IMG/VR virus record: IMGVR_UViG_3300011115_000316
Location: 1 to 61,312 of that record
Reading direction: 5' to 3' (one strand)
DNA length: 61,312 nucleotides
Origin: a virus
Shown: one piece after another, positions 1 to 61,312 of the stretch
Layout of the letters: every line of letters starts with the position of its first letter
Position numbering within the stretch: position 1 is the stretch's first letter
Program-made: the position numbers and the translations under genes
Notes under the pieces: generated by a model
Database searches by the model: none
Seen by the model: the letters and a program-made list of their open reading frames with translations, nothing else
Told to the model about the DNA's origin: nothing

Positions 1-169
1 TTTGCTCCAACGGGTAAGCGTCCCTCTGATCCAGAGGTAAACGACCTTGAGCGGGGTATAAAACATGGCCTACTCCTACAGTGTGAAGACGCGCCGGGCA
101 AATATATGGCCGATACCGCACGCCTTCGTGGTGCTTGATCATCTCTTTGCAGCGGTCGGAGACTTTCAA
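1..169 (-). CDS. Endolysin (GH24 lysozyme), N-terminal part, cut by window edge
   Basis: Reads leftward off base 1. It degrades host peptidoglycan at lysis. From a TTG at 169-167 the protein begins MKVSDRCKEMIKHHEGV and continues RYRPYICPARLHTVGVGH. This shows the lysozyme triad E-8aa-C-5aa-T: Glu in HHEG, Cys in YICP, Thr in HTVG. The Cys variant is known from P1 Lyz and R21-type enzymes, where T4 lysozyme has Asp. The TTG overlaps the stop of the upstream holin-like gene and has AAGG just upstream; an ATG at 142-140 is an alternative start but leaves only five residues before the catalytic Glu. The rest of the enzyme lies at the other end of the window. Confidence 0.88.
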   Translation of the reverse strand, partial: MKVSDRCKEMIKHHEGVRYRPYICPARLHTVGVGHVLYPAQGRLPLDQRDAYPLEQ

Positions 170-657
170 TCCTTGCCACCTTTAAACGCCCGTCCACCAA
201 AATGGAAGCTGATGATGCTGGCAAAGATGATCTGGGTGTCGGCGTCCCACAGTTTTGCAATCAGCACATCAAATGCAATGTCTCTCTGCCAAGCATAGAT
301 AAAGCCGCCGATTTCCACGAAGGCAAACAGCCCGAAGAAACCATAGGTCAGTATCGGGCGCACACCAGAGCGCAAGTTGATCATCCACTGACTAGCGCCT
401 TGGCCTATGGCGATGTCGTGGGCGTACAGGGCTGCGCGTTCTGATGCCTCGGCTTCGATAGCCTGACCTTCGACTTTTATCTCTTCTACTCGCTGCTGAG
501 CTTCAAACCCGGCCTTGCGTAGCTCAAGCTCACGCTCAATCTGCAACTGGGCCATTGCCATCTCATGCTTCTTATCGGCACGATCCTGGAAGAAACCAAG
601 CAGCTTTGGCAATCCTCCGGCAAGGAAGCTAATCAGGGTGGAAAATAGTGTTAGCAT
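166..657 (-). CDS. Putative holin-like membrane protein (163 aa)
   Basis: Seen: a hydrophobic N-terminus (MLTLFSTLISFLAGGLPKLL), a long charged helical or coiled-coil stretch (about residues 27-80, rich in E, K, Q and A), then two hydrophobic segments (about 98-120 and 138-152). Its stop overlaps the endolysin start, and three more small membrane proteins follow upstream, so it sits in the lysis cassette. Membrane proteins of this shape next to phage lysozymes are usually annotated as three-segment holins that permeabilise the inner membrane. The assignment rests on context and topology, not on a diagnostic motif. Confidence 0.6.
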   Translation of the reverse strand: MLTLFSTLISFLAGGLPKLLGFFQDRADKKHEMAMAQLQIERELELRKAGFEAQQRVEEIKVEGQAIEAEASERAALYAHDIAIGQGASQWMINLRSGVRPILTYGFFGLFAFVEIGGFIYAWQRDIAFDVLIAKLWDADTQIIFASIISFHFGGRAFKGGKD

Positions 658-875
658 TATTTTTCTTCCTCATGCGATAGTTTGACACCAGCCAATAAGC
701 CAATGAAGCCTCCAACAATAGTCTGAAATGCTGGGCTGATCAATTCAAAAATCTTGTTGTTGTCTACTTTCTCATTAAACAGTCCAAGCAACATGACACC
801 TACCATACCCATAACAACGATGCAAAGCGTCAGGCTAACCATCAGCGTCACAAAAAAGGTGAGTTTGGCTTTCAT
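657..875 (-). CDS. Small two-segment membrane protein of the lysis cassette (72 aa)
   Basis: The protein starts MKAKLTFFVTLMVSLTL and has two hydrophobic segments, with a short charged C-terminus (KLSHEEEK). The start at 875 forms an ATGA overlap with the stop of the upstream gene, which decides it over a longer in-frame extension to 923. Its stop abuts the start of the holin-like gene. Size and topology fit a class II holin or antiholin; no family motif was recognised. Confidence 0.6.
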   Translation of the reverse strand: MKAKLTFFVTLMVSLTLCIVVMGMVGVMLLGLFNEKVDNNKIFELISPAFQTIVGGFIGLLAGVKLSHEEEK

Positions 876-1126
876 TTTTTCCAAAACTGAACAAGTGAAA
901 ATACCACGGTTGCGGCTGCCCAAACGCCCATGCCGCGGTTAACCCATTGGTCTATCTTGCGATCAACTCTCTGCAAAGTAACGTCATATATGCCTGACTT
1001 GACTTCCAAATTGCCAATGCGATGGCCTTGAGTTGCTTGACGCTCTTCAAACAAAACTAGTTTTCCGACAGCGTCGGTCAACTTGTCAACCTTGCTTTCC
1101 AAGCGCCTGAAATCATCGTCAGTCAT
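872..1126 (-). CDS. XhlA-like coiled-coil membrane protein (84 aa)
   Basis: Begins MTDDDFRRLESKVDKLTDAV, an amphipathic heptad-rich helix, and ends with one transmembrane segment (about 66-82) and a dilysine tail. This is the architecture of the haemolysin XhlA family, small phage proteins found beside holin and endolysin genes. It is translationally coupled by ATGA to the next membrane protein. Function is inferred from architecture and position. Confidence 0.6.
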   Translation of the reverse strand: MTDDDFRRLESKVDKLTDAVGKLVLFEERQATQGHRIGNLEVKSGIYDVTLQRVDRKIDQWVNRGMGVWAAATVVFSLVQFWKK

Positions 1127-1150
1127 ATTTATTTTCAGGCGCTTGCCAAT

Positions 1151-1384
1151 TCAATTTTGTATGGTTTCTGCTGCCTCGGCAGGCTGCTCTACCAGTGCCT
1201 GCTTCAGCATGCTGAAAAATGAATCCCGCCCCACCTGCAGCTGGTCCAGATTGAACTTCGCCGAAGCCACCTTGCGCTCCAGATCAACTACGTGGTCTAG
1301 GAGTGCTTTTTGCTGCTCCTTCAAAGAACCGATATCGTACTCAACGCCGTCGATGATGAGTTGGGGTTTTGTGTTGTTGCCCAT
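1151..1384 (-). CDS. DUF6447-like small protein (77 aa)
   Basis: Start chosen at MGNNTKPQLIIDGVEYDIGS (base 1384) because an AAGGAAG Shine-Dalgarno lies six bases upstream; a start six codons earlier would lie on top of that site. The protein has a short beta-like N-terminus, then a predicted coiled coil (residues about 22-60). The pattern IDGVEYDIxSL followed by a helical region resembles DUF6447, small phage proteins of unknown role. It lies between lysis genes and the tail fibre module. Confidence 0.6.
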   Translation of the reverse strand: MGNNTKPQLIIDGVEYDIGSLKEQQKALLDHVVDLERKVASAKFNLDQLQVGRDSFFSMLKQALVEQPAEAAETIQN

Positions 1385-1432
1385 TTCATACTTCCTTTTC
1401 AAGTGCCGCCAAGGTCGGGTGACGGCTTCCCG

Positions 1433-1618
1433 TTATTTTTGAGACAGGGGTAAGGTAGTCACGATGCGAAGCAAGGTCACTGCAACCGCGATGGCGATGC
1501 CAACCAGCATTTGCCCCACCGGGGTGATCGGCAGCAGGAACACGTAGGCTTGCATGATCGACAGGACTGCGAGGATGATGGCAAACCAGACGGTCTTGGA
1601 TTTCAAGATTGGGGGCAT
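1433..1618 (-). CDS. Small membrane protein, holin-like (61 aa)
   Basis: MPPILKSKTVWFAIILAVLS is followed by two hydrophobic helices, with a short basic C-terminus. The start at 1618 is preceded by GGAG about eight bases upstream; the longer open frame to 1765 encodes an unlikely Arg/Cys-rich stretch overlapping the neighbour. Small two-helix proteins like this are common beside phage lysis genes and this may be an additional holin. Confidence 0.6.
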   Translation of the reverse strand: MPPILKSKTVWFAIILAVLSIMQAYVFLLPITPVGQMLVGIAIAVAVTLLRIVTTLPLSQK

Positions 1619-1652
1619 AGTTCGTACTCCGCAGTTACAGGTTCGGCCTTGG

Positions 1653-1931
1653 TTACAGACTTGGTTGCAGGGCATCGGCTGCTTTGGGCTCAACAATTGC
1701 TTGAGCCGCTTGATACGCCGCAACCACTTCAGCAGTCCATGCCGTATTGCAATGAGCCGCAACATTGGCGGGGATGCCCGTCAGGTCTTGCCCCGGCGTC
1801 AGACTGCTGCGGTGGTAGGTCTTGGTTATCGCAACGCCGTTTTCCAAGAAGCTCGTTGCTTCACGGTAAAAAATTGTGCCGTTCTCGGTTACTGTGATTT
1901 GGTCAACAGTTGTGGTTTTGGTAAGTGACAT
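1653..1931 (-). CDS. Conserved hypothetical tail-fibre-associated protein (92 aa)
   Basis: Starts MSLTKTTTVDQITVTENGTI and ends with a helical part containing TAEVVAAYQAA. I recognise the general pattern (MSLTKTT..DxIxVxENGxI..R......ENG..I) from small proteins encoded next to tail fibres in betaproteobacterial phages; their role is unknown. It lies 41 bases downstream of the fibre gene in the same direction, consistent with a fibre-tip or chaperone-like accessory role, which is inference. Confidence 0.65.
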   Translation of the reverse strand: MSLTKTTTVDQITVTENGTIFYREATSFLENGVAITKTYHRSSLTPGQDLTGIPANVAAHCNTAWTAEVVAAYQAAQAIVEPKAADALQPSL

Positions 1932-1971
1932 AATTTTCCTTTGGTTAGTGTCCGACCTGCAATCAGGTTAA

Positions 1972-3690
1972 TTAAACAAAATACGTCATGCTAAAGAAAA
2001 GATCAGAAGTGTCGGCAGTTGCACCAGCATCAATATCGGCAGCAGTCAACGATGCTGAAGCATTAAGCGAGTCAAACGGAGTAAGCAATACTTCTAACGT
2101 AGCCGTATTGATTAATGTTCGGATAGTAACAACGTTACCTGCTTTGCCAATACGTATAACACCTGCTACTGCGGCGCCTCCGTAGTAGGCTTGCCCATTG
2201 CCAATTGTAAAAGGCAATCCGCCAATAACATAATTACCAGCGGCAGTGCCTTTGACAATTCCAAACCTACAAGTAAGATTAACTGCTCTACCAATTTTCG
2301 TATAAAGGCCAGCTCGATAGCCATAGGTAAGTGTTCCGTTGCCACCACTAAAAACAGCAACTGGCGACCAAGTACCTTCCTCATAGTCATCCAGCGTGTT
2401 GGCGTCTGTAGCGTCAACCGCAGTGGCGGGGAATGTAATCCCGCTTTTCAGTTGCAGCACACCGCCGTTTGCGTTTGCAGTGGCAACTCCCACTAAGAGG
2501 TTGCCAGAGGAGTCGAGGGTCATGGTGTTGACATACCCTGCCGTGCCTGTGTAAAACAGCAACGAGCCACCAGTACCGAGCAGTGCAACATTATTGTTTG
2601 CGGAAATCCATTGAAAACTTGTGTTGGCTGTGGCGCAAGATATATTCCCCGTCGCACTCAGCGTCCCTGTTACTGCGAGTCCGGTGGAGGAAAGAACCAG
2701 TCTGTTAACCGCACTCGTACCAAAGAACATAGTGTCTGAGGTCATTGAGTACGTTATGTTCCCGCGATACTGATCGCCGCCTGCGGAGGTACTTTTGGCA
2801 AAGTTCAATGACGCCTGAACGCCCGTTGATCCGGGGAAAATGGTTAGCCCCGCCGAAGCCGCGCCCGCGCCAATTACCAAATTTGAACCGGCGTTTTCAC
2901 TAAACGTAGAGGTGGCTGTTGTTCCAACACCGACATTCCCCGTCGTACTCAGCGTAGTAAACGCACCAGCCAGCGGGGTAGTTGTTCCGATGATGACATT
3001 ATTAAGCTGATTGCCGCCACCTGCTACCGTGCCCGATAACGTGAATGCGCCGATGGTGTTGGCAGTCAGCGTAGTGCCGTTGAACAGCAAATTCGCAGAG
3101 TCTTGCAGCAACCCCGCAGTACCTGCGTAGGTCACCCGGCCAGAGGTCAGAGAGCTAAGGGACAGGCTTGCACCAGCGACGGTGCCTGTGAGGGTCGGGC
3201 TGGCAGACAGGACGGTGTTGCCGGTGCCTGTTGACGTAGTTACCCCTGTGCCGCCGGATAGGACTGGAAGGGCTGCTCCAAGGGTCAACGCTGCAAAGTA
3301 GTTCTGGGCAACGATGATGTCTGTGCCGTTGCTGACGAGTGCTATCTTTGCCGCAGCCGGGATAGACACTCCGGTCTGGCCGGTGACTTTGAACGTAATG
3401 GCCGATGCCGTGTTATTGAAAACAAAGTACATCTTTGTCTTGGTCGTGGGAACCGCAACACTACCCCCACCCGTACCATTAAGCTGGATGTAGATGCTTC
3501 GCGCCACACCGGTAGTGCCGTCAGGGATGGTGATCGTGTCTGCTCCCCCTGTGGCGCTGTACGCTTGATACCCCAAGGCTTCGTCCAGCATGTTAGTGAT
3601 ACTGGAGTTGACCGTTGTACCCCAAGTACCCGACAGTTCCCCCGTAGTTGGAAGTGCCAGAGCCAGATTTGAACTATATGATGTTGCCAT
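1972..3690 (-). CDS. Tail fibre protein, probable receptor-binding protein (572 aa)
   Basis: A long Ser/Thr/Gly/Ala-rich protein beginning MATSYSSNLALALPTTGELS, a head typical of phage fibres (TxGxLxGTWGxxxN). The central part carries repeated beta motifs such as GTVAGASLSLSSL, TLTGTVAGG and LSATGNIS, characteristic of fibrous trimeric beta structures. The C-terminal part (from about residue 430: DDYEEGTWSPVAVFSGGNGT) resembles the C-terminal domain seen in many fibres, where receptor contact occurs. It is encoded between the repeat-rich tail protein and the lysis genes. Confidence 0.85.
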   Translation of the reverse strand: MATSYSSNLALALPTTGELSGTWGTTVNSSITNMLDEALGYQAYSATGGADTITIPDGTTGVARSIYIQLNGTGGGSVAVPTTKTKMYFVFNNTASAITFKVTGQTGVSIPAAAKIALVSNGTDIIVAQNYFAALTLGAALPVLSGGTGVTTSTGTGNTVLSASPTLTGTVAGASLSLSSLTSGRVTYAGTAGLLQDSANLLFNGTTLTANTIGAFTLSGTVAGGGNQLNNVIIGTTTPLAGAFTTLSTTGNVGVGTTATSTFSENAGSNLVIGAGAASAGLTIFPGSTGVQASLNFAKSTSAGGDQYRGNITYSMTSDTMFFGTSAVNRLVLSSTGLAVTGTLSATGNISCATANTSFQWISANNNVALLGTGGSLLFYTGTAGYVNTMTLDSSGNLLVGVATANANGGVLQLKSGITFPATAVDATDANTLDDYEEGTWSPVAVFSGGNGTLTYGYRAGLYTKIGRAVNLTCRFGIVKGTAAGNYVIGGLPFTIGNGQAYYGGAAVAGVIRIGKAGNVVTIRTLINTATLEVLLTPFDSLNASASLTAADIDAGATADTSDLFFSMTYFV

Positions 3691-3700
3691 TTAAAACCTC

Positions 3701-4414
3701 TTACGTTGATATGCTCTGCCAGTTGGGTGTCTGTGGGACATTTATTACCCCCCATGCGGGGGTCTGCGGAACATTTATCACTCCCCATGCGGGGGTTTGC
3801 GAGTCATCAATAACGGACCAAAAAGCAATTCCAAAACTTTCTACTGCCCCTGTCGCCGCCACACCTGCTAGAGCAAGCGAGTGGCTAGGTGCTACTGACC
3901 CCACTGCCCCGGATGCCGATACACCTGTCAGGGCGGGGGAGTGTGCTACCCCTAGTGTTCCTGCTGCACCCGCCGACACAACACCTGTCAGGGCTATCGA
4001 GAAGTTGGGAGCTACAGTCCCGACAAACCCGCTGGCAAATGTTCCTGTCTCTACTAAAATATATGACGGTACTACCGTCCCAACTGCGCCTGTTGCCGCT
4101 ACACCTGTTAAGGCTGCCGATACACTAATTTTGACTGACCCAACGGCTCCCGTTGCTGCGTTTCCGGTCAGGGCTATGGATTTGGTAATTCCAACCGTGC
4201 CTACCGCGCCTACCGCCGCTACACCCGTGATAGCCTTGGCGGTGCTTGCTACAACTGTTCCCGCTGCCCCAGATGCCGTTACACCTGTTAAGGCTACCGA
4301 TACGCTAACTTTGACTGACCCAACGGCTCCCGTTGCTGCAACGCCCGTGATGACAACTGTACCGCCACCCCAGACACTGCTACTCCATGTATCGTCGCCC
4401 CAGCCAAGAGACAT
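3701..4414 (-). CDS. Repeat-rich tail/fibre-associated protein (237 aa)
   Basis: The N-terminus has Trp/Gly motifs (MSLGWGDDTWSSSVWGGGT) like those seen in virion-surface proteins of podoviruses. The rest is about nine tandem copies of a 20-residue unit of the type ALTGVxATGAVGTV plus six variable residues, then three copies of an 11-residue unit containing QTPAWGVIN. Such beta-repeat proteins usually form extended surface structures. It is encoded just before the fibre gene and just after two paralogous tail proteins. No enzyme motif is seen. Confidence 0.7.
   Translation of the reverse strand: MSLGWGDDTWSSSVWGGGTVVITGVAATGAVGSVKVSVSVALTGVTASGAAGTVVASTAKAITGVAAVGAVGTVGITKSIALTGNAATGAVGSVKISVSAALTGVAATGAVGTVVPSYILVETGTFASGFVGTVAPNFSIALTGVVSAGAAGTLGVAHSPALTGVSASGAVGSVAPSHSLALAGVAATGAVESFGIAFWSVIDDSQTPAWGVINVPQTPAWGVINVPQTPNWQSIST
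3735..4376 (-). repeat. 60-bp tandem coding repeat (20-residue period) plus 33-bp repeat
   Basis: Within the repeat-rich tail protein, about nine copies of a 60-bp unit encode ALTGVxATGAVGTV-type modules. Near the 3' end of the gene (bases about 3735-3800) three near-identical 33-bp units encode QTPAWGVIN-type modules. Near-identical DNA units favour copy-number change by recombination. Confidence 0.8.
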
Positions 4415-4418
4415 GACA

Positions 4419-4919
4419 TCAGGTTGTTGACAACCGCAGAAGCGCAGTGGTCGTTGAACTTGTTGGCATGGTTAGCGTGAAAACACCTGCCGTGATGGTC
4501 TGGCTGCTGAAGGTGTGGACACTGACCGCTGTATTGCCCTGCGTGGAGTTGTAGACCAGCACCGCATCAAACGCAGCAAAGGTCACGGGTGTTGCACTTG
4601 CCCCATAGACAATGCTTGCCGAAGGTGTCCAATACGCCACACCCGCAGTACTAGAGCTATTTGTAGCTACAGGCACATTGGCGTTGGTAATGGTTTCACC
4701 GCCAGCAGAGTAGTTGGCTGAAGAGACTTCGTTGCTGGCACTGTACGCTGTGGTTGAGGCATTTACCGTTGCCCCAACAAGGTACAGCGCAGCTTTAAAC
4801 GTATCCTTTGTAGGCGCAGTCAAGCTAGTCCTGCTGGTCAGTGTGATGCTGCCAAATTGGTGCCCGCCATTGAGCAACTGGCCCATGAAGGAAGTGCACA
4901 TTGATTGCGTGTTTGCCAT
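4419..4919 (-). CDS. Virion protein, paralogue of the protein at 5108-5524 (166 aa)
   Basis: Begins MANTQSMCTSFMGQLLNGGHQF and ends in a Thr/Ser-rich tract followed by TALLRLSTT. It shares an overall pattern with the 138-residue protein two genes upstream: SFxxQLLxxxHxF, AALYL versus MALYT, YSASNEVSSANYSAGG versus YTATGEISGTGYTAAG, and TALLRL versus TALIRL at the end. Two diverged tandem copies suggest a duplicated virion-surface or tail component. Function unknown. Confidence 0.75.
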   Translation of the reverse strand: MANTQSMCTSFMGQLLNGGHQFGSITLTSRTSLTAPTKDTFKAALYLVGATVNASTTAYSASNEVSSANYSAGGETITNANVPVATNSSSTAGVAYWTPSASIVYGASATPVTFAAFDAVLVYNSTQGNTAVSVHTFSSQTITAGVFTLTMPTSSTTTALLRLSTT

Positions 4920-4922
4920 GAT

Positions 4923-5111
4923 TTATCCTAGTGAAGCTGCTTCAAGACCCGACAGCATGGCCTTTTTCAAAGCCACATGTGCAGAACGATGTACCAATTC
5001 GCCCCCCAACCAATACTCAACCCATGTCGTGGTTTCGTTGGCGTTGTCTATGGTTCCTTCCCGCTTGTCCAGCAGGGCTTCGTCCATCAGACCCTTGGTC
5101 GTTGTGATCAT
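4923..5111 (-). CDS. Small hypothetical protein between two paralogues (62 aa)
   Basis: MITTTKGLMDEALLDKREGT is followed by WVEYWLGGELVHRSAHVALK. Its start overlaps the stop of the upstream paralogue (5108) by an ATGA-like junction and its stop lies three bases before the next start, indicating coupled translation in the tail operon. Not recognised beyond small phage protein. Confidence 0.65.
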   Translation of the reverse strand: MITTTKGLMDEALLDKREGTIDNANETTTWVEYWLGGELVHRSAHVALKKAMLSGLEAASLG

Positions 5112-5524
5112 GGTAACCTTATTAGGGCCGTTGTAGCGGAGTTGGTCGGCATGACAACGGTAAACGATGTGGCAGTGGTTTTGTCAGCGCCAAAGTCCAG
5201 TACGGCCACCGATTTGTTGCTCTTGGATGCATTGTAAATCAGTGCCCCCCGTGCTGTAAACGCACCGGTAGTCCAGACAACATTGCTGAAGTTTACAAAG
5301 GCGGTGGTGTCTGTGACACTGACCGAGATGCCTGTCATAACTTGCCCTGCCGCCGTGTAGCCCGTACCTGAGATCTCCCCAGTCGCTGTGTAAACGGTGG
5401 TGGCTGCCCCTATATCAGCGTTGGCTGTGTACAGCGCCATATAAAAGGTGTCCGTGGAGAAATCATGCACCGCCTCAAGCAGTTGCTGCTTGAAGGATGT
5501 AGTCAGGGTTTGGGCAATGCTCAT
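5108..5524 (-). CDS. Virion protein, paralogue of the protein at 4419-4919 (138 aa)
   Basis: MSIAQTLTTSFKQQLLEAVH, then alternating beta-like Thr/Val/Ala-rich segments, ending TNSATTALIRLP. It shares the arrangement SFKQQLLxxxHDF and YTATGEISGTGYTAAGQ with its downstream neighbour. It is coupled by ATGA to the adaptor gene upstream. Position between adaptor and fibres suggests a tail or neck decoration protein; the exact role is unknown. Confidence 0.75.
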   Translation of the reverse strand: MSIAQTLTTSFKQQLLEAVHDFSTDTFYMALYTANADIGAATTVYTATGEISGTGYTAAGQVMTGISVSVTDTTAFVNFSNVVWTTGAFTARGALIYNASKSNKSVAVLDFGADKTTATSFTVVMPTNSATTALIRLP

Positions 5525-6183
5525 GTTACTGGAATCCTAACTTGCCCACTGCGGTATGCGTCTTGACGCTCCAGCCCGTCACCCAGACGTTTGAGTTGCC
5601 CCATTGCTTCTTTGTACTTGCCGTCATACAGGGCAATCATGTCCGTCTCACCCTTCATGTAGGTGTACGCCTCAACCAGTGTCCCATACAAAAGCACAGG
5701 GTCGTAGTTGTCCCCCAGCCATGTGGTCGAGGCAGTGACGATGGACTCGGGGTAGTAGTAATAATGAAGCTCCATGCTGTAAGCAGCGTCTGGAGTAGGG
5801 CCGATGAGGAACGTGAGTTCTGTCGTAATAACGCTGGATGCCACAGCGGGGCCAAACAAAGCGTAGAACTTAGGCGACCCTGTGGATGTTGGCTTGGGAT
5901 ACGCTTCCCGGATGAAGTTTACGTCCTTGTTCAACAGGAACGTGTACGCCCCGGTGGTGGGGTCTATTGCCGCCAAAGAGTAAGAAGACAAGAAGTCATC
6001 AGGGCAAGCCAAGTACTTGTTGCTTGCCGTTGTGATGCCGGTCACATTCTTACGTAGTGCTGGAATCTGTACGGTGTTGTATATACGTTTCTCTGCCTGT
6101 GTGATAAACAAATTCATGTCCACAGTAGGAAAGGTGTTCTCCGTGTAGGAGGAAACCGCAGAAACCAACGCAGCGTAGTTCAT
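5521..6183 (-). CDS. Head-tail adaptor-like protein (SU10 adaptor type, 220 aa)
   Basis: Starts MNYAALVSAVSSYTENTFPT and includes ITQAEKRIYNTVQIPALRKN, YLACPDDFL, INFIREAYP-like (VNFIREAYPKP), MELHYYYYPESI and YGTLVEAYTYMKGETDM. This pattern is one I associate with the phage adaptor family described for SU10-like podoviruses, which sits under the portal and connects it to the tail. Length about 220 residues is normal for the family. It overlaps its neighbours by four bases on both sides. Confidence 0.78.
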   Translation of the reverse strand: MNYAALVSAVSSYTENTFPTVDMNLFITQAEKRIYNTVQIPALRKNVTGITTASNKYLACPDDFLSSYSLAAIDPTTGAYTFLLNKDVNFIREAYPKPTSTGSPKFYALFGPAVASSVITTELTFLIGPTPDAAYSMELHYYYYPESIVTASTTWLGDNYDPVLLYGTLVEAYTYMKGETDMIALYDGKYKEAMGQLKRLGDGLERQDAYRSGQVRIPVT

Positions 6184-6416
6184 GCCATCGGGCCTCTAGA
6201 CATCAAACCTTTGGTAGCTGCACCAGTTCCACGCATCTTAATACCCGAGGTCTTTACACCGGGCTGCTCTTGGTTGGTAATGCGCCCAATCGAAGCACGG
6301 ACGTTGTTCAACATGCTCATGTCTTTGCCCTTGCCGGGGTTCGCTTCCACGGTCACGGGTTTGTTCGTCATGGTGTGCGGCTTTGCGTACGCCGCTGCCT
6401 GTTTGTTGTTGATCAT
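6180..6416 (-). CDS. Small basic hypothetical virion-module protein (78 aa)
   Basis: MINNKQAAAYAKPHTMTNKP and a basic Gly/Met-rich tail (GTGAATKGLMSRGPMA). It is coupled by four-base overlap to the adaptor gene downstream. No recognised domain. Several neighbours are similarly short, basic and Gly-rich, which suggests DNA-associated or virion-bound peptides. Confidence 0.6.
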   Translation of the reverse strand: MINNKQAAAYAKPHTMTNKPVTVEANPGKGKDMSMLNNVRASIGRITNQEQPGVKTSGIKMRGTGAATKGLMSRGPMA

Positions 6417-6417
6417 C

Positions 6418-6606
6418 TTAGCCTCCGCGACCAGATTTCTGGTTCATCACTTTAGCCATTCCGCGCCCGTACTTCATCATGTCCATGTCGGTCTTGCCGC
6501 CTTTGGAAAACTTGGTCATGGGTTTGCCGGGATGCAGCCGCTTCTCATGCTTGTGCACGGCCCCGGCCATCATCTTTTTGTCCTGCTTCATGTCTGCCTT
6601 GTCCAT
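6418..6606 (-). CDS. Small Lys/Met/His-rich protein with KFSKGG motif (62 aa)
   Basis: MDKADMKQDKKMMAGAVHKH, then RLHPGKPMTKFSKGGKTDMD and a Gly-rich end (KSGRGG). The KFSKGG motif recurs in the 117-residue protein at 9386-9739 and in related form in other late proteins. One base separates it from the next gene. Function unknown; a virion-associated role is inferred from the module. Confidence 0.6.
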   Translation of the reverse strand: MDKADMKQDKKMMAGAVHKHEKRLHPGKPMTKFSKGGKTDMDMMKYGRGMAKVMNQKSGRGG

Positions 6607-6614
6607 ATCAACTC

Positions 6615-6998
6615 CTAAGTTACTGTAACTGAGCCAAGTTCTAATTCTGCCACCAAATAGTTGGGCGTTAGCCCATCATCGTTTGCCCTAGACCCGCCTA
6701 CCGGGTTCCAGTTCCACTGAAACACTCTGCTTCCTTCGCCCGGATATCCGTCCACCAACAAGCCAGAAGCGTAATAACTCAAATCTCTGCGTGGATCACG
6801 CAAGCCTTGCGGATCGTCCACCGGATACATGCCGAGTTGCAACTGCGGTTGATCGGGTGTCCAGCAAGTTGGGCACACCAGCAAATTGTACGTTTTAGTC
6901 TTGACGACTTCCTTCTTCAGTTCCTTCAGCTTGTAGCGAAACCCGCAGCGGTCACACTCCGCTATCGCATTCTTACCTGATGCAAACCTATTGCCCAT
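6615..6998 (-). CDS. Zinc-ribbon-like late protein (127 aa)
   Basis: Contains a four-cysteine cluster typical of a zinc ribbon: CDRC near residue 15 and CPTC near residue 42 (AECDRCGFRYKL and LLVCPTCWTP). The C-terminal half (SRVFQWNWNPVGG, LVAELELGSVTV) looks beta-rich. The gene sits between the two connector/adaptor-like proteins. I know similar short zinc-ribbon proteins from podovirus structural operons; a structural role is inferred. Confidence 0.65.
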   Translation of the reverse strand: MGNRFASGKNAIAECDRCGFRYKLKELKKEVVKTKTYNLLVCPTCWTPDQPQLQLGMYPVDDPQGLRDPRRDLSYYASGLLVDGYPGEGSRVFQWNWNPVGGSRANDDGLTPNYLVAELELGSVTVT

Positions 6999-7000
6999 GA

Positions 7001-7918
7001 TTACATAAACATTTGTCTAGGTACAAATCTTATGGCTGCACGCTCTCTATCCTCGGAAGCCGCGAGTTCCCACGCCTCATCGTACTGCTCCTTCAAAACC
7101 TGTAAACGCCCCATGCCATTGGGCAGCTTGAGCGCCAAGTAGTAGGCCAACCCCGCTGCTACGCAAGGTATGAACCGAAACGGGACATCCATCGTATCAG
7201 AGCCGTCTCCAGCGTTCTGGTTCCTGCGCAACCGCCAGTACACGAAGGTGTAGGTCTGGGAGCCATCCGGAGTGGGCCAGACGGTGATTGCAGGGGGATT
7301 TGATACATAGACTACTGCGGCAGTCAAATGCGTTGCTGCGGTGGTGTTCGCCTGCCCTCTGGAGCACGCTGTCAGGACATTGCCCACGATGTAGCCGTAG
7401 TAGATGATCTCGCTGTCCACCTTGATGTACCCGGCAGCGGCAAGCCCCACGACAGAACTCAGAGTGATGGTGGTGGCGGTAGCCGTCACGGCTCCGTTGA
7501 GGGTCAGCGTTGTAGTGGATGTCTGCCCTGAGTTGCGCTGCACCATAACCTGAATGGGTCTGGCTTGGGTCAGCTTGTTGGGTAGTGTGGCGTAGGTGCT
7601 GACGCTGATGCGAGTGATGGTCAGGTCTGCTTGGTTGGAGGTCGAGTTGGCATCGGTGCGGATGACATGCTCAAGCAAGTCCACGGTGTCTGTGGGTAGC
7701 GCGTAGGTGTTTAAACCTTGAGTCAGGGTGAACGACCCCTGCTCAATCGTCCACATGTTGATGCCCCGGTTGGCCCAATCCGCAAACATGATGTTGAGGG
7801 AGCGCCGTGCGGTACGCCTGTCATACCCGGAACGAAGCTCAGAACCCGCACGTTCAAATGCGTCTTCTATGACTTCACTCAAGTCCATGTCGAAGTTAGA
7901 GACGCCGGAAGTTGTCAT
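7001..7918 (-). CDS. Probable head-tail connector/tail protein (305 aa)
   Basis: MTTSGVSNFDMDLSEVIEDA, AFERAGSELRSGYDRRTARR and IMFADWANRGINMWTIEQ form a helical N-terminus typical of podovirus connector proteins that precede the adaptor. A beta-rich middle (SGQTSTTTLTLNGAVTAT) and a C-terminal helical part (LKLPNGMGRLQVLKEQYDEA) follow. The order in the operon (capsid, small proteins, this gene, adaptor, fibres) supports a neck or tail-hub role. Not assigned to a single named family. Confidence 0.7.
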   Translation of the reverse strand: MTTSGVSNFDMDLSEVIEDAFERAGSELRSGYDRRTARRSLNIMFADWANRGINMWTIEQGSFTLTQGLNTYALPTDTVDLLEHVIRTDANSTSNQADLTITRISVSTYATLPNKLTQARPIQVMVQRNSGQTSTTTLTLNGAVTATATTITLSSVVGLAAAGYIKVDSEIIYYGYIVGNVLTACSRGQANTTAATHLTAAVVYVSNPPAITVWPTPDGSQTYTFVYWRLRRNQNAGDGSDTMDVPFRFIPCVAAGLAYYLALKLPNGMGRLQVLKEQYDEAWELAASEDRERAAIRFVPRQMFM

Positions 7919-8172
7919 TATCTGAATCCCGCTGTTTTCTTAGCAATCGTCTTGGGTTGGGCTACGAATTGTTTTCCATTGGCTTTACCGGCTCTTTTGG
8001 CTTTGGTTGTTGCGGCGTACTCAGCAGGGCTGAGACTTTTAATCGCGGCTTCCGGTAGGTATCTTTCACCTGTTTTAGAAGACGGTTTTCCACTTTTTGT
8101 TCTCCAATCCTGCTTTCCCCAATCCTTCAGGGATTGCTGTGGAGCTTTAATCACGGTAGCCCCCACCGGCAT
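7918..8172 (-). CDS. Conserved small basic late protein (84 aa)
   Basis: MPVGATVIKAPQQSLKDWGK and a Lys-rich remainder with GERYLPEAAIKSLSPAEYAA and TKAKRAGKANGKQFV. I recognise this pattern from environmental podovirus late operons, where it is of unknown role; the charge (many Lys) suggests DNA or RNA binding inside the virion. It overlaps the upstream gene by 26 bases and touches the downstream start. Confidence 0.65.
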   Translation of the reverse strand: MPVGATVIKAPQQSLKDWGKQDWRTKSGKPSSKTGERYLPEAAIKSLSPAEYAATTKAKRAGKANGKQFVAQPKTIAKKTAGFR

Positions 8173-8434
8173 CTTTATATCGTTTAGCCATCAACTGAGC
8201 TTTCCTAGCTGACCACTGACCTGCACCCGTACCTTGCACAGCAGAGGCTTTGATGCTGTTGAAAATCTGTTTACGCAGATCAGGTTTGGTGTAATTGCCC
8301 GCCTCATTGACCTTTGACTTTACTTCCCCGCCCTCTTTGTACTGAGTGAAGTCCGTGTTGTCACGGCGCTTCTTGCGCTTGCCGGTAGGCATCTTACTGG
8401 GGTCAATGGCCCCCATACCCCTTGAGGCTCTCAT
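8147..8434 (-). CDS. Conserved small basic late protein with YKEGG motif (95 aa)
   Basis: MRASRGMGAIDPSKMPTGKR, then TQYKEGGEVKSKVNEAGNY, and a conserved C-terminal part (KQIFNSIKASAVQGTGAGQW and SARKAQLMAKRYKDAGGGY). The C-terminal segment is a pattern I have seen in many phage-encoded short proteins of unknown role. YKEGGEV belongs to the recurring GG motif of this operon. It overlaps the next gene by 26 bases. Confidence 0.65.
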   Translation of the reverse strand: MRASRGMGAIDPSKMPTGKRKKRRDNTDFTQYKEGGEVKSKVNEAGNYTKPDLRKQIFNSIKASAVQGTGAGQWSARKAQLMAKRYKDAGGGYRD

Positions 8435-9376
8435 TTAGCACATCCGTCCACGGGTCTTACCCCGCTGCGCTATGCCATCTGCACGAGATGAGACGGAGCC
8501 GCCGGATGCATACTTCTTGACTGCGCCGCCACGCTTCATCGCGCTTGGACCCCGTGCATCAGACAGCTTGCGGGCGGCTTCTTTGACGTTGTCTGCCTCG
8601 TCCTTGGGACCAGCGAGTTTCTTCTGTGGGCCAGACACTTTGGGGGTCGCCCTCTCTGCCGCTTTGGCACCAGCCCCAGCTTCCGTGGCAACAACATCCG
8701 TGCTTTTGCCTGCAAGGCGCGGAGCATTCATTACTCTGCCTGCGGTTCCCCCCAAGAAAGTCACAGGCGTTTCTGCCCCGGTAGACACCGCACGGCCCGA
8801 TTCTCGGGCAAGATACCTGCCCGCTAATTTACCCAACCCCGCCCTAAGCAGACTCGCCACGCCGCCGGCAAGAGTCTCAATGGGATAGGAACTCTCTAGC
8901 GCCTGTGACTGCTCCATTGCACTACGCCGCGCTTTACCCTCTGGGGTTTGTGCAGCTTCTTGCGCCCTTTGGTACTGCTGTTCTTTGCCGTACGCATCAG
9001 AGGTGGACGCGGGGTCTTCCCGCCGCGCTTTACCCTCTGGGGTTTGTGCAGCTTCTTGCGCCCTTTGGTACTGCTGTTCTTTGCCGTGCGCATCAGAGGT
9101 GGACGCGGGGTCTTCCCGCCGTGTAAGTCCTTGCTGCTGGTTCATGTAGTCGCGCAAGTTCAAGCCAGACGCCTGTAGTTGTTCTTTGGTGACCACCTTG
9201 GGCTTTGCCGTTGCGGCGTTTGCTCCACGCCCCCTTGCAGCTATCTCAAACTGGGGCTCTACCAGCGCAGCATTGTCCTCAACAAACTTCTGAGCACGCG
9301 CACGAGTGTCGTCGTCGATATTTTCGTTACGGCCCTCTCGGACAAAGCCCTTGTCTGCAAATTTGCGCATCTTCAT
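8435..9376 (-). CDS. Late protein with internal 32-residue tandem repeat and GG/C tail (313 aa)
   Basis: The N-terminus is acidic/basic helical (RAQKFVEDNAALVEPQ). Residues about 86-149 are two almost identical 32-residue units starting RREDPASTSDA. A region rich in Ala/Gly/Arg follows and the C-terminus is KRGGAVKKYASGGSVSSRAD plus GIAQRGKTRGRMC. The terminal KxGGxVxxYAxGGxV motif and final Cys echo neighbouring proteins. No enzyme motif is seen; probably a virion or assembly protein. Confidence 0.65.
   Translation of the reverse strand: MKMRKFADKGFVREGRNENIDDDTRARAQKFVEDNAALVEPQFEIAARGRGANAATAKPKVVTKEQLQASGLNLRDYMNQQQGLTRREDPASTSDAHGKEQQYQRAQEAAQTPEGKARREDPASTSDAYGKEQQYQRAQEAAQTPEGKARRSAMEQSQALESSYPIETLAGGVASLLRAGLGKLAGRYLARESGRAVSTGAETPVTFLGGTAGRVMNAPRLAGKSTDVVATEAGAGAKAAERATPKVSGPQKKLAGPKDEADNVKEAARKLSDARGPSAMKRGGAVKKYASGGSVSSRADGIAQRGKTRGRMC
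8925..9120 (-). repeat. 96-bp tandem repeat, two full copies
   Basis: Bases 8925-9020 and 9021-9116 are direct copies, differing at one visible position (ACGCATC versus GCGCATC, Tyr versus His codon), with the start of a third copy at 9117. In frame, so it adds whole 32-residue units to the 313-residue protein. The near-identity implies recent duplication or ongoing homogenisation. Confidence 0.9.
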
Positions 9377-9385
9377 GTCAACTCC

Positions 9386-9739
9386 TTAGCAGGCCATGCC
9401 GCCGCTTTTCATCTTGATCTGCTCGGCTTTGGTTTTGCCTTTGGTAGCAACCCCGTCAGCCGCACGGACAAAACCGCCAGTTGCCATTTTCTTCATGGGC
9501 ATTTCAGGTTTGGCTCCAGCTTTTTTCTTAGCCATCATTGCCATCATGCCTGCGTTCATTTTGGAAGCCATAGTATCACCACCTTTTGAAAATTTACGGC
9601 CTTTATCGGCCTCGTTAAAGTCTCTCCCCACCGACTGCGGGACTCCTACTTTCTTAGCAAAGCTCGGGCTGTGAGCTATTGCCGCCATGAACCTGTGCTG
9701 CTTTGCCGAGGTAGAAGGCACTACTCTCTCCGAGTCCAC
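9386..9739 (-). CDS. Late protein with SAKQHRFM and GG/C motifs (117 aa)
   Basis: Contains STSAKQHRFMAAIAHSPSF followed by GVPQSVGRDFNEADKGRKF, a pattern I know from phage late operons, then KFSKGG, a Met-rich helix (MNAGMMAMMAKKKAGAK), ATGGFVRAADGVATKGKTK and a C-terminal GGMAC. The ending parallels the upstream 313-residue protein (GG motif, GKTK/GKTR, terminal Cys). It overlaps the small membrane gene by 19 bases. Role unknown. Confidence 0.65.
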   Translation of the reverse strand: MDSERVVPSTSAKQHRFMAAIAHSPSFAKKVGVPQSVGRDFNEADKGRKFSKGGDTMASKMNAGMMAMMAKKKAGAKPEMPMKKMATGGFVRAADGVATKGKTKAEQIKMKSGGMAC

Positions 9740-9888
9740 CGCTTAACGGTGTCCATTTCCCAAATGCGAAGTCCCGTCCAGATGATAGTAAACAAGGCTG
9801 CAATGGAGGGAAGCAGTTCTGCCAGTGTCCCAATCACGGTCACGATAGAAAGGGCGTCGATGGCATGCTTAAAAGAGTCGTCTTTCAT
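9721..9888 (-). CDS. Small membrane protein, holin-like, in the head module (55 aa)
   Basis: MKDDSFKHAIDALSIVTVIG is followed by a hydrophobic segment, ending with a charged WEMDTVKRWTRRE tail. Start taken at 9888, where MKDD begins; a longer frame to 9945 overlaps the upstream gene. Short phage proteins of this pattern are found outside the lysis cassette and are often annotated as putative holins. One transmembrane helix is clear; the function is not. Confidence 0.6.
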   Translation of the reverse strand: MKDDSFKHAIDALSIVTVIGTLAELLPSIAALFTIIWTGLRIWEMDTVKRWTRRE

Positions 9889-9889
9889 G

Positions 9890-10147
9890 TCAGCATTTCC
9901 ATCTTGCAAGGGAAGCAGCCTTCCGGGTGGGCTTGCCCTTCTCATCCTTCATCGGCCCCGGCATGCCCGACATACGGGCGCAAAATGAGTTCTTACGTGC
10001 GCCGCCTTGGGGCTGTGGAGCCTTGAGGTTGCTGCCTGTTGCCGCGTTGTACTTGGCTCTACCTTTGGCAGTCAAGCCCGCACCCTGAGAGATCGGTAGC
10101 TTCTCGCCCCGACCCACAGAGAGAACCGGGCCTTGCTTCTTAGCCAT
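9890..10147 (-). CDS. DUF6321-like late protein (85 aa)
   Basis: Starts MAKKQGPVLSVGRGEKLP; contains GAGLTAKGRAKYNAATGSNL and a conserved end KNSFCARMSGMPGPMK...RKAASLARWKC. This pattern matches DUF6321, small basic phage proteins of unknown function that end in RWKC. Start set at 10147, within eight bases of the upstream stop. Three neighbouring late proteins end in Cys (this one, 8435-9376 and 9386-9739). Confidence 0.75.
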   Translation of the reverse strand: MAKKQGPVLSVGRGEKLPISQGAGLTAKGRAKYNAATGSNLKAPQPQGGARKNSFCARMSGMPGPMKDEKGKPTRKAASLARWKC

Positions 10148-10433
10148 AGAACACTTCGATACCCACAACCGTACCAACGCTGGTTGTAAGGTGCAGCCCT
10201 GTGGTTGCCAAGATACCTTCGCCGGGGATCGTGATGTTGAAGTTTACCGGTGTGGTAACGCTGGCAAGGTCCATCGTAAACAACACAGCGGCAGTGGCGC
10301 TGCCATTACGAATCTCAAATGTTGCCGCTGTGCTTACTTTAGGGCTGACCACAATGCCTTTGAGGCGTGTGCGCCCTAAAATAAAAGAACCCGCAGCAGT
10401 CAGATGTGCCGCTTGTACATCGGTTTGCATCAT
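10140..10433 (-). CDS. Hypothetical structural protein, beta-rich (97 aa)
   Basis: MMQTDVQAAHLTAAGSFILG, then a regular alternation of hydrophobic and Thr/Ala residues (TAATFEIRNGSATAAVLFTM) ending VVGIEVFYG. Looks like a single beta domain. Its place between the HNH gene/capsid cluster and the DUF6321-like gene fits a minor head or decoration protein; this is inference. Confidence 0.6.
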   Translation of the reverse strand: MMQTDVQAAHLTAAGSFILGRTRLKGIVVSPKVSTAATFEIRNGSATAAVLFTMDLASVTTPVNFNITIPGEGILATTGLHLTTSVGTVVGIEVFYG

Positions 10434-10467
10434 AAGTAATCTCCAGTTGTGGGGTTGCCCCCGAAGA

Positions 10468-10926
10468 TTAAGCGGTGCGTGTAAACACGTAGGCTGTTGC
10501 GCTGGAGAACATTAGCGTGAACCGGCCCACACCTGTAACACCAGAGGCCACTGTTGACTGACCAAAACTTGCCGCAGTGGTAGCGGCTGCATCGGATTTA
10601 ATACCGTTTGTAGCCACAAGGACGGTCACTGCGTTGGCCCCCGCCGTGTTGTCAATGTACAGGTCAAACACAGTACCTTGGGATGCACCCAGTGCTGCAC
10701 CAAGCAACGTGCCTGTCGGCAGCGTGATGGAGACTGCGGCTGCTGAAGTTGAGGTGATGTAGCCCGTTGCTACCTGAACAGCAGTGGCTGTTGCGGTGGC
10801 GTTGATTGCCGTTGGCGTGTGGGTGATGCTGCCTGTTCCAGCAATGTTGCCCGTGACGTTGCCAGTAAGAGCGCCAATAAAGCCATTGGTAGACGTAACC
10901 GGGCCAGAAAACGTGGTTGATGCCAT
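10468..10926 (-). CDS. Hypothetical head/decoration-like protein (152 aa)
   Basis: MASTTFSGPVTSTNGFIGAL, then TGNVTGNIAGTGSI and ITLPTGTLLGAALGASQGTV, a small beta-rich protein with a fibre-like N-terminus (FSGPVTSTNGF is a motif seen at the start of head-fibre-like proteins). It lies directly downstream of the HNH endonuclease gene inserted after the capsid gene. Likely virion surface; no precise family assigned. Confidence 0.6.
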   Translation of the reverse strand: MASTTFSGPVTSTNGFIGALTGNVTGNIAGTGSITHTPTAINATATATAVQVATGYITSTSAAAVSITLPTGTLLGAALGASQGTVFDLYIDNTAGANAVTVLVATNGIKSDAAATTAASFGQSTVASGVTGVGRFTLMFSSATAYVFTRTA

Positions 10927-10984
10927 GATTTTTCCTTACATACAAGTTAGGCGCATTAGTCTGTATGTCGTCAGCCGGGGCTGT

Positions 10985-11623
10985 CTAATGCACCGGAAAG
11001 CCCGGAGTAGCTGCAATATAGCACACTTTTTTGGGGGGTGCAAAGAGCTTGTTCGACTTTTTTAAATTTTCTTCTTGGGTAATCACCCGTAGGTTCCACG
11101 GTACATGCAGCCCACAGACTTCCTCTGAGCGCAGGGGGACAATGTGGTCTACAACGTACTGTTCGCCAGTGGTCTGGGTCATAGTGATGGCAACTTGGTA
11201 AATCTGCCGTATCTCCGACTTCTGTTTGCGACTCAGCCACGGTGGGGTGGCGTCTCGGTGTTTACGCCTTCTGGCTTTTGTGTCCGCCCTAATTTGGGTT
11301 TTGTGGTTAGCTTTCCACGTGTTTCGGTATTCGCGCAGTATGTGCGCGGGGCGAGTAGCGGCGGTATTGATTACCGTTTCACGGTTTTCTTGGTACCACT
11401 CATTTTTACGATCTTTAACTTCTTCGCGTCTGTTGTAGGCGATAAAGTAGTCGGCGCGTTCAGCACCGTTTTTGACCCACTCAGCTTTCAAGCATTCTAT
11501 ACAGGCCCCTTTGGTTTTGCGTGGGGCTACATGCCCGTGCTTGCACGGATCTCCCGTGAAGTAGTGCTTAGCTCCGGTGGCTTTGGCTTCGGCTCGCGTT
11601 TTTGGTAATCCGGTAATGTCCAT
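10985..11623 (-). CDS. HNH homing endonuclease, free-standing (212 aa)
   Basis: N-terminal zinc-binding region (GDPCKHGHVAPRKTKGACIE, then C two residues on: CKHG and CIEC) and C-terminal HNH core VVDHIVPLRSEEVCGLHVPW followed by NLRVITQEENLKKSNK. The HNH His pair and Asn cut double-stranded DNA with a divalent metal. A GGAG Shine-Dalgarno lies six bases upstream of the start at 11623. It sits between the capsid gene (with terminator) and a head-like gene, does not overlap them, and has a paralogue at 55381-56007. This is the usual pattern of a mobile selfish endonuclease in a phage late operon. Confidence 0.88.
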   Translation of the reverse strand: MDITGLPKTRAEAKATGAKHYFTGDPCKHGHVAPRKTKGACIECLKAEWVKNGAERADYFIAYNRREEVKDRKNEWYQENRETVINTAATRPAHILREYRNTWKANHKTQIRADTKARRRKHRDATPPWLSRKQKSEIRQIYQVAITMTQTTGEQYVVDHIVPLRSEEVCGLHVPWNLRVITQEENLKKSNKLFAPPKKVCYIAATPGFPVH

Positions 11624-11690
11624 AGTAGCTCCTGTGACTTAGTAACAGGTAATGTACCACAAAACAAGCAAAAGTCAACAAGCAAAGAAA

Positions 11691-11712
11691 AAGGCCCCGA
11701 AGGGCCTTAAAA
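11691..11712 (-). terminator. Rho-independent terminator after the major capsid gene
   Basis: On the minus strand AAGGCCC-TTCG-GGGCCTT is followed by TTTTCTTT: a seven-pair GC-rich stem, a UUCG tetraloop and a U-tract, immediately downstream of the capsid stop. It should limit readthrough from the highly expressed capsid gene into the HNH gene and the distal late genes. Confidence 0.88.
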
Positions 11713-11732
11713 CTAGGGGTAAACCCTTGGTT

Positions 11733-12644
11733 TTAGGAAGCGCCTGGGCTTCCGAAGATGCCCAGAGGATCAGACCAACCGAACGAATACCGTTCGCGGC
11801 TCTTGTATCTCACGTTTCCGGTGTCAAAATCACCATCCATTGAGTTTGCCAACGCTGCACGTTCAAAATGCTTCAGGCCGTTAGGCACATCGGTCATCAG
11901 GAACCATGCATTGGTATCAGTCAAGAAGTGGTTGATGCAATACCCTTGTGGGATAGAGCCGTTGTTCTTCAAGGCGTTGATATCGTTGTCGGCAGTCGAT
12001 ACGCGCAGATTGGTTTCCAGCAAGCGGGTTGCAGTGAACTGCAATGCTGGCGGGATGACCAACTTCTTGGGCTGGGCTGCGATCAGCAAACCGCGCTCGT
12101 CCGTCCAAGCAGCAATCTGAATAACTGCGTTTTCCAACGAAGTTTCGTTCAAATCGGCTGCGGTTGCAGGACGGTTGCTGTTGGTTCCGCCAGACACCAG
12201 AGGGTGTGCAGTAGAAATCAGAGACACCCCGTCACCACCCAAATACGCGCTACTGAAAGCGTTATTTAGGATGGCAGCGCCTTTGACCTGCTTGGTATAC
12301 GCCATTGCACGGGCCAGAGCCTTGGTGTAACGGGCAGACAGCGAGTCATACAGGTTGTCTTCAACAGCCTCTTCGGTGATGGAGAAGCCAAGAGCGATAG
12401 TCTCATGGTTGTACCGAGCCGTGAACGCTTCCTGTGCATTGTCATAAGCAATGGCAGAACCCTCGTTCTTGACTGGTGCAGGGGAGAATCCCGACAGCTT
12501 GGTCTCTTCTTCAAAAGAACGCTCTGATTTTTCAGTCTCATAAATTTCTTTATGTTCCAGTTGGTAGGTTGTGTATTCCAAACCAAACAAAGCATTCAGA
12601 CCGGGAAGGAGTTCCTTCAGTAGTTGTGCGCGTGAAGTAGCCAT
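11733..12644 (-). CDS. Major capsid protein (303 aa)
   Basis: MATSRAQLLKELLPGLNALF, KEIYETEKSERSFEEETKLS, FTARYNHETIALGFSITEEA, TAHPLVSGGT and SRERYSFGWSDPLGIFGSPG. The pattern (GLxALFGLEY..., E(E/D)E..L, GFSITEEAVED, STAHPL) corresponds to the Mu gpT / podovirus HK97-fold major head subunit family. Order after terS, terL, portal, scaffold-like gene, and the strong terminator directly downstream both fit. It forms the shell of the head. Confidence 0.88.
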   Translation of the reverse strand: MATSRAQLLKELLPGLNALFGLEYTTYQLEHKEIYETEKSERSFEEETKLSGFSPAPVKNEGSAIAYDNAQEAFTARYNHETIALGFSITEEAVEDNLYDSLSARYTKALARAMAYTKQVKGAAILNNAFSSAYLGGDGVSLISTAHPLVSGGTNSNRPATAADLNETSLENAVIQIAAWTDERGLLIAAQPKKLVIPPALQFTATRLLETNLRVSTADNDINALKNNGSIPQGYCINHFLTDTNAWFLMTDVPNGLKHFERAALANSMDGDFDTGNVRYKSRERYSFGWSDPLGIFGSPGAS

Positions 12645-12656
12645 GATTTATGCTCC

Positions 12657-13496
12657 TTATACTGCGGTGGCAGTGTAGTACGAATGAACAGCGAAGTTAA
12701 GTTTGACCAAAACTTCAGGGTACATCGTAACAATGACAGTTGAAGCTGCCGGGATGTCCGTCACACTGCCGGGAACCGCCACGGCTACGTTCAGAGTTCC
12801 GGAAGTCCCGCCAGATGCAATAGCACCCGTCAAGAAACTACCCGTACCAATGATCTGCCCGTTTGCAGCAACATACGCAACATCTGCTCCGGTAAGAGAA
12901 GCGCCGCTCAAACCTGTTCCGGTAAGGGTTAGGGTTGTAGAGCTTGTGCTACCTGTGCCAGTGAAGCTATATGCCGATTCTTCAACCAAACCAACCACAC
13001 GGCATGGGAACGCCGCAGTTGTCAAGGTGGCTGAATACAGCAAAGACACAGCAGAATTGCCTGTGGTGGTGGAACCAGCATTTTGGATAAGACCGTAGTT
13101 TTGTCCTAGCATGGCTACTGAGGCAGACGCAATGACTGTGGTCGCAGAGCAAACCGCGACTTTAAACACTGTATCTGGATCATCACAAACAATAGCTTCA
13201 CAGTCACCAGCAAGCGTAGAAGCAGGCCAGTACTGTTGGAACTGCTTTTGTCCTGTCAGCGGGTTGGTAAAGGAGCAGCCGAGGAAAACCCCGACCAAAC
13301 CTGTACCTGTACCACTTGTCGTACTTGTGTTTTTAACGATAGTGCCGCGAACAATATTTACGAGATCGCCGTAAAAAATATTCGTAGCGTAACTGTACTG
13401 AATAGGGTAGTTTCGGGTTGACCCCGAGAATACCTGCCCACCGAGCAAATTGATCGGCTTCAAGCCATAAGGCTTGTCAATCGTAGGATATGCCAT
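12657..13496 (-). CDS. Structural protein next to the capsid gene, decoration-type (279 aa)
   Basis: MAYPTIDKPYGLKPINLLGG, QVFSGSTRNYPIQYSYATNI, FYGDLVNIV, VGVFLGCSFTNPLTGQKQFQ and ADDPDTVFKV-like text (VCDDPDTVFKVAV). I recognise this pattern from a protein invariably encoded beside the capsid gene in marine and freshwater podoviruses. It is beta-rich and Thr/Gly/Ser-rich. A head decoration or stabilising role is inferred; some relatives are found in virions. Confidence 0.72.
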   Translation of the reverse strand: MAYPTIDKPYGLKPINLLGGQVFSGSTRNYPIQYSYATNIFYGDLVNIVRGTIVKNTSTTSGTGTGLVGVFLGCSFTNPLTGQKQFQQYWPASTLAGDCEAIVCDDPDTVFKVAVCSATTVIASASVAMLGQNYGLIQNAGSTTTGNSAVSLLYSATLTTAAFPCRVVGLVEESAYSFTGTGSTSSTTLTLTGTGLSGASLTGADVAYVAANGQIIGTGSFLTGAIASGGTSGTLNVAVAVPGSVTDIPAASTVIVTMYPEVLVKLNFAVHSYYTATAV

Positions 13497-13509
13497 AAAA
13501 AACTCCTAA

Positions 13510-13959
13510 TTATTTAGAACCAGAACCAAATCCTTGTCCACGAGTGTTTGTAGATTTTCGGTCTGCAAACAAAGGCATACGAGGGTCGTTGTTCCGCATA
13601 AAACTATTATCCACTGACTCCATCTGCTCAGATGCGTGCTTGTCATAGTACTGCTTTCGGGCATCTGTACGGTCGGATGGCTGTTTGCATAGCATCAGTC
13701 CACCGATTTCCACATTGCCATTGGCACTACCAACAATCATCAGTTCAGGATGGTCTACTGCTTTTACTGGCTCCCAACCATCTCGCAGTTGGCGAGACAC
13801 GTTTGTGTGGTGTGCTGTTCCGTTTACATGCGTAGCAATCCAACGGAACGAGTACCCCGGTTCAGGAGTCGGGTCTGGCAGTGAAGAGGGCGGTACGTAT
13901 ACCGTCCGTGCATTTTTATCGCGTGACACTAGGTCGCGGGGGGTACGAGCATCAGCCAT
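13510..13959 (-). CDS. Conserved hypothetical head-module protein (149 aa)
   Basis: MADARTPRDLVSRDKNARTV, PDPTPEPGYSFRWIATHVNG and EIGGLMLCKQPSDRTDARKQ. The pattern with GYxFRWI and EIGGLMLCKxP is one I associate with a conserved protein located between scaffold and capsid-module genes in environmental podoviruses. It overlaps the scaffold-like stop by eight bases. Role unknown, perhaps head assembly. Confidence 0.65.
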   Translation of the reverse strand: MADARTPRDLVSRDKNARTVYVPPSSLPDPTPEPGYSFRWIATHVNGTAHHTNVSRQLRDGWEPVKAVDHPELMIVGSANGNVEIGGLMLCKQPSDRTDARKQYYDKHASEQMESVDNSFMRNNDPRMPLFADRKSTNTRGQGFGSGSK

Positions 13960-14872
13960 TTTGATTCTCCAGTTTAGCTACTTGAACAGCATATTGTTGA
14001 GGGGTTAGTCCAAACTTCTTAGCCAACGCAACCTGAGTTGTTGTTAGCTGAACTTTCTTTGGCCCTGACGAACGAGTCGCAGAGGCCACAACAGATGAAG
14101 GTCGAGTGCTTCGTGCATCGCGCCCCCCAAATGCTTCTGGGAAGGTGCTTCGCATACGAGAATCAATACGCTCAAAATACTCGTCAGAGCGAGGGTCTAC
14201 CCCCGAATTCACTAGTTTTTGGTGCAGCCCTAGTGAAAAGCTGGTTAATTCTTCGTTACCCGGAGAGCCAAACCACTGGTTTTTTGCTTGCCAGCGCAAG
14301 GTTTTTTCATCAGGCTCTGCGGCTACCGGTTCCGATTTCCGTATTTGTACATTATCTGAAGCCGTTTGTAAAGGGGTCGGCTTAAAATGCTGCGCTGAAA
14401 TCATCTTCAGCTTAGCATCCGTCAGCGCCTCCTGTGCCGCAATGATAGCATCAGTATCAAAAGCCTCCTGTGCGACCTTGTAGTTACGCCGTGCCGTCTC
14501 AAGCTCACTGCCAACCGCTTGTTTTACGGTTTCTGCATACTGCTGAGCACCATTATTGGCGTAGTTCTTTAGCTGCCGGTTCTCGTCCAGCAGTTGCTGG
14601 GCAAGATTCTCAAGCTCTTGCTTTTCCCGAATGGTTGACTCCTTGGCACGGCGCTCATCGTGGCGTGCATGGGTCAATTCCTTGATTCGGCCACGTACTT
14701 TGTCGGAATACGAGTTGATTTCATCGTCTGTTGGGTCTTCAACGGGGCGGTCAAGCGCCACACGCCCTCGATCTCGGTCTGGCGTGTCGTCTACAACCTC
14801 AATTTCGATCTCTGTGTCTTTTTCGCCCGCTTTTGCGGCAATTTCATCGGGGAACTCAAACTTTTCAGCCAT
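13952..14872 (-). CDS. Scaffolding-like protein (306 aa)
   Basis: Acidic N-terminus (AGEKDTEIEIEVVDDTPDRD), a long Glu/Lys/Gln-rich coiled coil (about residues 60-140), RWQAKNQWFGSPGNEELTSF, and a basic C-terminus (RSSGPKKVQLTTTQVALAKK). The NxWFG motif followed by a charged helical tail, the length near 300 residues and the position between portal/GroES-like and capsid genes are typical of phage internal scaffolds that direct capsid assembly. No protease motif is seen. Confidence 0.72.
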   Translation of the reverse strand: MAEKFEFPDEIAAKAGEKDTEIEIEVVDDTPDRDRGRVALDRPVEDPTDDEINSYSDKVRGRIKELTHARHDERRAKESTIREKQELENLAQQLLDENRQLKNYANNGAQQYAETVKQAVGSELETARRNYKVAQEAFDTDAIIAAQEALTDAKLKMISAQHFKPTPLQTASDNVQIRKSEPVAAEPDEKTLRWQAKNQWFGSPGNEELTSFSLGLHQKLVNSGVDPRSDEYFERIDSRMRSTFPEAFGGRDARSTRPSSVVASATRSSGPKKVQLTTTQVALAKKFGLTPQQYAVQVAKLENQNG

Positions 14873-14881
14873 TTTTACTCC

Positions 14882-15292
14882 TTACGCACGGGTCAAGCCA
14901 CGTGGATCTTGCACAACCGCGTCTACTTGGTCGTCATTCAGTAGACGGAACTCTTTGCCGTAGATTTTGAAGCGTGTACCCGAGTAGGTACGCACCAGAA
15001 CAAAGTCTCCAGCCTTACACCACGCACCACCGGGGAACTTGGCTTGATCTTTGTACGCATCCGGGCCAACTTTTACAACAAAGAGCACGGTGGTGGCGTG
15101 TTCTTCTTGCCGCATGTAGGGGTCTGCTTTGACAATGGTGGAATTCTCAAAGGTTTTCTCTACATCGGGCACCACACACAGTAGCTTCCATCCCGTGGGG
15201 TCAGGAAGTTGCGTAGCTTTCTTTTCTTGAAACGCATCCTCACTGGGGTTTTCCGTAAGTTGGATGGTTTTTGGCAAAATAAGATTACTCAT
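14882..15292 (-). CDS. GroES/Cpn10-like co-chaperonin domain protein (136 aa)
   Basis: Start at 15292 (MSNLILPKTIQL); its last third is GDFVLVRTYSGTRFKIYGKE followed by FRLLNDDQVDAVVQDP, the GroES-type beta barrel signature where the final strands carry ...GDxVL...G...K..GxEYxxLxxxDI.AVV. Phage GroES-like proteins (for example T4 gp31) redirect host GroEL to fold the capsid protein. The gene lies between portal and scaffold, directly upstream of the head genes it may help fold. The mobile-loop sequence is not recognisable, so functional GroEL binding is inferred. Confidence 0.72.
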   Translation of the reverse strand: MSNLILPKTIQLTENPSEDAFQEKKATQLPDPTGWKLLCVVPDVEKTFENSTIVKADPYMRQEEHATTVLFVVKVGPDAYKDQAKFPGGAWCKAGDFVLVRTYSGTRFKIYGKEFRLLNDDQVDAVVQDPRGLTRA

Positions 15293-15479
15293 CGGCTCTT
15301 TCTGCTTTTTCAGCAAGGTCAATTAAATAACGCTCTGCAAGAGCTAGACCTTGAATAGTCCCGCAGAGTTTTTGGTACTCTTCAAAATTGCGACAGCTTC
15401 CCCCCGCCAAGTCATCGGCGTAGTTGTTCATGTCGGTACGAATCTTTTCGCGCAGTACGCGTGTGAAGGCTTGGATCAT
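15285..15479 (-). CDS. Small helical protein downstream of portal (64 aa)
   Basis: MIQAFTRVLREKIRTDMNNY, ADDLAGGSCRNFEEYQKLCG and GLALAERYLIDLAEKAERAD. Entirely helical in appearance; the pattern ADxLAxGxCxxFEEYxxLxGxIxGLAxAER is one I know from short genes next to portals in other phages. It overlaps the portal stop by four bases and the GroES-like start by eight, showing coupled translation. Function unknown. Confidence 0.7.
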   Translation of the reverse strand: MIQAFTRVLREKIRTDMNNYADDLAGGSCRNFEEYQKLCGTIQGLALAERYLIDLAEKAERADE

Positions 15480-18016
15480 GTTGACTCTTTCGGTTGTTGC
15501 ATGGCTTGCGCCCTGCTCTTGGCAACATCGATGCCCATTTTGACCCCCGCTTCTTGCTGCTGTGCAGCCAGTTTCGCTTTGCTATCCTGTATCTGTGCAC
15601 CAACTTTCATCCCGGCAAGCTGGTTCTGCAACTGCGCCTTCTGCTGCTCCAGTTTTAGTTTGTCTGCTTGTGCAGTGGCATCAACAATCAGCTTCTTCTC
15701 CTGCATAGCCGCCTGCTGCGCCATCTGCTGGTTCTTAGACTGCAACTGCTGCATGGCAAGCTGGTTTTTCATCTGGGAGTCTTGGGCTTTAAGCTGCAAC
15801 TCCTGCTGCTTGATCTGCAACTCCTGCTGTTGCATTTGAATCAGCGGGTCTTGCTGGTTCTGTTGCGCTTGCTGCTGCGCGGCTTGCGCTTGGTTCTGTT
15901 GCAAGACCTGTTGCGCGGCTTGAGCCAACATGCCCGACAGCGCCGTTTCCACTTCCGGTGGAAGCTTCTCGTCTTGCGGCGGCATGGGCATGCCCAGTTG
16001 CTGCTCGATCTGCTGTCGATACTGGAAGCCAACGTGCTCTGCAAGGTGAGCCATCAGCGCCCCTTGAATAAGCGGAGCCTTGGGGCTTTGACCAATAATT
16101 TGCGTTATTGACGGGTCTTGCATCATGGCTTGGTGCACTGCAATGTGGGATTTATGATCCTGATACGAGAACGCTTTTACCGGCTCTCCTTTGATGATCA
16201 TCATGTTCTCAGTCACCGGGTCTAGCGGTTTCTGGTCATCGGGCAGGGGCACCAGCTTGTCGGCATTCTTGATCCCCAAGACCTCCAGCATGTTGCGGTG
16301 CAACTGCGGTAGGTCATAAATATCCGGAGCCATCTGTGCCATCTGAATCACAGCTTGGTACTGGACAACCCGCTGGCTCATGGTGGCCGCATTGGGGTCG
16401 CTGACGGGGATCACATCCACAGCGTCGTAGTCTTCCTTCTTAGCCTTCCTGTCGCCCACTTCAGGCTCATACGGATAGTCTGGGTCGGTGTAGTCCGCAA
16501 TGATGCGGGCCAGCAGCTTAAGCTCTTGTTTAAACGCCGCGTGCACCCGTGCCTGCACTGCCGTCATCACTTTAAGCTGGCGCTCCAACAAAGCCAGCGT
16601 TGTGCCCACAGGCGACTGCCCTGACATGTCGCTGATCTTCAGATCCGCAGTGGCGGCAAACCTGCGGCCTTCTTCTACGATGTTACCCAGCAGGGTGTAC
16701 AGAACTTGGCTGGGCTCCTTGTAGGGCAGCGGCAGGATGTTGTCCCGCATCACCCCAGAGCCAATGTCTACATCCCGCCACTCGCCGGGGGCAATGGGTG
16801 TGTCGTCGCCCTTGATTCGCAGCCCTCTGGTCTTGAGGCCACCGGGAAGGTTGGAAAGTGTTCCCGCGTCCACAAGCTGTCGCATAATGCTGGTAGCCGA
16901 CTTCGCGAACCCTCCGATGAGGTGGAACAGCCCAAACCCGTAAGCCCCAAAACCCGGGATGTATTGGTAGTGAACGAAGTGCTGTCGTTTAAGTCTAAGG
17001 TCGTCATCTTCTTCCCAGTTGCGGCGAATCGCCAAAACCTCGCCCGTACCCTTGATTAGAGTCACTACATAGGGCAGCATAATCCCGGTCTCTTCGCCGT
17101 CTTTGTCCGTGTCCTCAAACCCCTTCAGGTCAAGGTCTGCGTGGATCTCATACAGGATGAACCGGTCATCGTTTAGATCGCTGAACCCCGTCTCTTTGTC
17201 CTTGGCTTTCTCAATATCGGTGGTTTCTTTGGTTGGGTCACCGATGTCGCAGTCCCGGTAAAACCCCGCCTTCTGCAGCTTCAGTATCTCGTTCTTGGTC
17301 TTGTGCATCACGTGGGTGACGCGGTAGCAAGACTGGATGTCCGATGCTCCATAGGGCAGCAAGATGTCTTCTGCCGGGATGAATATGGAAGTCTGCCGGC
17401 CTAGGCTGGGGTCGTAGTAGACCTTCTTGAACGCGGAACCTGTGGCAGGAAGGCTCCACAGCATGCGCTCGTGCTCGGCCCTGAACTCGACCATCTTCTC
17501 CGTCAGTTGGTAGTTCATGTCTTCCTGAACACGAACCGCCGACTCTTTCTTCTCTCTGGTCTCTTTGCCAATGATCTTGGTCTTCACCGGGCCTGCCGCC
17601 GGGAAGGTCTCCGTAATGGTCTCGCTTTGAAAGCGTACAACCGCCTCGGTGATCATGGGGTGGAACACGCCGCAAGCGCCATTCCACGGCTCTGTGCGTT
17701 CTTCGTACTGCAGGCCCAGCAGTTTCAGACCTTCGGTGTAGGCTTTCTCCCAGTCCTTGCGCCCTGCTTTGTCGTTGTCGATCTCCGAAGTCAGGTCAGA
17801 ACTGAGGGACTGCATCGCCCCTTCGCCCATCTCCTCGGCCAGATTTGCGGAAAAGTCTCCGTCCTGTGCTGCATCCGGATCAATCTCGATCTCCATGCCG
17901 TCGAGCCCAATCTTCACGGACTCCGGATCAACGATCTCAATTTCAATAGCTTCATCCCCCATGTCGTCCAGACCCATAGGGGCTTGGTACAGCGCTTTAT
18001 CGATGTTGGTTGCCAT
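15476..18016 (-). CDS. Portal protein (846 aa)
   Basis: The dodecameric head vertex ring through which DNA is packaged and ejected. Recognised by the region RKDWEKAYTEGLKLLGLQYE, RTEPWNGACGVFHPMITEAV, SAFKKVYYDPSLGRQTS, FIPAEDILLPYGASDIQSCY and FAKSATSIMRQLVDAGTLSN plus LPGGLKTRGLRI, all characteristic of large podovirus portals, and by its place right after terL. The acidic N-terminus and a long Gln-rich, coiled-coil C-terminus (from about residue 690, QQAQQNQQDPLIQ onward) make it larger than the roughly 600-700 residues common in the family. The C-terminus may form the barrel reaching into the head. Confidence 0.9.
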   Translation of the reverse strand: MATNIDKALYQAPMGLDDMGDEAIEIEIVDPESVKIGLDGMEIEIDPDAAQDGDFSANLAEEMGEGAMQSLSSDLTSEIDNDKAGRKDWEKAYTEGLKLLGLQYEERTEPWNGACGVFHPMITEAVVRFQSETITETFPAAGPVKTKIIGKETREKKESAVRVQEDMNYQLTEKMVEFRAEHERMLWSLPATGSAFKKVYYDPSLGRQTSIFIPAEDILLPYGASDIQSCYRVTHVMHKTKNEILKLQKAGFYRDCDIGDPTKETTDIEKAKDKETGFSDLNDDRFILYEIHADLDLKGFEDTDKDGEETGIMLPYVVTLIKGTGEVLAIRRNWEEDDDLRLKRQHFVHYQYIPGFGAYGFGLFHLIGGFAKSATSIMRQLVDAGTLSNLPGGLKTRGLRIKGDDTPIAPGEWRDVDIGSGVMRDNILPLPYKEPSQVLYTLLGNIVEEGRRFAATADLKISDMSGQSPVGTTLALLERQLKVMTAVQARVHAAFKQELKLLARIIADYTDPDYPYEPEVGDRKAKKEDYDAVDVIPVSDPNAATMSQRVVQYQAVIQMAQMAPDIYDLPQLHRNMLEVLGIKNADKLVPLPDDQKPLDPVTENMMIIKGEPVKAFSYQDHKSHIAVHQAMMQDPSITQIIGQSPKAPLIQGALMAHLAEHVGFQYRQQIEQQLGMPMPPQDEKLPPEVETALSGMLAQAAQQVLQQNQAQAAQQQAQQNQQDPLIQMQQQELQIKQQELQLKAQDSQMKNQLAMQQLQSKNQQMAQQAAMQEKKLIVDATAQADKLKLEQQKAQLQNQLAGMKVGAQIQDSKAKLAAQQQEAGVKMGIDVAKSRAQAMQQPKEST

Positions 18017-18025
18017 TTGGTATCC

Positions 18026-19558
18026 TTAATAGTATGCGGCTTGTCTGCTGCGCCTAAATATCTTAGGCTCGTCTTGGCGGTCTGATTTTAGCGATATGAA
18101 CCCGCCGCGCCTATAGCGGCTCAGCGCCATTGTCACGCAGTCAACGTAGTCGTCATGCTCACCATTGGGAAATTCGGCGCACTCATTGATAACCTCGTGC
18201 GCCCACCGGAAGTCTGGGGCCCACACGACACCATCAAAAAGCAAGGGAGATACGGAGTTCACCCGCGCACGTTTATCATTTGACACCCCCGCAGCCCCCC
18301 GCGACGGGCTGTACTCTTCAACGCCAATGTCCATCTGCCGCAGTTCTTGAATGAGCGGAGCCCCGGCGGCTTTCTTCTCCACCAGCAAACACTCCGGCTC
18401 CCATTCCTTGTACTGCTCGAGCACGATCTCTTTAAGCTGTGGGAACTCCCACCGGTCTCTGATGGCGTTGAGCAGCATCAACTCGTGCCGATGGCTCTCT
18501 TCGTTGTACCAGACGCCCCACGTTGTGCACGCGCTGTAGTCGTTGTTGTTCTTGGTCTCGTGCGCGGTATCCCAAACCTGTAGGACAAACTCCATGTCAG
18601 GCGGATCTTCCTTCTCCCATATCTTCCACCAGTTGCGTTTAAGCAACGCCCCCTCTTCGCTGGTGGGCTCCTGCATGTACTGCGCAGACCAGTACTGTGG
18701 CTGCATGCCGGCCTTCTTTGCCAGAAGCTGGTCTATCGGCCACTGTGCGGGCCACAGGCTCTTGCCTGATGGGAGGATGGCTGGGAACCGGATCTCTTGC
18801 CACGGCAGTGCTGCGGGGTTCTGCTCTGCCCATGCCAGTGCGCGTCCGATGGGGTCTTTCTTCCCCCAGCGGGTTCCTATCATGACTATGCGCCCACCGG
18901 GCATCAAGCGCTGCATGGGGCCTACCTGCATGTACGTCCATGCCGTATCGAACGTAGCCTCCGGGTTGGCAAGCACCGCCTGCTCGGACACCAAGTCGTC
19001 AGCAATCAGTAAGTGTGCGCCGTGGCCGGCCACGTTAGCGCCAATGCCGATGGCAAGGTACTTGCCCCCAGAAGTCGTTGCCCAGTTGTCTGAGGCGGAC
19101 TTGTCCCGGGACACGATGGTGTGGGGAAAGATCTCGCGGTACTTGTCCGTGTCGATCATGTTGCGCACCTTGCGCCCAAAGTCCGCAGACAACGTAGAGG
19201 TGTGCGTTGCCATCATGATGTGATGGTGCGGGTGGTGGCCTAGGTACCAACCAATGAACAAGTACGCGATGGTCTCGGACTTCCCGAAGCGTGGGGGCAT
19301 ACTGACCGTCAGGCGTAACTCGTCGCCATTCTTGACGTTGTGCAGGGGGCCCCTCATATATCTATGGTGCGGGCCTTCCTTCCAGTCCGTGTACATGTAC
19401 GCGCAGAACTTCAGGAAATCGTCCCGGCACTCCTGCAACTTCTTTTTCTTCTCGAGCAACTCTAGCTCATCGAGCAGGGCAAGTTTCTCTGCCGCCGGCA
19501 TGTTCGGCAAGTCTGCAAGCAAGCGGGCAACACCTTCAGTCGTCAGTTCCTCAAGCAT
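18026..19558 (-). CDS. terL: Terminase large subunit (510 aa)
   Basis: DNA-packaging motor ATPase and headful nuclease. Walker A at about residues 87-94 (MPPRFGKSE), Walker B at about 183-188 (LLIADD), coupling motif MIGTRWG near 226-232. RNase H-like nuclease domain with Asp in VWDTAH (about 330), Glu in LLVEKKAAG (about 394) and Asp in HDDYVDC (about 469-473). All key residues are present and the length is normal. Overlaps terS by eight bases. Confidence 0.96.
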   Translation of the reverse strand: MLEELTTEGVARLLADLPNMPAAEKLALLDELELLEKKKKLQECRDDFLKFCAYMYTDWKEGPHHRYMRGPLHNVKNGDELRLTVSMPPRFGKSETIAYLFIGWYLGHHPHHHIMMATHTSTLSADFGRKVRNMIDTDKYREIFPHTIVSRDKSASDNWATTSGGKYLAIGIGANVAGHGAHLLIADDLVSEQAVLANPEATFDTAWTYMQVGPMQRLMPGGRIVMIGTRWGKKDPIGRALAWAEQNPAALPWQEIRFPAILPSGKSLWPAQWPIDQLLAKKAGMQPQYWSAQYMQEPTSEEGALLKRNWWKIWEKEDPPDMEFVLQVWDTAHETKNNNDYSACTTWGVWYNEESHRHELMLLNAIRDRWEFPQLKEIVLEQYKEWEPECLLVEKKAAGAPLIQELRQMDIGVEEYSPSRGAAGVSNDKRARVNSVSPLLFDGVVWAPDFRWAHEVINECAEFPNGEHDDYVDCVTMALSRYRRGGFISLKSDRQDEPKIFRRSRQAAYY

Positions 19559-20216
19559 TGCGGCGCTCGGCTACTATGCCGATTTCGGCATCCAGCGTCA
19601 TACCTTCGCCCTCGTTGCTGGCCTCTGGGATAACGAACGGTGCGGGCTCTGATACTGGCGTCACATCGGTGACAGCCGCTCCGTCTGCCGGCGACAAGAA
19701 CTTGGACAGGCGTAGGCGCAGGCGCTTCTCAACATCCTCTTCGCTGGCGTCGATCTTGGTAACTTCGACCCTGTCGGTGAACAGCGCCACCTCTGTGACA
19801 CTGCCAAGCATCTGCAAGGCTTTTAGGCGTATGCGGGCGTCGGGGTGTTTGGTTTCTTCAAGTATCTTTGAGACTGTGTAGCCCCGGAGTTCCTTGGCCT
19901 GATTGACAAATTCCCAATCGTAGGCGGTCAGCATGCCGGCCAAATGCTGCACTGCAGCAGGCGTCTTTATGGTGGCAAGCGCTGTGCGCTGCTTGGCGTT
20001 GTCTGTGTCGAAGTTCAGCGCGGTAAAGGCTTCCCGGGCGGCTGTCTGCTGGCTCTTGGCGTCGAGGTCCGCATCGGAGGGCACGCCTAGCTTCTCCAAC
20101 CAATCGCTGGTTCCAACTTGAGCGTCAAGGATGTCTGCTGGCGCAGCCTTCTCAAAAGAAATAAAGTCTCCGACCCCCGCAGGATCGGGCGTGAACCCAA
20201 CAAGATTGTCGAACAT
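19551..20216 (-). CDS. terS: Terminase small subunit (221 aa)
   Basis: Start at MFDNLVGFTPDP (base 20216), preceded by GGAGG; a GTG 51 bases upstream would add an unlikely basic leader. The protein has an all-helical central part (AAVQHLAGMLTAYDWEFVNQ, AKELRGYTVSKILEETKHPD), then the RLKALQMLGSVTEVALFTDR segment, the type of organisation seen in podovirus small terminases that recognise phage DNA for packaging. It is the first gene of the late leftward operon, overlapping terL by eight bases. Confidence 0.8.
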   Translation of the reverse strand: MFDNLVGFTPDPAGVGDFISFEKAAPADILDAQVGTSDWLEKLGVPSDADLDAKSQQTAAREAFTALNFDTDNAKQRTALATIKTPAAVQHLAGMLTAYDWEFVNQAKELRGYTVSKILEETKHPDARIRLKALQMLGSVTEVALFTDRVEVTKIDASEEDVEKRLRLRLSKFLSPADGAAVTDVTPVSEPAPFVIPEASNEGEGMTLDAEIGIVAERRNA

Positions 20217-20331
20217 GAACCTCCGCGTAAGCGTCAATATGTGCCGCCTCGTATTCGTAGTGTACACTCATCTCGTTATTTGTTTCTCCTTGATGGAGCG
20301 CGAAGCTCCTTATCGCGCCATAGCGCTCCTT

Positions 20332-20356
20332 AGCCCACCTTGGTGGGCTTTTTTTT
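20332..20356 (+). terminator. Rho-independent terminator on the plus strand
   Basis: AGCCCACC-TT-GGTGGGCT followed directly by eight T: an eight-pair GC-rich stem and a perfect U-tract in the rightward direction. No rightward gene is seen before it, so it probably stops antisense transcription through terS, or ends a short untranslated RNA starting in the terS leader. In the leftward direction it lacks a U-tract and would be a 5' leader hairpin. Confidence 0.85.
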
Positions 20357-20437
20357 GTTTGACAGAAAACCTCTGGTAAATTTTTATAGGGGGTGGGGGG
20401 TGTGTTGCAGAAAAGTAGCCGGGGGGTGCAGTGGCAG

Positions 20438-20465
20438 TGTTTTTACAAGATGCCGGGGATTTGCT
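20438..20465 (+). repeat. 28-bp direct repeat, copy 1
   Basis: Starts TGTTTTTACAAGATGCCGG and ends GGATTTGCT. Identical to 20490-20517; the copies start 52 bases apart. The end (CCGG..ATTTGCT) recurs in shorter form at 23590-23612. It lies upstream of the early promoter. Possible operator, replication iteron or phage-specific promoter element. Confidence 0.85.
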
Positions 20466-20489
20466 ACAAAAAGCATAGCAAAGGCACTA

Positions 20490-20517
20490 TGTTTTTACAA
20501 GATGCCGGGGATTTGCT
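20490..20517 (+). repeat. 28-bp direct repeat, copy 2
   Basis: Identical to 20438-20465. The 24 bases between the copies (ACAAAAAGCATAGCAAAGGC and flank) are AT-rich and do not form part of the repeat. Confidence 0.85.
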
Positions 20518-20625
20518 TGGAACAGTGTTATTGCCGCGCTGCCACAGCATCAATGCCAAGGGGTGATAGGGGTACGGTGGGGGTCGCAGAATCGAATGCC
20601 ACAGATACCGTGGAAAAGGTGCATA

Positions 20626-20634
20626 TGCTACAAT
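20626..20634 (+). promoter_or_regulatory. Early promoter with extended -10 (TGCTACAAT)
   Basis: TG-C-TACAAT matches an extended -10 for the host vegetative sigma factor, with transcription expected near 20641, about 75 bases before the first early gene. No good -35 is seen at the right distance, as is usual for extended -10 promoters. Two other early positions carry the same kind of signal (23694-23702 and 25533-25541). Confidence 0.6.
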
Positions 20635-20661
20635 GCAGTCACTCAGTAGGCATTCGGTCTA

Positions 20662-20693
20662 CCGGGTATCAACCCGGGAGAACGTGTTCTCCC
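20662..20693 (+). repeat. Leader double hairpin with element A0
   Basis: CCGGGT-ATCA-ACCCGG (20662-20677) runs into the perfect palindrome GGGAGAAC-GT-GTTCTCCC (20676-20693). The second is the first member of the A family seen after early genes. The two hairpins share two bases, so they compete or stack; they lie in the 5' leader of the first early mRNA. Confidence 0.8.
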
Positions 20694-20714
20694 AAGAAAC
20701 TAGGAGTTTTCACC

Positions 20715-21095
20715 ATGACAACCTTCCTCACCATCAATGCCAAGGCCTACACTGTGTTTGCAAAGATTGCCAAGCACATCGAAGCAAAAAGCCTTGGTTG
20801 GCAACTAACGCTGGCATCCGCCGGCATTCTCCCGGGCGACTATCGCCCGTTTGCAATTGCATACGTAGCCGAGGCCGGCGTGGCCCCTACGATGGGCCAA
20901 CGTGGCCTGACGTTCCAGAAGGACTCGAAGGAAGATTCACGAGTCAAGTATCTGGTGGCTGTCCTTACGGGCGCTGCCCAAGAGAAAGCTGCCGCCCGGT
21001 CTCTGTCCGCCGTGTCCGATCTGGACAAGGCGCTGAAGGCTTTCGGCAAGCTGTCCGCCGCCGACAAGAAAGCTTTCATGGCTAAGGCCAAGTGA
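20715..21095 (+). CDS. Early protein of unknown function (126 aa)
   Basis: MTTFLTINAKAYTVFAKIAK, then WQLTLASAGILPGDYRPFAI, ending with a basic helical tail (LDKALKAFGKLSAADKKAFM plus AKAK). The start is fixed by TAGGAGTTTTCACC directly upstream, the ribosome-binding sequence shared by other genes of this region. It is the first gene of the early operon and is followed by element A1. No family recognised; the position suggests host takeover. Confidence 0.75.
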   Translation: MTTFLTINAKAYTVFAKIAKHIEAKSLGWQLTLASAGILPGDYRPFAIAYVAEAGVAPTMGQRGLTFQKDSKEDSRVKYLVAVLTGAAQEKAAARSLSAVSDLDKALKAFGKLSAADKKAFMAKAK

Positions 21096-21101
21096 GAACG
21101 A

Positions 21102-21124
21102 CTCGGGGGAACGGTTCCCCCGAG
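21102..21124 (+). repeat. Element A1, intergenic hairpin
   Basis: Perfect arms CTCGGGGGAAC and GTTCCCCCGAG around a single G, starting seven bases after the upstream stop, then GTTTGG. As RNA this is a nine-pair stem with an ACGGU loop. Could end or process the upstream message. Confidence 0.85.
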
Positions 21125-21173
21125 TTTGGCAGTGAATTCCCCCGTGCAATCCTGCGCGTGGGGATCTTTGCGG

Positions 21174-21230
21174 GGTTTCAGCCTGAAGCTTTGCCGCGTG
21201 AGCGGCGGGCTTTGGAGTGCAACCGCACTA
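21174..21230 (+). repeat. Element C1, structured leader upstream of A2
   Basis: GGTTTCAGCCTG, a variable hairpin (AAGC ... GCCGC-GTGA-GCGGC ... GCTT), then TGGAGTGCAACCGCACTAC, in which AGTGC-AACC-GCACT is a second hairpin. The second copy (C2, 23239-23289) keeps both conserved blocks but has a different variable stem. GGTT of the first block can pair with the AACC loop. Confidence 0.75.
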
Positions 21231-21253
21231 CTTGGGGGAACGGTTCTCCCGAG
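21231..21253 (+). repeat. Element A2, intergenic hairpin
   Basis: Arms CTTGGGGGAAC and GTTCTCCCGAG. The two departures from perfect pairing are both G-U pairs if transcribed, which favours an RNA hairpin over a DNA palindrome. Directly follows element C1. Confidence 0.85.
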
Positions 21254-21292
21254 TTTCTCTGCCCTGATTCAAAGGGATTGTTTGGCGTTCAA

Positions 21293-21312
21293 GGCGCACA
21301 TCTGCGCTACGC
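21293..21312 (+). repeat. Element D1
   Basis: A 20-base sequence beginning GGCGCACATCTGCGC and ending TACGC, containing the hairpin GCGCA-CATC-TGCGC. An identical copy is at 26997-27016. Both lie just before a start codon region with a Shine-Dalgarno site. Confidence 0.8.
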
Positions 21313-21334
21313 TCTTACTTTTTAGGAGTACAGC

Positions 21335-21874
21335 ATGATTACCGCCATGCACGGCATCGGCGCGTATCGTGGACAGCGCAACCCGATCGCGCTGAGTCGC
21401 GCGCTCTCCGTCGCAATGTCCGGCGTGGAAATATGCGCATCCGATAAAGCTATCGGCGCGTTTGGGATCGTTATTTTGGGCGAGTCTCGGACCGTTTGGG
21501 ATCGCGATGTGTGGTCGGATTTGGATGCCAACGGCAATCGTATCGCCCATTACTTGGGCAATTGCATGGCTCCAAAATCGCAATGCGATTTTGAGAATTT
21601 TGCCGACGCCGCGCGCGAAAACGGCACCCTATACTGCGAGGTATGGATGCGTGCATCGGTGCTGCGCGCCGTGTGGATCAAACAATGGGCCGATGCGCGG
21701 ACAACGGCAGCTGCCCGGATTATCGCGCGCAACAGGCATGTGCCACTGTTAACAATCCGGGGACGCACCCGCATTGGAGAGGTGCTCGATGCACGGTTAG
21801 ATAGCGTAATTTTGCGCGAGGACACACACGGTACCAGCATGGGCGCTGCACTCATTGCAGCACTCAAGAAGTAA
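21335..21874 (+). CDS. Early protein of unknown function (179 aa)
   Basis: MITAMHGIGAYRGQRNPIAL, followed by SGVEICASDKAIGAFGIVIL, WSDLDANGNRIAHYLGNCMA and a C-terminal part with ARIIARNRHVPLLTIRGRTR. The start has TTTTTAGGAGTACAGC upstream, the shared early ribosome-binding sequence. Flanked by D1 upstream and A3 downstream. No family recognised. Confidence 0.75.
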   Translation: MITAMHGIGAYRGQRNPIALSRALSVAMSGVEICASDKAIGAFGIVILGESRTVWDRDVWSDLDANGNRIAHYLGNCMAPKSQCDFENFADAARENGTLYCEVWMRASVLRAVWIKQWADARTTAAARIIARNRHVPLLTIRGRTRIGEVLDARLDSVILREDTHGTSMGAALIAALKK

Positions 21875-21897
21875 CTGGGGGGAACGGTTCTCCCGAG
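21875..21897 (+). repeat. Element A3, intergenic hairpin
   Basis: Arms CTGGGGGGAAC and GTTCTCCCGAG, one G-G mismatch and one G-U pair, starting at the stop codon of the upstream gene and followed by TTTTGAC, so it could act as a weak terminator. Confidence 0.8.
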
Positions 21898-21953
21898 TTT
21901 TGACAACGGGTTAGCTGTGTGCCCTCTCACGCAGCAATTTCTAGGAGCTAATC

Positions 21954-22307
21954 GTGAACAGAAACAAACTGATAGTCCTTGCCGCCCACATCCGGCACAT
22001 CCTCGCACCCGGGTGCGAGGTGGGGGACGTGTGTATCTCGGACATGGGGGTGTCGATAAAACTCGACACCATCAAAGGTCGGCCAGACGCCGACCTTGTC
22101 ACGCTGCATGCGTGGCTGGATGAAGAGCACCCCGATATCTGGCACTTGCGTGCCACACGTGCAGATGGGACGACGCAGGCACGCTGGAGGTGCCAAGCGG
22201 GTGATCTCAGCGAAGACAGGGACTACGAGTCCGATCACAGGGCCGTCTGGCTCTGCGCCACAGTCAACGGATGGGAGGGCGCGTTCTGGCTGCGCCCCAT
22301 CGAATAA
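21954..22307 (+). CDS. Early protein of unknown function (117 aa)
   Basis: GTG start at 21954 preceded by TAGGAGCTAATC. MNRNKLIVLAAHIRHILAPG, CEVGDVCISDMGVSIKLDTI, then WLDEEHPDIWHLRATRADGT and VWLCATVNGWEGAFWLRPIE. Acidic with several Trp and Cys; no known motif. Between A3 and A4/B1. Confidence 0.72.
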   Translation: MNRNKLIVLAAHIRHILAPGCEVGDVCISDMGVSIKLDTIKGRPDADLVTLHAWLDEEHPDIWHLRATRADGTTQARWRCQAGDLSEDRDYESDHRAVWLCATVNGWEGAFWLRPIE

Positions 22308-22329
22308 CTCGGGAGAACGGTTCCCCCGA
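22308..22329 (+). repeat. Element A4, intergenic hairpin
   Basis: Arms CTCGGGAGAAC and GTTCCCCCGA with a single A-C mismatch, starting one base after the upstream stop codon. Followed immediately by element B1. Confidence 0.82.
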
Positions 22330-22333
22330 CAAA

Positions 22334-22385
22334 TCCGTGCCGGTGCGGTTCACCGGTGGTTAGTTAGCTATTTTAGGAGTACATC
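22334..22385 (+). promoter_or_regulatory. Element B1, hairpin leader with ribosome-binding site
   Basis: CCGTG, then hairpin CCGGTG-CGGTT-CACCGG (22340-22356), then TGGTTAGTTAGCTATTTTAG (part) and GGAGTACATC before ATG. The same hairpin, the TTAGTTAGCTA box and TTTAGGAG recur before four other early ORFs. It looks like a fixed translational leader cassette. Confidence 0.82.
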
Positions 22386-23102
22386 ATGCCCGGAGCAATC
22401 CTTTATCAAGGCCCGTCGCTGTTCGACGGCAAGCCAATCGTGGTGATTGCCATATGGCAATCAGCAAACTCGAAGACTGGCGACATGCTGCAGACCTACA
22501 TCATGCGCTCAGACATTGACCCGCGAGACGCCAACAAGTACGGCGAGGACGAGTCAATCTGCGGCCAGTGCCAGCACCGGGGTACGCCGACTCTTGACCC
22601 CACCAAAGCCCTCGCAGAAGAGCGGACGTGCTATGTGAACATAGGCCAAGGGCCGCTGATCGTGTTCAACGAGTTTATCGCTGGCAAGTATCCGGACTAC
22701 GCAAACACGGGAGATCGCCGTATGACAGGCGCAGGGCGCAATGTGCGCATCGGCACCTATGGCGACGGTGCTGCGGCACCCGACTACGTGTGGGACGACC
22801 TGCTGTTCGGGGCCAAGGGCCACACAGCCTACAGCCACAACGGTGGCGACCCGCAGCGCTACATGGTCAGTGCCGACACACTGGCGCAGGCGACGGTGGC
22901 TTGGTCTAACGGCTACCGCACGTTCAGGGTAGTGCGCAGCGTGGCAGAGATCGACCGCAAGCACGAGGCGCTGTGCCCTGCGAGCAAAGAGGCAGGCTAC
23001 AAGGCGACATGCACCACCTGTCTGCTGTGCGCCGGCACATCGTTGCGGGCCAAGAGCATCGCCATACCCGTGCACGGCAGCGGCGCTGTGCACTTCGAGT
23101 AA
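22386..23102 (+). CDS. DUF7227-like early protein with Cys clusters (238 aa)
   Basis: MPGAILYQGPSLFDGKPIVV, GDMLQTYIMRSDIDPRDANK, ICGQCQHRGTP, CYVNIGQGPLIVFNEFIAGK and a C-terminal CTTCLLCAG. The pattern S(L/F)xDGxPIVVxA.....KTGDM.QT.I.R.D..P.EA...G.D.SICG.C.HR and CYVNxGQGP is one I know from phage proteins grouped as DUF7227; their biochemical role is unknown. The Cys-rich segments suggest metal binding. Preceded by B1 and followed by A5. Confidence 0.78.
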   Translation: MPGAILYQGPSLFDGKPIVVIAIWQSANSKTGDMLQTYIMRSDIDPRDANKYGEDESICGQCQHRGTPTLDPTKALAEERTCYVNIGQGPLIVFNEFIAGKYPDYANTGDRRMTGAGRNVRIGTYGDGAAAPDYVWDDLLFGAKGHTAYSHNGGDPQRYMVSADTLAQATVAWSNGYRTFRVVRSVAEIDRKHEALCPASKEAGYKATCTTCLLCAGTSLRAKSIAIPVHGSGAVHFE

Positions 23103-23106
23103 GTAA

Positions 23107-23124
23107 CTCGGGAGTCGTTCCGAG
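23107..23124 (+). repeat. Element A5, shortened hairpin
   Basis: CTCGGGA-GTCG-TTCCGAG: a seven-pair stem (one G-U) with a GTCG loop, at the same position after a stop codon as other A elements but built from a shorter sequence. The structure is retained although much of the A sequence is lost. Confidence 0.7.
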
Positions 23125-23126
23125 AA

Positions 23127-23179
23127 ACCGTGCCGGTGCGGTTCACCGGCGGTTAGTTAGCTATTTTAGGAGCTACATC
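23127..23179 (+). promoter_or_regulatory. Element B2, hairpin leader with ribosome-binding site
   Basis: Same hairpin as B1 (stem 23133-23138 with 23144-23149, CGGTT loop), the GGTTAGTTAGCTATTTTAGG box and GGAGCTACATC before ATG 23180. One flanking base differs so that an outer G-U pair becomes G-C. The ORF it leads has only nine codons. Confidence 0.82.
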
Positions 23180-23209
23180 ATGGATCAAATCAAGGGTATC
23201 GGCTACTGA
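23180..23209 (+). CDS. Nine-residue mini-ORF under a complete B leader
   Basis: ATG to TGA encodes MDQIKGIGY. It has the full B leader and a good TTTTAGGAGCTACATC ribosome-binding site, as strong as those of the real early genes. It is followed after 30 bases by element C2. Either a truncated gene remnant, a leader peptide controlling the downstream structured region, or a real micropeptide. No evidence for translation beyond the signals. Confidence 0.4.
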   Translation: MDQIKGIGY

Positions 23210-23238
23210 CGCCGGATGGATATCTGGCGTAAGGTAGC

Positions 23239-23289
23239 GGTTCCAGCCTGTAGGCCCGTGACAGGGGCCTATGGAGTGCAACCGCACTA
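23239..23289 (+). repeat. Element C2, structured leader upstream of A6
   Basis: GGTTCCAGCCTG, hairpin TAGGCCC-GTGACAG-GGGCCTA, then TGGAGTGCAACCGCACTAC. The conserved blocks match C1 (one C/T difference), while the variable hairpin has an unrelated sequence and still pairs. Directly joined to A6. Confidence 0.75.
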
Positions 23290-23311
23290 CTCGGGGGAAC
23301 GGTTCTCCCGA
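23290..23311 (+). repeat. Element A6, intergenic hairpin
   Basis: Arms CTCGGGGGAAC and GTTCTCCCGA with one G-U pair, followed by CTTTTCGG. Follows C2 exactly as A2 follows C1. Confidence 0.83.
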
Positions 23312-23504
23312 CTTTTCGGGGCATTTTGTGACTGGGCAGTCTATTTAGTGACTAAAAAATTCTACCCACCGTTTGCCCCCCCTGTGCGTAGGTAGCGATC
23401 ACTCAAAAAAGCGTTAGGAATCAATAACATTTTTGCTCTACTACTACTACTAACCTATTTAAGATATATATATATAAGGAGAAATTCTCTTTTGTTTTTT
23501 CTTT

Positions 23505-23526
23505 CTCGGGAGAACCGTTCCCCCCA
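23505..23526 (+). repeat. Element A7 inside a pyrimidine/purine inverted repeat
   Basis: CTCGGGAGAAC-C-GTTCCCCCCA with two mismatches. Its left flank is a pyrimidine tract (TTCTCTTTTGTTTTTTC) and its right flank a purine tract (GAAGAAAAAAGAAAAAAG), imperfect complements, so a hairpin of over 25 pairs is possible with A7 at its tip. Confidence 0.7.
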
Positions 23527-23589
23527 GTTGAAGAAAAAAGAAAAAAGAAAACTAATCTTTTGGTAAGTGAAGATAGTCTGAAAATCGAT

Positions 23590-23612
23590 GGTATTTGCTG
23601 CCGGTATTTGCT
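23590..23612 (+). repeat. Direct repeat GGTATTTGCT, two copies
   Basis: GGTATTTGCT at 23590-23599 and 23603-23612, 13 bases apart, the second preceded by GCC. The core CCGG..ATTTGCT resembles the end of the 28-bp repeats at 20438 and 20490. Confidence 0.65.
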
Positions 23613-23693
23613 AAGTCGTTGATTTTAAAGGAAACGACCCCGACACTTACCCCTGTAACCTGACCGTGACCGCTGGGTAGTTTAGAAAGCGTG

Positions 23694-23702
23694 TGTTATG
23701 AT
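23694..23702 (+). promoter_or_regulatory. Early promoter with extended -10 (TGTTATGAT)
   Basis: TG-T-TATGAT lies 25 bases before the next start codon, so transcription would begin about 15 bases before the gene. That gene lacks the usual B leader, which fits an independent promoter. No convincing -35. Confidence 0.5.
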
Positions 23703-23726
23703 TACGCTCTTTTTCATGAGGTACCT

Positions 23727-24545
23727 ATGCGCGACGAAAACTACATCGACTATCACGAGACCTTTCCCACGCGCTGGGAGGTCACTGCCGCCTACGCCAT
23801 CTGTTGCGCCAAGTGCCACGAGACCAAACTCGCCAAGCACTTCCGCCGCACGTTGACCCGAGCGCAGGCTGCGGCCCGAGGGTACCTTGGCATGAGCAAT
23901 CAGGACGATCAGCCCAAGAAATTTAAGGGGGATCGACTCGCCACCGTCGAGTCGAAGTTCTGCGCCAAGTGCCAGCCGGGGCATTACAAGCCCAACGCTA
24001 TGACGATACCCGAGATGTATCTAGCCGCCTACGATGGCAAGGCATCGTTGGCCCGGGTCAATATCGACGTAGCGCTCAAGCGCAAGAAGGCAAGCGCCAA
24101 GATTAGCGCTGCCGTGGCAAACCGATGGGACAAGTGGAAAGCCGCACCGTGGGGACATGTGAGGGCTCGCTTAAGCGAGGAGTTGTTGATACTGACCCGG
24201 CGCATCAGCTACCACAACAAAAAGAAAGCACCCGCTGTTCTGATGGGCGCATTGACCGCGCTGCAGGCTGCGCTGACAGTGCTGCGAGCCCGGTGCACGC
24301 TCAATGCGCGGATACAGGCCCCGCTCGACCCCGCCACAACGTGGGAAGACCTACTTGGAACGCCTGTCATGGGCAACCTGCAGACGCTGTGGTCTGAGGT
24401 TCCGGCGGACGTTCTCATGCGCATGAAGAACGTGCCCCTGCTGCTCAACAAGGCGCAGCCGCTCGTCATGGACGGGTACGTAGCGCCGAACCAAGGGAGC
24501 ATAGACAGACTGAACATTGTCAAGGGGCATACGTACAAAGAATAA
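23727..24545 (+). CDS. Early protein with two CxxC pairs (272 aa)
   Basis: Start at ATG 23727 (MRDENYIDYHETFPTRWEVT) because GAGGT lies five bases upstream. Two CxxC pairs, CAKCHETKLAKHF near residue 26 and FCAKCQPGHYKP near residue 76, could form one zinc site. The C-terminal two thirds is helical and basic (VALKRKKASAKISAAVANRW) and ends SIDRLNIVKGHTYKE. No family recognised. Followed by A8 and B3. Confidence 0.72.
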   Translation: MRDENYIDYHETFPTRWEVTAAYAICCAKCHETKLAKHFRRTLTRAQAAARGYLGMSNQDDQPKKFKGDRLATVESKFCAKCQPGHYKPNAMTIPEMYLAAYDGKASLARVNIDVALKRKKASAKISAAVANRWDKWKAAPWGHVRARLSEELLILTRRISYHNKKKAPAVLMGALTALQAALTVLRARCTLNARIQAPLDPATTWEDLLGTPVMGNLQTLWSEVPADVLMRMKNVPLLLNKAQPLVMDGYVAPNQGSIDRLNIVKGHTYKE

Positions 24546-24567
24546 CTCGGGAGAACGGTTCTCCCGA
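24546..24567 (+). repeat. Element A8, intergenic hairpin
   Basis: Perfect arms CTCGGGAGAAC and GTTCTCCCGA around a G, one base after the upstream stop. Followed three bases later by B3. Confidence 0.86.
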
Positions 24568-24570
24568 CAA

Positions 24571-24625
24571 ATCCGTGCCGGTGCGGTTCACCGGTGGTTA
24601 GTTAGCTAGTTTAGGAGTTTTCATC
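24571..24625 (+). promoter_or_regulatory. Element B3, hairpin leader with ribosome-binding site
   Basis: CCGGTG-CGGTT-CACCGG hairpin (24578-24594), TGGTTAGTTAGCTAGTTTAG and GGAGTTTTCATC before ATG. Same order and spacing as B1. Confidence 0.84.
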
Positions 24626-25087
24626 ATGTCAATATTCACCAAGCAAGCCGCCAAGGCAGCACGTAACGTCCGCGCTGAGATCAAGCGCACGACTGACCGC
24701 GTGGTGCTGCTCAAGCACCCGGCGGTAAAGGCAGCGTTCGAGGCATTCCCCCCCGCCCAGCGCAAGTACGTGGAGATATCGCTGTCCATGTACGGGGGCA
24801 CGGTCTACATCAGCACGACGATGCGCGATCTGGCATCGTTCAAGGTGCCCAAGTTGACCCGCGTACTCGAGCGCTTCGTGGGCGACGAGTGGAAGGTGCA
24901 GGTCAACGAGTACACGGACGACGCGCCCAACAAGGACTTCCGTTTCGAGCGCCAAGTGGGCGATTTGTCACTCAGCGTAGCCATCTACGCATACGTGAAG
25001 AGCGACAGCCCCCTGTGTCGCATCGTCGTGACAGGCGTGACCGAGCGTGTCGTGCGCGAGGAAACCAGAGCAATCGTCTGCGCTTAA
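24626..25087 (+). CDS. Early protein of unknown function (153 aa)
   Basis: MSIFTKQAAKAARNVRAEIK (basic helical start), then FPPAQRKYVEISLSMYGGTV and a beta-rich remainder (WKVQVNEYTDDAPNKDFRFE, SLSVAIYAYVKSDSPLCRIV). No recognised motif. Preceded by B3 and followed by B4, with only a remnant of an A element (GGAGAAC) between. Confidence 0.73.
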   Translation: MSIFTKQAAKAARNVRAEIKRTTDRVVLLKHPAVKAAFEAFPPAQRKYVEISLSMYGGTVYISTTMRDLASFKVPKLTRVLERFVGDEWKVQVNEYTDDAPNKDFRFERQVGDLSLSVAIYAYVKSDSPLCRIVVTGVTERVVREETRAIVCA

Positions 25088-25097
25088 AGGAGAACAA

Positions 25098-25142
25098 CCC
25101 GTGCCGGTGCGGTTCACCGGTAGTTAACTGGAGAATGAAACC
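25098..25142 (+). promoter_or_regulatory. Element B4, hairpin leader, divergent 3' half
   Basis: CCGTG and the CCGGTG-CGGTT-CACCGG hairpin (25103-25119) are kept, but the TTAGTTAGCTA box is reduced to TAGTTAACTGGAGAATGAAA before ATG. It shows which part of B is most conserved: the hairpin. Confidence 0.78.
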
Positions 25143-25415
25143 ATGAAAACAATCACTTTTGACTGCCAAGTCGGCATTTACGACAATTGCGAGTACACGG
25201 CTCGCGTATACACCGACAAGATCATTGTCGTGTGCCCATACATCAAGTGGGACGGCAACTCTGGTGGTTATGCCGAGCGCAAGATTGCGATCCGAAATTT
25301 GGCGACGGTCGCCGCCGTATTACGGGACTTGGCCGACGACTGCGAGTCGTCGGCATGGGGCCGGATCGGGCGCGCCATTGACGATGGTATTTTGTCGGGC
25401 GCGGATTACTCATGA
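25143..25415 (+). CDS. Early protein of unknown function (90 aa)
   Basis: MKTITFDCQVGIYDNCEYTA, then YTDKIIVVCPYIKWDGNSGG and a helical end (TVAAVLRDLADDCESSAWGR). Start has GGAGAATGAAACC upstream. Not recognised. A 14-codon ORF (MSHHPQQGDRETNRR) begins in an ATGA overlap with its stop but is not supported further. Confidence 0.72.
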   Translation: MKTITFDCQVGIYDNCEYTARVYTDKIIVVCPYIKWDGNSGGYAERKIAIRNLATVAAVLRDLADDCESSAWGRIGRAIDDGILSGADYS

Positions 25416-25532
25416 GTCACCACCCGCAACAGGGAGATCGAGAAACCAACCGCCGCTAAAGCAGCGGCCATGATGAAAGCCACAACCACCTAAAAAAATC
25501 CCCACAGGTTTCTGTTAGCGGTCAGGAATCTG

Positions 25533-25541
25533 TGGTATTCT
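25533..25541 (+). promoter_or_regulatory. Promoter with extended -10 (TGGTATTCT)
   Basis: TG-G-TATTCT about 42 bases before the DUF932 gene, in a 168-base gap that also holds a GCCGCT-AAAGC-AGCGGC hairpin. This gene also lacks a B leader, as does the other gene behind an extended -10 site. Confidence 0.5.
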
Positions 25542-25583
25542 CGTTACCGCGTTCTTTCTTATTAACTTTTTTGGAGTATTTAA

Positions 25584-26549
25584 ATGGCACACGAACTTAG
25601 CATCAAGCAAGACGGTCAAGTCGAATTCGCATACCTCGAGCGGGACGGCCTGCCGTGGCACGGTCTCGGCCAAGCGATGCCTATGGGGGCGAGCATCGAG
25701 GAGTGGCGCAAGCAGTCGGGTATGGACTGGCGCATCCAGCGTAGCAAGGTGCGCTACGCTGTCTCCCGCGACGAGGGCGCTGTGTTCGAGGAGATGGCTG
25801 ACCAGCACGTACTGTTCCGCTCGGACAGCAAGAAGGCGCTCGGGCTCGTGTCCGAGAAGTACCAGGTTGTGCAGCCTAGCGAGGTGATCGAGTTCTTCCG
25901 CGACATTGCCCGGGCAGGCGGGCTGGAGCTTAGTGCAGCGGGCACCATCTACGGGGGCCGGCGGTTCTGGGCAACGGCCAAGATAGGGGAGGCAAGCCCA
26001 ACCAGTGTGACGGACAAGATCGGCGGGTACTTGCTGATCAGCACCAGCGCTGATGGTTCACTGGCAACTGAGGTGAGGCGCACGACGGTACGTACGGTGT
26101 GCTCCAACACGCTGGCAATGGCGATGAAGGATGCGCCGGCCAGCATGAAGGTAACGCACAAGTCGGTGTTCGACCCCGAGGCCGTGAAGGAATTCATGGG
26201 GCTCAACGAGGCGGCGTGGGCAGCGTTCAAGCATCAGGTGGTGCGGCTGGCGAACAAGCCAGTGGTCCTCGAGGCGGCAGAGAAGATGACCGCAGACATC
26301 CTCGGAGGTGGCGACAAGGTGTACGCCACGGCGGGGTACAACAAGATCCTCGACCTGTTCCAAGGGATGGCGAAGGGGGCGCTCCTTGAGGGCGTGCAGG
26401 GTACGGCGTGGGGCTACATCAACGCCGTGACGGAGTACGCGGATTGGTTCTCTCGGGCACGTACGCATGAGAACCGCTTCGTGTCATCGCAGTGGGGCCC
26501 GGGCGCTGACCTCAAGCAGCGTGCACTGGACGCTGTGCTGGCTGTGTAA
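25584..26549 (+). CDS. DUF932 phage/plasmid-like protein (321 aa)
   Basis: MAHELSIKQDGQVEFAYLER, GLPWHGLGQAMPMGASIEEW, LFRSDSKKALGLVSEKYQVV, IFDVVRTVCSNTLAMAMKD-like text (VRTVCSNTLAMAMKDA), and YADWFSRARTHENRFVSSQW. This is the DUF932/TIGR03299 family found in phages, plasmids and integrative elements, characterised by PWHGLG near the start and VCxNTL in the middle. Biochemical role unknown; some members lie near anti-restriction genes. Strong TTTTGGAGTATTTAA ribosome-binding site. Confidence 0.9.
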   Translation: MAHELSIKQDGQVEFAYLERDGLPWHGLGQAMPMGASIEEWRKQSGMDWRIQRSKVRYAVSRDEGAVFEEMADQHVLFRSDSKKALGLVSEKYQVVQPSEVIEFFRDIARAGGLELSAAGTIYGGRRFWATAKIGEASPTSVTDKIGGYLLISTSADGSLATEVRRTTVRTVCSNTLAMAMKDAPASMKVTHKSVFDPEAVKEFMGLNEAAWAAFKHQVVRLANKPVVLEAAEKMTADILGGGDKVYATAGYNKILDLFQGMAKGALLEGVQGTAWGYINAVTEYADWFSRARTHENRFVSSQWGPGADLKQRALDAVLAV

Positions 26550-26570
26550 TTAACTGGGGGTTCCGACAAA

Positions 26571-26624
26571 TCCGTGCCGGTGCGGTTCACCGGTGGTTAG
26601 TTAGCTAGTTTAGGAGTTTTCAAG
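26571..26624 (+). promoter_or_regulatory. Element B5, hairpin leader with ribosome-binding site
   Basis: CCGGTG-CGGTT-CACCGG (26577-26593), TGGTTAGTTAGCTAGTTTAG, GGAGTTTTCAAG before ATG. Just upstream, CTGGGGGTTCCGACAAATC at 26554-26572 is an A element whose middle has been lost. Confidence 0.84.
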
Positions 26625-26996
26625 ATGATACTAAATTTAACGCAGCATCCGGCAAGCCCGGAGCAACTCTCTGCCGGTGTGGTGGACCTGCCCACCGAAA
26701 TCCGCGAAGCAGTGCAGGCACTGCTTACCGTCAACACCCTGCCAACCCGGCAGGAGATAGAGGCGCGGTGCGCCGACATCGCCATGCTGGCGGCAACGGC
26801 ATTTGACGCGCACCCGGTTAGCGCAATGATCGGCGGAGCACCCTGGATGATGAGCTGCCTGGAGGGGGCAGTGCTTGATCAGGGTATCCAGCCCGTGTAT
26901 GCATTCTCAGTGCGTGAGTCGGTCGAGCAGCCGCAGCCCGATGGCAGCGTGCGCAAAATCAACGTGTTTCGGCACGTTGGGTTTGTGTCCGCATGA
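26625..26996 (+). CDS. Conserved phage protein, MILNLTQHPA type (123 aa)
   Basis: MILNLTQHPASPEQLSAGVV, LTVNTLPTRQEIEARCADIA, AMIGGAPWMMSCLEGAV and VYAFSVRESVEQPQPDGSVR followed by KINVFRHVGFV. This family is widespread in phages and prophages. Its outline (short Rossmann-like start with NLTQH, LP plus helix, GGAP plus helix, YAFS) loosely resembles the small CRISPR ring-nuclease families Csx15/Csx20, but I cannot establish homology. Function unknown. Led by B5, followed by D2. Confidence 0.75.
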   Translation: MILNLTQHPASPEQLSAGVVDLPTEIREAVQALLTVNTLPTRQEIEARCADIAMLAATAFDAHPVSAMIGGAPWMMSCLEGAVLDQGIQPVYAFSVRESVEQPQPDGSVRKINVFRHVGFVSA

Positions 26997-27016
26997 GGCG
27001 CACATCTGCGCTACGC
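26997..27016 (+). repeat. Element D2
   Basis: Identical over 20 bases to D1 at 21293-21312, with the hairpin GCGCA-CATC-TGCGC. It begins at the stop codon region of the upstream gene and precedes the coupled string of small genes. Confidence 0.8.
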
Positions 27017-27043
27017 CAGAGGAAGTAGTACAGGAGAAAGCGA

Positions 27044-27226
27044 ATGCAGATAAATGGAAAGAACCTCGAGGTCTTGCGCGTGGCACTTGAGCGCGCGCTG
27101 GCCGACGTACACACCGAGCGCCAGCACATCCCACCAGCCGATCAGGGTGACCTGATCGAGGAGCGCATCGCGTACCAAAACCTGCTGATCCGCGTGCGGG
27201 CAGCCATCGAGAGGGAGTCGAAATGA
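27044..27226 (+). CDS. Small hypothetical early protein (60 aa)
   Basis: MQINGKNLEVLRVALERALA, DVHTERQHIPPADQGDLIEE: two helices. CAGGAGAAAGCG upstream of the start. First gene of the translationally coupled string; its stop overlaps the next start by four bases. Confidence 0.65.
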   Translation: MQINGKNLEVLRVALERALADVHTERQHIPPADQGDLIEERIAYQNLLIRVRAAIERESK

Positions 27227-27417
27227 ACCAGCTAATTACCATCTTCCGGAACTTGTTCCGCAAGCCAACACCGTTGGAAGTCATCGCAACGGAGCTTGCC
27301 GAGGCACACCTCGATCGACTGCAGGCCGAGACAGCCGTTGAGTATGCGCAGTCGGTGGTGGCGTACAACGTAGCTCGGATTGATCGGCTTAACAGGCGTC
27401 GGGAGGAATACAAATGA
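27223..27417 (+). CDS. Small coiled-coil early protein (64 aa)
   Basis: MNQLITIFRNLFRKPTPLEV, then a helical stretch (ATELAEAHLDRLQAETAVEY) with heptad character. I recognise the pattern ELAxAxxxLLxAxTAxEYAQSxVxYxxARIxRL from short phage genes of unknown role. ATGA coupling on both sides. Confidence 0.68.
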   Translation: MNQLITIFRNLFRKPTPLEVIATELAEAHLDRLQAETAVEYAQSVVAYNVARIDRLNRRREEYK

Positions 27418-27839
27418 CCGGCTTTGACTCAAAGCGCCAAGCATCGCTCGACACGCTCGACCACCTCCCCTATCAGGGGCGTGAGTCAAGGCCCGAGGAG
27501 CTTGCCCAACAGAACCCTTGGCTAGAAGCAATTGACAACGCCTTGATCTGCACAATGATGGGGACGGCCGAGAGTTTTTCTTGCGCAGACGAAGCGCTGG
27601 ACGCACTGATCAAATGGCACGTAGCCACTGCTCTCGACCCGGCGGTGTCGGCGGCTGCACAAGTCCTGATTGATCGTGGGGCAGCAGTGGCCGAGCCGCT
27701 GACGGATGATGAACTGCGCGAATGCTTTACCAGCACAAACACAGCCGAACCACTGTCGGAAGGATGGCCGGGTCTGGAGCGTTTTGCCCGGGCCATTGAA
27801 GCCGCGCATGACATCGGCATCAAGGGAAGCAAGACATGA
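27414..27839 (+). CDS. Hypothetical early protein, mosaic (141 aa)
   Basis: N-terminus MTGFDSKRQASLDTLDHLPY and C-terminus DELRECFTSTNTAEPLSEGW followed by PGLERFARAIEAAHDIGIK. Both ends resemble segments that occur in separate small phage proteins, suggesting a fusion of short modules. Coupled to both neighbours. Function unknown. Confidence 0.68.
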   Translation: MTGFDSKRQASLDTLDHLPYQGRESRPEELAQQNPWLEAIDNALICTMMGTAESFSCADEALDALIKWHVATALDPAVSAAAQVLIDRGAAVAEPLTDDELRECFTSTNTAEPLSEGWPGLERFARAIEAAHDIGIKGSKT

Positions 27840-28384
27840 AAACAACACTGAATCAAATCAGGGCGCACAGCCCGTGCCCAGATGGCTGGCGCAAGCTGCT
27901 GGCGCATCTCGGCAAGTCGCAGGCCGACGACGAGCCGCTGGCAATCACAACCATTCTTGATAGCAACGGGTTGGACGATGCACTGTGGTGCCTGCGTGCA
28001 GTTAAGGGCCATGACAGGGAGATCAGACTCTACGCAGTGTGGTGCGCAAGACAAGTGCAACATTTGATGACTGACCCGCGCAGCATTGCGGCTCTGGATG
28101 TTGCGGAGCGGTTTGCAACGGGTGCGGCCACGCAAGTTGAACTGACAGCGGCATGGGACGAAACAAGGGCTGCGACAGGGTTTGCGGCAGAGGATGCGGC
28201 AAGGGCTACGGCAAGGTTTGCGGCAGAGGATGCGGCAGGGGCTGCGGCAGGGGTTGCGGCATGGGCTACGGCAGAGGATGCGGCAAGGGCTACGGCATGG
28301 GCTACGGCAGGGGTTGAGGCAGGGGTTGCGGCAAGGGATGCACAGAAAATAAAGTTGCGTGAAATCTGTGGGGGCGCAAAATGA
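27836..28384 (+). CDS. Early protein with Ala-rich low-complexity repeat (182 aa)
   Basis: The N-terminal 110 residues are ordinary (MKTTLNQIRAHSPCPDGWRK, SNGLDDALWCLRAVKGHDRE, RLYAVWCARQVQHLMTDPRS) and typical of a phage family predicted helical. From about residue 112 the sequence becomes repeats of AAEDAARATA, AAGVAAWATA type up to residue 170. The ordinary part is likely functional and the tail expandable. Confidence 0.7.
   Translation: MKTTLNQIRAHSPCPDGWRKLLAHLGKSQADDEPLAITTILDSNGLDDALWCLRAVKGHDREIRLYAVWCARQVQHLMTDPRSIAALDVAERFATGAATQVELTAAWDETRAATGFAAEDAARATARFAAEDAAGAAAGVAAWATAEDAARATAWATAGVEAGVAARDAQKIKLREICGGAK
28176..28345 (+). repeat. Short-period DNA repeat encoding Ala-rich tail
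   Basis: Alternating units such as GCGGCAGAGGATGCGGCA, AGGGCTACGGCA and GGGGTTGCGGCA with a 12- to 15-base period, all in frame. Repeats of this kind change length readily by slippage, so the C-terminus of the 182-residue protein probably varies between phages. Confidence 0.8.
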
Positions 28385-28509
28385 CGATGCGCCAACGAAG
28401 GAAACAGTTTTGGTGGACATGGCACATGGAGGGCGCTCCACCGTACCCGAGTTCGCCCCGGTACTTTGAGCCGGGCGTGGGCAGGATCAAACATCAAGGA
28501 AAGACATGA
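28381..28509 (+). CDS. Small basic Trp-rich protein (42 aa)
   Basis: MTMRQRRKQFWWTWHMEGAP, then PYPSSPRYFEPGVGRIKHQG ending KT. It fills the gap between two coupled genes exactly: its ATG forms an ATGA with the upstream stop and its TGA forms an ATGA with the next start. That fit makes it likely real despite its length. No family recognised. Confidence 0.62.
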   Translation: MTMRQRRKQFWWTWHMEGAPPYPSSPRYFEPGVGRIKHQGKT

Positions 28510-28733
28510 CCAACCTAATCAGGCTACCGCCAGCTACCACAATGACCGCACAACAGGCGCTGGAGTCTGCGCTGGTAGATGCGGAAGCCAAGCACCTACA
28601 AGATGTGCTGATCTGTGGCTACGACGAGGACGGGAACCTGTACATCAGGTCGTCCCGGCTTAACTGCGCCGAAGCATTTTTTCTTGCAAACAAAGCTGCC
28701 GTCTGGGCGCAACACGGAGGGACGTTTGAATGA
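28506..28733 (+). CDS. Small conserved early protein (75 aa)
   Basis: MTNLIRLPPATTMTAQQALE, DVLICGYDEDGNLYIRSSRL, NCAEAFFLANKAAVWAQHGG. The pattern VLxxGYDxxGxLYxRSSxxxxAxAxFL is one I know from short phage proteins of unknown role. ATGA coupled both sides. Confidence 0.7.
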   Translation: MTNLIRLPPATTMTAQQALESALVDAEAKHLQDVLICGYDEDGNLYIRSSRLNCAEAFFLANKAAVWAQHGGTFE

Positions 28734-28999
28734 CTGACATCACTGAACGCTTGAGGCGCATCTACGTGAGCGAAGGCGCGAACTACGTGCAAGAGGCGGC
28801 AGACTTGATTGACAAGCTGCGTGCAGAGCGGGATCGGTTGGTAAACGACGTTCACTCTTGCCACAACAACTGCACTCGCGCAGGGTGCGTGAATAGGGTG
28901 TTGCGGGAAGCGCTGGAAAGCATCAAACACGACAGCGATTTTTTCAGCGTAAGCCATTTGCGGAGTCTGGCGAAAATTGCACTGGAGAAAACGAAATGA
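28730..28999 (+). CDS. Small early protein with EAADLIDKLR helix (89 aa)
   Basis: MTDITERLRRIYVSEGANYV, QEAADLIDKLRAERDRLVND then three Cys (CHNNCTRAGC) and a helical end. The EAADxIEKLRAE heptad helix is typical of Ead/Ea22-like early phage proteins. ATGA coupled both sides. Function unknown. Confidence 0.68.
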   Translation: MTDITERLRRIYVSEGANYVQEAADLIDKLRAERDRLVNDVHSCHNNCTRAGCVNRVLREALESIKHDSDFFSVSHLRSLAKIALEKTK

Positions 29000-29694
29000 C
29001 AACGCAAGCAATCAGGGACGCCATGAGTCTGGTTGTTGATGGAGGACTAGACCCATGCGAGCTACAGTTTTTTGACATTTCCAACGCAATGGATGACCAT
29101 GCGTTTTATGATCCGCTGATACAGTGCCGACCACCGTTTGACAAGTGCCTTGTGGTGTACAGAGGGCCATCCAGAAACCACGCTGCTTACGACATGATGA
29201 TGTTTGTCAATGGCACAGACCCGGAGGAAGGCGTTGTTGTCACGCTCTGGAAAGGCCCCTATGGGCAAAGACCCACACACTACCCAATGCTTGTTTACAT
29301 CGTAGACGGTGATATGGTGCGGTATGGGCCAGCAGATGAAAATGAACAGATGGACGAGGATGTTGCGAAAGCAATTCTTGGCTTGCTATCCAAGTGGTAC
29401 GAATCACTGTCTAGACCTTGCGAGTTGCACACTCCAACGTTACCCAAAACGTGGACAAACCAGCGCAAGATTGCAATGGGTAAAACGCCCACTTACGACT
29501 GGCATACGGTCATTATTGGCCCGAAACAGTCCAAGTCAGAGCCACAAGGCGGCTCCCATGCATCACCAAGATTGCACGACAGACGGGGCCACCTCCGCAG
29601 ACTACGCAACGGTAAAAACGTATGGGTTCTGCCCTGCAAGGTTGGCAATGCGTCCCTTGGGAGTGTGTTTAAAGATTACGAGGTGGCAGCATGA
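28996..29694 (+). CDS. Early protein with His/Arg-rich conserved C-terminus (232 aa)
   Basis: N-terminal two thirds: MTTQAIRDAMSLVVDGGLDP, DMMMFVNGTDPEEGVVVTLW, YPMLVYIVDGDMVRYGP. The C-terminus HASPRLHDRRGHLRRLRNGK followed by NVWVLPCKVGNASLGSVFKD is a conserved phage motif (H.SPRxHxRRGHxRxLxxGKxVWVxxxxVG), possibly nucleic acid binding. The two parts may be a fusion. ATGA coupled. Confidence 0.72.
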   Translation: MTTQAIRDAMSLVVDGGLDPCELQFFDISNAMDDHAFYDPLIQCRPPFDKCLVVYRGPSRNHAAYDMMMFVNGTDPEEGVVVTLWKGPYGQRPTHYPMLVYIVDGDMVRYGPADENEQMDEDVAKAILGLLSKWYESLSRPCELHTPTLPKTWTNQRKIAMGKTPTYDWHTVIIGPKQSKSEPQGGSHASPRLHDRRGHLRRLRNGKNVWVLPCKVGNASLGSVFKDYEVAA

Positions 29695-29960
29695 GTGGAG
29701 GATCATTTAATTACGCATACGCACGTATGCATGAGTTTGCCGACGATCTGCGGTACATGCTGTCTCAGCAGGGGCAAGTAGTCGCTGGCTGGAAAGTAGG
29801 CACTTGGGAGCCGCAGGTAGCAGCAAAACTTGCGGAGATTGCTGCGCTGGTTGACTACGCAGCGAAGCTGGCAAAGGAAGCCGAATGGCTGTACTCTGGC
29901 GACACCGGCGAGGATACTTTTATGGGACGGGTAAAAAAGATTGAGGAGAAGAAACCATGA
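29691..29960 (+). CDS. Conserved small phage protein, SGGSFNYAY family (89 aa)
   Basis: MSGGSFNYAYARMHEFADDL, then VAAKLAEIAALVDYAAKLAK and EAEWLYSGDTGEDTFMGRVK. The start MSGGSFxYAY...F and the end WxxSGDxGxxxFxxR are a hallmark pattern of a widely distributed phage protein of unknown role. ATGA coupled to both neighbours. Confidence 0.82.
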   Translation: MSGGSFNYAYARMHEFADDLRYMLSQQGQVVAGWKVGTWEPQVAAKLAEIAALVDYAAKLAKEAEWLYSGDTGEDTFMGRVKKIEEKKP

Positions 29961-30160
29961 GTGCATTCGGGCTAATTGCCAGCAACCTGACTGCCACAAA
30001 AGACATGAACAACCTGCAAAGTAACATGAACCGAAAGCGGAAACTGTGTTGGGCTTGCCAGAAAGATAAATCTCCGTTGGGTGGGCACCAGTCCCTGCAA
30101 CCGGGCTTCTTCAAGTTTGTTTGCAAGGACTGCGTAAAACTGAAGGAAAAGAAGCCATGA
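29957..30160 (+). CDS. Small zinc-finger-like early protein (67 aa)
   Basis: MSAFGLIASNLTATKDMNNL, then CWACQKDKSPLGGHQSLQPG and FKFVCKDCVKLK: two CxxC knuckles 26 residues apart, consistent with a single zinc-binding treble-clef-like fold. Likely nucleic acid binding. ATGA coupled to both neighbours. Confidence 0.7.
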   Translation: MSAFGLIASNLTATKDMNNLQSNMNRKRKLCWACQKDKSPLGGHQSLQPGFFKFVCKDCVKLKEKKP

Positions 30161-30384
30161 GCCGCTTTCGCCTGCTTGCATCGCACCTGGAATACTTGCT
30201 AGCAAGAGGCGCAGACTACACAAATAAAGGAATCGAAATGAATATGCGAGAAAGAATCCGGCATCTTGCCGAGCAAGACGGAATCACGCTTGAAGAAGCG
30301 GAAGATATCCTCCTAGACGCCGCAGAGTCGGAGAGCGACCGCCGGCGGGATGAAGCAGTTGAAGCAAAGGAGAAGAAAGCATGA
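30157..30384 (+). CDS. Small helical early protein (75 aa)
   Basis: From ATG 30157 (ATGA overlap with the upstream stop): MSRFRLLASHLEYLLARGAD, then MNMRERIRHLAEQDGITLEE and an acidic/basic helical end. ATG 30238 with AAAGGAATCG upstream is a competing start that would give only the second part (48 aa); the first 27 codons may instead be a separate short coding segment. Not recognised. Confidence 0.62.
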   Translation: MSRFRLLASHLEYLLARGADYTNKGIEMNMRERIRHLAEQDGITLEEAEDILLDAAESESDRRRDEAVEAKEKKA

Positions 30385-30578
30385 GCTACGAGATATACGA
30401 TATCGGAAAGCGTAAACCGTGGTACGAACGCCTTAAGCCGAAACGCCCGTGGGTAGGGCTGACGGATGATGAGATAAAAGAAATCATTGGGGGCTGGGGG
30501 GATACGCCGATCAAGGGCTACACCCGCAAGTTTATCGACCGGCTTGAAGCCAAACTCAAGGAGAAGAATCATGGCTAA
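30381..30578 (+). CDS. Small early protein (65 aa)
   Basis: MSYEIYDIGKRKPWYERLKP, WVGLTDDEIKEIIGGWGDTP. The motif WVGLTDEEI occurs in many short phage proteins. ATGA coupled to the upstream gene and overlapping the next by eight bases. Function unknown. Confidence 0.68.
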   Translation: MSYEIYDIGKRKPWYERLKPKRPWVGLTDDEIKEIIGGWGDTPIKGYTRKFIDRLEAKLKEKNHG

Positions 30579-30768
30579 ACTGCCGTACACATCTGAACTC
30601 ACGGAAGCTAGTATTACACAGGCACTGAAAGAGATTCGGCAGATGCTGGAGCAGTCCAATGAACCGATAAAGCTGAAGCCGACTAAGCTGCTTATTCGAC
30701 CCGCTGACTTGGCCGAGCTTGGCCTGACGGTGGATGATGTAGTGAAGATGATCAGGGACAACCGATGA
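30571..30768 (+). CDS. Small early protein (65 aa)
   Basis: MAKLPYTSELTEASITQALK, IKLKPTKLLIRPADLAELGL. Start at 30571, inside the end of the upstream gene (AGGAGAAGAATC before it); an in-frame upstream start at 30487 would lie deep in the neighbour. C-terminal part (LTVDDVVKMIRDN) resembles a small helical domain of phage proteins. Coupled by ATGA to the next gene. Confidence 0.65.
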   Translation: MAKLPYTSELTEASITQALKEIRQMLEQSNEPIKLKPTKLLIRPADLAELGLTVDDVVKMIRDNR

Positions 30769-30944
30769 AGTGCCCAACGTGCAACAGGTACGCAGAAGTT
30801 TTGGAAACTCGGGCAAACCCGGACGGGGTGCGCCGTCGTTACGAGTGCGCCAACCTGCACAGGTTCACAACCCAAGAAACTTTGATCCCCACTCCGGGGA
30901 TCAGAGAACAAATAGAAAAAGCCAAGCATGATAAAGCCACATAG
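30765..30944 (+). CDS. NrdR-like zinc-ribbon mini-protein (59 aa)
   Basis: MKCPTCNRYAEVLETRANPD, then GVRRRYECANLHRFTTQETL. It matches the N-terminal zinc ribbon of the ribonucleotide reductase repressor NrdR (CPxC...V.xTR...G..RRRxxC...xRFTT.E) without the ATP-cone domain that follows in NrdR; the fourth ligand position is His instead of Cys (CANLH). Short versions occur in phages and may bind DNA. Start by ATGA overlap; stop TAG at 30944, overlapping the next gene by 17 bases. Confidence 0.75.
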   Translation: MKCPTCNRYAEVLETRANPDGVRRRYECANLHRFTTQETLIPTPGIREQIEKAKHDKAT

Positions 30945-31239
30945 AGTTAAGGTCAGCCACGCTGTCCTGACGCAAACGATGCAGCTTTTGATGCAAGGAA
31001 GAGTGACGGCACAACAACTCAGTAGCCATACTGGTGTACACTTGGTCACAGCCCAAGAGTGGCTGCGGGCGCTCAAAGCCGGGGGCGTTATATATGTCAT
31101 GGATTGGCTACCGGACTCGCTTGGGCGAGACGCAACCCCCGTCTATGGCATAGGCAACTTCCCCAACCGGCCTCGGGCCAAGATGACCCGAGCAGAGATA
31201 TCGAAACGATACAGAGAACGACAGAAGGAGAAGCAATGA
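30928..31239 (+). CDS. Helix-turn-helix-like DNA-binding protein (103 aa)
   Basis: AVLTQTMQLLMQGRVTAQQL, SSHTGVHLVTAQEWLRALKA, then AGGVIYVMDWLPDSLGRDAT: a winged-HTH-like pattern (helix, GxVTAQQLSxxTGVHxxTAxxWLxxL, beta wing). Basic C-terminus (MTRAEISKRYRERQKEKQ). A small regulator of phage transcription is a reasonable inference. Confidence 0.72.
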   Translation: MIKPHRVKVSHAVLTQTMQLLMQGRVTAQQLSSHTGVHLVTAQEWLRALKAGGVIYVMDWLPDSLGRDATPVYGIGNFPNRPRAKMTRAEISKRYRERQKEKQ

Positions 31240-31469
31240 GTGAGCTTGCAAGTGACCGCCAAGTGGCGGGGACGCACTACCGAGACATGGGTGTGCAGCC
31301 GTGGGATGTGGTGGACACATGGCCCCGTGAACAGCAGATCGGCTACTACCGCGGAGGTGCGCTCAAGTACATCATGCGGATGGGTGCTAAAGACCAGAAC
31401 GCGCAGGAGATTGCCAAGGGGCAGCACTACATGGAGAAGCTGTTGGAAGTCCTGCGCGAAGAGTTTTGA
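31236..31469 (+). CDS. DUF3310-like protein (77 aa)
   Basis: Start MSELASDRQVAGTHYRDMGV (ATGA overlap). PWDVVDTWPREQQIGYYRGG followed by ALKYIMRMGAKDQNAQEIAK matches the DUF3310 pattern (H Y .. G .. QP ... W .......G. (A)(I/L)KYI.R...K......D..KA..Y). DUF3310 occurs in many phages (also called nucleotide kinase-like); role not settled. Last gene of the coupled string. Confidence 0.8.
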   Translation: MSELASDRQVAGTHYRDMGVQPWDVVDTWPREQQIGYYRGGALKYIMRMGAKDQNAQEIAKGQHYMEKLLEVLREEF

Positions 31470-31637
31470 GTCGGGCCATCGATGTAGTCTAGACAACCGC
31501 CTTGTATATGTGGCCCTAGATTGCGACAGTGCGTAGCCCGACAGCAGTTGTTTGACGCACTGTCACTCCCCCACCACGAACCGAGGGGGCGTGGAATCTA
31601 CATTCCCCCCTCACCTATTAACCCACTGGAGTCATCT

Positions 31638-31952
31638 ATGGCAAACACGCCAGAGGCGCTTGTGAAGAAGCGCATTCGAAAGATCCTTGAAGACAGCCAC
31701 ACGTACTTTGCTATGCCCATCGGCACAGGCTACGGCAACAGCGGAGTGCCTGACTTCCTTGTCTGCAGCCAAGGCAGTTTCATCGCAATAGAAGCCAAGG
31801 CTGGCAAGGGCAAGACCACCGCGCTGCAAGAGTCGCACCTTGCAAAGATTCGAGCGGCCGGCGGCGTAGCCGTCGTGATCAACGAAGCAAACATCCACGA
31901 ACTAAGAGGAATCCTTAATGAGCGCACCTTACACAACACTGCTGACAATTGA
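31638..31952 (+). CDS. VRR-NUC domain nuclease (104 aa)
   Basis: MANTPEALVKKRIRKILEDS, AMPIGTGYGNSGVPDFLVCS, GSFIAIEAKAGKGKTTALQE. The PD-(D/E)xK nuclease core is PDF...E.K (residues about 38-40 Asp, Glu and Lys in EAK), with QxxHLxKIRxAGGxAxxV, typical of stand-alone VRR-NUC proteins in phage replication modules. They cut branched DNA. The start is at 31638 with ACTGGAGTCATCT upstream; it overlaps the polymerase start by 35 bases. Confidence 0.9.
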   Translation: MANTPEALVKKRIRKILEDSHTYFAMPIGTGYGNSGVPDFLVCSQGSFIAIEAKAGKGKTTALQESHLAKIRAAGGVAVVINEANIHELRGILNERTLHNTADN

Positions 31953-33903
31953 TTTTGAAACACGCTGGGACAGCAAGGAGTACACGCTGTCCAAAATGAC
32001 CCCGGAGGAGTACATCCGTGACATACGGTTCAAGGCATTCGGAGTCTGTATACGCGAGTACGGAAGCAGTGCAGTCACTCAGTGGTATGGAAGCGATGCG
32101 CTTCCTCAAGTCCTATCGACCTACGACTGGACTAAGACAGCAGTCCTTGCGCATAACGCCCAATTCGATGTTTCGATTCTCGAATGGGTATACGGAGTAC
32201 ACCCCTGCTTCATCTTCGATTCGCTATCGATGGCACGCGCTCTCCGAGGCGTTGAGGTTGGCAACAGTCTCGCCAAACTTGCGGCAGATTTTGGCCTTCC
32301 CCCCAAAGGGCGAGCCGTTTATTCGACAGATGGACGCGCTGACATCGGCCCCGCGATTGAGAAAGAGTTGGCGGAGTACTGCAAGCACGATGTATTCCTG
32401 TGCGAGGAGATCTTCAAGCGCCTCGTTAAAGGCTACCCTGCGAAGGAACTACGGCTCATCGATATGACGATGAAGATGTACACACGCCCGATGCTGGAGC
32501 TTGATGAGGACATGCTGTTCAACGCACTGCATGAGGAGCGTGAGGCACGCGAAGCGCTGCTCGAGCGGCTGCAGATAGCGGACGCTGATCTGGCAAGCAA
32601 TGCCCGTTTCGCGGAACTCCTGCGCAAGGTAGGTGTGGAGCCGCCGACCAAGAAGAAGCAGCCCACGGTCAAGACGCCCGAGCCAGTCGGAGACAACTAT
32701 GCGTTCGCCAAGACCGACGCCATGTTCCAAGCGATGCTCAACGGCGACAACGAAGATGTGCGCCAGCTATGCGAGGCGCGGCTCAAGGTCAAGTCCACAA
32801 CCGAGCGCACACGGGCGCAGCGGTTCCTAGACATTGCAGGCCGGGGCACACTGCCGGTACCACTGAGCTACTACGGTGCCGCCACGGGGCGCTGGACGGC
32901 CAGCAAGGGCAGCGCCATCAACATGCAGAACCTCAAGCGTGGGAGCTTCCTGCGCACGGCAATCATGGCCCCTGAGAAGCACGTGTGCGTGGTGGGTGAC
33001 CTGTCGCAGATTGAACCCAGAGTCCTCGCATGGCTGGCAGACTACGACGACATGCTGGACATCTTCCGTGCAGGCGGTGACCCCTACGCACAGTTTGGTG
33101 CACAGATGTTCAACATCCCTGACTTGAGTAAAGAGAGCCATCCGGACTTGCGGCAGTCGGCCAAGAGCGCGTTGCTGGGGGCAGGGTACGGTCTTGGCTG
33201 GGCATCGTTCGCCGCACAACTGCTCGTCGGCTTCCTCGGGGCCCCGCCGCAGCGTTACGACAAGGCGTTCGCCAAGACGCTGGGCGTGACGGGCGACTAC
33301 ATCGAGCGCTTCCTTGAGTGGGACGAAAACGTAGTCAAGATGAACGAGATCCCGCACATCTGTACCGCGCAGGAGCTACTGATCCACTGCGTGGCAGCCA
33401 AGAAGATCGTCGACATCTATCGTGCCACGGCGCACGCTGTTGTGGGGTTCTGGGCACTGTGCTCCAGCCTGATCCAGCGCTCGCTGGCGGACGGTGAGGA
33501 GTACCGACACAAGTGCCTGCTTTTCAGAAAAGAAGAAATAGTTTTGCCCAGCGGCATGAGTCTGCTGTATCCTAACCTCCGTCAGCAGAAAGACAAAGAC
33601 GGTAGGAGCCAGTGGGTATACGGGCCAGACGCTACCAAGATCTATGCGGGCAAGATTACGAACAACGTCACACAAGGGACAGCCCGCGTGGTGATGACAG
33701 ACGGGATGCTACGGGTGGCTAAACGCTACCCTGTGGTGGGGACAGTGCATGACGAGTTGATCGCCATTGCACCGGAGAGAGGCGCGCAAGACGCGCTTAA
33801 ATGGGTGCTCGCGCAGATGACGCTCGAGCCGAGTTACATGCCGGGGATTCCTCTGGCCGCTGCTGGTGGCGCTCACTATAGGTACGGACTAGCAAAGAAG
33901 TAG
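31918..33903 (+). CDS. DNA polymerase, family A, with 3'-5' exonuclease (661 aa)
   Basis: Replicates the phage genome. Exonuclease: ExoI IDFET (Asp12, Glu14), ExoII HNAQFD (Asp84), ExoIII YCKHD (Asp158): proofreading residues present. Polymerase: motif A VGDLSQIEPRVLAWL (Asp361), motif B RQSAKSALLGAGYGLG (Arg412, Lys416, Tyr424), motif C GTVHDELIA (His611, Asp612, Glu613). No 5'-3' exonuclease. Motif B has GAGYGLG where Escherichia coli Pol I has FGxIYG. The length is normal for a phage Pol I of this type. Confidence 0.95.
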   Translation: MSAPYTTLLTIDFETRWDSKEYTLSKMTPEEYIRDIRFKAFGVCIREYGSSAVTQWYGSDALPQVLSTYDWTKTAVLAHNAQFDVSILEWVYGVHPCFIFDSLSMARALRGVEVGNSLAKLAADFGLPPKGRAVYSTDGRADIGPAIEKELAEYCKHDVFLCEEIFKRLVKGYPAKELRLIDMTMKMYTRPMLELDEDMLFNALHEEREAREALLERLQIADADLASNARFAELLRKVGVEPPTKKKQPTVKTPEPVGDNYAFAKTDAMFQAMLNGDNEDVRQLCEARLKVKSTTERTRAQRFLDIAGRGTLPVPLSYYGAATGRWTASKGSAINMQNLKRGSFLRTAIMAPEKHVCVVGDLSQIEPRVLAWLADYDDMLDIFRAGGDPYAQFGAQMFNIPDLSKESHPDLRQSAKSALLGAGYGLGWASFAAQLLVGFLGAPPQRYDKAFAKTLGVTGDYIERFLEWDENVVKMNEIPHICTAQELLIHCVAAKKIVDIYRATAHAVVGFWALCSSLIQRSLADGEEYRHKCLLFRKEEIVLPSGMSLLYPNLRQQKDKDGRSQWVYGPDATKIYAGKITNNVTQGTARVVMTDGMLRVAKRYPVVGTVHDELIAIAPERGAQDALKWVLAQMTLEPSYMPGIPLAAAGGAHYRYGLAKK

Positions 33904-33911
33904 GGAACATC

Positions 33912-34202
33912 ATGAACGCAATTCCAACGGCAGTTAAGGTAGGCAAGCAGCCCTACCGAATACAGTACAAGCAACGAACACCCAAGTCCATGTACGGCAG
34001 CATCTGGTATGACCGTAAGCTCATTGAGGTGTTCAAGAACGAAGACCCGGCGCGTGAACGCAACACGTTCTGGCACGAGTTGACACACGCCATCCTGCAC
34101 GAGATGGGCCATGAACTTAGCCGCAGCGAGAAGTTTGTGACTGAGTTTGCTGACAAGCTCAGCGGTGCGGTGGACAGCGCGAGGTTCGACAAAAATGACT
34201 GA
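33912..34202 (+). CDS. Small HExxH protein, ImmA/IrrE-like (96 aa)
   Basis: MNAIPTAVKVGKQPYRIQYK, then ERNTFWHELTHAILHEMGHE followed by LSRSEKFVTEFADKL. HELTH plus a downstream acidic residue forms a zinc metallopeptidase motif of the ImmA/IrrE (COG2856) kind, which in prophages cleaves repressors. It is shorter than typical members and lacks an HTH partner. Within a replication operon it may instead remodel host regulators. Its stop overlaps the next start by eight bases. Confidence 0.75.
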   Translation: MNAIPTAVKVGKQPYRIQYKQRTPKSMYGSIWYDRKLIEVFKNEDPARERNTFWHELTHAILHEMGHELSRSEKFVTEFADKLSGAVDSARFDKND

Positions 34203-34866
34203 GCAGCAAGTCAGGTGGAGCCATAGCTCCCTCAAAGATTATGAAGGCTGTGCTCGGCGCTACCATGAAGTGAAGGTGCTCAAGAGATATCCGTTTCAGG
34301 AGACGGATGCAACGCGCTACGGCGTGCAGGTACACGAGGCCATCGAGCACTACATCAAAGACGGCAAACCAATCCCGCCACAGTACGCGCAGTTCCAGCC
34401 GGTGGTGGACGCCATGATGCATAAGACAGGGCGGGTGCTGGCAGAGCACGAGATGGCGCTGACTACAAAGCTGGAGCCTTGTGCGTGGAACTCCAAGCAA
34501 GCATGGGTACGTGGCATCGCGGACATCCTGATTGTGGACGACGACAACTTGACCGCATGGGTGGGCGACTGGAAGACGGGCGGCAACCGCTACCCGGATC
34601 GAGACCAGTTGGTGCTGATGTCGATCATGACCTTCGCGCACTTCCCACACATCCGCAAAGTCAACAGCGCGTTGCTGTTCATCGTGAAGAACGATATGGT
34701 CAAGATGCAGATGCAGCGTGATCAAGCTGACGCTGCATGGTGGAAGTACCGAGAGCGAATCGCACGGCTGGAAGCATCGTTTGCAAACAACGTATGGAAC
34801 CCAACACAGACGCCGCTATGCAAGTGGTGTCAGGTGACCGGGTGTGAATTTAACCCCAAGCATTAG
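34195..34866 (+). CDS. RecB/Cas4-like PD-(D/E)xK exonuclease (223 aa)
   Basis: MTEQQVRWSHSSLKDYEGCA, RRYHEVKVLK, GVQVHEAIEHYIKDGKPI, RGIADILIVDDDNLTAWVGD followed by WKTG, and CKWCQVTGCEF. These are the motifs of phage Cas4/RecB-type nucleases: S.L..Y..CP-like start with a Cys, GxxxHxxIE, DxxxVDxxxLxxxDWKTG (Asp, Asp and Lys catalytic), and three Cys at the end that can hold an iron-sulfur cluster with the first Cys. It is likely used in recombination or end processing. Confidence 0.9.
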   Translation: MTEQQVRWSHSSLKDYEGCARRYHEVKVLKRYPFQETDATRYGVQVHEAIEHYIKDGKPIPPQYAQFQPVVDAMMHKTGRVLAEHEMALTTKLEPCAWNSKQAWVRGIADILIVDDDNLTAWVGDWKTGGNRYPDRDQLVLMSIMTFAHFPHIRKVNSALLFIVKNDMVKMQMQRDQADAAWWKYRERIARLEASFANNVWNPTQTPLCKWCQVTGCEFNPKH

Positions 34867-34875
34867 GAGAACGAC

Positions 34876-35115
34876 ATGACCCAAGTGAACGGCAAGCGTG
34901 ACTACAAACACGCATACAAACTGCAGAAGAAAACCGGAGAGACGCAAGACCAACTCGAGCGTCAGAAGGCTCGGGGGATCTACGACAAACAGAACGTAGA
35001 CCGAGCCGGCAAAGACATCGACCACATCAAGCCCATGCGGGCCGGCGGCAAGACTGCCCCCGGCAACCTGCGGCTGCGTGGGAAGAAGGCTAACGAAGCG
35101 GACAACGGCAAGTGA
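34876..35115 (+). CDS. Small HNH-type nuclease-like protein (79 aa)
   Basis: MTQVNGKRDYKHAYKLQKKT, GETQDQLERQKARGIYDK and VDRAGKDIDHIKPMRAGGKT followed by APGNLRLRGKKANEADNG. DHIKPxxxGGxxxxxNLRLRxxxxNxxxxN is the HNH beta-beta-alpha metal core; the N-terminal part is basic and helical. Such minimal proteins occur in phage replication operons. It overlaps the helicase start (TGATG). Confidence 0.78.
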   Translation: MTQVNGKRDYKHAYKLQKKTGETQDQLERQKARGIYDKQNVDRAGKDIDHIKPMRAGGKTAPGNLRLRGKKANEADNGK

Positions 35116-37547
35116 TGGAAATCCTAGACAACAAGGCGGTGCTCATACGCACCCGCAACCCGGGCAAGTACACCGTCATACCCAAGAGCCGCATCGTTGA
35201 AGATCATGGCAACGGCGGCTACACGGTGGCGGTGTACTGGGGGCTCGATGAGATGCGGGTTCTCAAGAACCTCGGCGTCAAGAACACCCCGTCGCCTATC
35301 TCACGCAAGTACGACTGGCCCGGGCGCTACATCCCGATGACGCACCAGATCGAGACCGCATCGTTCCTCACCCTGCACAGGCGGGCGTTCTGTTTCAACG
35401 AACCCGGCACCGGCAAGACGCTCAGCGCACTGTGGGCGGCGGACTACCTGATGAAGCGCGGTGAGGTGCGCAGGGTGCTGATCCTGTGCCCTCTTTCAAT
35501 CATGCACGCTGCATGGGTAGGCGACATCAACAACAGCGTGATGCACCGCAGCACGGTGGTCGCACACCACAGCAGCGCTATGCGCCGTGTCGAGCTTGTT
35601 CAAGGTGACTACGAGCTAGTGATTGCCAACTATGAGGGGCTCAACCTGATCGCTGATGAGGTGAACAATGACGGGCGATTTGATCTGGTCATCGTCGATG
35701 AGTGCTTCGTGGCGGGCACGTTGGTGGCTACTCCACAAGGCAGACGGCCCATAGAACAACTGCAAGCCGGAGATACGGTCTTGACATCTGCTGGAGTAAT
35801 GGGTATAAACAGGCTTGTACGCAATACCGCTAAACAGATTGTTGAGGTCAAACTTGGAACTGGTAAAACAATCCGATGCACTCCAGAGCACCCATTCTTT
35901 ACTGACGCCGGTTGGGTGTGTGCCAAAAATCTTGCGGGAAGACGGCTTATATCTGGTGTTGAGTTGTCCTGTCTGCGGGCAAGAATATCGCCGCGAGCAT
36001 TCCCGGGTGCAGTGGGGTATGGCGAACAACCGACCCCTTGGGTTGACCTGCTCAAAATCTTGCGCACGGAAGAGGTGGCACTTACTGAACCCCAACAAGA
36101 GTTACTTCTGCAACATGCCGCCCGAGCACCGGGGCAAGCCCATCAAACCGAAGTCGGACGAACACAAAGCCAAGCTGTCGGCAGCGGCGAAAGCCAAGGG
36201 GCACAAACCGCAGGTACGGGGCGGCAATGGTACGGGGATGACGCCGATGGAGTGGTTGATTTCCGAGGTCTTACCTGTGGGTTGGGTATGGAACTTCCCC
36301 GTAGCGTTGGGAAAGAGGCAGCAAGGCTTTCCTACGAACTACAAGCTCGACTTCGCGTGGCCGCACCTCAAGATGGGGTTGGAAGTGGGTGGAAGCAGCC
36401 ACACGGCAACAGTGCGCCAGATGCAAGATCGGAAGAAGGAAGCCAAACTGGCGGAGCTCGGGTGGTCAGTGTTTCGCATCACGAACAAGGAAGTGCAGTC
36501 CCTGTCTACAACCTTGAAATTGAAGGCACACCTAACTACTTTGTTGGCGACCATTGGCTAGTGCATAACTGCAACGCGTACAAGAACCCCAGCACACAGC
36601 GCTGGAAGTCTCTGGCTAAGATCATCCGCCCGCACACCTACCTGTGGATGATGACGGGCACGCCGGCCTCACAGACGCCCGTGGATGCGTACGGCCTCGC
36701 CAAGTTGGTCAACCCATCGGGGGTACCGAAGTTTGCAACCGCATGGCGCGACAAGGTGATGAACAAGATCACCACGTTCAAGTGGGCACCCAAGCCCGAG
36801 TCCAAGCGGCTGGTGCACGAGGTGCTGCAGCCGGCCATACGTTTCACCAAAGCGCAGTGCCTTGACCTTCCTCCGGTTGTGACTGTTACGCGGGATGTGC
36901 CGCTGTCGCCACAGCAGGCCAAGTACTACAAGCTGCTCAAAGAACAGATGCTGTTCCAGACAGCCGGCGAGACGATCTCGGCGGTCAATGCGGGTGTCGC
37001 CGTCAGTAAGCTCCTGCAGATATCTGCCGGCGCTGCGTACACAGACGACAAAGAGACAGTGGAGTTCGACGCCGCACCGCGCATGAAGGTGCTGATGGAG
37101 ATCCTCGATGAGACTGACCGCAAGGTCATCATCTTCGCCATGTTCCGCTCCAGCATTACCACGATCACCGCGCACTTGACCAAGAACCACATCCCCAACG
37201 CACAGATTCATGGGGATGTGAACGCCACCAAGCGGGGGCAGATCATCAACGACTTTCAGAACACCGACGCCGTGCGCGTGCTGGTCATGCAGCCGCAAGC
37301 TACGGCACACGGGATCACGCTGACTGCCGCCGACACGGTTGTGTTCTATGGGCCGTTGATGAGCGTTGAGATGTACCTGCAGTGCATTGCGCGGGCTGAC
37401 CGCAAGGGGCAGAACTCTGATAAAGTGACCGTCGTGCACATCCAAAGCAGCCCAATTGAGGTGCGGATGTTCAAGGCAATGGCAGGCAAGGTTGGTGAGC
37501 ATGCGTTGCTTGTCGGGCTGTTCAACCAAGAGATTAAAAATAATTGA
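35115..37547 (+). CDS. SNF2/DEAD-like helicase interrupted by an intein (810 aa precursor)
   Basis: Extein: MTHQIETASFLTLHRRAFCF, Walker A NEPGTGKT (about residues 96-103), motif Ia VLILCPLSIMHAAW, motif II VIVDEC(NAYKN), motif III MTGTPASQTP, and C-terminal helicase motifs VIIFAMFRSS, QIHGDVNATKRGQIINDF, VLVMQPQATAHGITLTAAD and YLQCIARADRKGQNSDKV. This is the SNF2-type phage helicase found beside RecB-like nucleases. The intein sits inside motif II, directly after VIVDE and before the Cys of CNAYKN. After splicing about 521 residues remain. ATG at 35115 overlaps the upstream stop; a GTG at 35112 is possible. Confidence 0.9.
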   Translation: MEILDNKAVLIRTRNPGKYTVIPKSRIVEDHGNGGYTVAVYWGLDEMRVLKNLGVKNTPSPISRKYDWPGRYIPMTHQIETASFLTLHRRAFCFNEPGTGKTLSALWAADYLMKRGEVRRVLILCPLSIMHAAWVGDINNSVMHRSTVVAHHSSAMRRVELVQGDYELVIANYEGLNLIADEVNNDGRFDLVIVDECFVAGTLVATPQGRRPIEQLQAGDTVLTSAGVMGINRLVRNTAKQIVEVKLGTGKTIRCTPEHPFFTDAGWVCAKNLAGRRLISGVELSCLRARISPRAFPGAVGYGEQPTPWVDLLKILRTEEVALTEPQQELLLQHAARAPGQAHQTEVGRTQSQAVGSGESQGAQTAGTGRQWYGDDADGVVDFRGLTCGLGMELPRSVGKEAARLSYELQARLRVAAPQDGVGSGWKQPHGNSAPDARSEEGSQTGGARVVSVSHHEQGSAVPVYNLEIEGTPNYFVGDHWLVHNCNAYKNPSTQRWKSLAKIIRPHTYLWMMTGTPASQTPVDAYGLAKLVNPSGVPKFATAWRDKVMNKITTFKWAPKPESKRLVHEVLQPAIRFTKAQCLDLPPVVTVTRDVPLSPQQAKYYKLLKEQMLFQTAGETISAVNAGVAVSKLLQISAGAAYTDDKETVEFDAAPRMKVLMEILDETDRKVIIFAMFRSSITTITAHLTKNHIPNAQIHGDVNATKRGQIINDFQNTDAVRVLVMQPQATAHGITLTAADTVVFYGPLMSVEMYLQCIARADRKGQNSDKVTVVHIQSSPIEVRMFKAMAGKVGEHALLVGLFNQEIKNN
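35703..36569 (+). mobile_element. Intein in motif II of the helicase (289 aa)
   Basis: Starts with Cys1 in CFVAGTLVATPQGRRPIEQL, followed by QAGDTVLT (block A), TPEHPFFTDAGW (block B, with the TxxH motif) and ends VPVYNLEIEGTPNYFVGDHW then LVHN followed by +1 Cys (blocks F and G, penultimate His and terminal Asn). All residues needed for splicing are present. The central 170 or so residues of this frame (from about GVELSCLRARISPR to SHHEQG) have no recognisable domain. A nuclease is encoded there in the +1 frame. Confidence 0.93.
35815..36561 (+). CDS. Vsr/DUF559-type homing endonuclease nested out of frame in the intein (up to 248 aa)
   Basis: In the +1 frame relative to the helicase: a zinc-finger-like CPVCGQEYRR...C.KSC, a NUMOD-type segment EHKAKLSAAAKAKGHK, then NYKLDFAWPHLKMGLEVGGS followed by SHTATVRQMQDRKKEAKLAE and LGWSVFRITNKEV. 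This is the PD-(D/E)xK pattern of Vsr/DUF559 nucleases (LDF, LEVGGxxH, D..R...L..LGW.V.R). Start uncertain: TTG 35815, TTG 35854 (GAGG six bases upstream), GTG 35956, or ATG 36019 (would remove the first CxxC). It stops eight bases before the intein end. The frame 0 text over the same bases remains open. Confidence 0.75.
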   Translation: MYAIPLNRLLRSNLELVKQSDALQSTHSLLTPVGCVPKILREDGLYLVLSCPVCGQEYRREHSRVQWGMANNRPLGLTCSKSCARKRWHLLNPNKSYFCNMPPEHRGKPIKPKSDEHKAKLSAAAKAKGHKPQVRGGNGTGMTPMEWLISEVLPVGWVWNFPVALGKRQQGFPTNYKLDFAWPHLKMGLEVGGSSHTATVRQMQDRKKEAKLAELGWSVFRITNKEVQSLSTTLKLKAHLTTLLATIG

Positions 37548-37577
37548 AAGGACTACTTCACAAAGCAAAACTAGGTG

Positions 37578-37583
37578 TATGAT
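37578..37583 (+). promoter_or_regulatory. Possible promoter before the ssDNA-binding module
   Basis: TATGAT with TTCACA 15 bases upstream, in the 81-base gap after the helicase gene; also a small AGGTTT-AAC-AAACCT hairpin downstream. The spacing is short, so the call is weak. Confidence 0.3.
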
Positions 37584-37628
37584 TGTCAAAGGTTTAACAA
37601 ACCTGACAGGTAATAACAGGAGAAATAA

Positions 37629-38045
37629 ATGACAGAAAACAATGAAGCGGTCACTATCCCGATGGATAAGTTGGCCCGGGTGTATCGCAAGATGCAGACA
37701 AAGATTCAGCAGTTGACCGCCGGTTATGAGACGGAAGTCGAAGTGCTGAAGGCGCAGCAGGAAGTTGTTAAGACTGCCTTGAAAGACCAGATGCTGGCAC
37801 TTGGCGTGAAGTCCGTCAACACGGCGGAGGGCACCGTCATCCTCTCAACGAAGACCCGCTACTCGACCCAAGACTGGGACGCGTTCAAGGAGTTCATGAA
37901 GGAGCATGACGCCCTCGATCTGTTGGAGAAGCGCATCGCGCAGACCAACATGGCTACCTTCCTGCAGGAAAATCCGACCCTCGTGCCGCCGGGTCTCAAC
38001 AGCAATAGCGAGTACGCAATCAGCGTGCGCAAACCAACCAAGTAA
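37629..38045 (+). CDS. Conserved coiled-coil replication-module protein (138 aa)
   Basis: MTENNEAVTIPMDKLARVYR, KMQTKIQQLTAGYETEVEVL, KAQQEVVKTALKDQMLALGV, TRYSTQDWDAFKEFMKEHDA, ENPTLVPPGLNSNSEYAISV. I know this pattern (helical hairpin, then KTRYSTxDWDxFxxF, then PPGLNxxxExxISVRKP) from genes immediately upstream of phage ssDNA-binding proteins. Role unknown, possibly linked to annealing. AACAGGAGAAATAA lies before the start. Confidence 0.72.
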   Translation: MTENNEAVTIPMDKLARVYRKMQTKIQQLTAGYETEVEVLKAQQEVVKTALKDQMLALGVKSVNTAEGTVILSTKTRYSTQDWDAFKEFMKEHDALDLLEKRIAQTNMATFLQENPTLVPPGLNSNSEYAISVRKPTK

Positions 38046-38059
38046 CCAAGGAAAATCAA

Positions 38060-39034
38060 ATGAGTAATGTCGCTCTCTTCAACCCCGGCCAAGTGCCGGC
38101 CTTCGCTCGCAAAGCCGAGTTGTCTGCTATGGCTAAATCCCTCGCGGGGGGCGGTGGCGGTGGGTTCCGCGTCAGCATCAAAGGCGGCGTGTTTCGTCTG
38201 GTCAACAACGGCAAGGAGATCACGGCTATCGATGACCGGCATCTGGACGTTGTGCTGGTCAAGGCGGCTCCTAAAGTGGCGCGGGTGTTCTACGCCAAAG
38301 CCTACGACTCCGAAAGCGTGTCGGGCCCAGACTGCTGGTCACCTGATGGCGACAAGCCAAGCGACGATGCTGCCAACAAGCAATCTTCGCGCTGCTCCGA
38401 GTGCCCCAAGAACATCGCGGGCTCCGGCCAAGGCAACAGTCGTGCGTGCCGTTACCAGCAGCGTCTGGCTGTGGTGCTCGAGACTGATATGAAAGGTAAC
38501 GTGATGCAGTTGGCGCTGCCGGCTACGTCCATCTTCGGCAAAGCAGACGGGGACAACCGCCCGTTGCAGGAATACGCCCGCTGGTTGGTCGCGCAGAACA
38601 TCAACCCCGAGGCTGTTGTCACCCGCATGCGGTTTGATACCCAGTCGGAGAGCCCCAAGCTGTTCTTCAAGGCGCAGCGCTGGCTGACTGATTCTGAGTA
38701 CGACGACATCATTGAGCAGGCGGAGTCTGATGCCGCGCTCAAGGCCATCACGATGACCGTGGCGAAGATGGACAACGTAGTGTCGAAGCCCCTCGAGTTG
38801 ATGGGCAAGCCCCCCACACGCACCAAGCCGGCCCCACCGCCTGTGGCAGAAGAGGAAGAAGAGGCTCCGCCCCCACCGCCTCCCAAGCCCCCCAAGAAGT
38901 CTAAGCCTGCCCCCGCACCAGTAGCGGAAGAAGAGCCGGAAGAGCCTGTGGTGCGCCAAGAAGCCCCCAAGAAACCCACGGCTCCGGCCAAGAGTGCGTT
39001 GGCCGACATGGTCCGCGACTGGGACGACGAGTAA
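38060..39034 (+). CDS. Putative ssDNA-binding protein (324 aa)
   Basis: MSNVALFNPGQVPAFARKAE, FRVSIKGGVFRLVNNGKEIT, KPSDDAANKQSSRCSECPKN, RYQQRLAVVLETDMKGNVMQ. A central OB-like beta core with a C...C cluster (CWSPDG..SSRCSECPKN..RACRY), then a low-complexity Pro/Glu/Lys tail (EEEEEAPPPPPPKPPKKSK) and the acidic tip MVRDWDDE. An acidic C-terminal tip after a disordered linker is characteristic of SSB-type proteins such as T7 gp2.5. Assignment rests on this layout and position. Confidence 0.72.
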   Translation: MSNVALFNPGQVPAFARKAELSAMAKSLAGGGGGGFRVSIKGGVFRLVNNGKEITAIDDRHLDVVLVKAAPKVARVFYAKAYDSESVSGPDCWSPDGDKPSDDAANKQSSRCSECPKNIAGSGQGNSRACRYQQRLAVVLETDMKGNVMQLALPATSIFGKADGDNRPLQEYARWLVAQNINPEAVVTRMRFDTQSESPKLFFKAQRWLTDSEYDDIIEQAESDAALKAITMTVAKMDNVVSKPLELMGKPPTRTKPAPPPVAEEEEEAPPPPPPKPPKKSKPAPAPVAEEEPEEPVVRQEAPKKPTAPAKSALADMVRDWDDE

Positions 39035-39042
39035 GGGCTAGG

Positions 39043-39066
39043 GGCAGCCACGCGCTGCCTCTTTTT
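39043..39066 (+). terminator. Rho-independent terminator after the SSB-like gene
   Basis: GGCAGC-CACGC-GCTGCC followed by TCTTTTT: six GC-rich pairs and a U-tract, eight bases after the stop codon. The next gene starts only three bases after the T-run, so part of the transcription must pass through or restart. Confidence 0.75.
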
Positions 39067-39068
39067 CT

Positions 39069-39347
39069 ATGGCCTACCAACCGCACCTCATTGCGCTGAT
39101 CAAGGCGCAGCCCCTGACCCTTGGCCCCCGCCTCGGGCGCTGGGCTGTGTTCCTTGACTTGCCCGCCGTCAAGATCGCGTTAGCGACTGGCGCTACCCGC
39201 CAATCCGTTTACAACTGGATGAAAGGCGGCGAAGTATTCGTTGCGTACCGCCCTGCGGTTACGCGTGTCATTGAATGTATGCAGTCGTCCAAGACTGCTG
39301 AAGAAGCGTGGGGGAAGATATGCAAGGAATTCGACCTGAGAACTTGA
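39069..39347 (+). CDS. Helix-turn-helix protein (92 aa)
   Basis: MAYQPHLIALIKAQPLTLGP, RLGRWAVFLDLPAVKIALAT, GATRQSVYNWMKGGEVFVAY. VxxIALATGATRQSVYNWMKG is an HTH motif. Starts just after a terminator and runs into the next small gene. Probably a small regulator in the replication module. Confidence 0.75.
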   Translation: MAYQPHLIALIKAQPLTLGPRLGRWAVFLDLPAVKIALATGATRQSVYNWMKGGEVFVAYRPAVTRVIECMQSSKTAEEAWGKICKEFDLRT

Positions 39348-39460
39348 GTCTTGAGGAGCTTGTGCGGTACGCATGGCTGACCGGCCCCGCACAGCTTACG
39401 CCCGAATGGGTTGCGGAGTTGATCACGCGCCTAGAGCAAACGCTCGACGACCTGAAATAA
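39320..39460 (+). CDS. Small protein overlapping the HTH gene (46 aa)
   Basis: MQGIRPENLSLEELVRYAWL, TGPAQLTPEWVAELITRLEQ. GGGGAAG lies just before the ATG; it overlaps the HTH gene by 28 bases and ends 13 bases before the primase gene. The pattern NLSxEExxRYA.L.....LTPEWxxxLxxRLE resembles short genes found at this place in related phages. Helical. Confidence 0.58.
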   Translation: MQGIRPENLSLEELVRYAWLTGPAQLTPEWVAELITRLEQTLDDLK

Positions 39461-39473
39461 CCCAAGGAACGCA

Positions 39474-42400
39474 ATGAAACCGCTTGAGTTTCTAGCGGAT
39501 GTTCTGCCGTCTCCGGGTCACGGGTGGTACTGTGCGGCGGAACTAAGCTCGTCAAAAAAAGAGCACGTGTTTATTGACGGTGTCGCGGCGGTTAAGCCCA
39601 CGATCAAGCGCTGGCTTGAACGAAAGCGCGATATCTATTTTGCACTGGCAACATTCAAAGACAACATGGGGGGCCGCAAGGCTGCCAACGCGGCCTACAT
39701 CAAGGCCATCTTCATCGACATGGACGGCTACGCATCCAAGAAGGCCGCAGCGCTGGCGCTGGCGGAGTTTCTGGAGAAGACGGGACTGGACGAGTTCGGC
39801 ACGCCGCACCTCGTCGGCTCCGGTGGGGGGCTGCACTGCTACTGGGTGCTGACCGCACCCGTGGACATCGCGACATGGAAGCCAATAGCGGAGAACTTCA
39901 AACGCCTGTGCAAGCAGGAGGGCCTGACCATTGACCAGACGGTCACCGCCGACGCCGCACGGATGCTGCGCATACCCAACACGTTCAACTTCAAGGCTAA
40001 GTATCCCGCGCCCCGTCCGGTGCAGTTCCTCGCGCAGGGCAGCGGGCCCATCGATCTGAAGCGCTTGGGTGCGACAGTGCGGGGGATGTTGACAGAGGCG
40101 TTTGCGCCGGTCAGCAATGCGTTCGTGGCAACCAGTGTAGATCTGCCCGGAACCCGTCCCAGCAAAGCACGTACGGCAAAGTCCGCAGCAGCAGAAGCCA
40201 TGATGAGCAACAGCGTCACGCGCTTCGAGCCCATCTGGATGAAGTCCGAAAAGAGTATGGGCTGCGGGCAGCTTGAGTTCTACATGAAGAACGCTGAGCA
40301 AGACGGTATGGAGCCGCTGTGGCGCGGGCTGCTGTCGTGGACTAAGGTGTGCGAAGACGGGCTGGAGCACTCCACCAAGCTGACCGCACTGCACCCGTAC
40401 ACCATTGACCGCATGCACCAGAAGCTGTCCGAGATCAAGGGGCCCTATCCCTGCATCAAGATGGACAGCGAGAACCCGGGCGTGTGCCCTAAGTGTCCGC
40501 ACTGGGGCCAGATCACCAACGCGCTGGCGCTGGGCCGGGAGGTACGCACCGACAACCGGGAGAAGGAGATCGAGATCCCGTTGCAAGCAGGCATCGACAC
40601 CACGGTAGACGTAGACGCGGAGTACCTGCAGGACGACCTGACAGAGGAGTCAGATGAGGCATCGACACCGCAGAACATCCGCACTAGGAAAGCAACGCGC
40701 CCAACCCCACCGCGCAACTTCAGCTACGGGGCGAACGGCGGCGTGTTCGTGGACATCAAGGAGAAGGACGCTACGGGCGTGGAGATCAAGACACAGGTGT
40801 CGGTACTACCGTACGACCTGTTCGTTGTTGACATGCTGCGTATGGATGAGAAGGAGCACTATGCCCACCTGATGGCAATCAAGAAGATAGGTCAGACTGG
40901 CGAGTCCAAGCTGACCGAGTACACCCCCGTCATCATGCCGAGCAAAGCGGCAGTATCAAAAGAGGAGCTAATCAAATGTCTAGCATCACACAACATCTAC
41001 GCAGCACGGGGAGCCGTCATGGACGGGCATCTCTATAACTACGTGCGGGCCTGCATCGAGGAGTCCGCGCTGTTGCGCAAGGCGGTGGACGTTCCTATTC
41101 AATTCGGCTGGCAGAAGGATCGCTCCTTCGTCTACAACAACCGCGTGTTCCGCCGCGACGGCACCGAGATCCCGGTGCCCATGCCCGGGCTGGAGAACAT
41201 CAACCGGGGCACCAACAGCAAGGGCACCATCGAGGGCTGGCGCAAGCCGTGGCAGTTGCTGATCGACAAGAAGATGGACACCATGCTGGCGCTCTGTCTG
41301 GATAGCTTCGGCTCGCCGCTCATGCAGTTCTCGGACTACGAGGGCTTTGTCTGGCACATCGGCTCAACGGGTTCTGGTACGGGCAAGTCACTCACGCTCA
41401 GTTTGAAGGCCGGCGTCTGGGGGCACCCCATCCGCTACCGCACAGGCAAGGGAACATCGCCGGTTGCCATGCAGCAACGTGCTGGACTGCTCAACAGCAT
41501 GCCGCTCCTGATCGATGAGATCACTACCAAGACCCGCAACGATACGGAGTGGGCTCCAGCGTTCATCTTCGACATCTCTGAGGGGCAAGGCAAGGAGCGC
41601 ATGGAGTCGGGTACGAACAAGGAGCGCATCAACAACAGCACGTGGGCGCTGACCTGTACGCTGACCTCCAACACCCACATGACCGACATCCTGACGGGGG
41701 CCCGCAAGCACTCCTCGCACGGCGAGATGATGCGTATGCTGGAGTGGACGCCCTCCAAGGAACTGGAGTTCAGCGAGCGTGAGCGCTTGACGCTCAAGGA
41801 ACTGCGCCGGAACTACGGTGTGGCCGGCGAGGCGTGGGTGCGGTGGTTGGTGCAGAACCAAGACATCGCCCGTACGGTATGGCTGCGCACCCACGAGGAG
41901 CTACGTGTAATGCTTGGCTTCACAGATGAAGAGCGCTACTGGCATGCGGCCTGTACGTCAACGGTGGCGGCGGGCATCCTGATCGGCACCAGCTACGCCG
42001 GCCTGATGGACATCCCGCTCAAGCCCGTGATCAAGGCGCTCAAGGCGCTGGTGGTGGACGCCCGGGTAGCACACGTGAAGTCAGCCCGCAGTGCCGAGGA
42101 TGTGCTCAACACCTTTACCCGGGAGTTCTATGGCAGGTTTGTGGTCGTGCGCAAAGACGCCCACAACAAACTGTTGGCTGAGATGGGGCGCGATGTGACT
42201 GGCAAGACCAGCACGCGCAACACGGTGATGGCCCGTATTGAGCACGGTACGCGTCACGCGGGGTTTGTCGAGTACTTCGTGGAGGAGCAGATACTCAAGC
42301 AGCACTGCGCGTCGATGAGCTTTGGGTTCTCAGACTTCCGCCGGCAGCTTGGGGCTATGTCGGAGGAGGGGTACAACGTGCGCTTCGGCGTCAAGAAGGA

Positions 42401-42512
42401 TATGCTGGCGTACACTGACGGCCCGTCACTCAGGGTAAATGTGATGCACATCAGCATCCCGAAAGACCGCTACGATGGTATGGAAGATAGTCTTCCCTTG
42501 GGAGAAGCTTGA
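39474..42512 (+). CDS. Primase-helicase, PrimPol-type N-terminus (1012 aa)
   Basis: MKPLEFLADVLPSPGHGWYC; an AEP primase-polymerase core with FIDMDGYA (Asp82, Asp84) and HLVGSGGGLHCYWVL (SGGGLH near 116-121) followed by DQTVTADAARMLRIPNTFNF. A Cys-rich section (CIKMDSENPGVCPKCPHWG). C-terminal ATPase: GSTGSGTGKSLTLSLKAG (Walker A near residue 632) and LLIDEITTK (Walker B near 680), SRELRAPILG-type arginine finger not identified. It is a replicative primase-helicase fusion. Confidence 0.86.
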   Translation: MKPLEFLADVLPSPGHGWYCAAELSSSKKEHVFIDGVAAVKPTIKRWLERKRDIYFALATFKDNMGGRKAANAAYIKAIFIDMDGYASKKAAALALAEFLEKTGLDEFGTPHLVGSGGGLHCYWVLTAPVDIATWKPIAENFKRLCKQEGLTIDQTVTADAARMLRIPNTFNFKAKYPAPRPVQFLAQGSGPIDLKRLGATVRGMLTEAFAPVSNAFVATSVDLPGTRPSKARTAKSAAAEAMMSNSVTRFEPIWMKSEKSMGCGQLEFYMKNAEQDGMEPLWRGLLSWTKVCEDGLEHSTKLTALHPYTIDRMHQKLSEIKGPYPCIKMDSENPGVCPKCPHWGQITNALALGREVRTDNREKEIEIPLQAGIDTTVDVDAEYLQDDLTEESDEASTPQNIRTRKATRPTPPRNFSYGANGGVFVDIKEKDATGVEIKTQVSVLPYDLFVVDMLRMDEKEHYAHLMAIKKIGQTGESKLTEYTPVIMPSKAAVSKEELIKCLASHNIYAARGAVMDGHLYNYVRACIEESALLRKAVDVPIQFGWQKDRSFVYNNRVFRRDGTEIPVPMPGLENINRGTNSKGTIEGWRKPWQLLIDKKMDTMLALCLDSFGSPLMQFSDYEGFVWHIGSTGSGTGKSLTLSLKAGVWGHPIRYRTGKGTSPVAMQQRAGLLNSMPLLIDEITTKTRNDTEWAPAFIFDISEGQGKERMESGTNKERINNSTWALTCTLTSNTHMTDILTGARKHSSHGEMMRMLEWTPSKELEFSERERLTLKELRRNYGVAGEAWVRWLVQNQDIARTVWLRTHEELRVMLGFTDEERYWHAACTSTVAAGILIGTSYAGLMDIPLKPVIKALKALVVDARVAHVKSARSAEDVLNTFTREFYGRFVVVRKDAHNKLLAEMGRDVTGKTSTRNTVMARIEHGTRHAGFVEYFVEEQILKQHCASMSFGFSDFRRQLGAMSEEGYNVRFGVKKDMLAYTDGPSLRVNVMHISIPKDRYDGMEDSLPLGEA

Positions 42513-42663
42513 ACCGGGGCAGGGGTTCTTTGTCCCCTGCCTCGACGCCACCCCGGTCATTGAGGCGGGGCTGCGTGACGCGCTCTCCTACCGCATAAGG
42601 GCTACGGCCACCCCGGGCATTCGGGGTGGCTTGATCGGCGTCTGGTTCAGTCGATTGACTTAG
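42475..42663 (+). CDS. Small protein at the end of the early operon (62 aa)
   Basis: MVWKIVFPWEKLEPGQGFFV, PCLDATPVIEAGLRDALSYR. The opening pattern (xWxxxFPWEKLxxGxSFFVPxLD) is one I know from small phage genes after helicase/primase genes. It overlaps the primase-helicase by 38 bases and the convergent late giant gene by 17 bases. Function unknown. Confidence 0.7.
   Translation: MVWKIVFPWEKLEPGQGFFVPCLDATPVIEAGLRDALSYRIRATATPGIRGGLIGVWFSRLT
42607..42630. terminator. Strong hairpin at the convergent junction
   Basis: GCCACCCC-GGGCATTC-GGGGTGGC, an eight-pair GC-rich stem inside the last early gene and 17 bases beyond the end of the giant late gene. No U-tract on either side, so a bidirectional terminator is possible but not typical. 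Confidence 0.45.
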
Positions 42664-45600
42664 CCTCGTCCGTTGCTTTGCGCACCATCTCCGCAAGGCG
42701 GATCTTCATCTGGCGGGTCTCATCCAGCTTGGCCCGCTTCTCATCGCCGGTAAGGTTCGACGCCCGGATGGCGTTCTCAAACTTGGTGATCTGCTGCATG
42801 TTCGATGTGAAGTAGTCCGCCACGCCCGACTGTGCAAACTCTTCGGCGCGTTTGCTGACAAGCTCCTTGGCTTCGGCAACCCGCCCTTCAGACAGCATGC
42901 GGTCAACGGTGGTCTTGACTTTCTTGATATCGTCCATGCGCTCATACACAGCGTTGATGATGCCGCCGGCATCGTTGGGCTGGAACGAACTGCCGATCAC
43001 CGGCATGTCCGACAAACGCTTCGTGGTCTTCTCTGGCGACTCCCCGGTAGGCACACCCGTACTGAGCGTCTGCATGAGTGCCAGACCCATCGTGCCGGTG
43101 TAGCCGCTTACCAGCGCCTCGATCTTGATTGGCGACAGCCCGAGCCCGGAGCCCATCATCTTACTAATCTCACTGCTGCCCTCGCGGAACTGCTGCTCGG
43201 GCAGCACCGCTTGCTCCCGGCGAGACAGCGTGTCCCGTCCGGTGTAGAACGACTTGCCCATCCCGTACTCAATGGCTGGCTTGAGCGCTTGCGGAATGAA
43301 GTAAGAGGAGCCGCCGGGAACCGTTTGCAGCACGATTGTCTTGAGCGCCTTGAACGCCTCTTCCGACCCATGCTCATTTGCCAGCGAGTTGTAGATTGCT
43401 TCAGGCAGCGCCTTAAACAAGTAACCCACCTCAAATGGAATTGGAACCTTGATGGGCTCATCAATACCGGAAATGCGTATGAACCAGTTCCCGTACTTCT
43501 GCTCTGGCGTGGCGTTCTTGTAGGCCTCGTCATCCTGCATCATGGCAGCGTACGCCAAGGACGCACCAAACATAAGCGCACCGCGAGTGATCAGCTTCTC
43601 CTGAATCTTCAGGCGTTTGTCAAACGGCAGCTTGCCTGTCAACGCCTTGTACAGCACGTTCAGACCTTGAATCTGCGAGTTGAAGAACGGGATCAACGCG
43701 TTCGCCATGTGGATGCTAGGTGACGCACCGCGCTTGTTGAAGTTCATGGACTCCAACGCCATCAGCGTAGCCTCCATCTCCGACAACCCCTGCTTGATGT
43801 AGCTGTTGTACTGTGCGCGGCGGGTGGCAGCATCGGCTTCCATGTTGAGCGCTTCGGCCTTTGCGATCAGCGATCCGAGGTTGCCCTTGCCCGACAACAT
43901 GTCGTTCAAGATCTTGGTCATGGCCTCGCTGCTGCTGCTGCCTGCAAAAACTTGCCCGCCTGTGATGCCACGCTTCTCCAGCGTAGACTTGGTAGCAGAC
44001 TTGCCAAGTTCTTTCAGCGCACCGAGAACCGGGGCAATGTCCGCGCCCGACAAGAGCGTAGCGGCAATCGAGTCTCGGAATAACTGGCGTGCGGCATACG
44101 TGGGGCTGAGCGTCACGGCGCGGCGAAGGAATGTAGCCGGCATCCCCAGCGCCCGGACAAGTGCGGGAAGCTGGGTCGGAATACCCTGCATGCCCTTGAC
44201 CAGAAGATCTGCGGGAATGCCGGTCTTCGCATCTGTATCGACAATGGCGTGGTAATCCAAACCATCGACTTTGAACCGCACAATCTTTGGCTTCGCCGTA
44301 CCGGGCCCTTGCCGAATCTGCGCCAACCCCATGTCCTCAAGCTCGTTCATGGAGTTCTTGGTTGCCAGATTGCGCAACCCCATGTCTGTGATCAGCGCAG
44401 TGTTCTGCACTGAGCTTGTCAGGAAGTCCAGAATTGGACGGTCGCCGCCAACCAACTCGTGCAGGTACGGCTGATCGGCAACGCTGCCAATCCGAATGGG
44501 TGACTCGCCGCCGATGAGGAGTTCCGCTACGCCGCCCTTTTCCCGATAGAAGGGAATGTAGTCATTCTCTTTGGTCAGCCGTGCTGCGTGCTCTTTCGAT
44601 ATGGCCCCCGACTGCGCGAGGAAGCCGACCATGTTGCGGTTGTACTCGTTGTACACCTCACGGGCCTGCTTGAAGTTCTCCTCCAGCCCGGGCGTAGCGC
44701 GGATGCGTGCCATAGTGATGTCAAGCTGCGCCTCTGTCAGCTTATCACCAAAGTGCAGCGTATCGAAGCCTTTGTTCTTGGCACGGATACCAGCCAGATA
44801 CATTGTGAACAAGCGGTTGGCCGCAGCAGGGCTGCCAGCAGGGGCTTTCTTCAGGATGTCCACAACCTGTTTGATGTTGGCTCCGTCAACGCTCTCGACA
44901 ACATACTCTGTGCGCCCGTCTTTGCGCTGTATGGCAATCCGCTGAAGCGCCCCATTGGCAACCGACTGCGCGGTGTAGTTCATCCGTTGGTCGTACATGC
45001 GCAGGTCGTACATCATCTGCGAGCCCTTGAGCGATTCCATCCCCTTGGATATCCGATCAAGCGGTGCGAACCGGTCTACCGACTGCGTCTCAAGGCCAAG
45101 GAAACCACCCGCCGCTGCGCGAATCCTGTCGAGGGCACCGCGATCCTTGGCTACAACCTTGTCAACAATTGCCCCCGCTTCGGCAAGCCCCGGGTTAGCG
45201 TACTTTACGTCTTTGGGGCCGAGCAGGGAGCCTACTGACCTGAGTTTGGACTTCTCTACCGAAGGGGCGTTTTCTGCTTTTGCCGCGATGAATTTTTCAG
45301 CCAAGTCTAAAAAACGGTCAAGCATCGGGCCTTGCGGTGGGGTTTTTACCCCCACAAAGCGAAGTACGGCATCGATAAACCGACGCCACATGCTGCGCCC
45401 GTCCCACGTGTCTTCGCGCATGTGCGCTTGCACCGCCCGACTGCCCAGACCTTCAGCTAAAAATTCGTGAAGGTCGCCGTCATTGATGACCGCATTGTCA
45501 AAGGACTCGTCTGCCTTCACGCGCTCCATCATGCGGGTCAGTTCCGCTTTTGCCTTGCGTTGATCCGGGGTGAGTTCGCTGTCTGGCTTCTCTAGCTCAA

Positions 45601-48600
45601 ACATAGTGGCCGCATGCGCTGCCTCATGCACCACGGACTCTTCAGAGAGACCGGTGTTCTCGTTGATGCGAACCCGCATACCATCTTTAGAGATACTCCC
45701 GGGCGCGTTAGGTGCGTCCCGTGTTGTCTCCTCAACCACCTTGACATTGACGCCGTTGGCTTCAACAACAGCGGCAAGTTTGCCCGCTATGCGGCGTGCA
45801 ACATGGTTGGTGCTTTTTTCTGAGATGTTGGTGAGTACCGCTGCCAGATTATTGCTGCCCAACAGATCAACATTTGTCCCCGACAAAGGCGTGTCGTTGG
45901 GTCCAGAAGTACCGCGCAGCATCCCTTCAAAGTTGGCTTTGCCTTCGGTTTGTTGGTTTACTAAACTAGTATTTTCTGATTCATCCCTATATTCACCGCC
46001 ATACATTTCGCCTTCGGATTGCTGACTGACAGCACCCGTGACAGGCCGGCCAATCTGTGCCGCATCGGCCTTAGCCCCAGCCAGTTCATCCGCAACACTC
46101 TCCTGTTCCGCAGCCAGTCTGTCAGCAACTTTCAGATCCCGACGTACGGGGTCTACCCTTTTATACGCATCAACCTTTGCTTCAATAGTTGCCAGCTTGG
46201 CGCTCAAGTCCTCAACTTTTTTCTGGGCAATTTCAAACAACTGCCGTTCTTGTGCAAGCGCGTCAACCTTTGCTTTCGTTTCTTGTCGCAGCTTGTTAGC
46301 CGCTTCCATCTCTTCTTTGTTAATCGGCACATTGCGTTGCTTGACTCCGCGCGTCTCCGTCAGCCGCATGTCCGGTTTCGTGTATGTGCGTTTCTCAGTT
46401 TCTGCAAGGTTTCCCTCTTCGCCCGTATAAAACACTTTGGCGGGAAAAAGTTCTTTACGTGTTACAGGGCCAAGGGCACGCCCCTTTGTCCTGTCAAGTT
46501 GGGCTTGCTCTTCTTCGGACACGGCTTTTTTGTAGGTCTCCCGCGTCAACTGCTCAAGCGTTTGAGACCGCTCTTCGGAGGTCTCAATGGGGTCTATGGC
46601 AACGCCCCGCAAACTAGCAAGTTGTGTATCTCGCTTGACCAATTGGTCTTGCGCTTTACGGTAACGGGCCTGCAGGCTGTTGCGCTTGGCTTCCGTAAGC
46701 CCGGGGGCTTCCAACTGCTTTTTTAGGGCTTGAACTTTTCCAGACTCTTCACCACGAAGCCTGTATGCTGTTGCATAGCTGGCATCTTTGTTCTCCGCCT
46801 TCTTGCGCAAGTTTGCAAGATACGCAGTAAGCTGCGTTTGTGCGGCATCACGTTCTTCCTGTGACAGCTTCCCGTCATTGATTGCATCCTCAAACGCCCG
46901 TCGTTTGACCGGAGCGTCATCAATGGCATCCAGCATGGCGCGGCGCTTATCAAAAGAGATCCGTTGTCCGAGTAGCGAACTTAGGTCGCCGGTTAGCTTG
47001 TTGCGTTTCTTTTCAGCGGCCTGTTCTTCCGCACGTTCCTTGGTCCGATCCGGCGTAGGGGTGGGTGCAGACACTTGCGAGGCTGCTGCGGCCTGCTTGC
47101 GTTCCGCCGGGAACATGTCCTCTTGTATCTCAGCCACGCTTGCGTCTGCGGGCGCTTCTGTTTTTGTTTCAGCCAACACTTTCAACGGCACCAGCTTGTC
47201 AAGCGCTTTCTGCGTCTCCCCTTGGTCACGGGCGCGTTCGCTGTCGCTGAGCGTGTCTTGCAAGCCCTTCAGTTTAGTTGCCTCTGCAAACCGCTTGCTG
47301 GCCTGTTGCAGCTTCTCGGCGTTTTCAGGTTGCTCTTGCAATTTTGCCAAGTCGGCGTCGTACTTTTTCTTGGCGCTGTCGATGCGCGTTTTAAGCGCGG
47401 CGCGGGCTTGTTCTGCCGAATCAAGCTGCGTCTTGGCAACCCGCTGGCTTTTTGCGCCCGCGTTGCTTTGGGTAGGAGCAACTGCAAACTGCCGTTGCAA
47501 CGCGGCTACGGTCTCGCCGTACTTTTTCTTGGCGCTATCCATGCGGGTTTTCTGCTCACCGCCGCTGTAATTCTCTCGGGCGGCATCCATGCCCGCCTTC
47601 AACACAAGCCGCGCCCGCTCCATCGCCGCAGGCACTTCTTGACCAACGCTTCTGCTCTTGACCGGCGCGTTGTACGCGGCTTGCGCAGCAGCTACATTGC
47701 TATCGGCACGCTTCAACTGCACGCGCATGCGTTCTATGCTGTTAGCAAAAGGTTGCAGCGGCGCTCCGATATCGATGGCAAGCGCGTCCATTGCACGAGC
47801 GGAGTCCGCATACTCGTCTGCTATATCTTTAGCGCGGGCTGCTGTGGCTTTCCCAACGGGGCTTTCGTAGGCTTGTGCTTCTTCGGCAACCCCAAAGTAT
47901 TTCCGCAAGTTCTGCGTGGCGTCCCCAATACCCTGCCCAACATCCGAAGCAAGCCACCGAGCTACGGCCATCCGCGCTGCTGGATCGGCCATGATGGTTG
48001 ACTGGTTCTCTCCAACAAGACGCAGCAGACCTCTTTCCTTGTTGCTCAACTCAGGCTTTGCAAGTTTTACCAGCATGCCTTGTAGTTCACGCGGGGAGAC
48101 TTGCTGCTGTGACTGACGTTCAATCTGGGCAATTTGCTGCCGAAGATACTTCTCCGTCTCCGGCGCTGCGCGGCCTTGACGCACGCTGTTGAGCCACTCG
48201 GCAACATCGCCTTGATATGGGCGCAATGCCGGCAAGTTGGCTTCGATCTGATCCAGCAAAGTCGCTTGCGCTTCTGTCAGGCTGGGCAGATTGCGCACGC
48301 GTTCAATACCTTGCTGCAACCCCCGTGGGGAAGTTGACTTAACTTGCCCGGTCTCAATAATCTCACTTTGGCCGGCGTCCGCTGCGCCTTCCAAAGCGGG
48401 GCCAACTTCGGCGGCTTTGCCTTGTTCTTTCAGGTAGCGCATCCGATCAATGATTTCTAGCGCATCGCCCCTGCGCCCTTCTTGACGGGCCGCAATGTAA
48501 GCTTTGCTAAGCTGCTTCAGTTCCGTTTGAATTTCTTGCGTTAGCTCTTTCGTCTGCACTGCGCCAGTTCGTTTAAGTGGCGCTGCACCGGGGATCAGGT

Positions 48601-50977
48601 ATTGGCTACCTGCCGGGATTTCGGGCACCGGTTCTTCAGGCGTGCGGTCCATCGCAGCAAACGACTGCTCGAGCGTGCGGGGCTCTGTTGGCTCGACTGT
48701 GGTGTCTTCAACAGCCGGGGCAGCCGGGGCAGCCGCCTTCTTGCCCTTTGCTTTTTCCACCAGCGGTTTACCGCCTAGCATGTCCGCGTATTCTTGCGTG
48801 AACCGATCCAGATTTGCAAGCCCTAGTCGCTGTGTCAACGAACTAAGAAAAGCGGGCAGTCGATTTTCAGCAGCGGTTTTATTTAGCTGATCAAGCAAGT
48901 CTGCGCCAAAAAGTGCAGTTAGCGTTGGGTTGTTTTTACCGGAACCAAAATCGTAATCTTGGAGACCGCCTGTGGTTTGGTTCTCCATCCGAATATGATC
49001 TGGGGCTACACTTACCTTTACTTTGTCCCCTTTTTGGTTTGTAAATAGAAGATGCGCTCTGTCTTCCGTAACACGCAGTTGTTGCAACGCAGCTTTGGGC
49101 GTAACTGCTATGGGTGTCTTAAAGCTGTACGTCGGATATTGCCCATCATTTTCGATGGTGTACGCCCCGTAATCCAGTGTAACGGTAGGCGACCACATAG
49201 TGTCGGGGTCTGTGGGCGGCGTAGCTCTTGTGACTGTTGGCTCGGTGCCCACCGTTTTCTTACCCTTTGTTTTCGTAACAGGGGTAGCTACTTCTCCGGC
49301 CAGTTCTTCCTGCGCCAGTCGTTGCTGCAGCATTTCCAAGAAGAACGCGTTCTCTTCCAGTGTCAACCCCGGAATCTGCTCGTTGTTTGCCACCATCTCA
49401 GCCGCAACTTCAGGCGAGCCCATGATGGCTTCTACGTGCGACTGGATCTCTTCCATGCGCTCGGGCGCTGCTGCTGCAGGAATAACAAATGGGGCCGGCG
49501 CGGACACCGTACCTTCCGCAGCTTGCGCTTTGGTCAAGGGCGCAGGAGCCACAGGGGCAACGGGTGCAGGAGCCACAGGGGCAACGGGCGCAGGAGCCAC
49601 AGGAGCCACAGGGGCAACGGGTGCAGGAGCCACAGGAGCCCCGGGTGCAACGGCAGCCGCAGGGCGGAAGTCAACCCCGGGGTGCAGTTGTCGTACACGG
49701 CGGATCTCGTCCACCAGTGGCTGCATAGTCTCTTTGGCGTACGTATCCCGGGCTACACGCGCATCCTTGGCGTCTGCTACGGACAGCGGGTCTTTCTCTG
49801 CACTGAGTGCCTTGACGGCTTGATTGAGCCGTTGCATCTCGACGTTGGCCGCAACGTAGTCGGCCCGCAGCTTTGCGGCATATGCGGGATCTGCATCCGC
49901 AGCCATCTTTTGCTGCGCTGCAGCCGCTTCTTGCTGTTGCTGAACCGTTGCGGCATATGCATCCGCAGCCATCTTTTGCTGCGCTGCAGCCGCTTCTTGC
50001 TGTTGCTGAACCGTTGCGGCTTGAGCGGCATCTGCCTCTTGCTTCGCCGCAACTACGTCCCTTGCCCCACTGCGAGCTGACAACCGACCCACCGCGCCGA
50101 GTGGTGCCAGCAGCCCCACCTGATACGCGGTCTCGCCGTATTCTTCGAGTGCGTCTGGACTTGTAAGTGACAGGCCGGCCTGTGCCCGCTCCAGCATCTG
50201 CTGGGTAATCTCGGTGGGGATCTCGGCCAGAGCGCCGACACCCGTGCCTTTGGCAAGCACCATCAGCAACCGCTCGTCAGCCAGCTTGGCTGCGCCTGCG
50301 GCACTGCGCCCCAGCAGCGCTTCCATAGGAATGCCGGTCAGCTTCTGCACCAGCCGGCCACCAAACGGAATCAGGCTCGAGGCTACATCCAAGCCTGCCT
50401 GCGGCACCGCAGCAGCCAGTGCGCGACCTGAACTAACCGGGACGCCCTCTTGCGCTTGCCGTTCAATGTTGCCACTAAACTGCTGCGCCAGAGCCGGTAT
50501 CAGCGCACCGCCAATGCCGCCAATGGTGGCACCAACAGGACCGAACGGAGCCCCCGCCATCGCCCCGAGTCGCGCACTACCTGCCATTGCAACTAGGTTG
50601 GGTGCTTGTTCCGCAAGTGCCGCTGGAATCTGGCTTAACGCTTCGCCTGCCGCAGACAGCACGCCGTCTTTGTTGTATGCGTCTTTGACTTTTTGCAAGC
50701 TGACTTGCTCAGCATACTTCTTGTTTAGCGCTTCGCCGCGCTCGAGCCCTGCGCGTGCTGCCTCTTCGGCATCCCCGGTGAGAGCCCCATACGCAGTCCG
50801 CCCGCTGGAGCTGATGGACTCGACGCCTTTGCCTAGAGCCGCGCCAATCCCAGTTTTTGGTTTAGGGCCTAGTTCTGGGTGCTGCGCAATGATGCGTGCT
50901 TTTGCCGTACTCGGATCAACTTCATCCGGTATATTCTTGACAAGAGTACCGTCAGGAAGTTGGATTGAGTATGGCAT
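42647..50977 (-). CDS. Giant polyvalent virion/ejection protein with HEAAH protease motif (2776 aa)
   Basis: MPYSIQLPDGTLVKNIPDEV is followed by Gly/Ala-rich hydrophobic parts (GAPFGPVGATIGGIGGALIP), two 22-residue repeats ATVQQQQEAAAAQQKMAADA (near residue 320-365), Pro-Ala-Val repeats (about 445-480), long coiled coils (about 800-1600), a zinc metalloprotease motif VVHEAAHAATM at His1784/Glu1785/His1788, a region with LHFGDKLTEAQLDI, and a C-terminal part with YGNWFIRISGIDEPIKVPIP resembling large polyvalent protein-associated domains. It is probably carried in the virion and injected with DNA. Pairs with the lytic transglycosylase upstream. It converges on the early operon. Confidence 0.85.
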   Translation of the reverse strand: MPYSIQLPDGTLVKNIPDEVDPSTAKARIIAQHPELGPKPKTGIGAALGKGVESISSSGRTAYGALTGDAEEAARAGLERGEALNKKYAEQVSLQKVKDAYNKDGVLSAAGEALSQIPAALAEQAPNLVAMAGSARLGAMAGAPFGPVGATIGGIGGALIPALAQQFSGNIERQAQEGVPVSSGRALAAAVPQAGLDVASSLIPFGGRLVQKLTGIPMEALLGRSAAGAAKLADERLLMVLAKGTGVGALAEIPTEITQQMLERAQAGLSLTSPDALEEYGETAYQVGLLAPLGAVGRLSARSGARDVVAAKQEADAAQAATVQQQQEAAAAQQKMAADAYAATVQQQQEAAAAQQKMAADADPAYAAKLRADYVAANVEMQRLNQAVKALSAEKDPLSVADAKDARVARDTYAKETMQPLVDEIRRVRQLHPGVDFRPAAAVAPGAPVAPAPVAPVAPVAPAPVAPVAPAPVAPVAPAPLTKAQAAEGTVSAPAPFVIPAAAAPERMEEIQSHVEAIMGSPEVAAEMVANNEQIPGLTLEENAFFLEMLQQRLAQEELAGEVATPVTKTKGKKTVGTEPTVTRATPPTDPDTMWSPTVTLDYGAYTIENDGQYPTYSFKTPIAVTPKAALQQLRVTEDRAHLLFTNQKGDKVKVSVAPDHIRMENQTTGGLQDYDFGSGKNNPTLTALFGADLLDQLNKTAAENRLPAFLSSLTQRLGLANLDRFTQEYADMLGGKPLVEKAKGKKAAAPAAPAVEDTTVEPTEPRTLEQSFAAMDRTPEEPVPEIPAGSQYLIPGAAPLKRTGAVQTKELTQEIQTELKQLSKAYIAARQEGRRGDALEIIDRMRYLKEQGKAAEVGPALEGAADAGQSEIIETGQVKSTSPRGLQQGIERVRNLPSLTEAQATLLDQIEANLPALRPYQGDVAEWLNSVRQGRAAPETEKYLRQQIAQIERQSQQQVSPRELQGMLVKLAKPELSNKERGLLRLVGENQSTIMADPAARMAVARWLASDVGQGIGDATQNLRKYFGVAEEAQAYESPVGKATAARAKDIADEYADSARAMDALAIDIGAPLQPFANSIERMRVQLKRADSNVAAAQAAYNAPVKSRSVGQEVPAAMERARLVLKAGMDAARENYSGGEQKTRMDSAKKKYGETVAALQRQFAVAPTQSNAGAKSQRVAKTQLDSAEQARAALKTRIDSAKKKYDADLAKLQEQPENAEKLQQASKRFAEATKLKGLQDTLSDSERARDQGETQKALDKLVPLKVLAETKTEAPADASVAEIQEDMFPAERKQAAAASQVSAPTPTPDRTKERAEEQAAEKKRNKLTGDLSSLLGQRISFDKRRAMLDAIDDAPVKRRAFEDAINDGKLSQEERDAAQTQLTAYLANLRKKAENKDASYATAYRLRGEESGKVQALKKQLEAPGLTEAKRNSLQARYRKAQDQLVKRDTQLASLRGVAIDPIETSEERSQTLEQLTRETYKKAVSEEEQAQLDRTKGRALGPVTRKELFPAKVFYTGEEGNLAETEKRTYTKPDMRLTETRGVKQRNVPINKEEMEAANKLRQETKAKVDALAQERQLFEIAQKKVEDLSAKLATIEAKVDAYKRVDPVRRDLKVADRLAAEQESVADELAGAKADAAQIGRPVTGAVSQQSEGEMYGGEYRDESENTSLVNQQTEGKANFEGMLRGTSGPNDTPLSGTNVDLLGSNNLAAVLTNISEKSTNHVARRIAGKLAAVVEANGVNVKVVEETTRDAPNAPGSISKDGMRVRINENTGLSEESVVHEAAHAATMFELEKPDSELTPDQRKAKAELTRMMERVKADESFDNAVINDGDLHEFLAEGLGSRAVQAHMREDTWDGRSMWRRFIDAVLRFVGVKTPPQGPMLDRFLDLAEKFIAAKAENAPSVEKSKLRSVGSLLGPKDVKYANPGLAEAGAIVDKVVAKDRGALDRIRAAAGGFLGLETQSVDRFAPLDRISKGMESLKGSQMMYDLRMYDQRMNYTAQSVANGALQRIAIQRKDGRTEYVVESVDGANIKQVVDILKKAPAGSPAAANRLFTMYLAGIRAKNKGFDTLHFGDKLTEAQLDITMARIRATPGLEENFKQAREVYNEYNRNMVGFLAQSGAISKEHAARLTKENDYIPFYREKGGVAELLIGGESPIRIGSVADQPYLHELVGGDRPILDFLTSSVQNTALITDMGLRNLATKNSMNELEDMGLAQIRQGPGTAKPKIVRFKVDGLDYHAIVDTDAKTGIPADLLVKGMQGIPTQLPALVRALGMPATFLRRAVTLSPTYAARQLFRDSIAATLLSGADIAPVLGALKELGKSATKSTLEKRGITGGQVFAGSSSSEAMTKILNDMLSGKGNLGSLIAKAEALNMEADAATRRAQYNSYIKQGLSEMEATLMALESMNFNKRGASPSIHMANALIPFFNSQIQGLNVLYKALTGKLPFDKRLKIQEKLITRGALMFGASLAYAAMMQDDEAYKNATPEQKYGNWFIRISGIDEPIKVPIPFEVGYLFKALPEAIYNSLANEHGSEEAFKALKTIVLQTVPGGSSYFIPQALKPAIEYGMGKSFYTGRDTLSRREQAVLPEQQFREGSSEISKMMGSGLGLSPIKIEALVSGYTGTMGLALMQTLSTGVPTGESPEKTTKRLSDMPVIGSSFQPNDAGGIINAVYERMDDIKKVKTTVDRMLSEGRVAEAKELVSKRAEEFAQSGVADYFTSNMQQITKFENAIRASNLTGDEKRAKLDETRQMKIRLAEMVRKATDEAKSID
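49893..50024 (-). repeat. 66-bp tandem repeat in the giant gene
   Basis: Two in-frame copies (starting at 49893 and 49959) encoding the 22-residue unit with VQQQQEAAAAQQKMAADA. They are nearly identical at the DNA level. Confidence 0.85.
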
Positions 50978-50983
50978 ATGCGA

Positions 50984-52858
50984 CTAGTGAATGGAATTAA
51001 AATCAAGCACCTTTTCCGCAAAAGGCGCTCCCTCCATTGTACCCACAAGCGTTGCGTACCGCGCCCCAATTTCCGCATCCGCCCGCAGTTTGGCCGCAGC
51101 CATTTTAATAGGGTCCAACTTTATAAACGGATCTGCTTCAATTTTTGCATACGCCGCAGCAAGTTCTTTTCGCATTTGTGCAGCAGGACGATCTTCAGCC
51201 GCATACCGCTCCGCCGCCGCCTTGCGGTACCCCGCCGTTGCCTCAAGACCTTTAATCTCAGCATCCGTCTTACGCCGGTCATACTCCGTCTTTTCCCGAG
51301 CTTGTTTAGAAGCTAGTGCGGCAACACCCGCTTCGCCCACATTCTGCAGCGCATACTGCGACTTGCCGGCCATCATTTGCAAGCCAAACATCATCAGGTC
51401 TTCGTAGCCAAACCCCTTACGTTCTTCTTTGGGTATTGCAGCTTCAGCAAGTGCCACCGCTTTTTTTTTGATTAACGGGCCAATATCCTTATCCGGATCG
51501 CCCGACTTGCCTTGATACGCTATCGTTTTGTTCTGGTCTGTGTCTGCTTTGGCTTTTTGCGCAGGCCCCGCCGCCGCTCTTGCTACTGCTTGAACCTGCG
51601 GAAGCGTAGTTACGCCAACACCCTTACCGCCGGCAGCTTGTGCAGCGAATGCGGGTTTGGCGAAACCCAGCCCAACGGCATACTCCTCGTACTCTTTCTG
51701 AGACTGTGCATTCAAATTCCGCAACGCCTCAAACCTTTGTGCAGCTTCGGGGTCTTTGTTCCTGTCGCGCAAAGACGACGGTTTTGCTTTGGATAGCGCC
51801 TCACGAATAACATCCAGCCGCTGCCCCAAAGCCTCTAGACCTTCGGGCGTGAACCCCGGACCACTGTAAATACTTGGGGCGTTTTCCGCAGGGGCGGGTG
51901 CGGTTTGTGCCGGCGCTGCTTGTGCCGGCGCTGCTTGTGCGGAGCCAACGGGCATTAGGCGTGTGAGGTAGTTAGCCGTTTCTTTAGGCAGCCCAATTTT
52001 CCAATTTTCTGGATTTTTAGCCAAGTGCTTACGCATTGACTCGGGGCCCCAGTTGTACGCTGCGGCAGCTTTCTCCGGGTCGCCAAAAGTACCTAGCTGT
52101 TTCTTAAAGTAGCCGACTGAAGCAGGAATATTTTTGGCGGGATTGAACCGGTCTTGAGACGTAAGCCCCATGTCTTTTGCGGCACCGGGCATCAATTGCC
52201 CCAATCCAGCGGCACCTTTGGGGGAAACAGCATTTGGGTTTCCGCCCGACTCCGTGGCAAACATACGCACCATCAACTCGGGGTCAACACCTTGCTGCTC
52301 CGCTGCATCTCGAATCTGCTGTTCATAGTCCCCAACGACCATCCCTTTATCCGCATACCCCACGATCCCACCGTCCGCCATGTTAGACAGACTGCGTTCT
52401 GGTAGTGCGCCTATGCCCATCTCTTCAGGCAGGCGAGAGTCCATGTAGCCGCCGTCTGCAGCCATTTGGGTTGGGCCTTGGGGTGCCCGCATGGCCGGTT
52501 GTGGGGCTTGCTGTGGCGGCATAGCCTGTTGTGGCATGGCCTGTTGTGGCATAGCCTGTTGTGGCATAGCCTGTTGGGGGGCTTGCTGTGGTGGCGGCAT
52601 ACCCTGTGGCATAGGAGCGCTTGGGGGGGCTGCTGCCGGTGAGGCCATTGCCATTAGTGCCTGATCTTTAACGGACGGCACATCACCACGCTCATTGTTT
52701 GCCAAGCTACCGCTGCGCATGTCTTCCCGATCCTGACTCTCCTGAAAAGCCAATGGAAACAGGTACGGGTTGTCTTGGTTCATCTGAGCAAACTGCGTTA
52801 GCTCCTTGTCGCCCATGCGCCGCAACATTGATAGTATGTTTCGATCATCGATACTCAT
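50984..52858 (-). CDS. Lytic transglycosylase-containing virion protein (624 aa)
   Basis: N-terminal low-complexity region with AMPQQ repeats (residues about 97-114) and NMADGGIVGYADKGMV. The SLT domain follows: MVRMFATESGGNPNAVSPKG (catalytic Glu203), AAGLGQLMPGAAKDMGL and SVGYFKKQLGTFGDPEKAAA then AYNWGPESM. The rest is helical, ending FAEKVLDFNSIH. It locally opens peptidoglycan so that DNA and internal proteins can enter. It is the upstream partner of the giant protein. Confidence 0.9.
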   Translation of the reverse strand: MSIDDRNILSMLRRMGDKELTQFAQMNQDNPYLFPLAFQESQDREDMRSGSLANNERGDVPSVKDQALMAMASPAAAPPSAPMPQGMPPPQQAPQQAMPQQAMPQQAMPQQAMPPQQAPQPAMRAPQGPTQMAADGGYMDSRLPEEMGIGALPERSLSNMADGGIVGYADKGMVVGDYEQQIRDAAEQQGVDPELMVRMFATESGGNPNAVSPKGAAGLGQLMPGAAKDMGLTSQDRFNPAKNIPASVGYFKKQLGTFGDPEKAAAAYNWGPESMRKHLAKNPENWKIGLPKETANYLTRLMPVGSAQAAPAQAAPAQTAPAPAENAPSIYSGPGFTPEGLEALGQRLDVIREALSKAKPSSLRDRNKDPEAAQRFEALRNLNAQSQKEYEEYAVGLGFAKPAFAAQAAGGKGVGVTTLPQVQAVARAAAGPAQKAKADTDQNKTIAYQGKSGDPDKDIGPLIKKKAVALAEAAIPKEERKGFGYEDLMMFGLQMMAGKSQYALQNVGEAGVAALASKQAREKTEYDRRKTDAEIKGLEATAGYRKAAAERYAAEDRPAAQMRKELAAAYAKIEADPFIKLDPIKMAAAKLRADAEIGARYATLVGTMEGAPFAEKVLDFNSIH

Positions 52859-52866
52859 GATGTTCC

Positions 52867-55371
52867 TTATGCCATTCTTGACAAAGCCAACGCAACAAGA
52901 CCTTGTGGGCGTGATCTTACCAGACCCCCTCTGGCATAACGTCCAACCATGCCGCCGTTTGCAGATTTAAACCCACCCAAAGCACCAAACGCTCCTAACG
53001 CAGATGCCCCAAAGCCGCCTATCTGGCTTAACATGCTTGGAGGGGCTTGGTACATGGTACTACCCACATTGGCTGTTGGTGCTGCACTAGCTTGGTTCAT
53101 CATAAAACCAAGCTTTTTGTACGGGTCGTTTTGTTGATTTAAAAAATCTTGGTACTGCGTGCTCAAACGCTGTTGTTCTTGCTGTTGCTGCATGTTTCCA
53201 TAACCAGACAAAAGCTGGTTTGCCTGCATGGTCTGTCCAAAACCTTGATTGCCAATGTTTGCTAATCCAGTGGCTCCTTGCATAGCCGCTTGTTGCCCCT
53301 GTAGCCCGTAGTTAGCACCAAACTGACCCGACTGTTCGTTTAGTTGATTGGCAGCTTGTCCATACTGTGCGTTTGTTCCTGCTGAAGTTAGTCTTTGTCC
53401 TAGTCCAAATTCACTGGCTCTGTTTCTTGCTGCTTGGTTGGCTAGTTCTGTCTGTTGTTGGTTCCCAGCGTTGTACTGCGCCATTTGATTCTGCGCTTGG
53501 GGATTAAACATTGCTGCTGCTTGTCTTTGTGCAGATGTCTGCGCGTTGGCAGCTTGGTTAAACTGACCTTGTTGCAGCCCATACTGTCCCTGCTGTGCTT
53601 GGTTGGCTAGACCCATCTGCTGACGCATCTGTGCGTTTTGCATGGCTGTGTTGTAGTCCATGCCTTGGTTAGACTGTTGCGCTGCAAGATCGGTTTGCTG
53701 ATTGGCAAGTTGGCCTTGCATGTTGTACTGCTGATTGGACTGTTGTGCTTGCAACCCGGTCTGAGCGCCAAGACCTTGCGTTTGAAGACCTGCACTCAGG
53801 TTTTGCAAGTTAGCTTGTTGCTGAACACCTTGGTTAGCAAGGGCTGCTTGCAAAGCTTGGCTTGACGACATGCCTTGCGCTTGAAGCCTATTGGCTTCGT
53901 TTTGAACCGCCGTTTGTTGCTGGTTGTTCAAATTGGCAAGCGCCATCTGCGATTCTGTTTGCGTATTAAGCTGCTGGGTTCCTTGTCGTGCACTGAGGTT
54001 TTGCTGCCCTATAGTCAGACCGGCCTGCTGGTTAGCAAGTGCCGCCTGCATTGCCTGACTAGACGACATGCCTTGGGTTTGAAGCCGGTTGGCTTCGTTT
54101 TGAACAGATGCTTGTTGTTCATTGTTTAAATTGGCTAGTTTGGTTTGAAGGTTGATCTGGCCTTCACCTAATTGCTGCACCCCTAAATTAGCCGCAAGGT
54201 TTTCTTTTCCAACCGTCAACCCCGCTTGTTGATTGGATTGCTGTGCTTGCAGCCCCTGCGCTTGTTCTGTATTGAACTGCTGCTGCGCTTGCTGGTATGC
54301 AGCTTGCAGACCCTGCGCTTGAATGTCACCCTTTTGAGTGGCAAGGTTGCGTGCAGCTTCAGCGTCCATGATGGCTGCTCTGGAACCCCCAAAAGCACCG
54401 GCTCTGGTCTGCTCACCCTTGCGCCCCGTTGTAGCTACGTCTGCGGCTCGCTGCGCTTCCCGTTGCTGGATACCAACCACACTCTGCATGTAGGGCGACA
54501 TGTACGCATCCGCCGAGCCGGGTTGGGCAAAACTCTTTGTTTCCACCCGTTCCGCTGGCCCCATCTGGTAGTTTTTAAGACTCGCCAATCCGGACTCTTT
54601 GGCGGCGGTTATGTCTCTGGATTGCAGATCACGGCTTGTGACATCTGCAACACTGCCCATTTGATTTGCTGTCAAATTGGGGCTATAGCCCGTTTGGGCC
54701 GCATTGATGCCTTGGGACTGCAAGGTATCTGCGGTAACATTTCCTGCTGCATTCATGCTTAGATCGCGCAGGGCGGGTGCATTTATACGCTCTGCCCCCA
54801 CTCGCTCTGCGTTTACATTTCTTGGCCCACCAAACTGTTGGTACTGACCCATAGGTGCTGCACCTAGTTGAGCGGCGTAAGCATCTTCTCCCCTAGCTAA
54901 AGAGGCAAGACCGGCTCCTCTAGCATTCGCTTCATTTGCGGTGTAGTCCAGCGAAGAAGGGGCTTGGTATTGATTGCTGAATGTGCTGGGAGCGTATGCT
55001 GAATTTAATGCATTTCTAGATGCTGCTCCCATGATGCCAGTTGCATCTACATTCTGATACGCTGGCCCCATGTCTCTAGCGCCCTGCATGGCTAGCTTCT
55101 GCAAGTCTGAAAACTCAGCTTGCCTTTCATAGCCATACGTTTCAGGGTCTCTAAAGCTCTCAATCTCGGGCATCTCGTTTGCACCAAGAACGTTTTTTAA
55201 TACTGGCTGCCCATCTGGGCCAATAATAGGTTTTCCAGCGGCATCTAAAGCTGGCGTTTGCTTGTAGTTATAGGTCAGCCCTCGTAGTTGACCTATCCCC
55301 TCTCTTAAATAAGGAGCAGTTTCTGGGTTATACCCAAGCTGGTTTACGACTGTTTGCATTGCGTCTGCCAT
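52867..55371 (-). CDS. Gln/Asn/Ala-rich internal virion protein with heptad-like repeats (834 aa)
   Basis: MADAMQTVVNQLGYNPETAP; EIESFRDPETYGYERQAEFS; YMSPYMQSVVGIQQREAQRA. From about residue 330 to 720 nearly half of residues are Q, N and A in repeats such as LANLNNQQQTAVQNEANRLQ and GMSSSQAMQAALANQQAGLT. The C-terminus has GGMVGRYARGGLVRSRPQG. A long helical, prion-like sequence between transglycosylase and HNH genes suggests an internal core or ejection protein. Confidence 0.78.
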   Translation of the reverse strand: MADAMQTVVNQLGYNPETAPYLREGIGQLRGLTYNYKQTPALDAAGKPIIGPDGQPVLKNVLGANEMPEIESFRDPETYGYERQAEFSDLQKLAMQGARDMGPAYQNVDATGIMGAASRNALNSAYAPSTFSNQYQAPSSLDYTANEANARGAGLASLARGEDAYAAQLGAAPMGQYQQFGGPRNVNAERVGAERINAPALRDLSMNAAGNVTADTLQSQGINAAQTGYSPNLTANQMGSVADVTSRDLQSRDITAAKESGLASLKNYQMGPAERVETKSFAQPGSADAYMSPYMQSVVGIQQREAQRAADVATTGRKGEQTRAGAFGGSRAAIMDAEAARNLATQKGDIQAQGLQAAYQQAQQQFNTEQAQGLQAQQSNQQAGLTVGKENLAANLGVQQLGEGQINLQTKLANLNNEQQASVQNEANRLQTQGMSSSQAMQAALANQQAGLTIGQQNLSARQGTQQLNTQTESQMALANLNNQQQTAVQNEANRLQAQGMSSSQALQAALANQGVQQQANLQNLSAGLQTQGLGAQTGLQAQQSNQQYNMQGQLANQQTDLAAQQSNQGMDYNTAMQNAQMRQQMGLANQAQQGQYGLQQGQFNQAANAQTSAQRQAAAMFNPQAQNQMAQYNAGNQQQTELANQAARNRASEFGLGQRLTSAGTNAQYGQAANQLNEQSGQFGANYGLQGQQAAMQGATGLANIGNQGFGQTMQANQLLSGYGNMQQQQEQQRLSTQYQDFLNQQNDPYKKLGFMMNQASAAPTANVGSTMYQAPPSMLSQIGGFGASALGAFGALGGFKSANGGMVGRYARGGLVRSRPQGLVALALSRMA

Positions 55372-55380
55372 GATGCGTCC

Positions 55381-56007
55381 TTATGCGGGAAGGTATTTGT
55401 TAGCCTTAGCAACATTATCGCGCCAAGGTATAACTTGAAGATTACTTGGAACATGCAGCCCAGAAACTAACTTTCCCTGCAATGGAATGACATGGTCTAC
55501 GTGCCATGCAAATCCAAACAGTCGTGTACGTAGTACAGCAAGTTCGTAAGCTTGCTCAATCACCCAAAAATCGTCTTTAGTTAGCCATGCGGGGGTACGT
55601 TGCATTTTATTAGAACGACGTTTAACTGTATCTGCAAGTACTTTTCCGGGATTTTCAATTTTGTATCTAGCTTTAGCTTCTTTTGTGCCAATATGATTTG
55701 GATTTTTTAAGCGCCATTCTGCGCTGCGAATCTTTGCAATAGCTTTTTCCGTATCACAATTTAAAACATAAGTAGCTTTACGTTTTGCTCGGATTGTTTC
55801 AGCGTTAGCTTGATATTTTTTAGCTGTTTTTTCTTTTGTTTTTTGTGGGTTTTTTTGATAACGAATACCTTCAGTTAATCGACGGCACTCAATACAAGTC
55901 CCACCAAATGTAGTTCGCAAAACACGCCCTCGCGCACAAGGAGACTCTGGAGCATACACTGCCGTTCCATTTTCTTTTGCTTTGACACGATTCATACTTT
56001 TTTTCAT
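55381..56007 (-). CDS. HNH homing endonuclease, second copy (208 aa)
   Basis: MKKSMNRVKAKENGTAVYAP, SPCARGRVLRTTFGGTCIEC, then a Lys-rich DNA-binding middle, and HVDHVIPLQGKLVSGLHVPS followed by NLQVIPWRDNVAKANKYLP. Same layout as the HNH gene at 10985-11623: Cys pairs, long basic linker, DH.IPL...GLHVP.NL.VI...N..K.NK. The sequences differ widely in the linker and this copy is AT-richer than its neighbours. Start in an ATGA overlap with the upstream structural gene. A free-standing homing endonuclease in the late operon. Confidence 0.88.
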   Translation of the reverse strand: MKKSMNRVKAKENGTAVYAPESPCARGRVLRTTFGGTCIECRRLTEGIRYQKNPQKTKEKTAKKYQANAETIRAKRKATYVLNCDTEKAIAKIRSAEWRLKNPNHIGTKEAKARYKIENPGKVLADTVKRRSNKMQRTPAWLTKDDFWVIEQAYELAVLRTRLFGFAWHVDHVIPLQGKLVSGLHVPSNLQVIPWRDNVAKANKYLPA

Positions 56008-57797
56008 GCTGGTAAATGCAAGTATGCTTTGGAATCCACGGCTATGTTGCCTTTGCCCATGCTTTTTTTCCTAGCCTTTTGTATCCTATCCATCATTTGA
56101 TATAAACGTCTTGCGCCCGCATCGGTAGACCCGTTGCCGATTTCTGACACAATTCTTGCCGGAATTACAAACTCATTATTTGCAAGTCGAGCGGGCTGCC
56201 TGTTCCCCACAGTCGCCGGGATGCTGTCTGACACACCGTCACCGGGGCCACGCAAAAGCCTGCCACCGTCTGAGTAACCACCTAGGGAGCCTAGACCCCC
56301 TTGGGCGTAGCCCGCCATGCCACCGTAAGCAAAGGGTTGCCCATTGCCTATGCCACCATTGTTACCTTGAGGGGCTGCGCCATCACCACCGCCGTTGTCT
56401 GCGGCTGTGCCGACGCCTGTGCCGACGCCTCCACCTATGCCCCCCGGGCCACCTACACCACCTACACCACCTTCACCGGCATTGGGGTCCGGGCCAGCAG
56501 GAGCCGCAGGAGCAACACCAGTATTCTGAGCTTGCGTCGGCACGCCCGTTCTATCTTCAACTGGCGTAGCTTCTATCTCTGCTGCTGTTTTTGGCGTAGA
56601 GAAGGCGTTGCCAATCATTCCAGCAGCAATCCCAAGGGGGCCGTTTGCTAAAGCTTGTGGGCTACCGGCATACGGGTTTACCCCCGACCCCATGTTGTAG
56701 CTGCCTTCAGGCCGGTCACCGACCACATTATTGCCCGGAACACCGTCGCTACCCATCAGTGTTGCAACACCGGGGTTGGTTTTTTCTGGCACATCTTTGA
56801 AGACGTACCAGCTTCTTTTTACGGGGTCATAGCGGTATGTTTTGCCGTCAGCGCCCACAAAGTCTGGCTTAGGCACATCTGGCAATGGAGTTACAGGTCT
56901 TACGACATCTGTTTTCTTTCTGCCGTAGCCCGAGTAGTCGTAGGTGGGGTCGAGCGGAATACCGCCACTGGCAAAATGCTGTATCCCGTCATCCGAAACA
57001 AACCCACCTTCAGCAGCATTTCGGTTTACATAGGTAGGCCCAAAATAACCACGTTGGGCAGAACTGCCTGTGTCTCTCTGGTATGGAAGTTGGTCTCTGC
57101 GAATGTTTATGTTGGCATAGCTAGGGTCAAACTTTATTTGTTTAGCGGTTGGAACAGATGTTTGGTCTTGACCTGCTAGTGCTGCTACTATTGGTGCGCC
57201 AATCATTGCAGCACCTTGAAGTTTACTGCCGCCACCAATTGAGCTAAACGCACCCATTGGGTTTTTAAACCCTTCTGTTACGCCTCTTGATAACCTATCA
57301 AAGTTTGATGCACCAGCGCGTGCTGTTTTTTCTGCTGCTGCTTGTCCTGCTTCGTAGGCTACTGCGTCTGCTCCTACGGGGTCTATTCCAGACGGCAAAG
57401 CTCCTTTTGCGGCTTCAGCGCCAATGGCGGCTTCACCAAAATTCATCAGTCCCCCAGCAATACCTGCTCCACCATAAGCACCAAGGCCCGCCATGAGTCC
57501 TTTGCCTAGGTCTTTGCTGGTCAAAGCGGTTAGACCGCCAACACCCATTGCTGCCATAAAGGGGGTGATGGCCCCTCCTGAGAAGAACGTGGCTGCACCG
57601 CCAAGAAGCGTAGGCAGCAGGCGGTCAAGGAAGCCAGCTTCGGGTAGCCCGGTTTGCGGGTTAACCGTCAAAGATCCGCCATGTGCCATAGCCAGACTTT
57701 GCAGTCCTGACACCTCACGGGGGGACATGTGGACAAGGGTCGAGTCTGGGCCTCTGCCTTGAGCAGACATATGGTTGGCTAGTTGATGTAGGCTCAT
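56004..57797 (-). CDS. Gly-rich structural/internal virion protein (597 aa)
   Basis: MSLHQLANHMSAQGRGPDST, a hydrophobic Gly/Ala stretch (TLLGGAATFFSGGAITPFMA, AAMGVGGLTAL), GGFVSDDGIQHFASGGIPLD, a Gly/Val/Pro-rich tract (VGGVGGPGGIGGGVGTGVGT) and a conserved end GDGVSDSIPATVGNRQPARL, ANNEFVIPARIVSEIGNGST, DAGARRLYQMMDRIQKARKK. The C-terminal part is a pattern found in virion proteins of environmental podoviruses. The hydrophobic part suggests membrane insertion during ejection. Confidence 0.75.
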   Translation of the reverse strand: MSLHQLANHMSAQGRGPDSTLVHMSPREVSGLQSLAMAHGGSLTVNPQTGLPEAGFLDRLLPTLLGGAATFFSGGAITPFMAAMGVGGLTALTSKDLGKGLMAGLGAYGGAGIAGGLMNFGEAAIGAEAAKGALPSGIDPVGADAVAYEAGQAAAEKTARAGASNFDRLSRGVTEGFKNPMGAFSSIGGGSKLQGAAMIGAPIVAALAGQDQTSVPTAKQIKFDPSYANINIRRDQLPYQRDTGSSAQRGYFGPTYVNRNAAEGGFVSDDGIQHFASGGIPLDPTYDYSGYGRKKTDVVRPVTPLPDVPKPDFVGADGKTYRYDPVKRSWYVFKDVPEKTNPGVATLMGSDGVPGNNVVGDRPEGSYNMGSGVNPYAGSPQALANGPLGIAAGMIGNAFSTPKTAAEIEATPVEDRTGVPTQAQNTGVAPAAPAGPDPNAGEGGVGGVGGPGGIGGGVGTGVGTAADNGGGDGAAPQGNNGGIGNGQPFAYGGMAGYAQGGLGSLGGYSDGGRLLRGPGDGVSDSIPATVGNRQPARLANNEFVIPARIVSEIGNGSTDAGARRLYQMMDRIQKARKKSMGKGNIAVDSKAYLHLPA

Positions 57798-58111
57798 AGT
57801 GCAGTCTTTATTTTAAGCGTTTGGTTGTTACTCATCACCCCGTTCTGGGTGTCTCTGTAAACGTCACCGATTCGCAAATTGGCAAAGTCAGCGTCTGTTG
57901 GCAGGCTGGGGGCTGTGCCAGACGTAGGGAAAAAACTCAAACCCGATACTACAGTGGTTCCGTTAATCTGTGTAGAACCTGCCATCGGCCCTGCGTTGTC
58001 CAATTGGTTGAAGTACAGACGCAGCAAACTCAACAGTTGGTTCATGTAAACAGGGTCATACTCCTGTGGGGGGCTAGGTAGCCGGGGGGCTACTACGTTC
58101 TTTTGTGCCAT
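57794..58111 (-). CDS. Small conserved structural-module protein (105 aa)
   Basis: MAQKNVVAPRLPSPPQEYDP, VYMNQLLSLLRLYFNQLDNA, LPTDADFANLRIGDVYRDT. The pattern (RLPxxPxEYDxxYxxQLxxxLRLYFNQLDN ... LPTxADxxxLRxGDVYxD) is one I know from genes next to podovirus tail proteins. Four-base overlap with the next gene. Function unknown. Confidence 0.78.
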   Translation of the reverse strand: MAQKNVVAPRLPSPPQEYDPVYMNQLLSLLRLYFNQLDNAGPMAGSTQINGTTVVSGLSFFPTSGTAPSLPTDADFANLRIGDVYRDTQNGVMSNNQTLKIKTAL

Positions 58112-60207
58112 TACCTGCGTCCATCAGGGCGCAAATCAATTCTTGGAGCGCCCATCTGCCACTGTGTGCCAAGGGTGTTTGAACTGATTTTCATAGACAT
58201 CTGCCGCGCCCTGACCCGGATGTTCAACTGTCCGTTGTAGGTGTCTAGGTCAATAGGGTAGCTTTGAGTTGCGGTCACTACCCCCTCTGCGCTGCTGCTG
58301 TCTCCACCAACTGACTTGGGGTTGTTGTAGCCAGAGCCTGAGTTCTGTAGCGGCAGGAGCTGCATGGTCAAGCTGGGTGTCGTCCCGTCTGTGGAGCCGT
58401 TGAAGGTCAGGTCAGGCAACATTCTCCAGACAAAGGAGAAGTTGTGCCCATCACCAATGTCAAACTGGGATGAGGTGATGAATGCAGTGATTGCAACGGC
58501 GGTGGCTGCTGTGCCATCGTCTACACCCAGTTCATGGTTGACAAGGTTACTGCTGTAGGTGGCTGCAACGGGGTAGTCTTGGAGTCCGCTGTCCAGCCAT
58601 GCGGTACGGGCCATAGAGCCGTAATACCAGACATTCTCTAGGTAGTTGTAGACCACATAGCTGTCGTTGGTCGAAGAGCCGTTGCTGGGGTAGAACCACC
58701 AGACCTCATTAAAACCTTCGTTGGTGGCTGCGTAGACCTGCTCAAACTGCACCCGGTCAATGTCGTTGTAGACATACCTGAGTAAGTCACAGTTGAGGGT
58801 TTGCAGCCGCCCATCGTATTTGTAAAACTTGTCTACGCCCATCCAGTAAATGGTTCCCGCCGCTAAAGCCACTGCATTGGGGCCAGCAAGCGAGGTGTTG
58901 TCGGCAAGTAGCTGTGATCCCCAGACATAAGGTGGGCCAAGGTACTGGAGTGAGTACAGAGCCGCATCGGTAAAGATCACAATCTCTTGCTTGCTTTGTA
59001 TTGCAGTAACAATAGTGGAGCCGTGGGACAGGGTAATGCTGCCCGACTGATTGGTAATGGAGGGCGTCCACATGGTTGGGTCTTCTTGATCTGCCCAGCG
59101 AACCAGCATGGGGTTTACCACAGAAGAACCGATGTCGTTGGTTCCAAAGCAAATCACAAACCGGCTGGCATCAGAGACAAGGAAGAAGATTTGACTCAGC
59201 GGAACATCACTTGCAGAGGACAACGCAGACAACAAAACACCTCTTTGGGATATCTTGTGTGTGCCAGACTGACTGACTGAGGAGATGATGAGCGCCCCTG
59301 TGGGGGTCAGGGACAGATTAAAGGTGGTAGCTGATACATACCGGGTGTAATAGATCGTGCCTACCAGCAGACCTGTAGGCAGTGCCCCGGAAGTCTCAAG
59401 GACAATTGGAGTCAGATCGGGCAGAATCAGTGTGGTGGTGACAACGCAGGGGTTGGCAATCGTCATGGTAACCGTGGGGGCTAGGTAGCCAATAGTGGCA
59501 TCCCAGTAGTACAGCGGCCCACCCCTTGGGCCGTACAGCAAATCTTCACCAAAGTTAAATTGGTTCCATATCCTCAGTGACTCAGCAGAGGCAGCACTGT
59601 TTCCCCAAGTCCCAGAACTCCATGCACCAGAACCCCATCCAGCCAAGGGCGCAGCGTAGCTTGGGCCGGGATTGACTTGGTACACGGCATAGACCGTTCC
59701 CCCTCCAGAAGCCGTGGACGTTGCAGCGGATGTAAACGTGATGGTGTATGTTGTACCAGCAGAATAAGTTATCTGAAACTCCCCCAGTATGGTCAAGCCT
59801 CCCACCGCCGTGCTGCCTGTAAACGTCACATAGCCATTGTTGATGTAGCCGCCAGTGGCGTCTGTTACTGTGACTGTGGCAGAGCCGCTAACTGTGTCAA
59901 ACGGGCCGATTAGTGTGTGGACGGTCTGCGTGGGCGTGATGTCGTAGTAATAACCACCGTTGGCTATATAGAACTTGAGGTGCGTGCCAACCCCGATGAG
60001 GTTTTGATAGCCCAGCGTGACCCAGTTCCACAGAGACCGGCAGACACCCAAGAATGTGGCAGCAGAGATGCGTAGCCAGCCGCCTATTTTTTCAGGCGTG
60101 CCTTGCCGAAACCGGACGTTATCCGACTCGTAGTAGCCGCCTTCATTGGAGTATCTCGTATTTTCACGATTCACCCCGGGAGTCAATTTGATTTTTTGTA
60201 AACTCAT
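58111..60207 (-). CDS. Tail tube/stabiliser-like protein (698 aa)
   Basis: MSLQKIKLTPGVNRENTRYS, NEGGYYESDNVRFRQGTPEK, IGGWLRISAATFLGVCRSLW, then GSGAWSSGTWGNSAASAESL and RIWNQFNFGEDLLYGPRGGP, and MLVRWADQEDPTMWTPSITN, MGVDKFYKYDGRLQTLNCDL, VWWFYPSNGSSTNDSYVVYN. This pattern is typical of the large podovirus tail hub/stabilisation protein (analogous to P22 gp10-type or T7 gp12-type function). It is the first late gene after the GIY-YIG insertion and the endolysin. Confidence 0.82.
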   Translation of the reverse strand: MSLQKIKLTPGVNRENTRYSNEGGYYESDNVRFRQGTPEKIGGWLRISAATFLGVCRSLWNWVTLGYQNLIGVGTHLKFYIANGGYYYDITPTQTVHTLIGPFDTVSGSATVTVTDATGGYINNGYVTFTGSTAVGGLTILGEFQITYSAGTTYTITFTSAATSTASGGGTVYAVYQVNPGPSYAAPLAGWGSGAWSSGTWGNSAASAESLRIWNQFNFGEDLLYGPRGGPLYYWDATIGYLAPTVTMTIANPCVVTTTLILPDLTPIVLETSGALPTGLLVGTIYYTRYVSATTFNLSLTPTGALIISSVSQSGTHKISQRGVLLSALSSASDVPLSQIFFLVSDASRFVICFGTNDIGSSVVNPMLVRWADQEDPTMWTPSITNQSGSITLSHGSTIVTAIQSKQEIVIFTDAALYSLQYLGPPYVWGSQLLADNTSLAGPNAVALAAGTIYWMGVDKFYKYDGRLQTLNCDLLRYVYNDIDRVQFEQVYAATNEGFNEVWWFYPSNGSSTNDSYVVYNYLENVWYYGSMARTAWLDSGLQDYPVAATYSSNLVNHELGVDDGTAATAVAITAFITSSQFDIGDGHNFSFVWRMLPDLTFNGSTDGTTPSLTMQLLPLQNSGSGYNNPKSVGGDSSSAEGVVTATQSYPIDLDTYNGQLNIRVRARQMSMKISSNTLGTQWQMGAPRIDLRPDGRR

Positions 60208-60215
60208 GGTACAAT
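60188..60215 (+). promoter_or_regulatory. Promoter for the GIY-YIG gene
   Basis: TTGATT (60188-60193) and TACAAT (60210-60215) with a 16-base spacer, on the plus strand, 31 bases before the GTG start. It overlaps the start codon region of the leftward tail gene, so the endonuclease is transcribed against the late operon. Confidence 0.65.
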
Positions 60216-60245
60216 CTCCGAATCGTCATTAACTTGGAGAACATT

Positions 60246-61094
60246 GTGTATATTTACATTTGGAAAGATGCTTTTAGCGTTCCATTTTACGTTGGCTTTA
60301 CCAAAAACAAACGGCGCACTAACCCCAGAAACAACGGTGGGCGTAACTGGCTTTGTAAACAAAAATTGGCTGCAATTGGGGTAGATCGCGTTATTGTTGA
60401 ATTGCGTCCTGTTTTTTCTGCGGAAGAAGGGGTTGCATTGGAACGCCGCCTTATTCAAGAGTACGGACGCATTCAAACTACAAACGGCCCTCTTACTAAT
60501 TTGACTTCTGGTGGGGAGGGTAGTCATTCTTTATCCCCAGAACACAAAGAAAAGTTGCGAAAAATAATGATTGATCCACTGCACCCCATACGTAGTCTTG
60601 CATCTCGCGCAAAAGCAAAAAAACGTATGAATGAACCCGATGTTAAAGTTAAATTTTTAGGAGAAAATAATCCAGCAAAGAAACCTGCAGTACGCGCCAA
60701 GCTTAAAGCGGCATGGGAAAACCCAGAGTTTCGTGCTGCACGAAGCAAGGAAAGATTGGGAGTACCAAAAAACTTTTCTAAAGCTGGCTTAGAAAGAAGG
60801 GCCGCAGCGTTAAGAGAAAACCCGAAAATGAAAGGCTGGAGTGAACGTAACGGTAAAGATGCTGACTTTGACGCTAAACGGATTGAAGGCATCCGCGCTG
60901 CACAGCCTAAAAGAGCAGAGAAAATGCGTGACCCTGTTGCTCTTGCCCTACGCAAAGCAAGGCTTAGTGCAACGCTAAACTCCCCCGAACATAAAGCTCG
61001 TAGAGCCGCCCAGAACACGCCAGAGTACCGCGCCGCTGCATCTGCGCGGAAAAAAGAATACTGGGCAAAGAAGAAAGTTGACATTTCATCCTAA
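60246..61094 (+). CDS. GIY-YIG homing endonuclease on the opposite strand (282 aa)
   Basis: From GTG 60246, preceded by GGAG six bases upstream (a TTG at 60234 is the alternative): MYIYIWKDAFSVPFYVGFTK is the YIY...FYVG core of the GIY-YIG fold; ALERRLIQEYGR provides the catalytic Glu. The remainder has several NUMOD-like segments (SPEHKEKLRKIM, NSPEHKARRA, NTPEYRAAA) and many basic residues for DNA binding. It is inserted between the tail gene and the endolysin in the opposite direction, overlapping the endolysin stop by four bases. More AT-rich than neighbours. A mobile homing endonuclease. Confidence 0.88.
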   Translation: MYIYIWKDAFSVPFYVGFTKNKRRTNPRNNGGRNWLCKQKLAAIGVDRVIVELRPVFSAEEGVALERRLIQEYGRIQTTNGPLTNLTSGGEGSHSLSPEHKEKLRKIMIDPLHPIRSLASRAKAKKRMNEPDVKVKFLGENNPAKKPAVRAKLKAAWENPEFRAARSKERLGVPKNFSKAGLERRAAALRENPKMKGWSERNGKDADFDAKRIEGIRAAQPKRAEKMRDPVALALRKARLSATLNSPEHKARRAAQNTPEYRAAASARKKEYWAKKKVDISS

Positions 61095-61312
61095 GACAGG
61101 AACAGGGCACGTTCATCGCTTCTGCGCTTGACTAACCCCGGCAGGATTTTACCCCCGCCCCTCGTAAACTTCAAGAACTCGTCGGCAGCCTCTTGCGTCT
61201 CGCCCCGAAGAACCTTTTGACGGAGGGTGCTTCGCTGTACGCCCCCCAGACCCAGATTAAAAGCAAAGCTGACAAGAGCATCATTTTGACCTTGGGTAAG
61301 CAACAGAGGAAA
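61091..61312 (-). CDS. Endolysin (GH24 lysozyme), C-terminal part, cut by window edge
   Basis: Reads leftward from base 61312: FPLLLTQGQNDALVSFAFNL, GLGGVQRSTLRQKVLRGETQ, EAADEFLKFTRGGGKILPGL, VKRRSDERALFLS. LTQGQxDALVSFxFNLG is the hallmark of the second half of P22/P1-type lysozymes. It must continue the N-terminal part at 169-1, but the reading frames do not meet (frame 61312 versus one leftover base at position 1) and the expected linker between GVGH and LTQG is missing. Confidence 0.9.
   Translation of the reverse strand, partial: FPLLLTQGQNDALVSFAFNLGLGGVQRSTLRQKVLRGETQEAADEFLKFTRGGGKILPGLVKRRSDERALFLS

Follow-up and report, generated by a model that had tools for sequence, protein, structure and literature searches.

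Homing endonucleases are described as translated either free, from an intron, or fused with an intein (Stoddard 2014, PMC3943268). The stretch of viral DNA studied here (61,312 nucleotides, IMG/VR record IMGVR_UViG_3300011115_000316; hereafter the window) contains a helicase gene that raises the question of whether an intein can carry its nuclease as a gene of its own, written over the intein in another reading frame. A first-pass annotation, made from the letters alone, had proposed a homing endonuclease out of frame inside an intein that is itself fully open. We asked whether this layout is real and how it relates to known mobile elements.

The host helicase, its intein and the overprinted nuclease

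The host gene and the parts of the intein read in its frame are the following.

35112-37547, + strand: host gene, a SNF2-type phage DNA helicase; a single 811-aa ORF (before splicing), open across the intein
35703-36569, + strand: intein in the host frame, 289 codons, with C1 ... TPEH ... HN, a Hint fold and zero-gap empty alleles
35703-35948, + strand: Hint splicing domain, N-terminal part, codons 1-82, under intein-frame selection
35949-36470, + strand: intein-frame linker, the frame-0 reading of the nuclease core, mostly predicted to be disordered
36471-36569, + strand: Hint splicing domain, C-terminal part, where both frames are read save for the last 8 bases

The helicase ORF is unbroken and has profile matches to SNF2-rel_dom (2e-19), Helicase_C (2e-15) and the DNA helicase family phrog_62 (6e-99). 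The intein lies directly behind the DE of the helicase's Walker B-like motif. As claimed in the first-pass annotation, the splicing blocks in the helicase frame are complete: Cys1 in CFVAGT, TPEH as block B, and LVHN followed by Cys, whose codon (36570-36572) is directly 3' of the intein. The residues of a class-1 intein are thus present (nucleophile at position 1, [TS]xxH in block B, terminal His-Asn and Cys at +1). The Pfam Intein_splicing match, at 41.1 bits, lies above the cut-off of 35.8, and the NCBIfam models of the intein N and C termini likewise exceed theirs. The AlphaFold2 model of the intein frame folds with confidence as Hint over residues 1-90 and 250-289, with a mostly disordered middle between them; in a structural comparison its top matches are inteins and intein-like domains (best 2lwy, E 5e-7). 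Profiles, structure model and the empty alleles described below agree on a Hint fold inserted precisely in frame, and from the conserved residues we infer that the window intein is splicing-competent.

The centre of the helicase frame lacks a nuclease domain, as had been noted: profile searches found no nuclease similarity in the frame-0 middle of the intein. A degraded in-frame nuclease was rejected on this ground and on the mostly disordered model. Within the otherwise disordered linker, two helices of fair confidence are modelled at intein residues 113-123 and 204-219 (36039-36071 and 36312-36359), and may be genuine or a side effect of conservation in the nuclease frame. A small 79-aa ORF at 34876-35115 overlaps the helicase start and contains a DHIKPMRAGG...NLR segment that resembles an HNH motif.

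Over the same bases, the +1 frame holds the following features.

35844-35847, + strand: Shine-Dalgarno-like GAGG from the intein codons GAG GTC; Glu48 is GAG in 22/22 relatives with Glu
35854-35856, + strand: proposed nuclease start TTG; TTG in 20/24 window-type sequences, ATG two codons downstream in the other 4
35854-36561, + strand: overprinted, predicted homing endonuclease, +1 frame, 235 aa and stop TAG, identified by its DUF559 match, frame selection and relatives
35965-36063, + strand: nuclease zinc finger, Cys38/41/66/70 (C-x2-C ... C-x3-C), identified by motif and relatives
36244-36486, + strand: predicted nuclease catalytic region, E133, D166, E177-x-[D179]-G-x-x-H183, D192, K195, from model, profile and alignment
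36388-36390, + strand: GGT (Gly179) instead of an Asp codon; Asp in 167/169 relatives (LEVDGxSH motif)

The +1 ORF opens at 35809/35815 and ends in the TAG at 36559-36561, eight bases before the last base of the intein (36569). It matches Pfam DUF559 (PF04480) at 29.2 bits against a curated cut-off of 20.6, so that the annotation of a Vsr/DUF559-type nuclease stopping just short of the intein end is borne out. Two of its figures needed revision: the stretch open in both frames spans about 235-250 codons rather than about 165, and the GC content of the intein is 55% rather than ~58 percent.

The AlphaFold2 model of the nuclease (mean pLDDT 73.8) was matched by Foldseek to the catalytic domain of I-Bth0305I (PDB 3r3p) with probability 1.00 and a target-normalised TM of 0.70, at an E of only 0.035, and also to NGO0050. 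With the nuclease sequence profile, the E-value was 7e-4 for NGO0050 (PDB 3hrl) and 0.17 for 3r3p. Four residues of the catalytic region (D166, H183, D192 and K195) are invariant in 169/169 sequences and E177 is present in 168/169, while at the position that aligns with the first E of EDxHD, 65/169 have E and 104/169 have Q. By sequence and model, the nuclease probably works like, and belongs with, the EDxHD/Vsr-like homing endonucleases. The window's own copy, with its D179G change, may be impaired or dead. The intein-frame residue stays Gly (GGG) despite this change, so decay of the nuclease may be under way in the window copy without harm to the intein.

Relatives and selection in two frames

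A first scan with the nuclease protein yielded 31 loci at 50-86% identity, 30 of which cover the whole intein. In 31/31 window-type sequences (including the window, and down to about 44% identity) both frames are open from the proposed nuclease start, and the third frame has 9-18 stops. In this set, +1-frame stops are confined to intein codons 51 and below and to a single terminal position that the sequences share. Wider scans, of viral contigs and one genome per prokaryote species, were run with nuclease alignments and left the intein frame free. They gave 192 distinct nuclease sequences, of which 168 lie between two detectable Hint halves; five are partial cases that agree with the +1 layout, 18 are bacterial DUF559 proteins without Hint, and one is the free-standing gene L243 described below. 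The comparison of homologue frames suggested in the first-pass annotation had the same outcome throughout: in 168/168 the nuclease is +1 to both Hint halves, with HintN and HintC in one uninterrupted ORF. Among these 168 relatives we found no in-frame nuclease, no split intein and no interrupted intein frame. The intein lengths are all multiples of three. Class-1 residues are conserved as well, with Cys1 in 168/168, [TS]xxH in 166/168, and a terminus of HN or SN ahead of Cys.

Cultured phages carry the same arrangement. Searches with tblastn matched Corynebacterium phage phi673, Pseudomonas phage MR14 and Vibrio phages CP-T1, Rostov M3, 1.088.O, K391, 104E43.1, 159E43-1b and others; mycobacteriophage records gave no match to these nucleases. 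In eight cultured-phage records (including phi673, MR14 and CP-T1) the helicase is one CDS across the intein and the nuclease lies at +1, and nuclease annotation is absent from all eight. Judged from these comparisons, the element is of a real, widespread kind of mobile element with hundreds of relatives. Surveys of inteins that read only the host frame will label these inteins 'nuclease-free'.

Several loci have additional features. A free-standing gene for the same nuclease type (L243:3338-3979; zinc finger, GGNG, DxExDGxxH) has no Hint domain nearby; it may be a source of the intein-borne form or have escaped from it. In L014, a second Hint-like N-terminal segment (L014:1732-1959, 36% identity) lies about 3 kb upstream of the intein in the helicase and suggests another intein in a neighbouring gene. 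The host ORF of one A6 member also has an in-frame LAGLIDADG_3 domain. Two A6-member host helicases carry a fused N6_N4 methylase domain, like the helicase-methylase pairing reported for Pacc40 gp60.

Selection was assessed by codon position in 24 non-redundant sequences (median nucleotide identity 64%). In intein codons 1-80 the most variable position is intein position 3. In codons ~100-260 it is intein position 1, which is nuclease position 3, and at the C-terminal end it is intein position 3 again. This pattern indicates that selection is in the intein frame at both ends and in the nuclease frame in the middle. We also counted changes by their effect in both frames, using uncorrected p-distances. 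In the nuclease core, dNN/dNS was 0.27 (0.24-0.29), pointing to strong constraint on the nuclease. The corresponding dNN/dSN of 0.60 (0.53-0.67) points to weak constraint on the intein-frame linker, although ratios near 0.6-0.8 should not be over-read, as the unselected-frame control in HintN gave 0.78, not 1. For HintN ahead of the nuclease start, dNN/dSN was 0.18.

The constraint of the intein frame on the nuclease can be read directly from its codons. Nuclease codons ending in T are absent before AAN, AGN or GAN (0/10,019, as compared to 25.6% elsewhere; 168 loci) because these would write a stop in the intein frame. The zero follows from the unbroken intein frame, and no locus was excluded for a broken frame. 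Tyr before Lys, for example, is encoded by TAC in 191/191 cases in the nuclease, as compared to 188/536 elsewhere. When synonymous nuclease codons were re-dealt, a mean of 5.1 intein-frame stops appeared, and the probability of none was 0.001 for the window alone; the same procedure gave averages of 4 to 8 intein-frame stops in the relatives. The first-pass annotation had put the chance of two such open frames at under one in a hundred, and this improbability is upheld. Chance overlap of the frames was rejected on the re-dealing test, the double-open relatives and the codon avoidance. The suggestion that two overlapping proteins may be under selection likewise gains support, from the opposite codon-position signatures, the core dNN/dNS of 0.27 and the complete avoidance of stop-making synonymous codons. 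The family is among the clearer cases of long overlapping phage genes, with a codon-level test that is directly readable.

Proposed nuclease start, probable mobility and rival explanations

In the window group, six bases separate the GAGG from the TTG. No start codon is common to all 24 aligned window-type sequences, and the pattern of TTG at codon 51 or ATG at codon 53 was recognised only after the alignment columns had been read. Frame-0 Leu51 is CTT in 20/21 sequences, and many neighbouring codons vary synonymously. The TTG start of the window cluster is a weaker initiator than usual. In the wider family, 166/167 sequences have a start codon, most often ATG, in the interval from the last +1 stop to the zinc finger. 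A Shine-Dalgarno (SD)-like motif precedes 52/112 of the upstream ATGs as compared to 45/555 of the ATGs inside the core, and 94/247 of the candidate starts as compared to 125/1,440 of the codons inside the nuclease. The pattern of SD-like motifs and start codons therefore favours internal initiation.

The insertion site is also shared. At 157/168 loci the intein is directly behind 'DE' of a DE-type, Walker B-like motif, in host proteins that include SNF2 helicases, ResIII/DEAD helicases, clamp-loader/DnaX ATPases and several proteins without identification. Among 54 sampled hosts, 37 had ResIII and 10 were clamp-loader/DnaX. In the nuclease tree, SNF2-hosted sequences form one well-supported group and most clamp-loader-hosted sequences another. 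Helicases that lack the intein but match the window at 94-95% identity in the flanks align with zero gap across the insertion point, and carry Ala (GCG/GCC) where intein carriers have Cys. Loci L002 and L005 have exteins that are 58% and nucleases that are 84% identical, while for L002 and L011 the exteins are 96% and the nucleases 74% identical. In these pairs the histories of intein and host are discordant, as recent movement would leave them. Across 84 loci, distances of Hint, nuclease and host correlated weakly with one another (nuclease-Hint partial 0.20), for which the short Hint alignment is the probable reason.

Very probably, then, the locus is a contiguous splicing intein at the Walker B-like motif of the helicase, with an overprinted, independently translated EDxHD/Vsr-like (DUF559) zinc-finger endonuclease in its middle. 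Pointing to this are two frames that are both open and selected, precise empty sites, discordant histories and a conserved start region. Nuclease translation, cleavage, homing and intein splicing are steps that we infer from these features. Ribosomes in the helicase frame would make helicase-intein-helicase, reading the nuclease DNA as a floppy linker that sits in the loop where inteins usually carry a nuclease domain, and the intein would excise itself from the helicase. Initiation by other ribosomes within the intein, at the SD-preceded TTG or ATG just before the zinc finger, would yield the nuclease as a free protein. Its target would be the DE^A site of alleles that lack the intein; once cut, these would be repaired by copying in the intein, and with it the Cys required at +1.

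Alternatively, programmed +1 frameshifting of the ribosome might produce the nuclease as a HintN-nuclease fusion. Slippage to +1 is known at CTT codons (prfB). The window cluster has a conserved GAGGTC AAA CTT G, whose CTT-G context could permit such slippage, an upstream SD can stimulate slipping, and the nuclease frame is always +1. We nevertheless consider frameshifting unlikely: in the four relatives whose codon 51 offers no TTG, an ATG stands at codon 53, and slippage leaves unexplained why most of the wider family has an ATG shortly before the zinc finger, often at SD-like spacing. In L111 the +1 frame opens just one codon ahead of its ATG, and no slippery site common to the subfamilies was seen.

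Far less probable again is the possibility, raised in the first-pass annotation, of two compensating frameshifts, or of assembly errors, in an ancestral single-frame intein-nuclease. Nothing beyond the layout itself speaks for it, and a frameshift or assembly artefact is refuted by the same +1 layout in 168 distinct relatives and eight cultured-phage records, with no nuclease in frame and with every intein length a multiple of three. We give equally little credence to a self-splicing group I/II intron, or a non-spliced insertion of the ShiLan type, as the carrier of the nuclease, with the intein reading incidental. Introns elsewhere do carry EDxHD/Vsr nucleases (PMC12350094), and HNH insertions that are out of frame and lack a splicing domain are known (PMC11855218). 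Here, however, a complete and selected Hint domain is present (C1, [TS]xxH, HN and Cys+1 in nearly all relatives; Hint-fold model), and the intron reading was rejected as no intron RNA family matched 35500-36800 in Rfam at E up to 1.

Comparison with known systems

Large inteins of the PI-SceI type share with the window's overprinted intein the Hint domain, the class-1 residues, insertion at an active-site motif, a nuclease between the Hint parts and precise empty sites. They differ in that their nuclease is an in-frame domain, whereas here the nuclease has a start and stop of its own in the +1 frame, and a linker is all that the intein protein has at that place. A fused endonuclease domain was found neither in the window nor in any of the 168 classifiable relatives. 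Three control phage inteins (Cane17 portal, Aeromonas PS1 thymidylate synthase and Microcystis Mic1 TerL) have in-frame LAGLIDADG-type motifs, and none of the three has a long hidden ORF. The family thereby breaks the division of homing endonucleases into those free from introns and those fused to inteins (PMC3943268).

The predicted catalytic fold and the D, E, H, D, K pattern resemble those of I-Bth0305I (PDB 3r3p) and NGO0050 (PDB 3hrl). I-Bth0305I comes from a mobile intron and 3hrl is a stand-alone protein; compared with both, the window nuclease family adds zinc fingers and a conserved GGNG segment.

A nuclease of probably the same broad fold, likewise made apart from the intein, occurs in fractured genes. 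As reportedly described by Dassa et al. in 2009, the intein in these is split, and a free gene for an EDxHD/Vsr-like endonuclease separates its halves. In fractured genes the intein is split, whereas here it is contiguous and the nuclease gene overlaps it; HintN and HintC, which would lie in separate ORFs in a fractured gene, are in the same ORF in 168/168. We give even odds to a further reading: that the family is an ancient class of mobile inteins in its own right, whose endonuclease came in as an overlapping gene of its own and stayed locked at +1, that these elements spread among non-homologous ATPases at DE-type motifs, and that the class is a missing link to the fractured genes. If so, a stop in the host frame would turn the element into a split intein around a free nuclease gene. 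The family offers a concrete route by which nucleases could enter inteins without fusion, and bears on the origin of split inteins.

The first-pass annotation knew of no described intein of this kind. This stands in that no contiguous intein with an overlapping nuclease gene was found in the literature searched, which did not reach the preprint 10.1101/2025.01.02.630785 ('Actinobacteriophage Inteins ... Non-Canonical Architecture'). It does not stand for hidden nucleases in general: a 2025 paper (PMC11855218) described out-of-frame HNH insertions that lack a splicing domain, namely the ShiLan domain and the hidden insertions of Pacc40, both in phage DNA methylases. The ShiLan HNH nuclease occupies the third frame, starts at GTG and has no detectable RBS (PMC11855218). 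These insertions are the closest precedent: they too stay open in the host frame while carrying a homing-type endonuclease in another frame. They have no intein or intron splicing domain, whereas the host frame of the window has a full Hint domain and thus a full intein, overprinted by a probable EDxHD/Vsr-like nuclease in the +1 frame and accompanied by SD-like sites.
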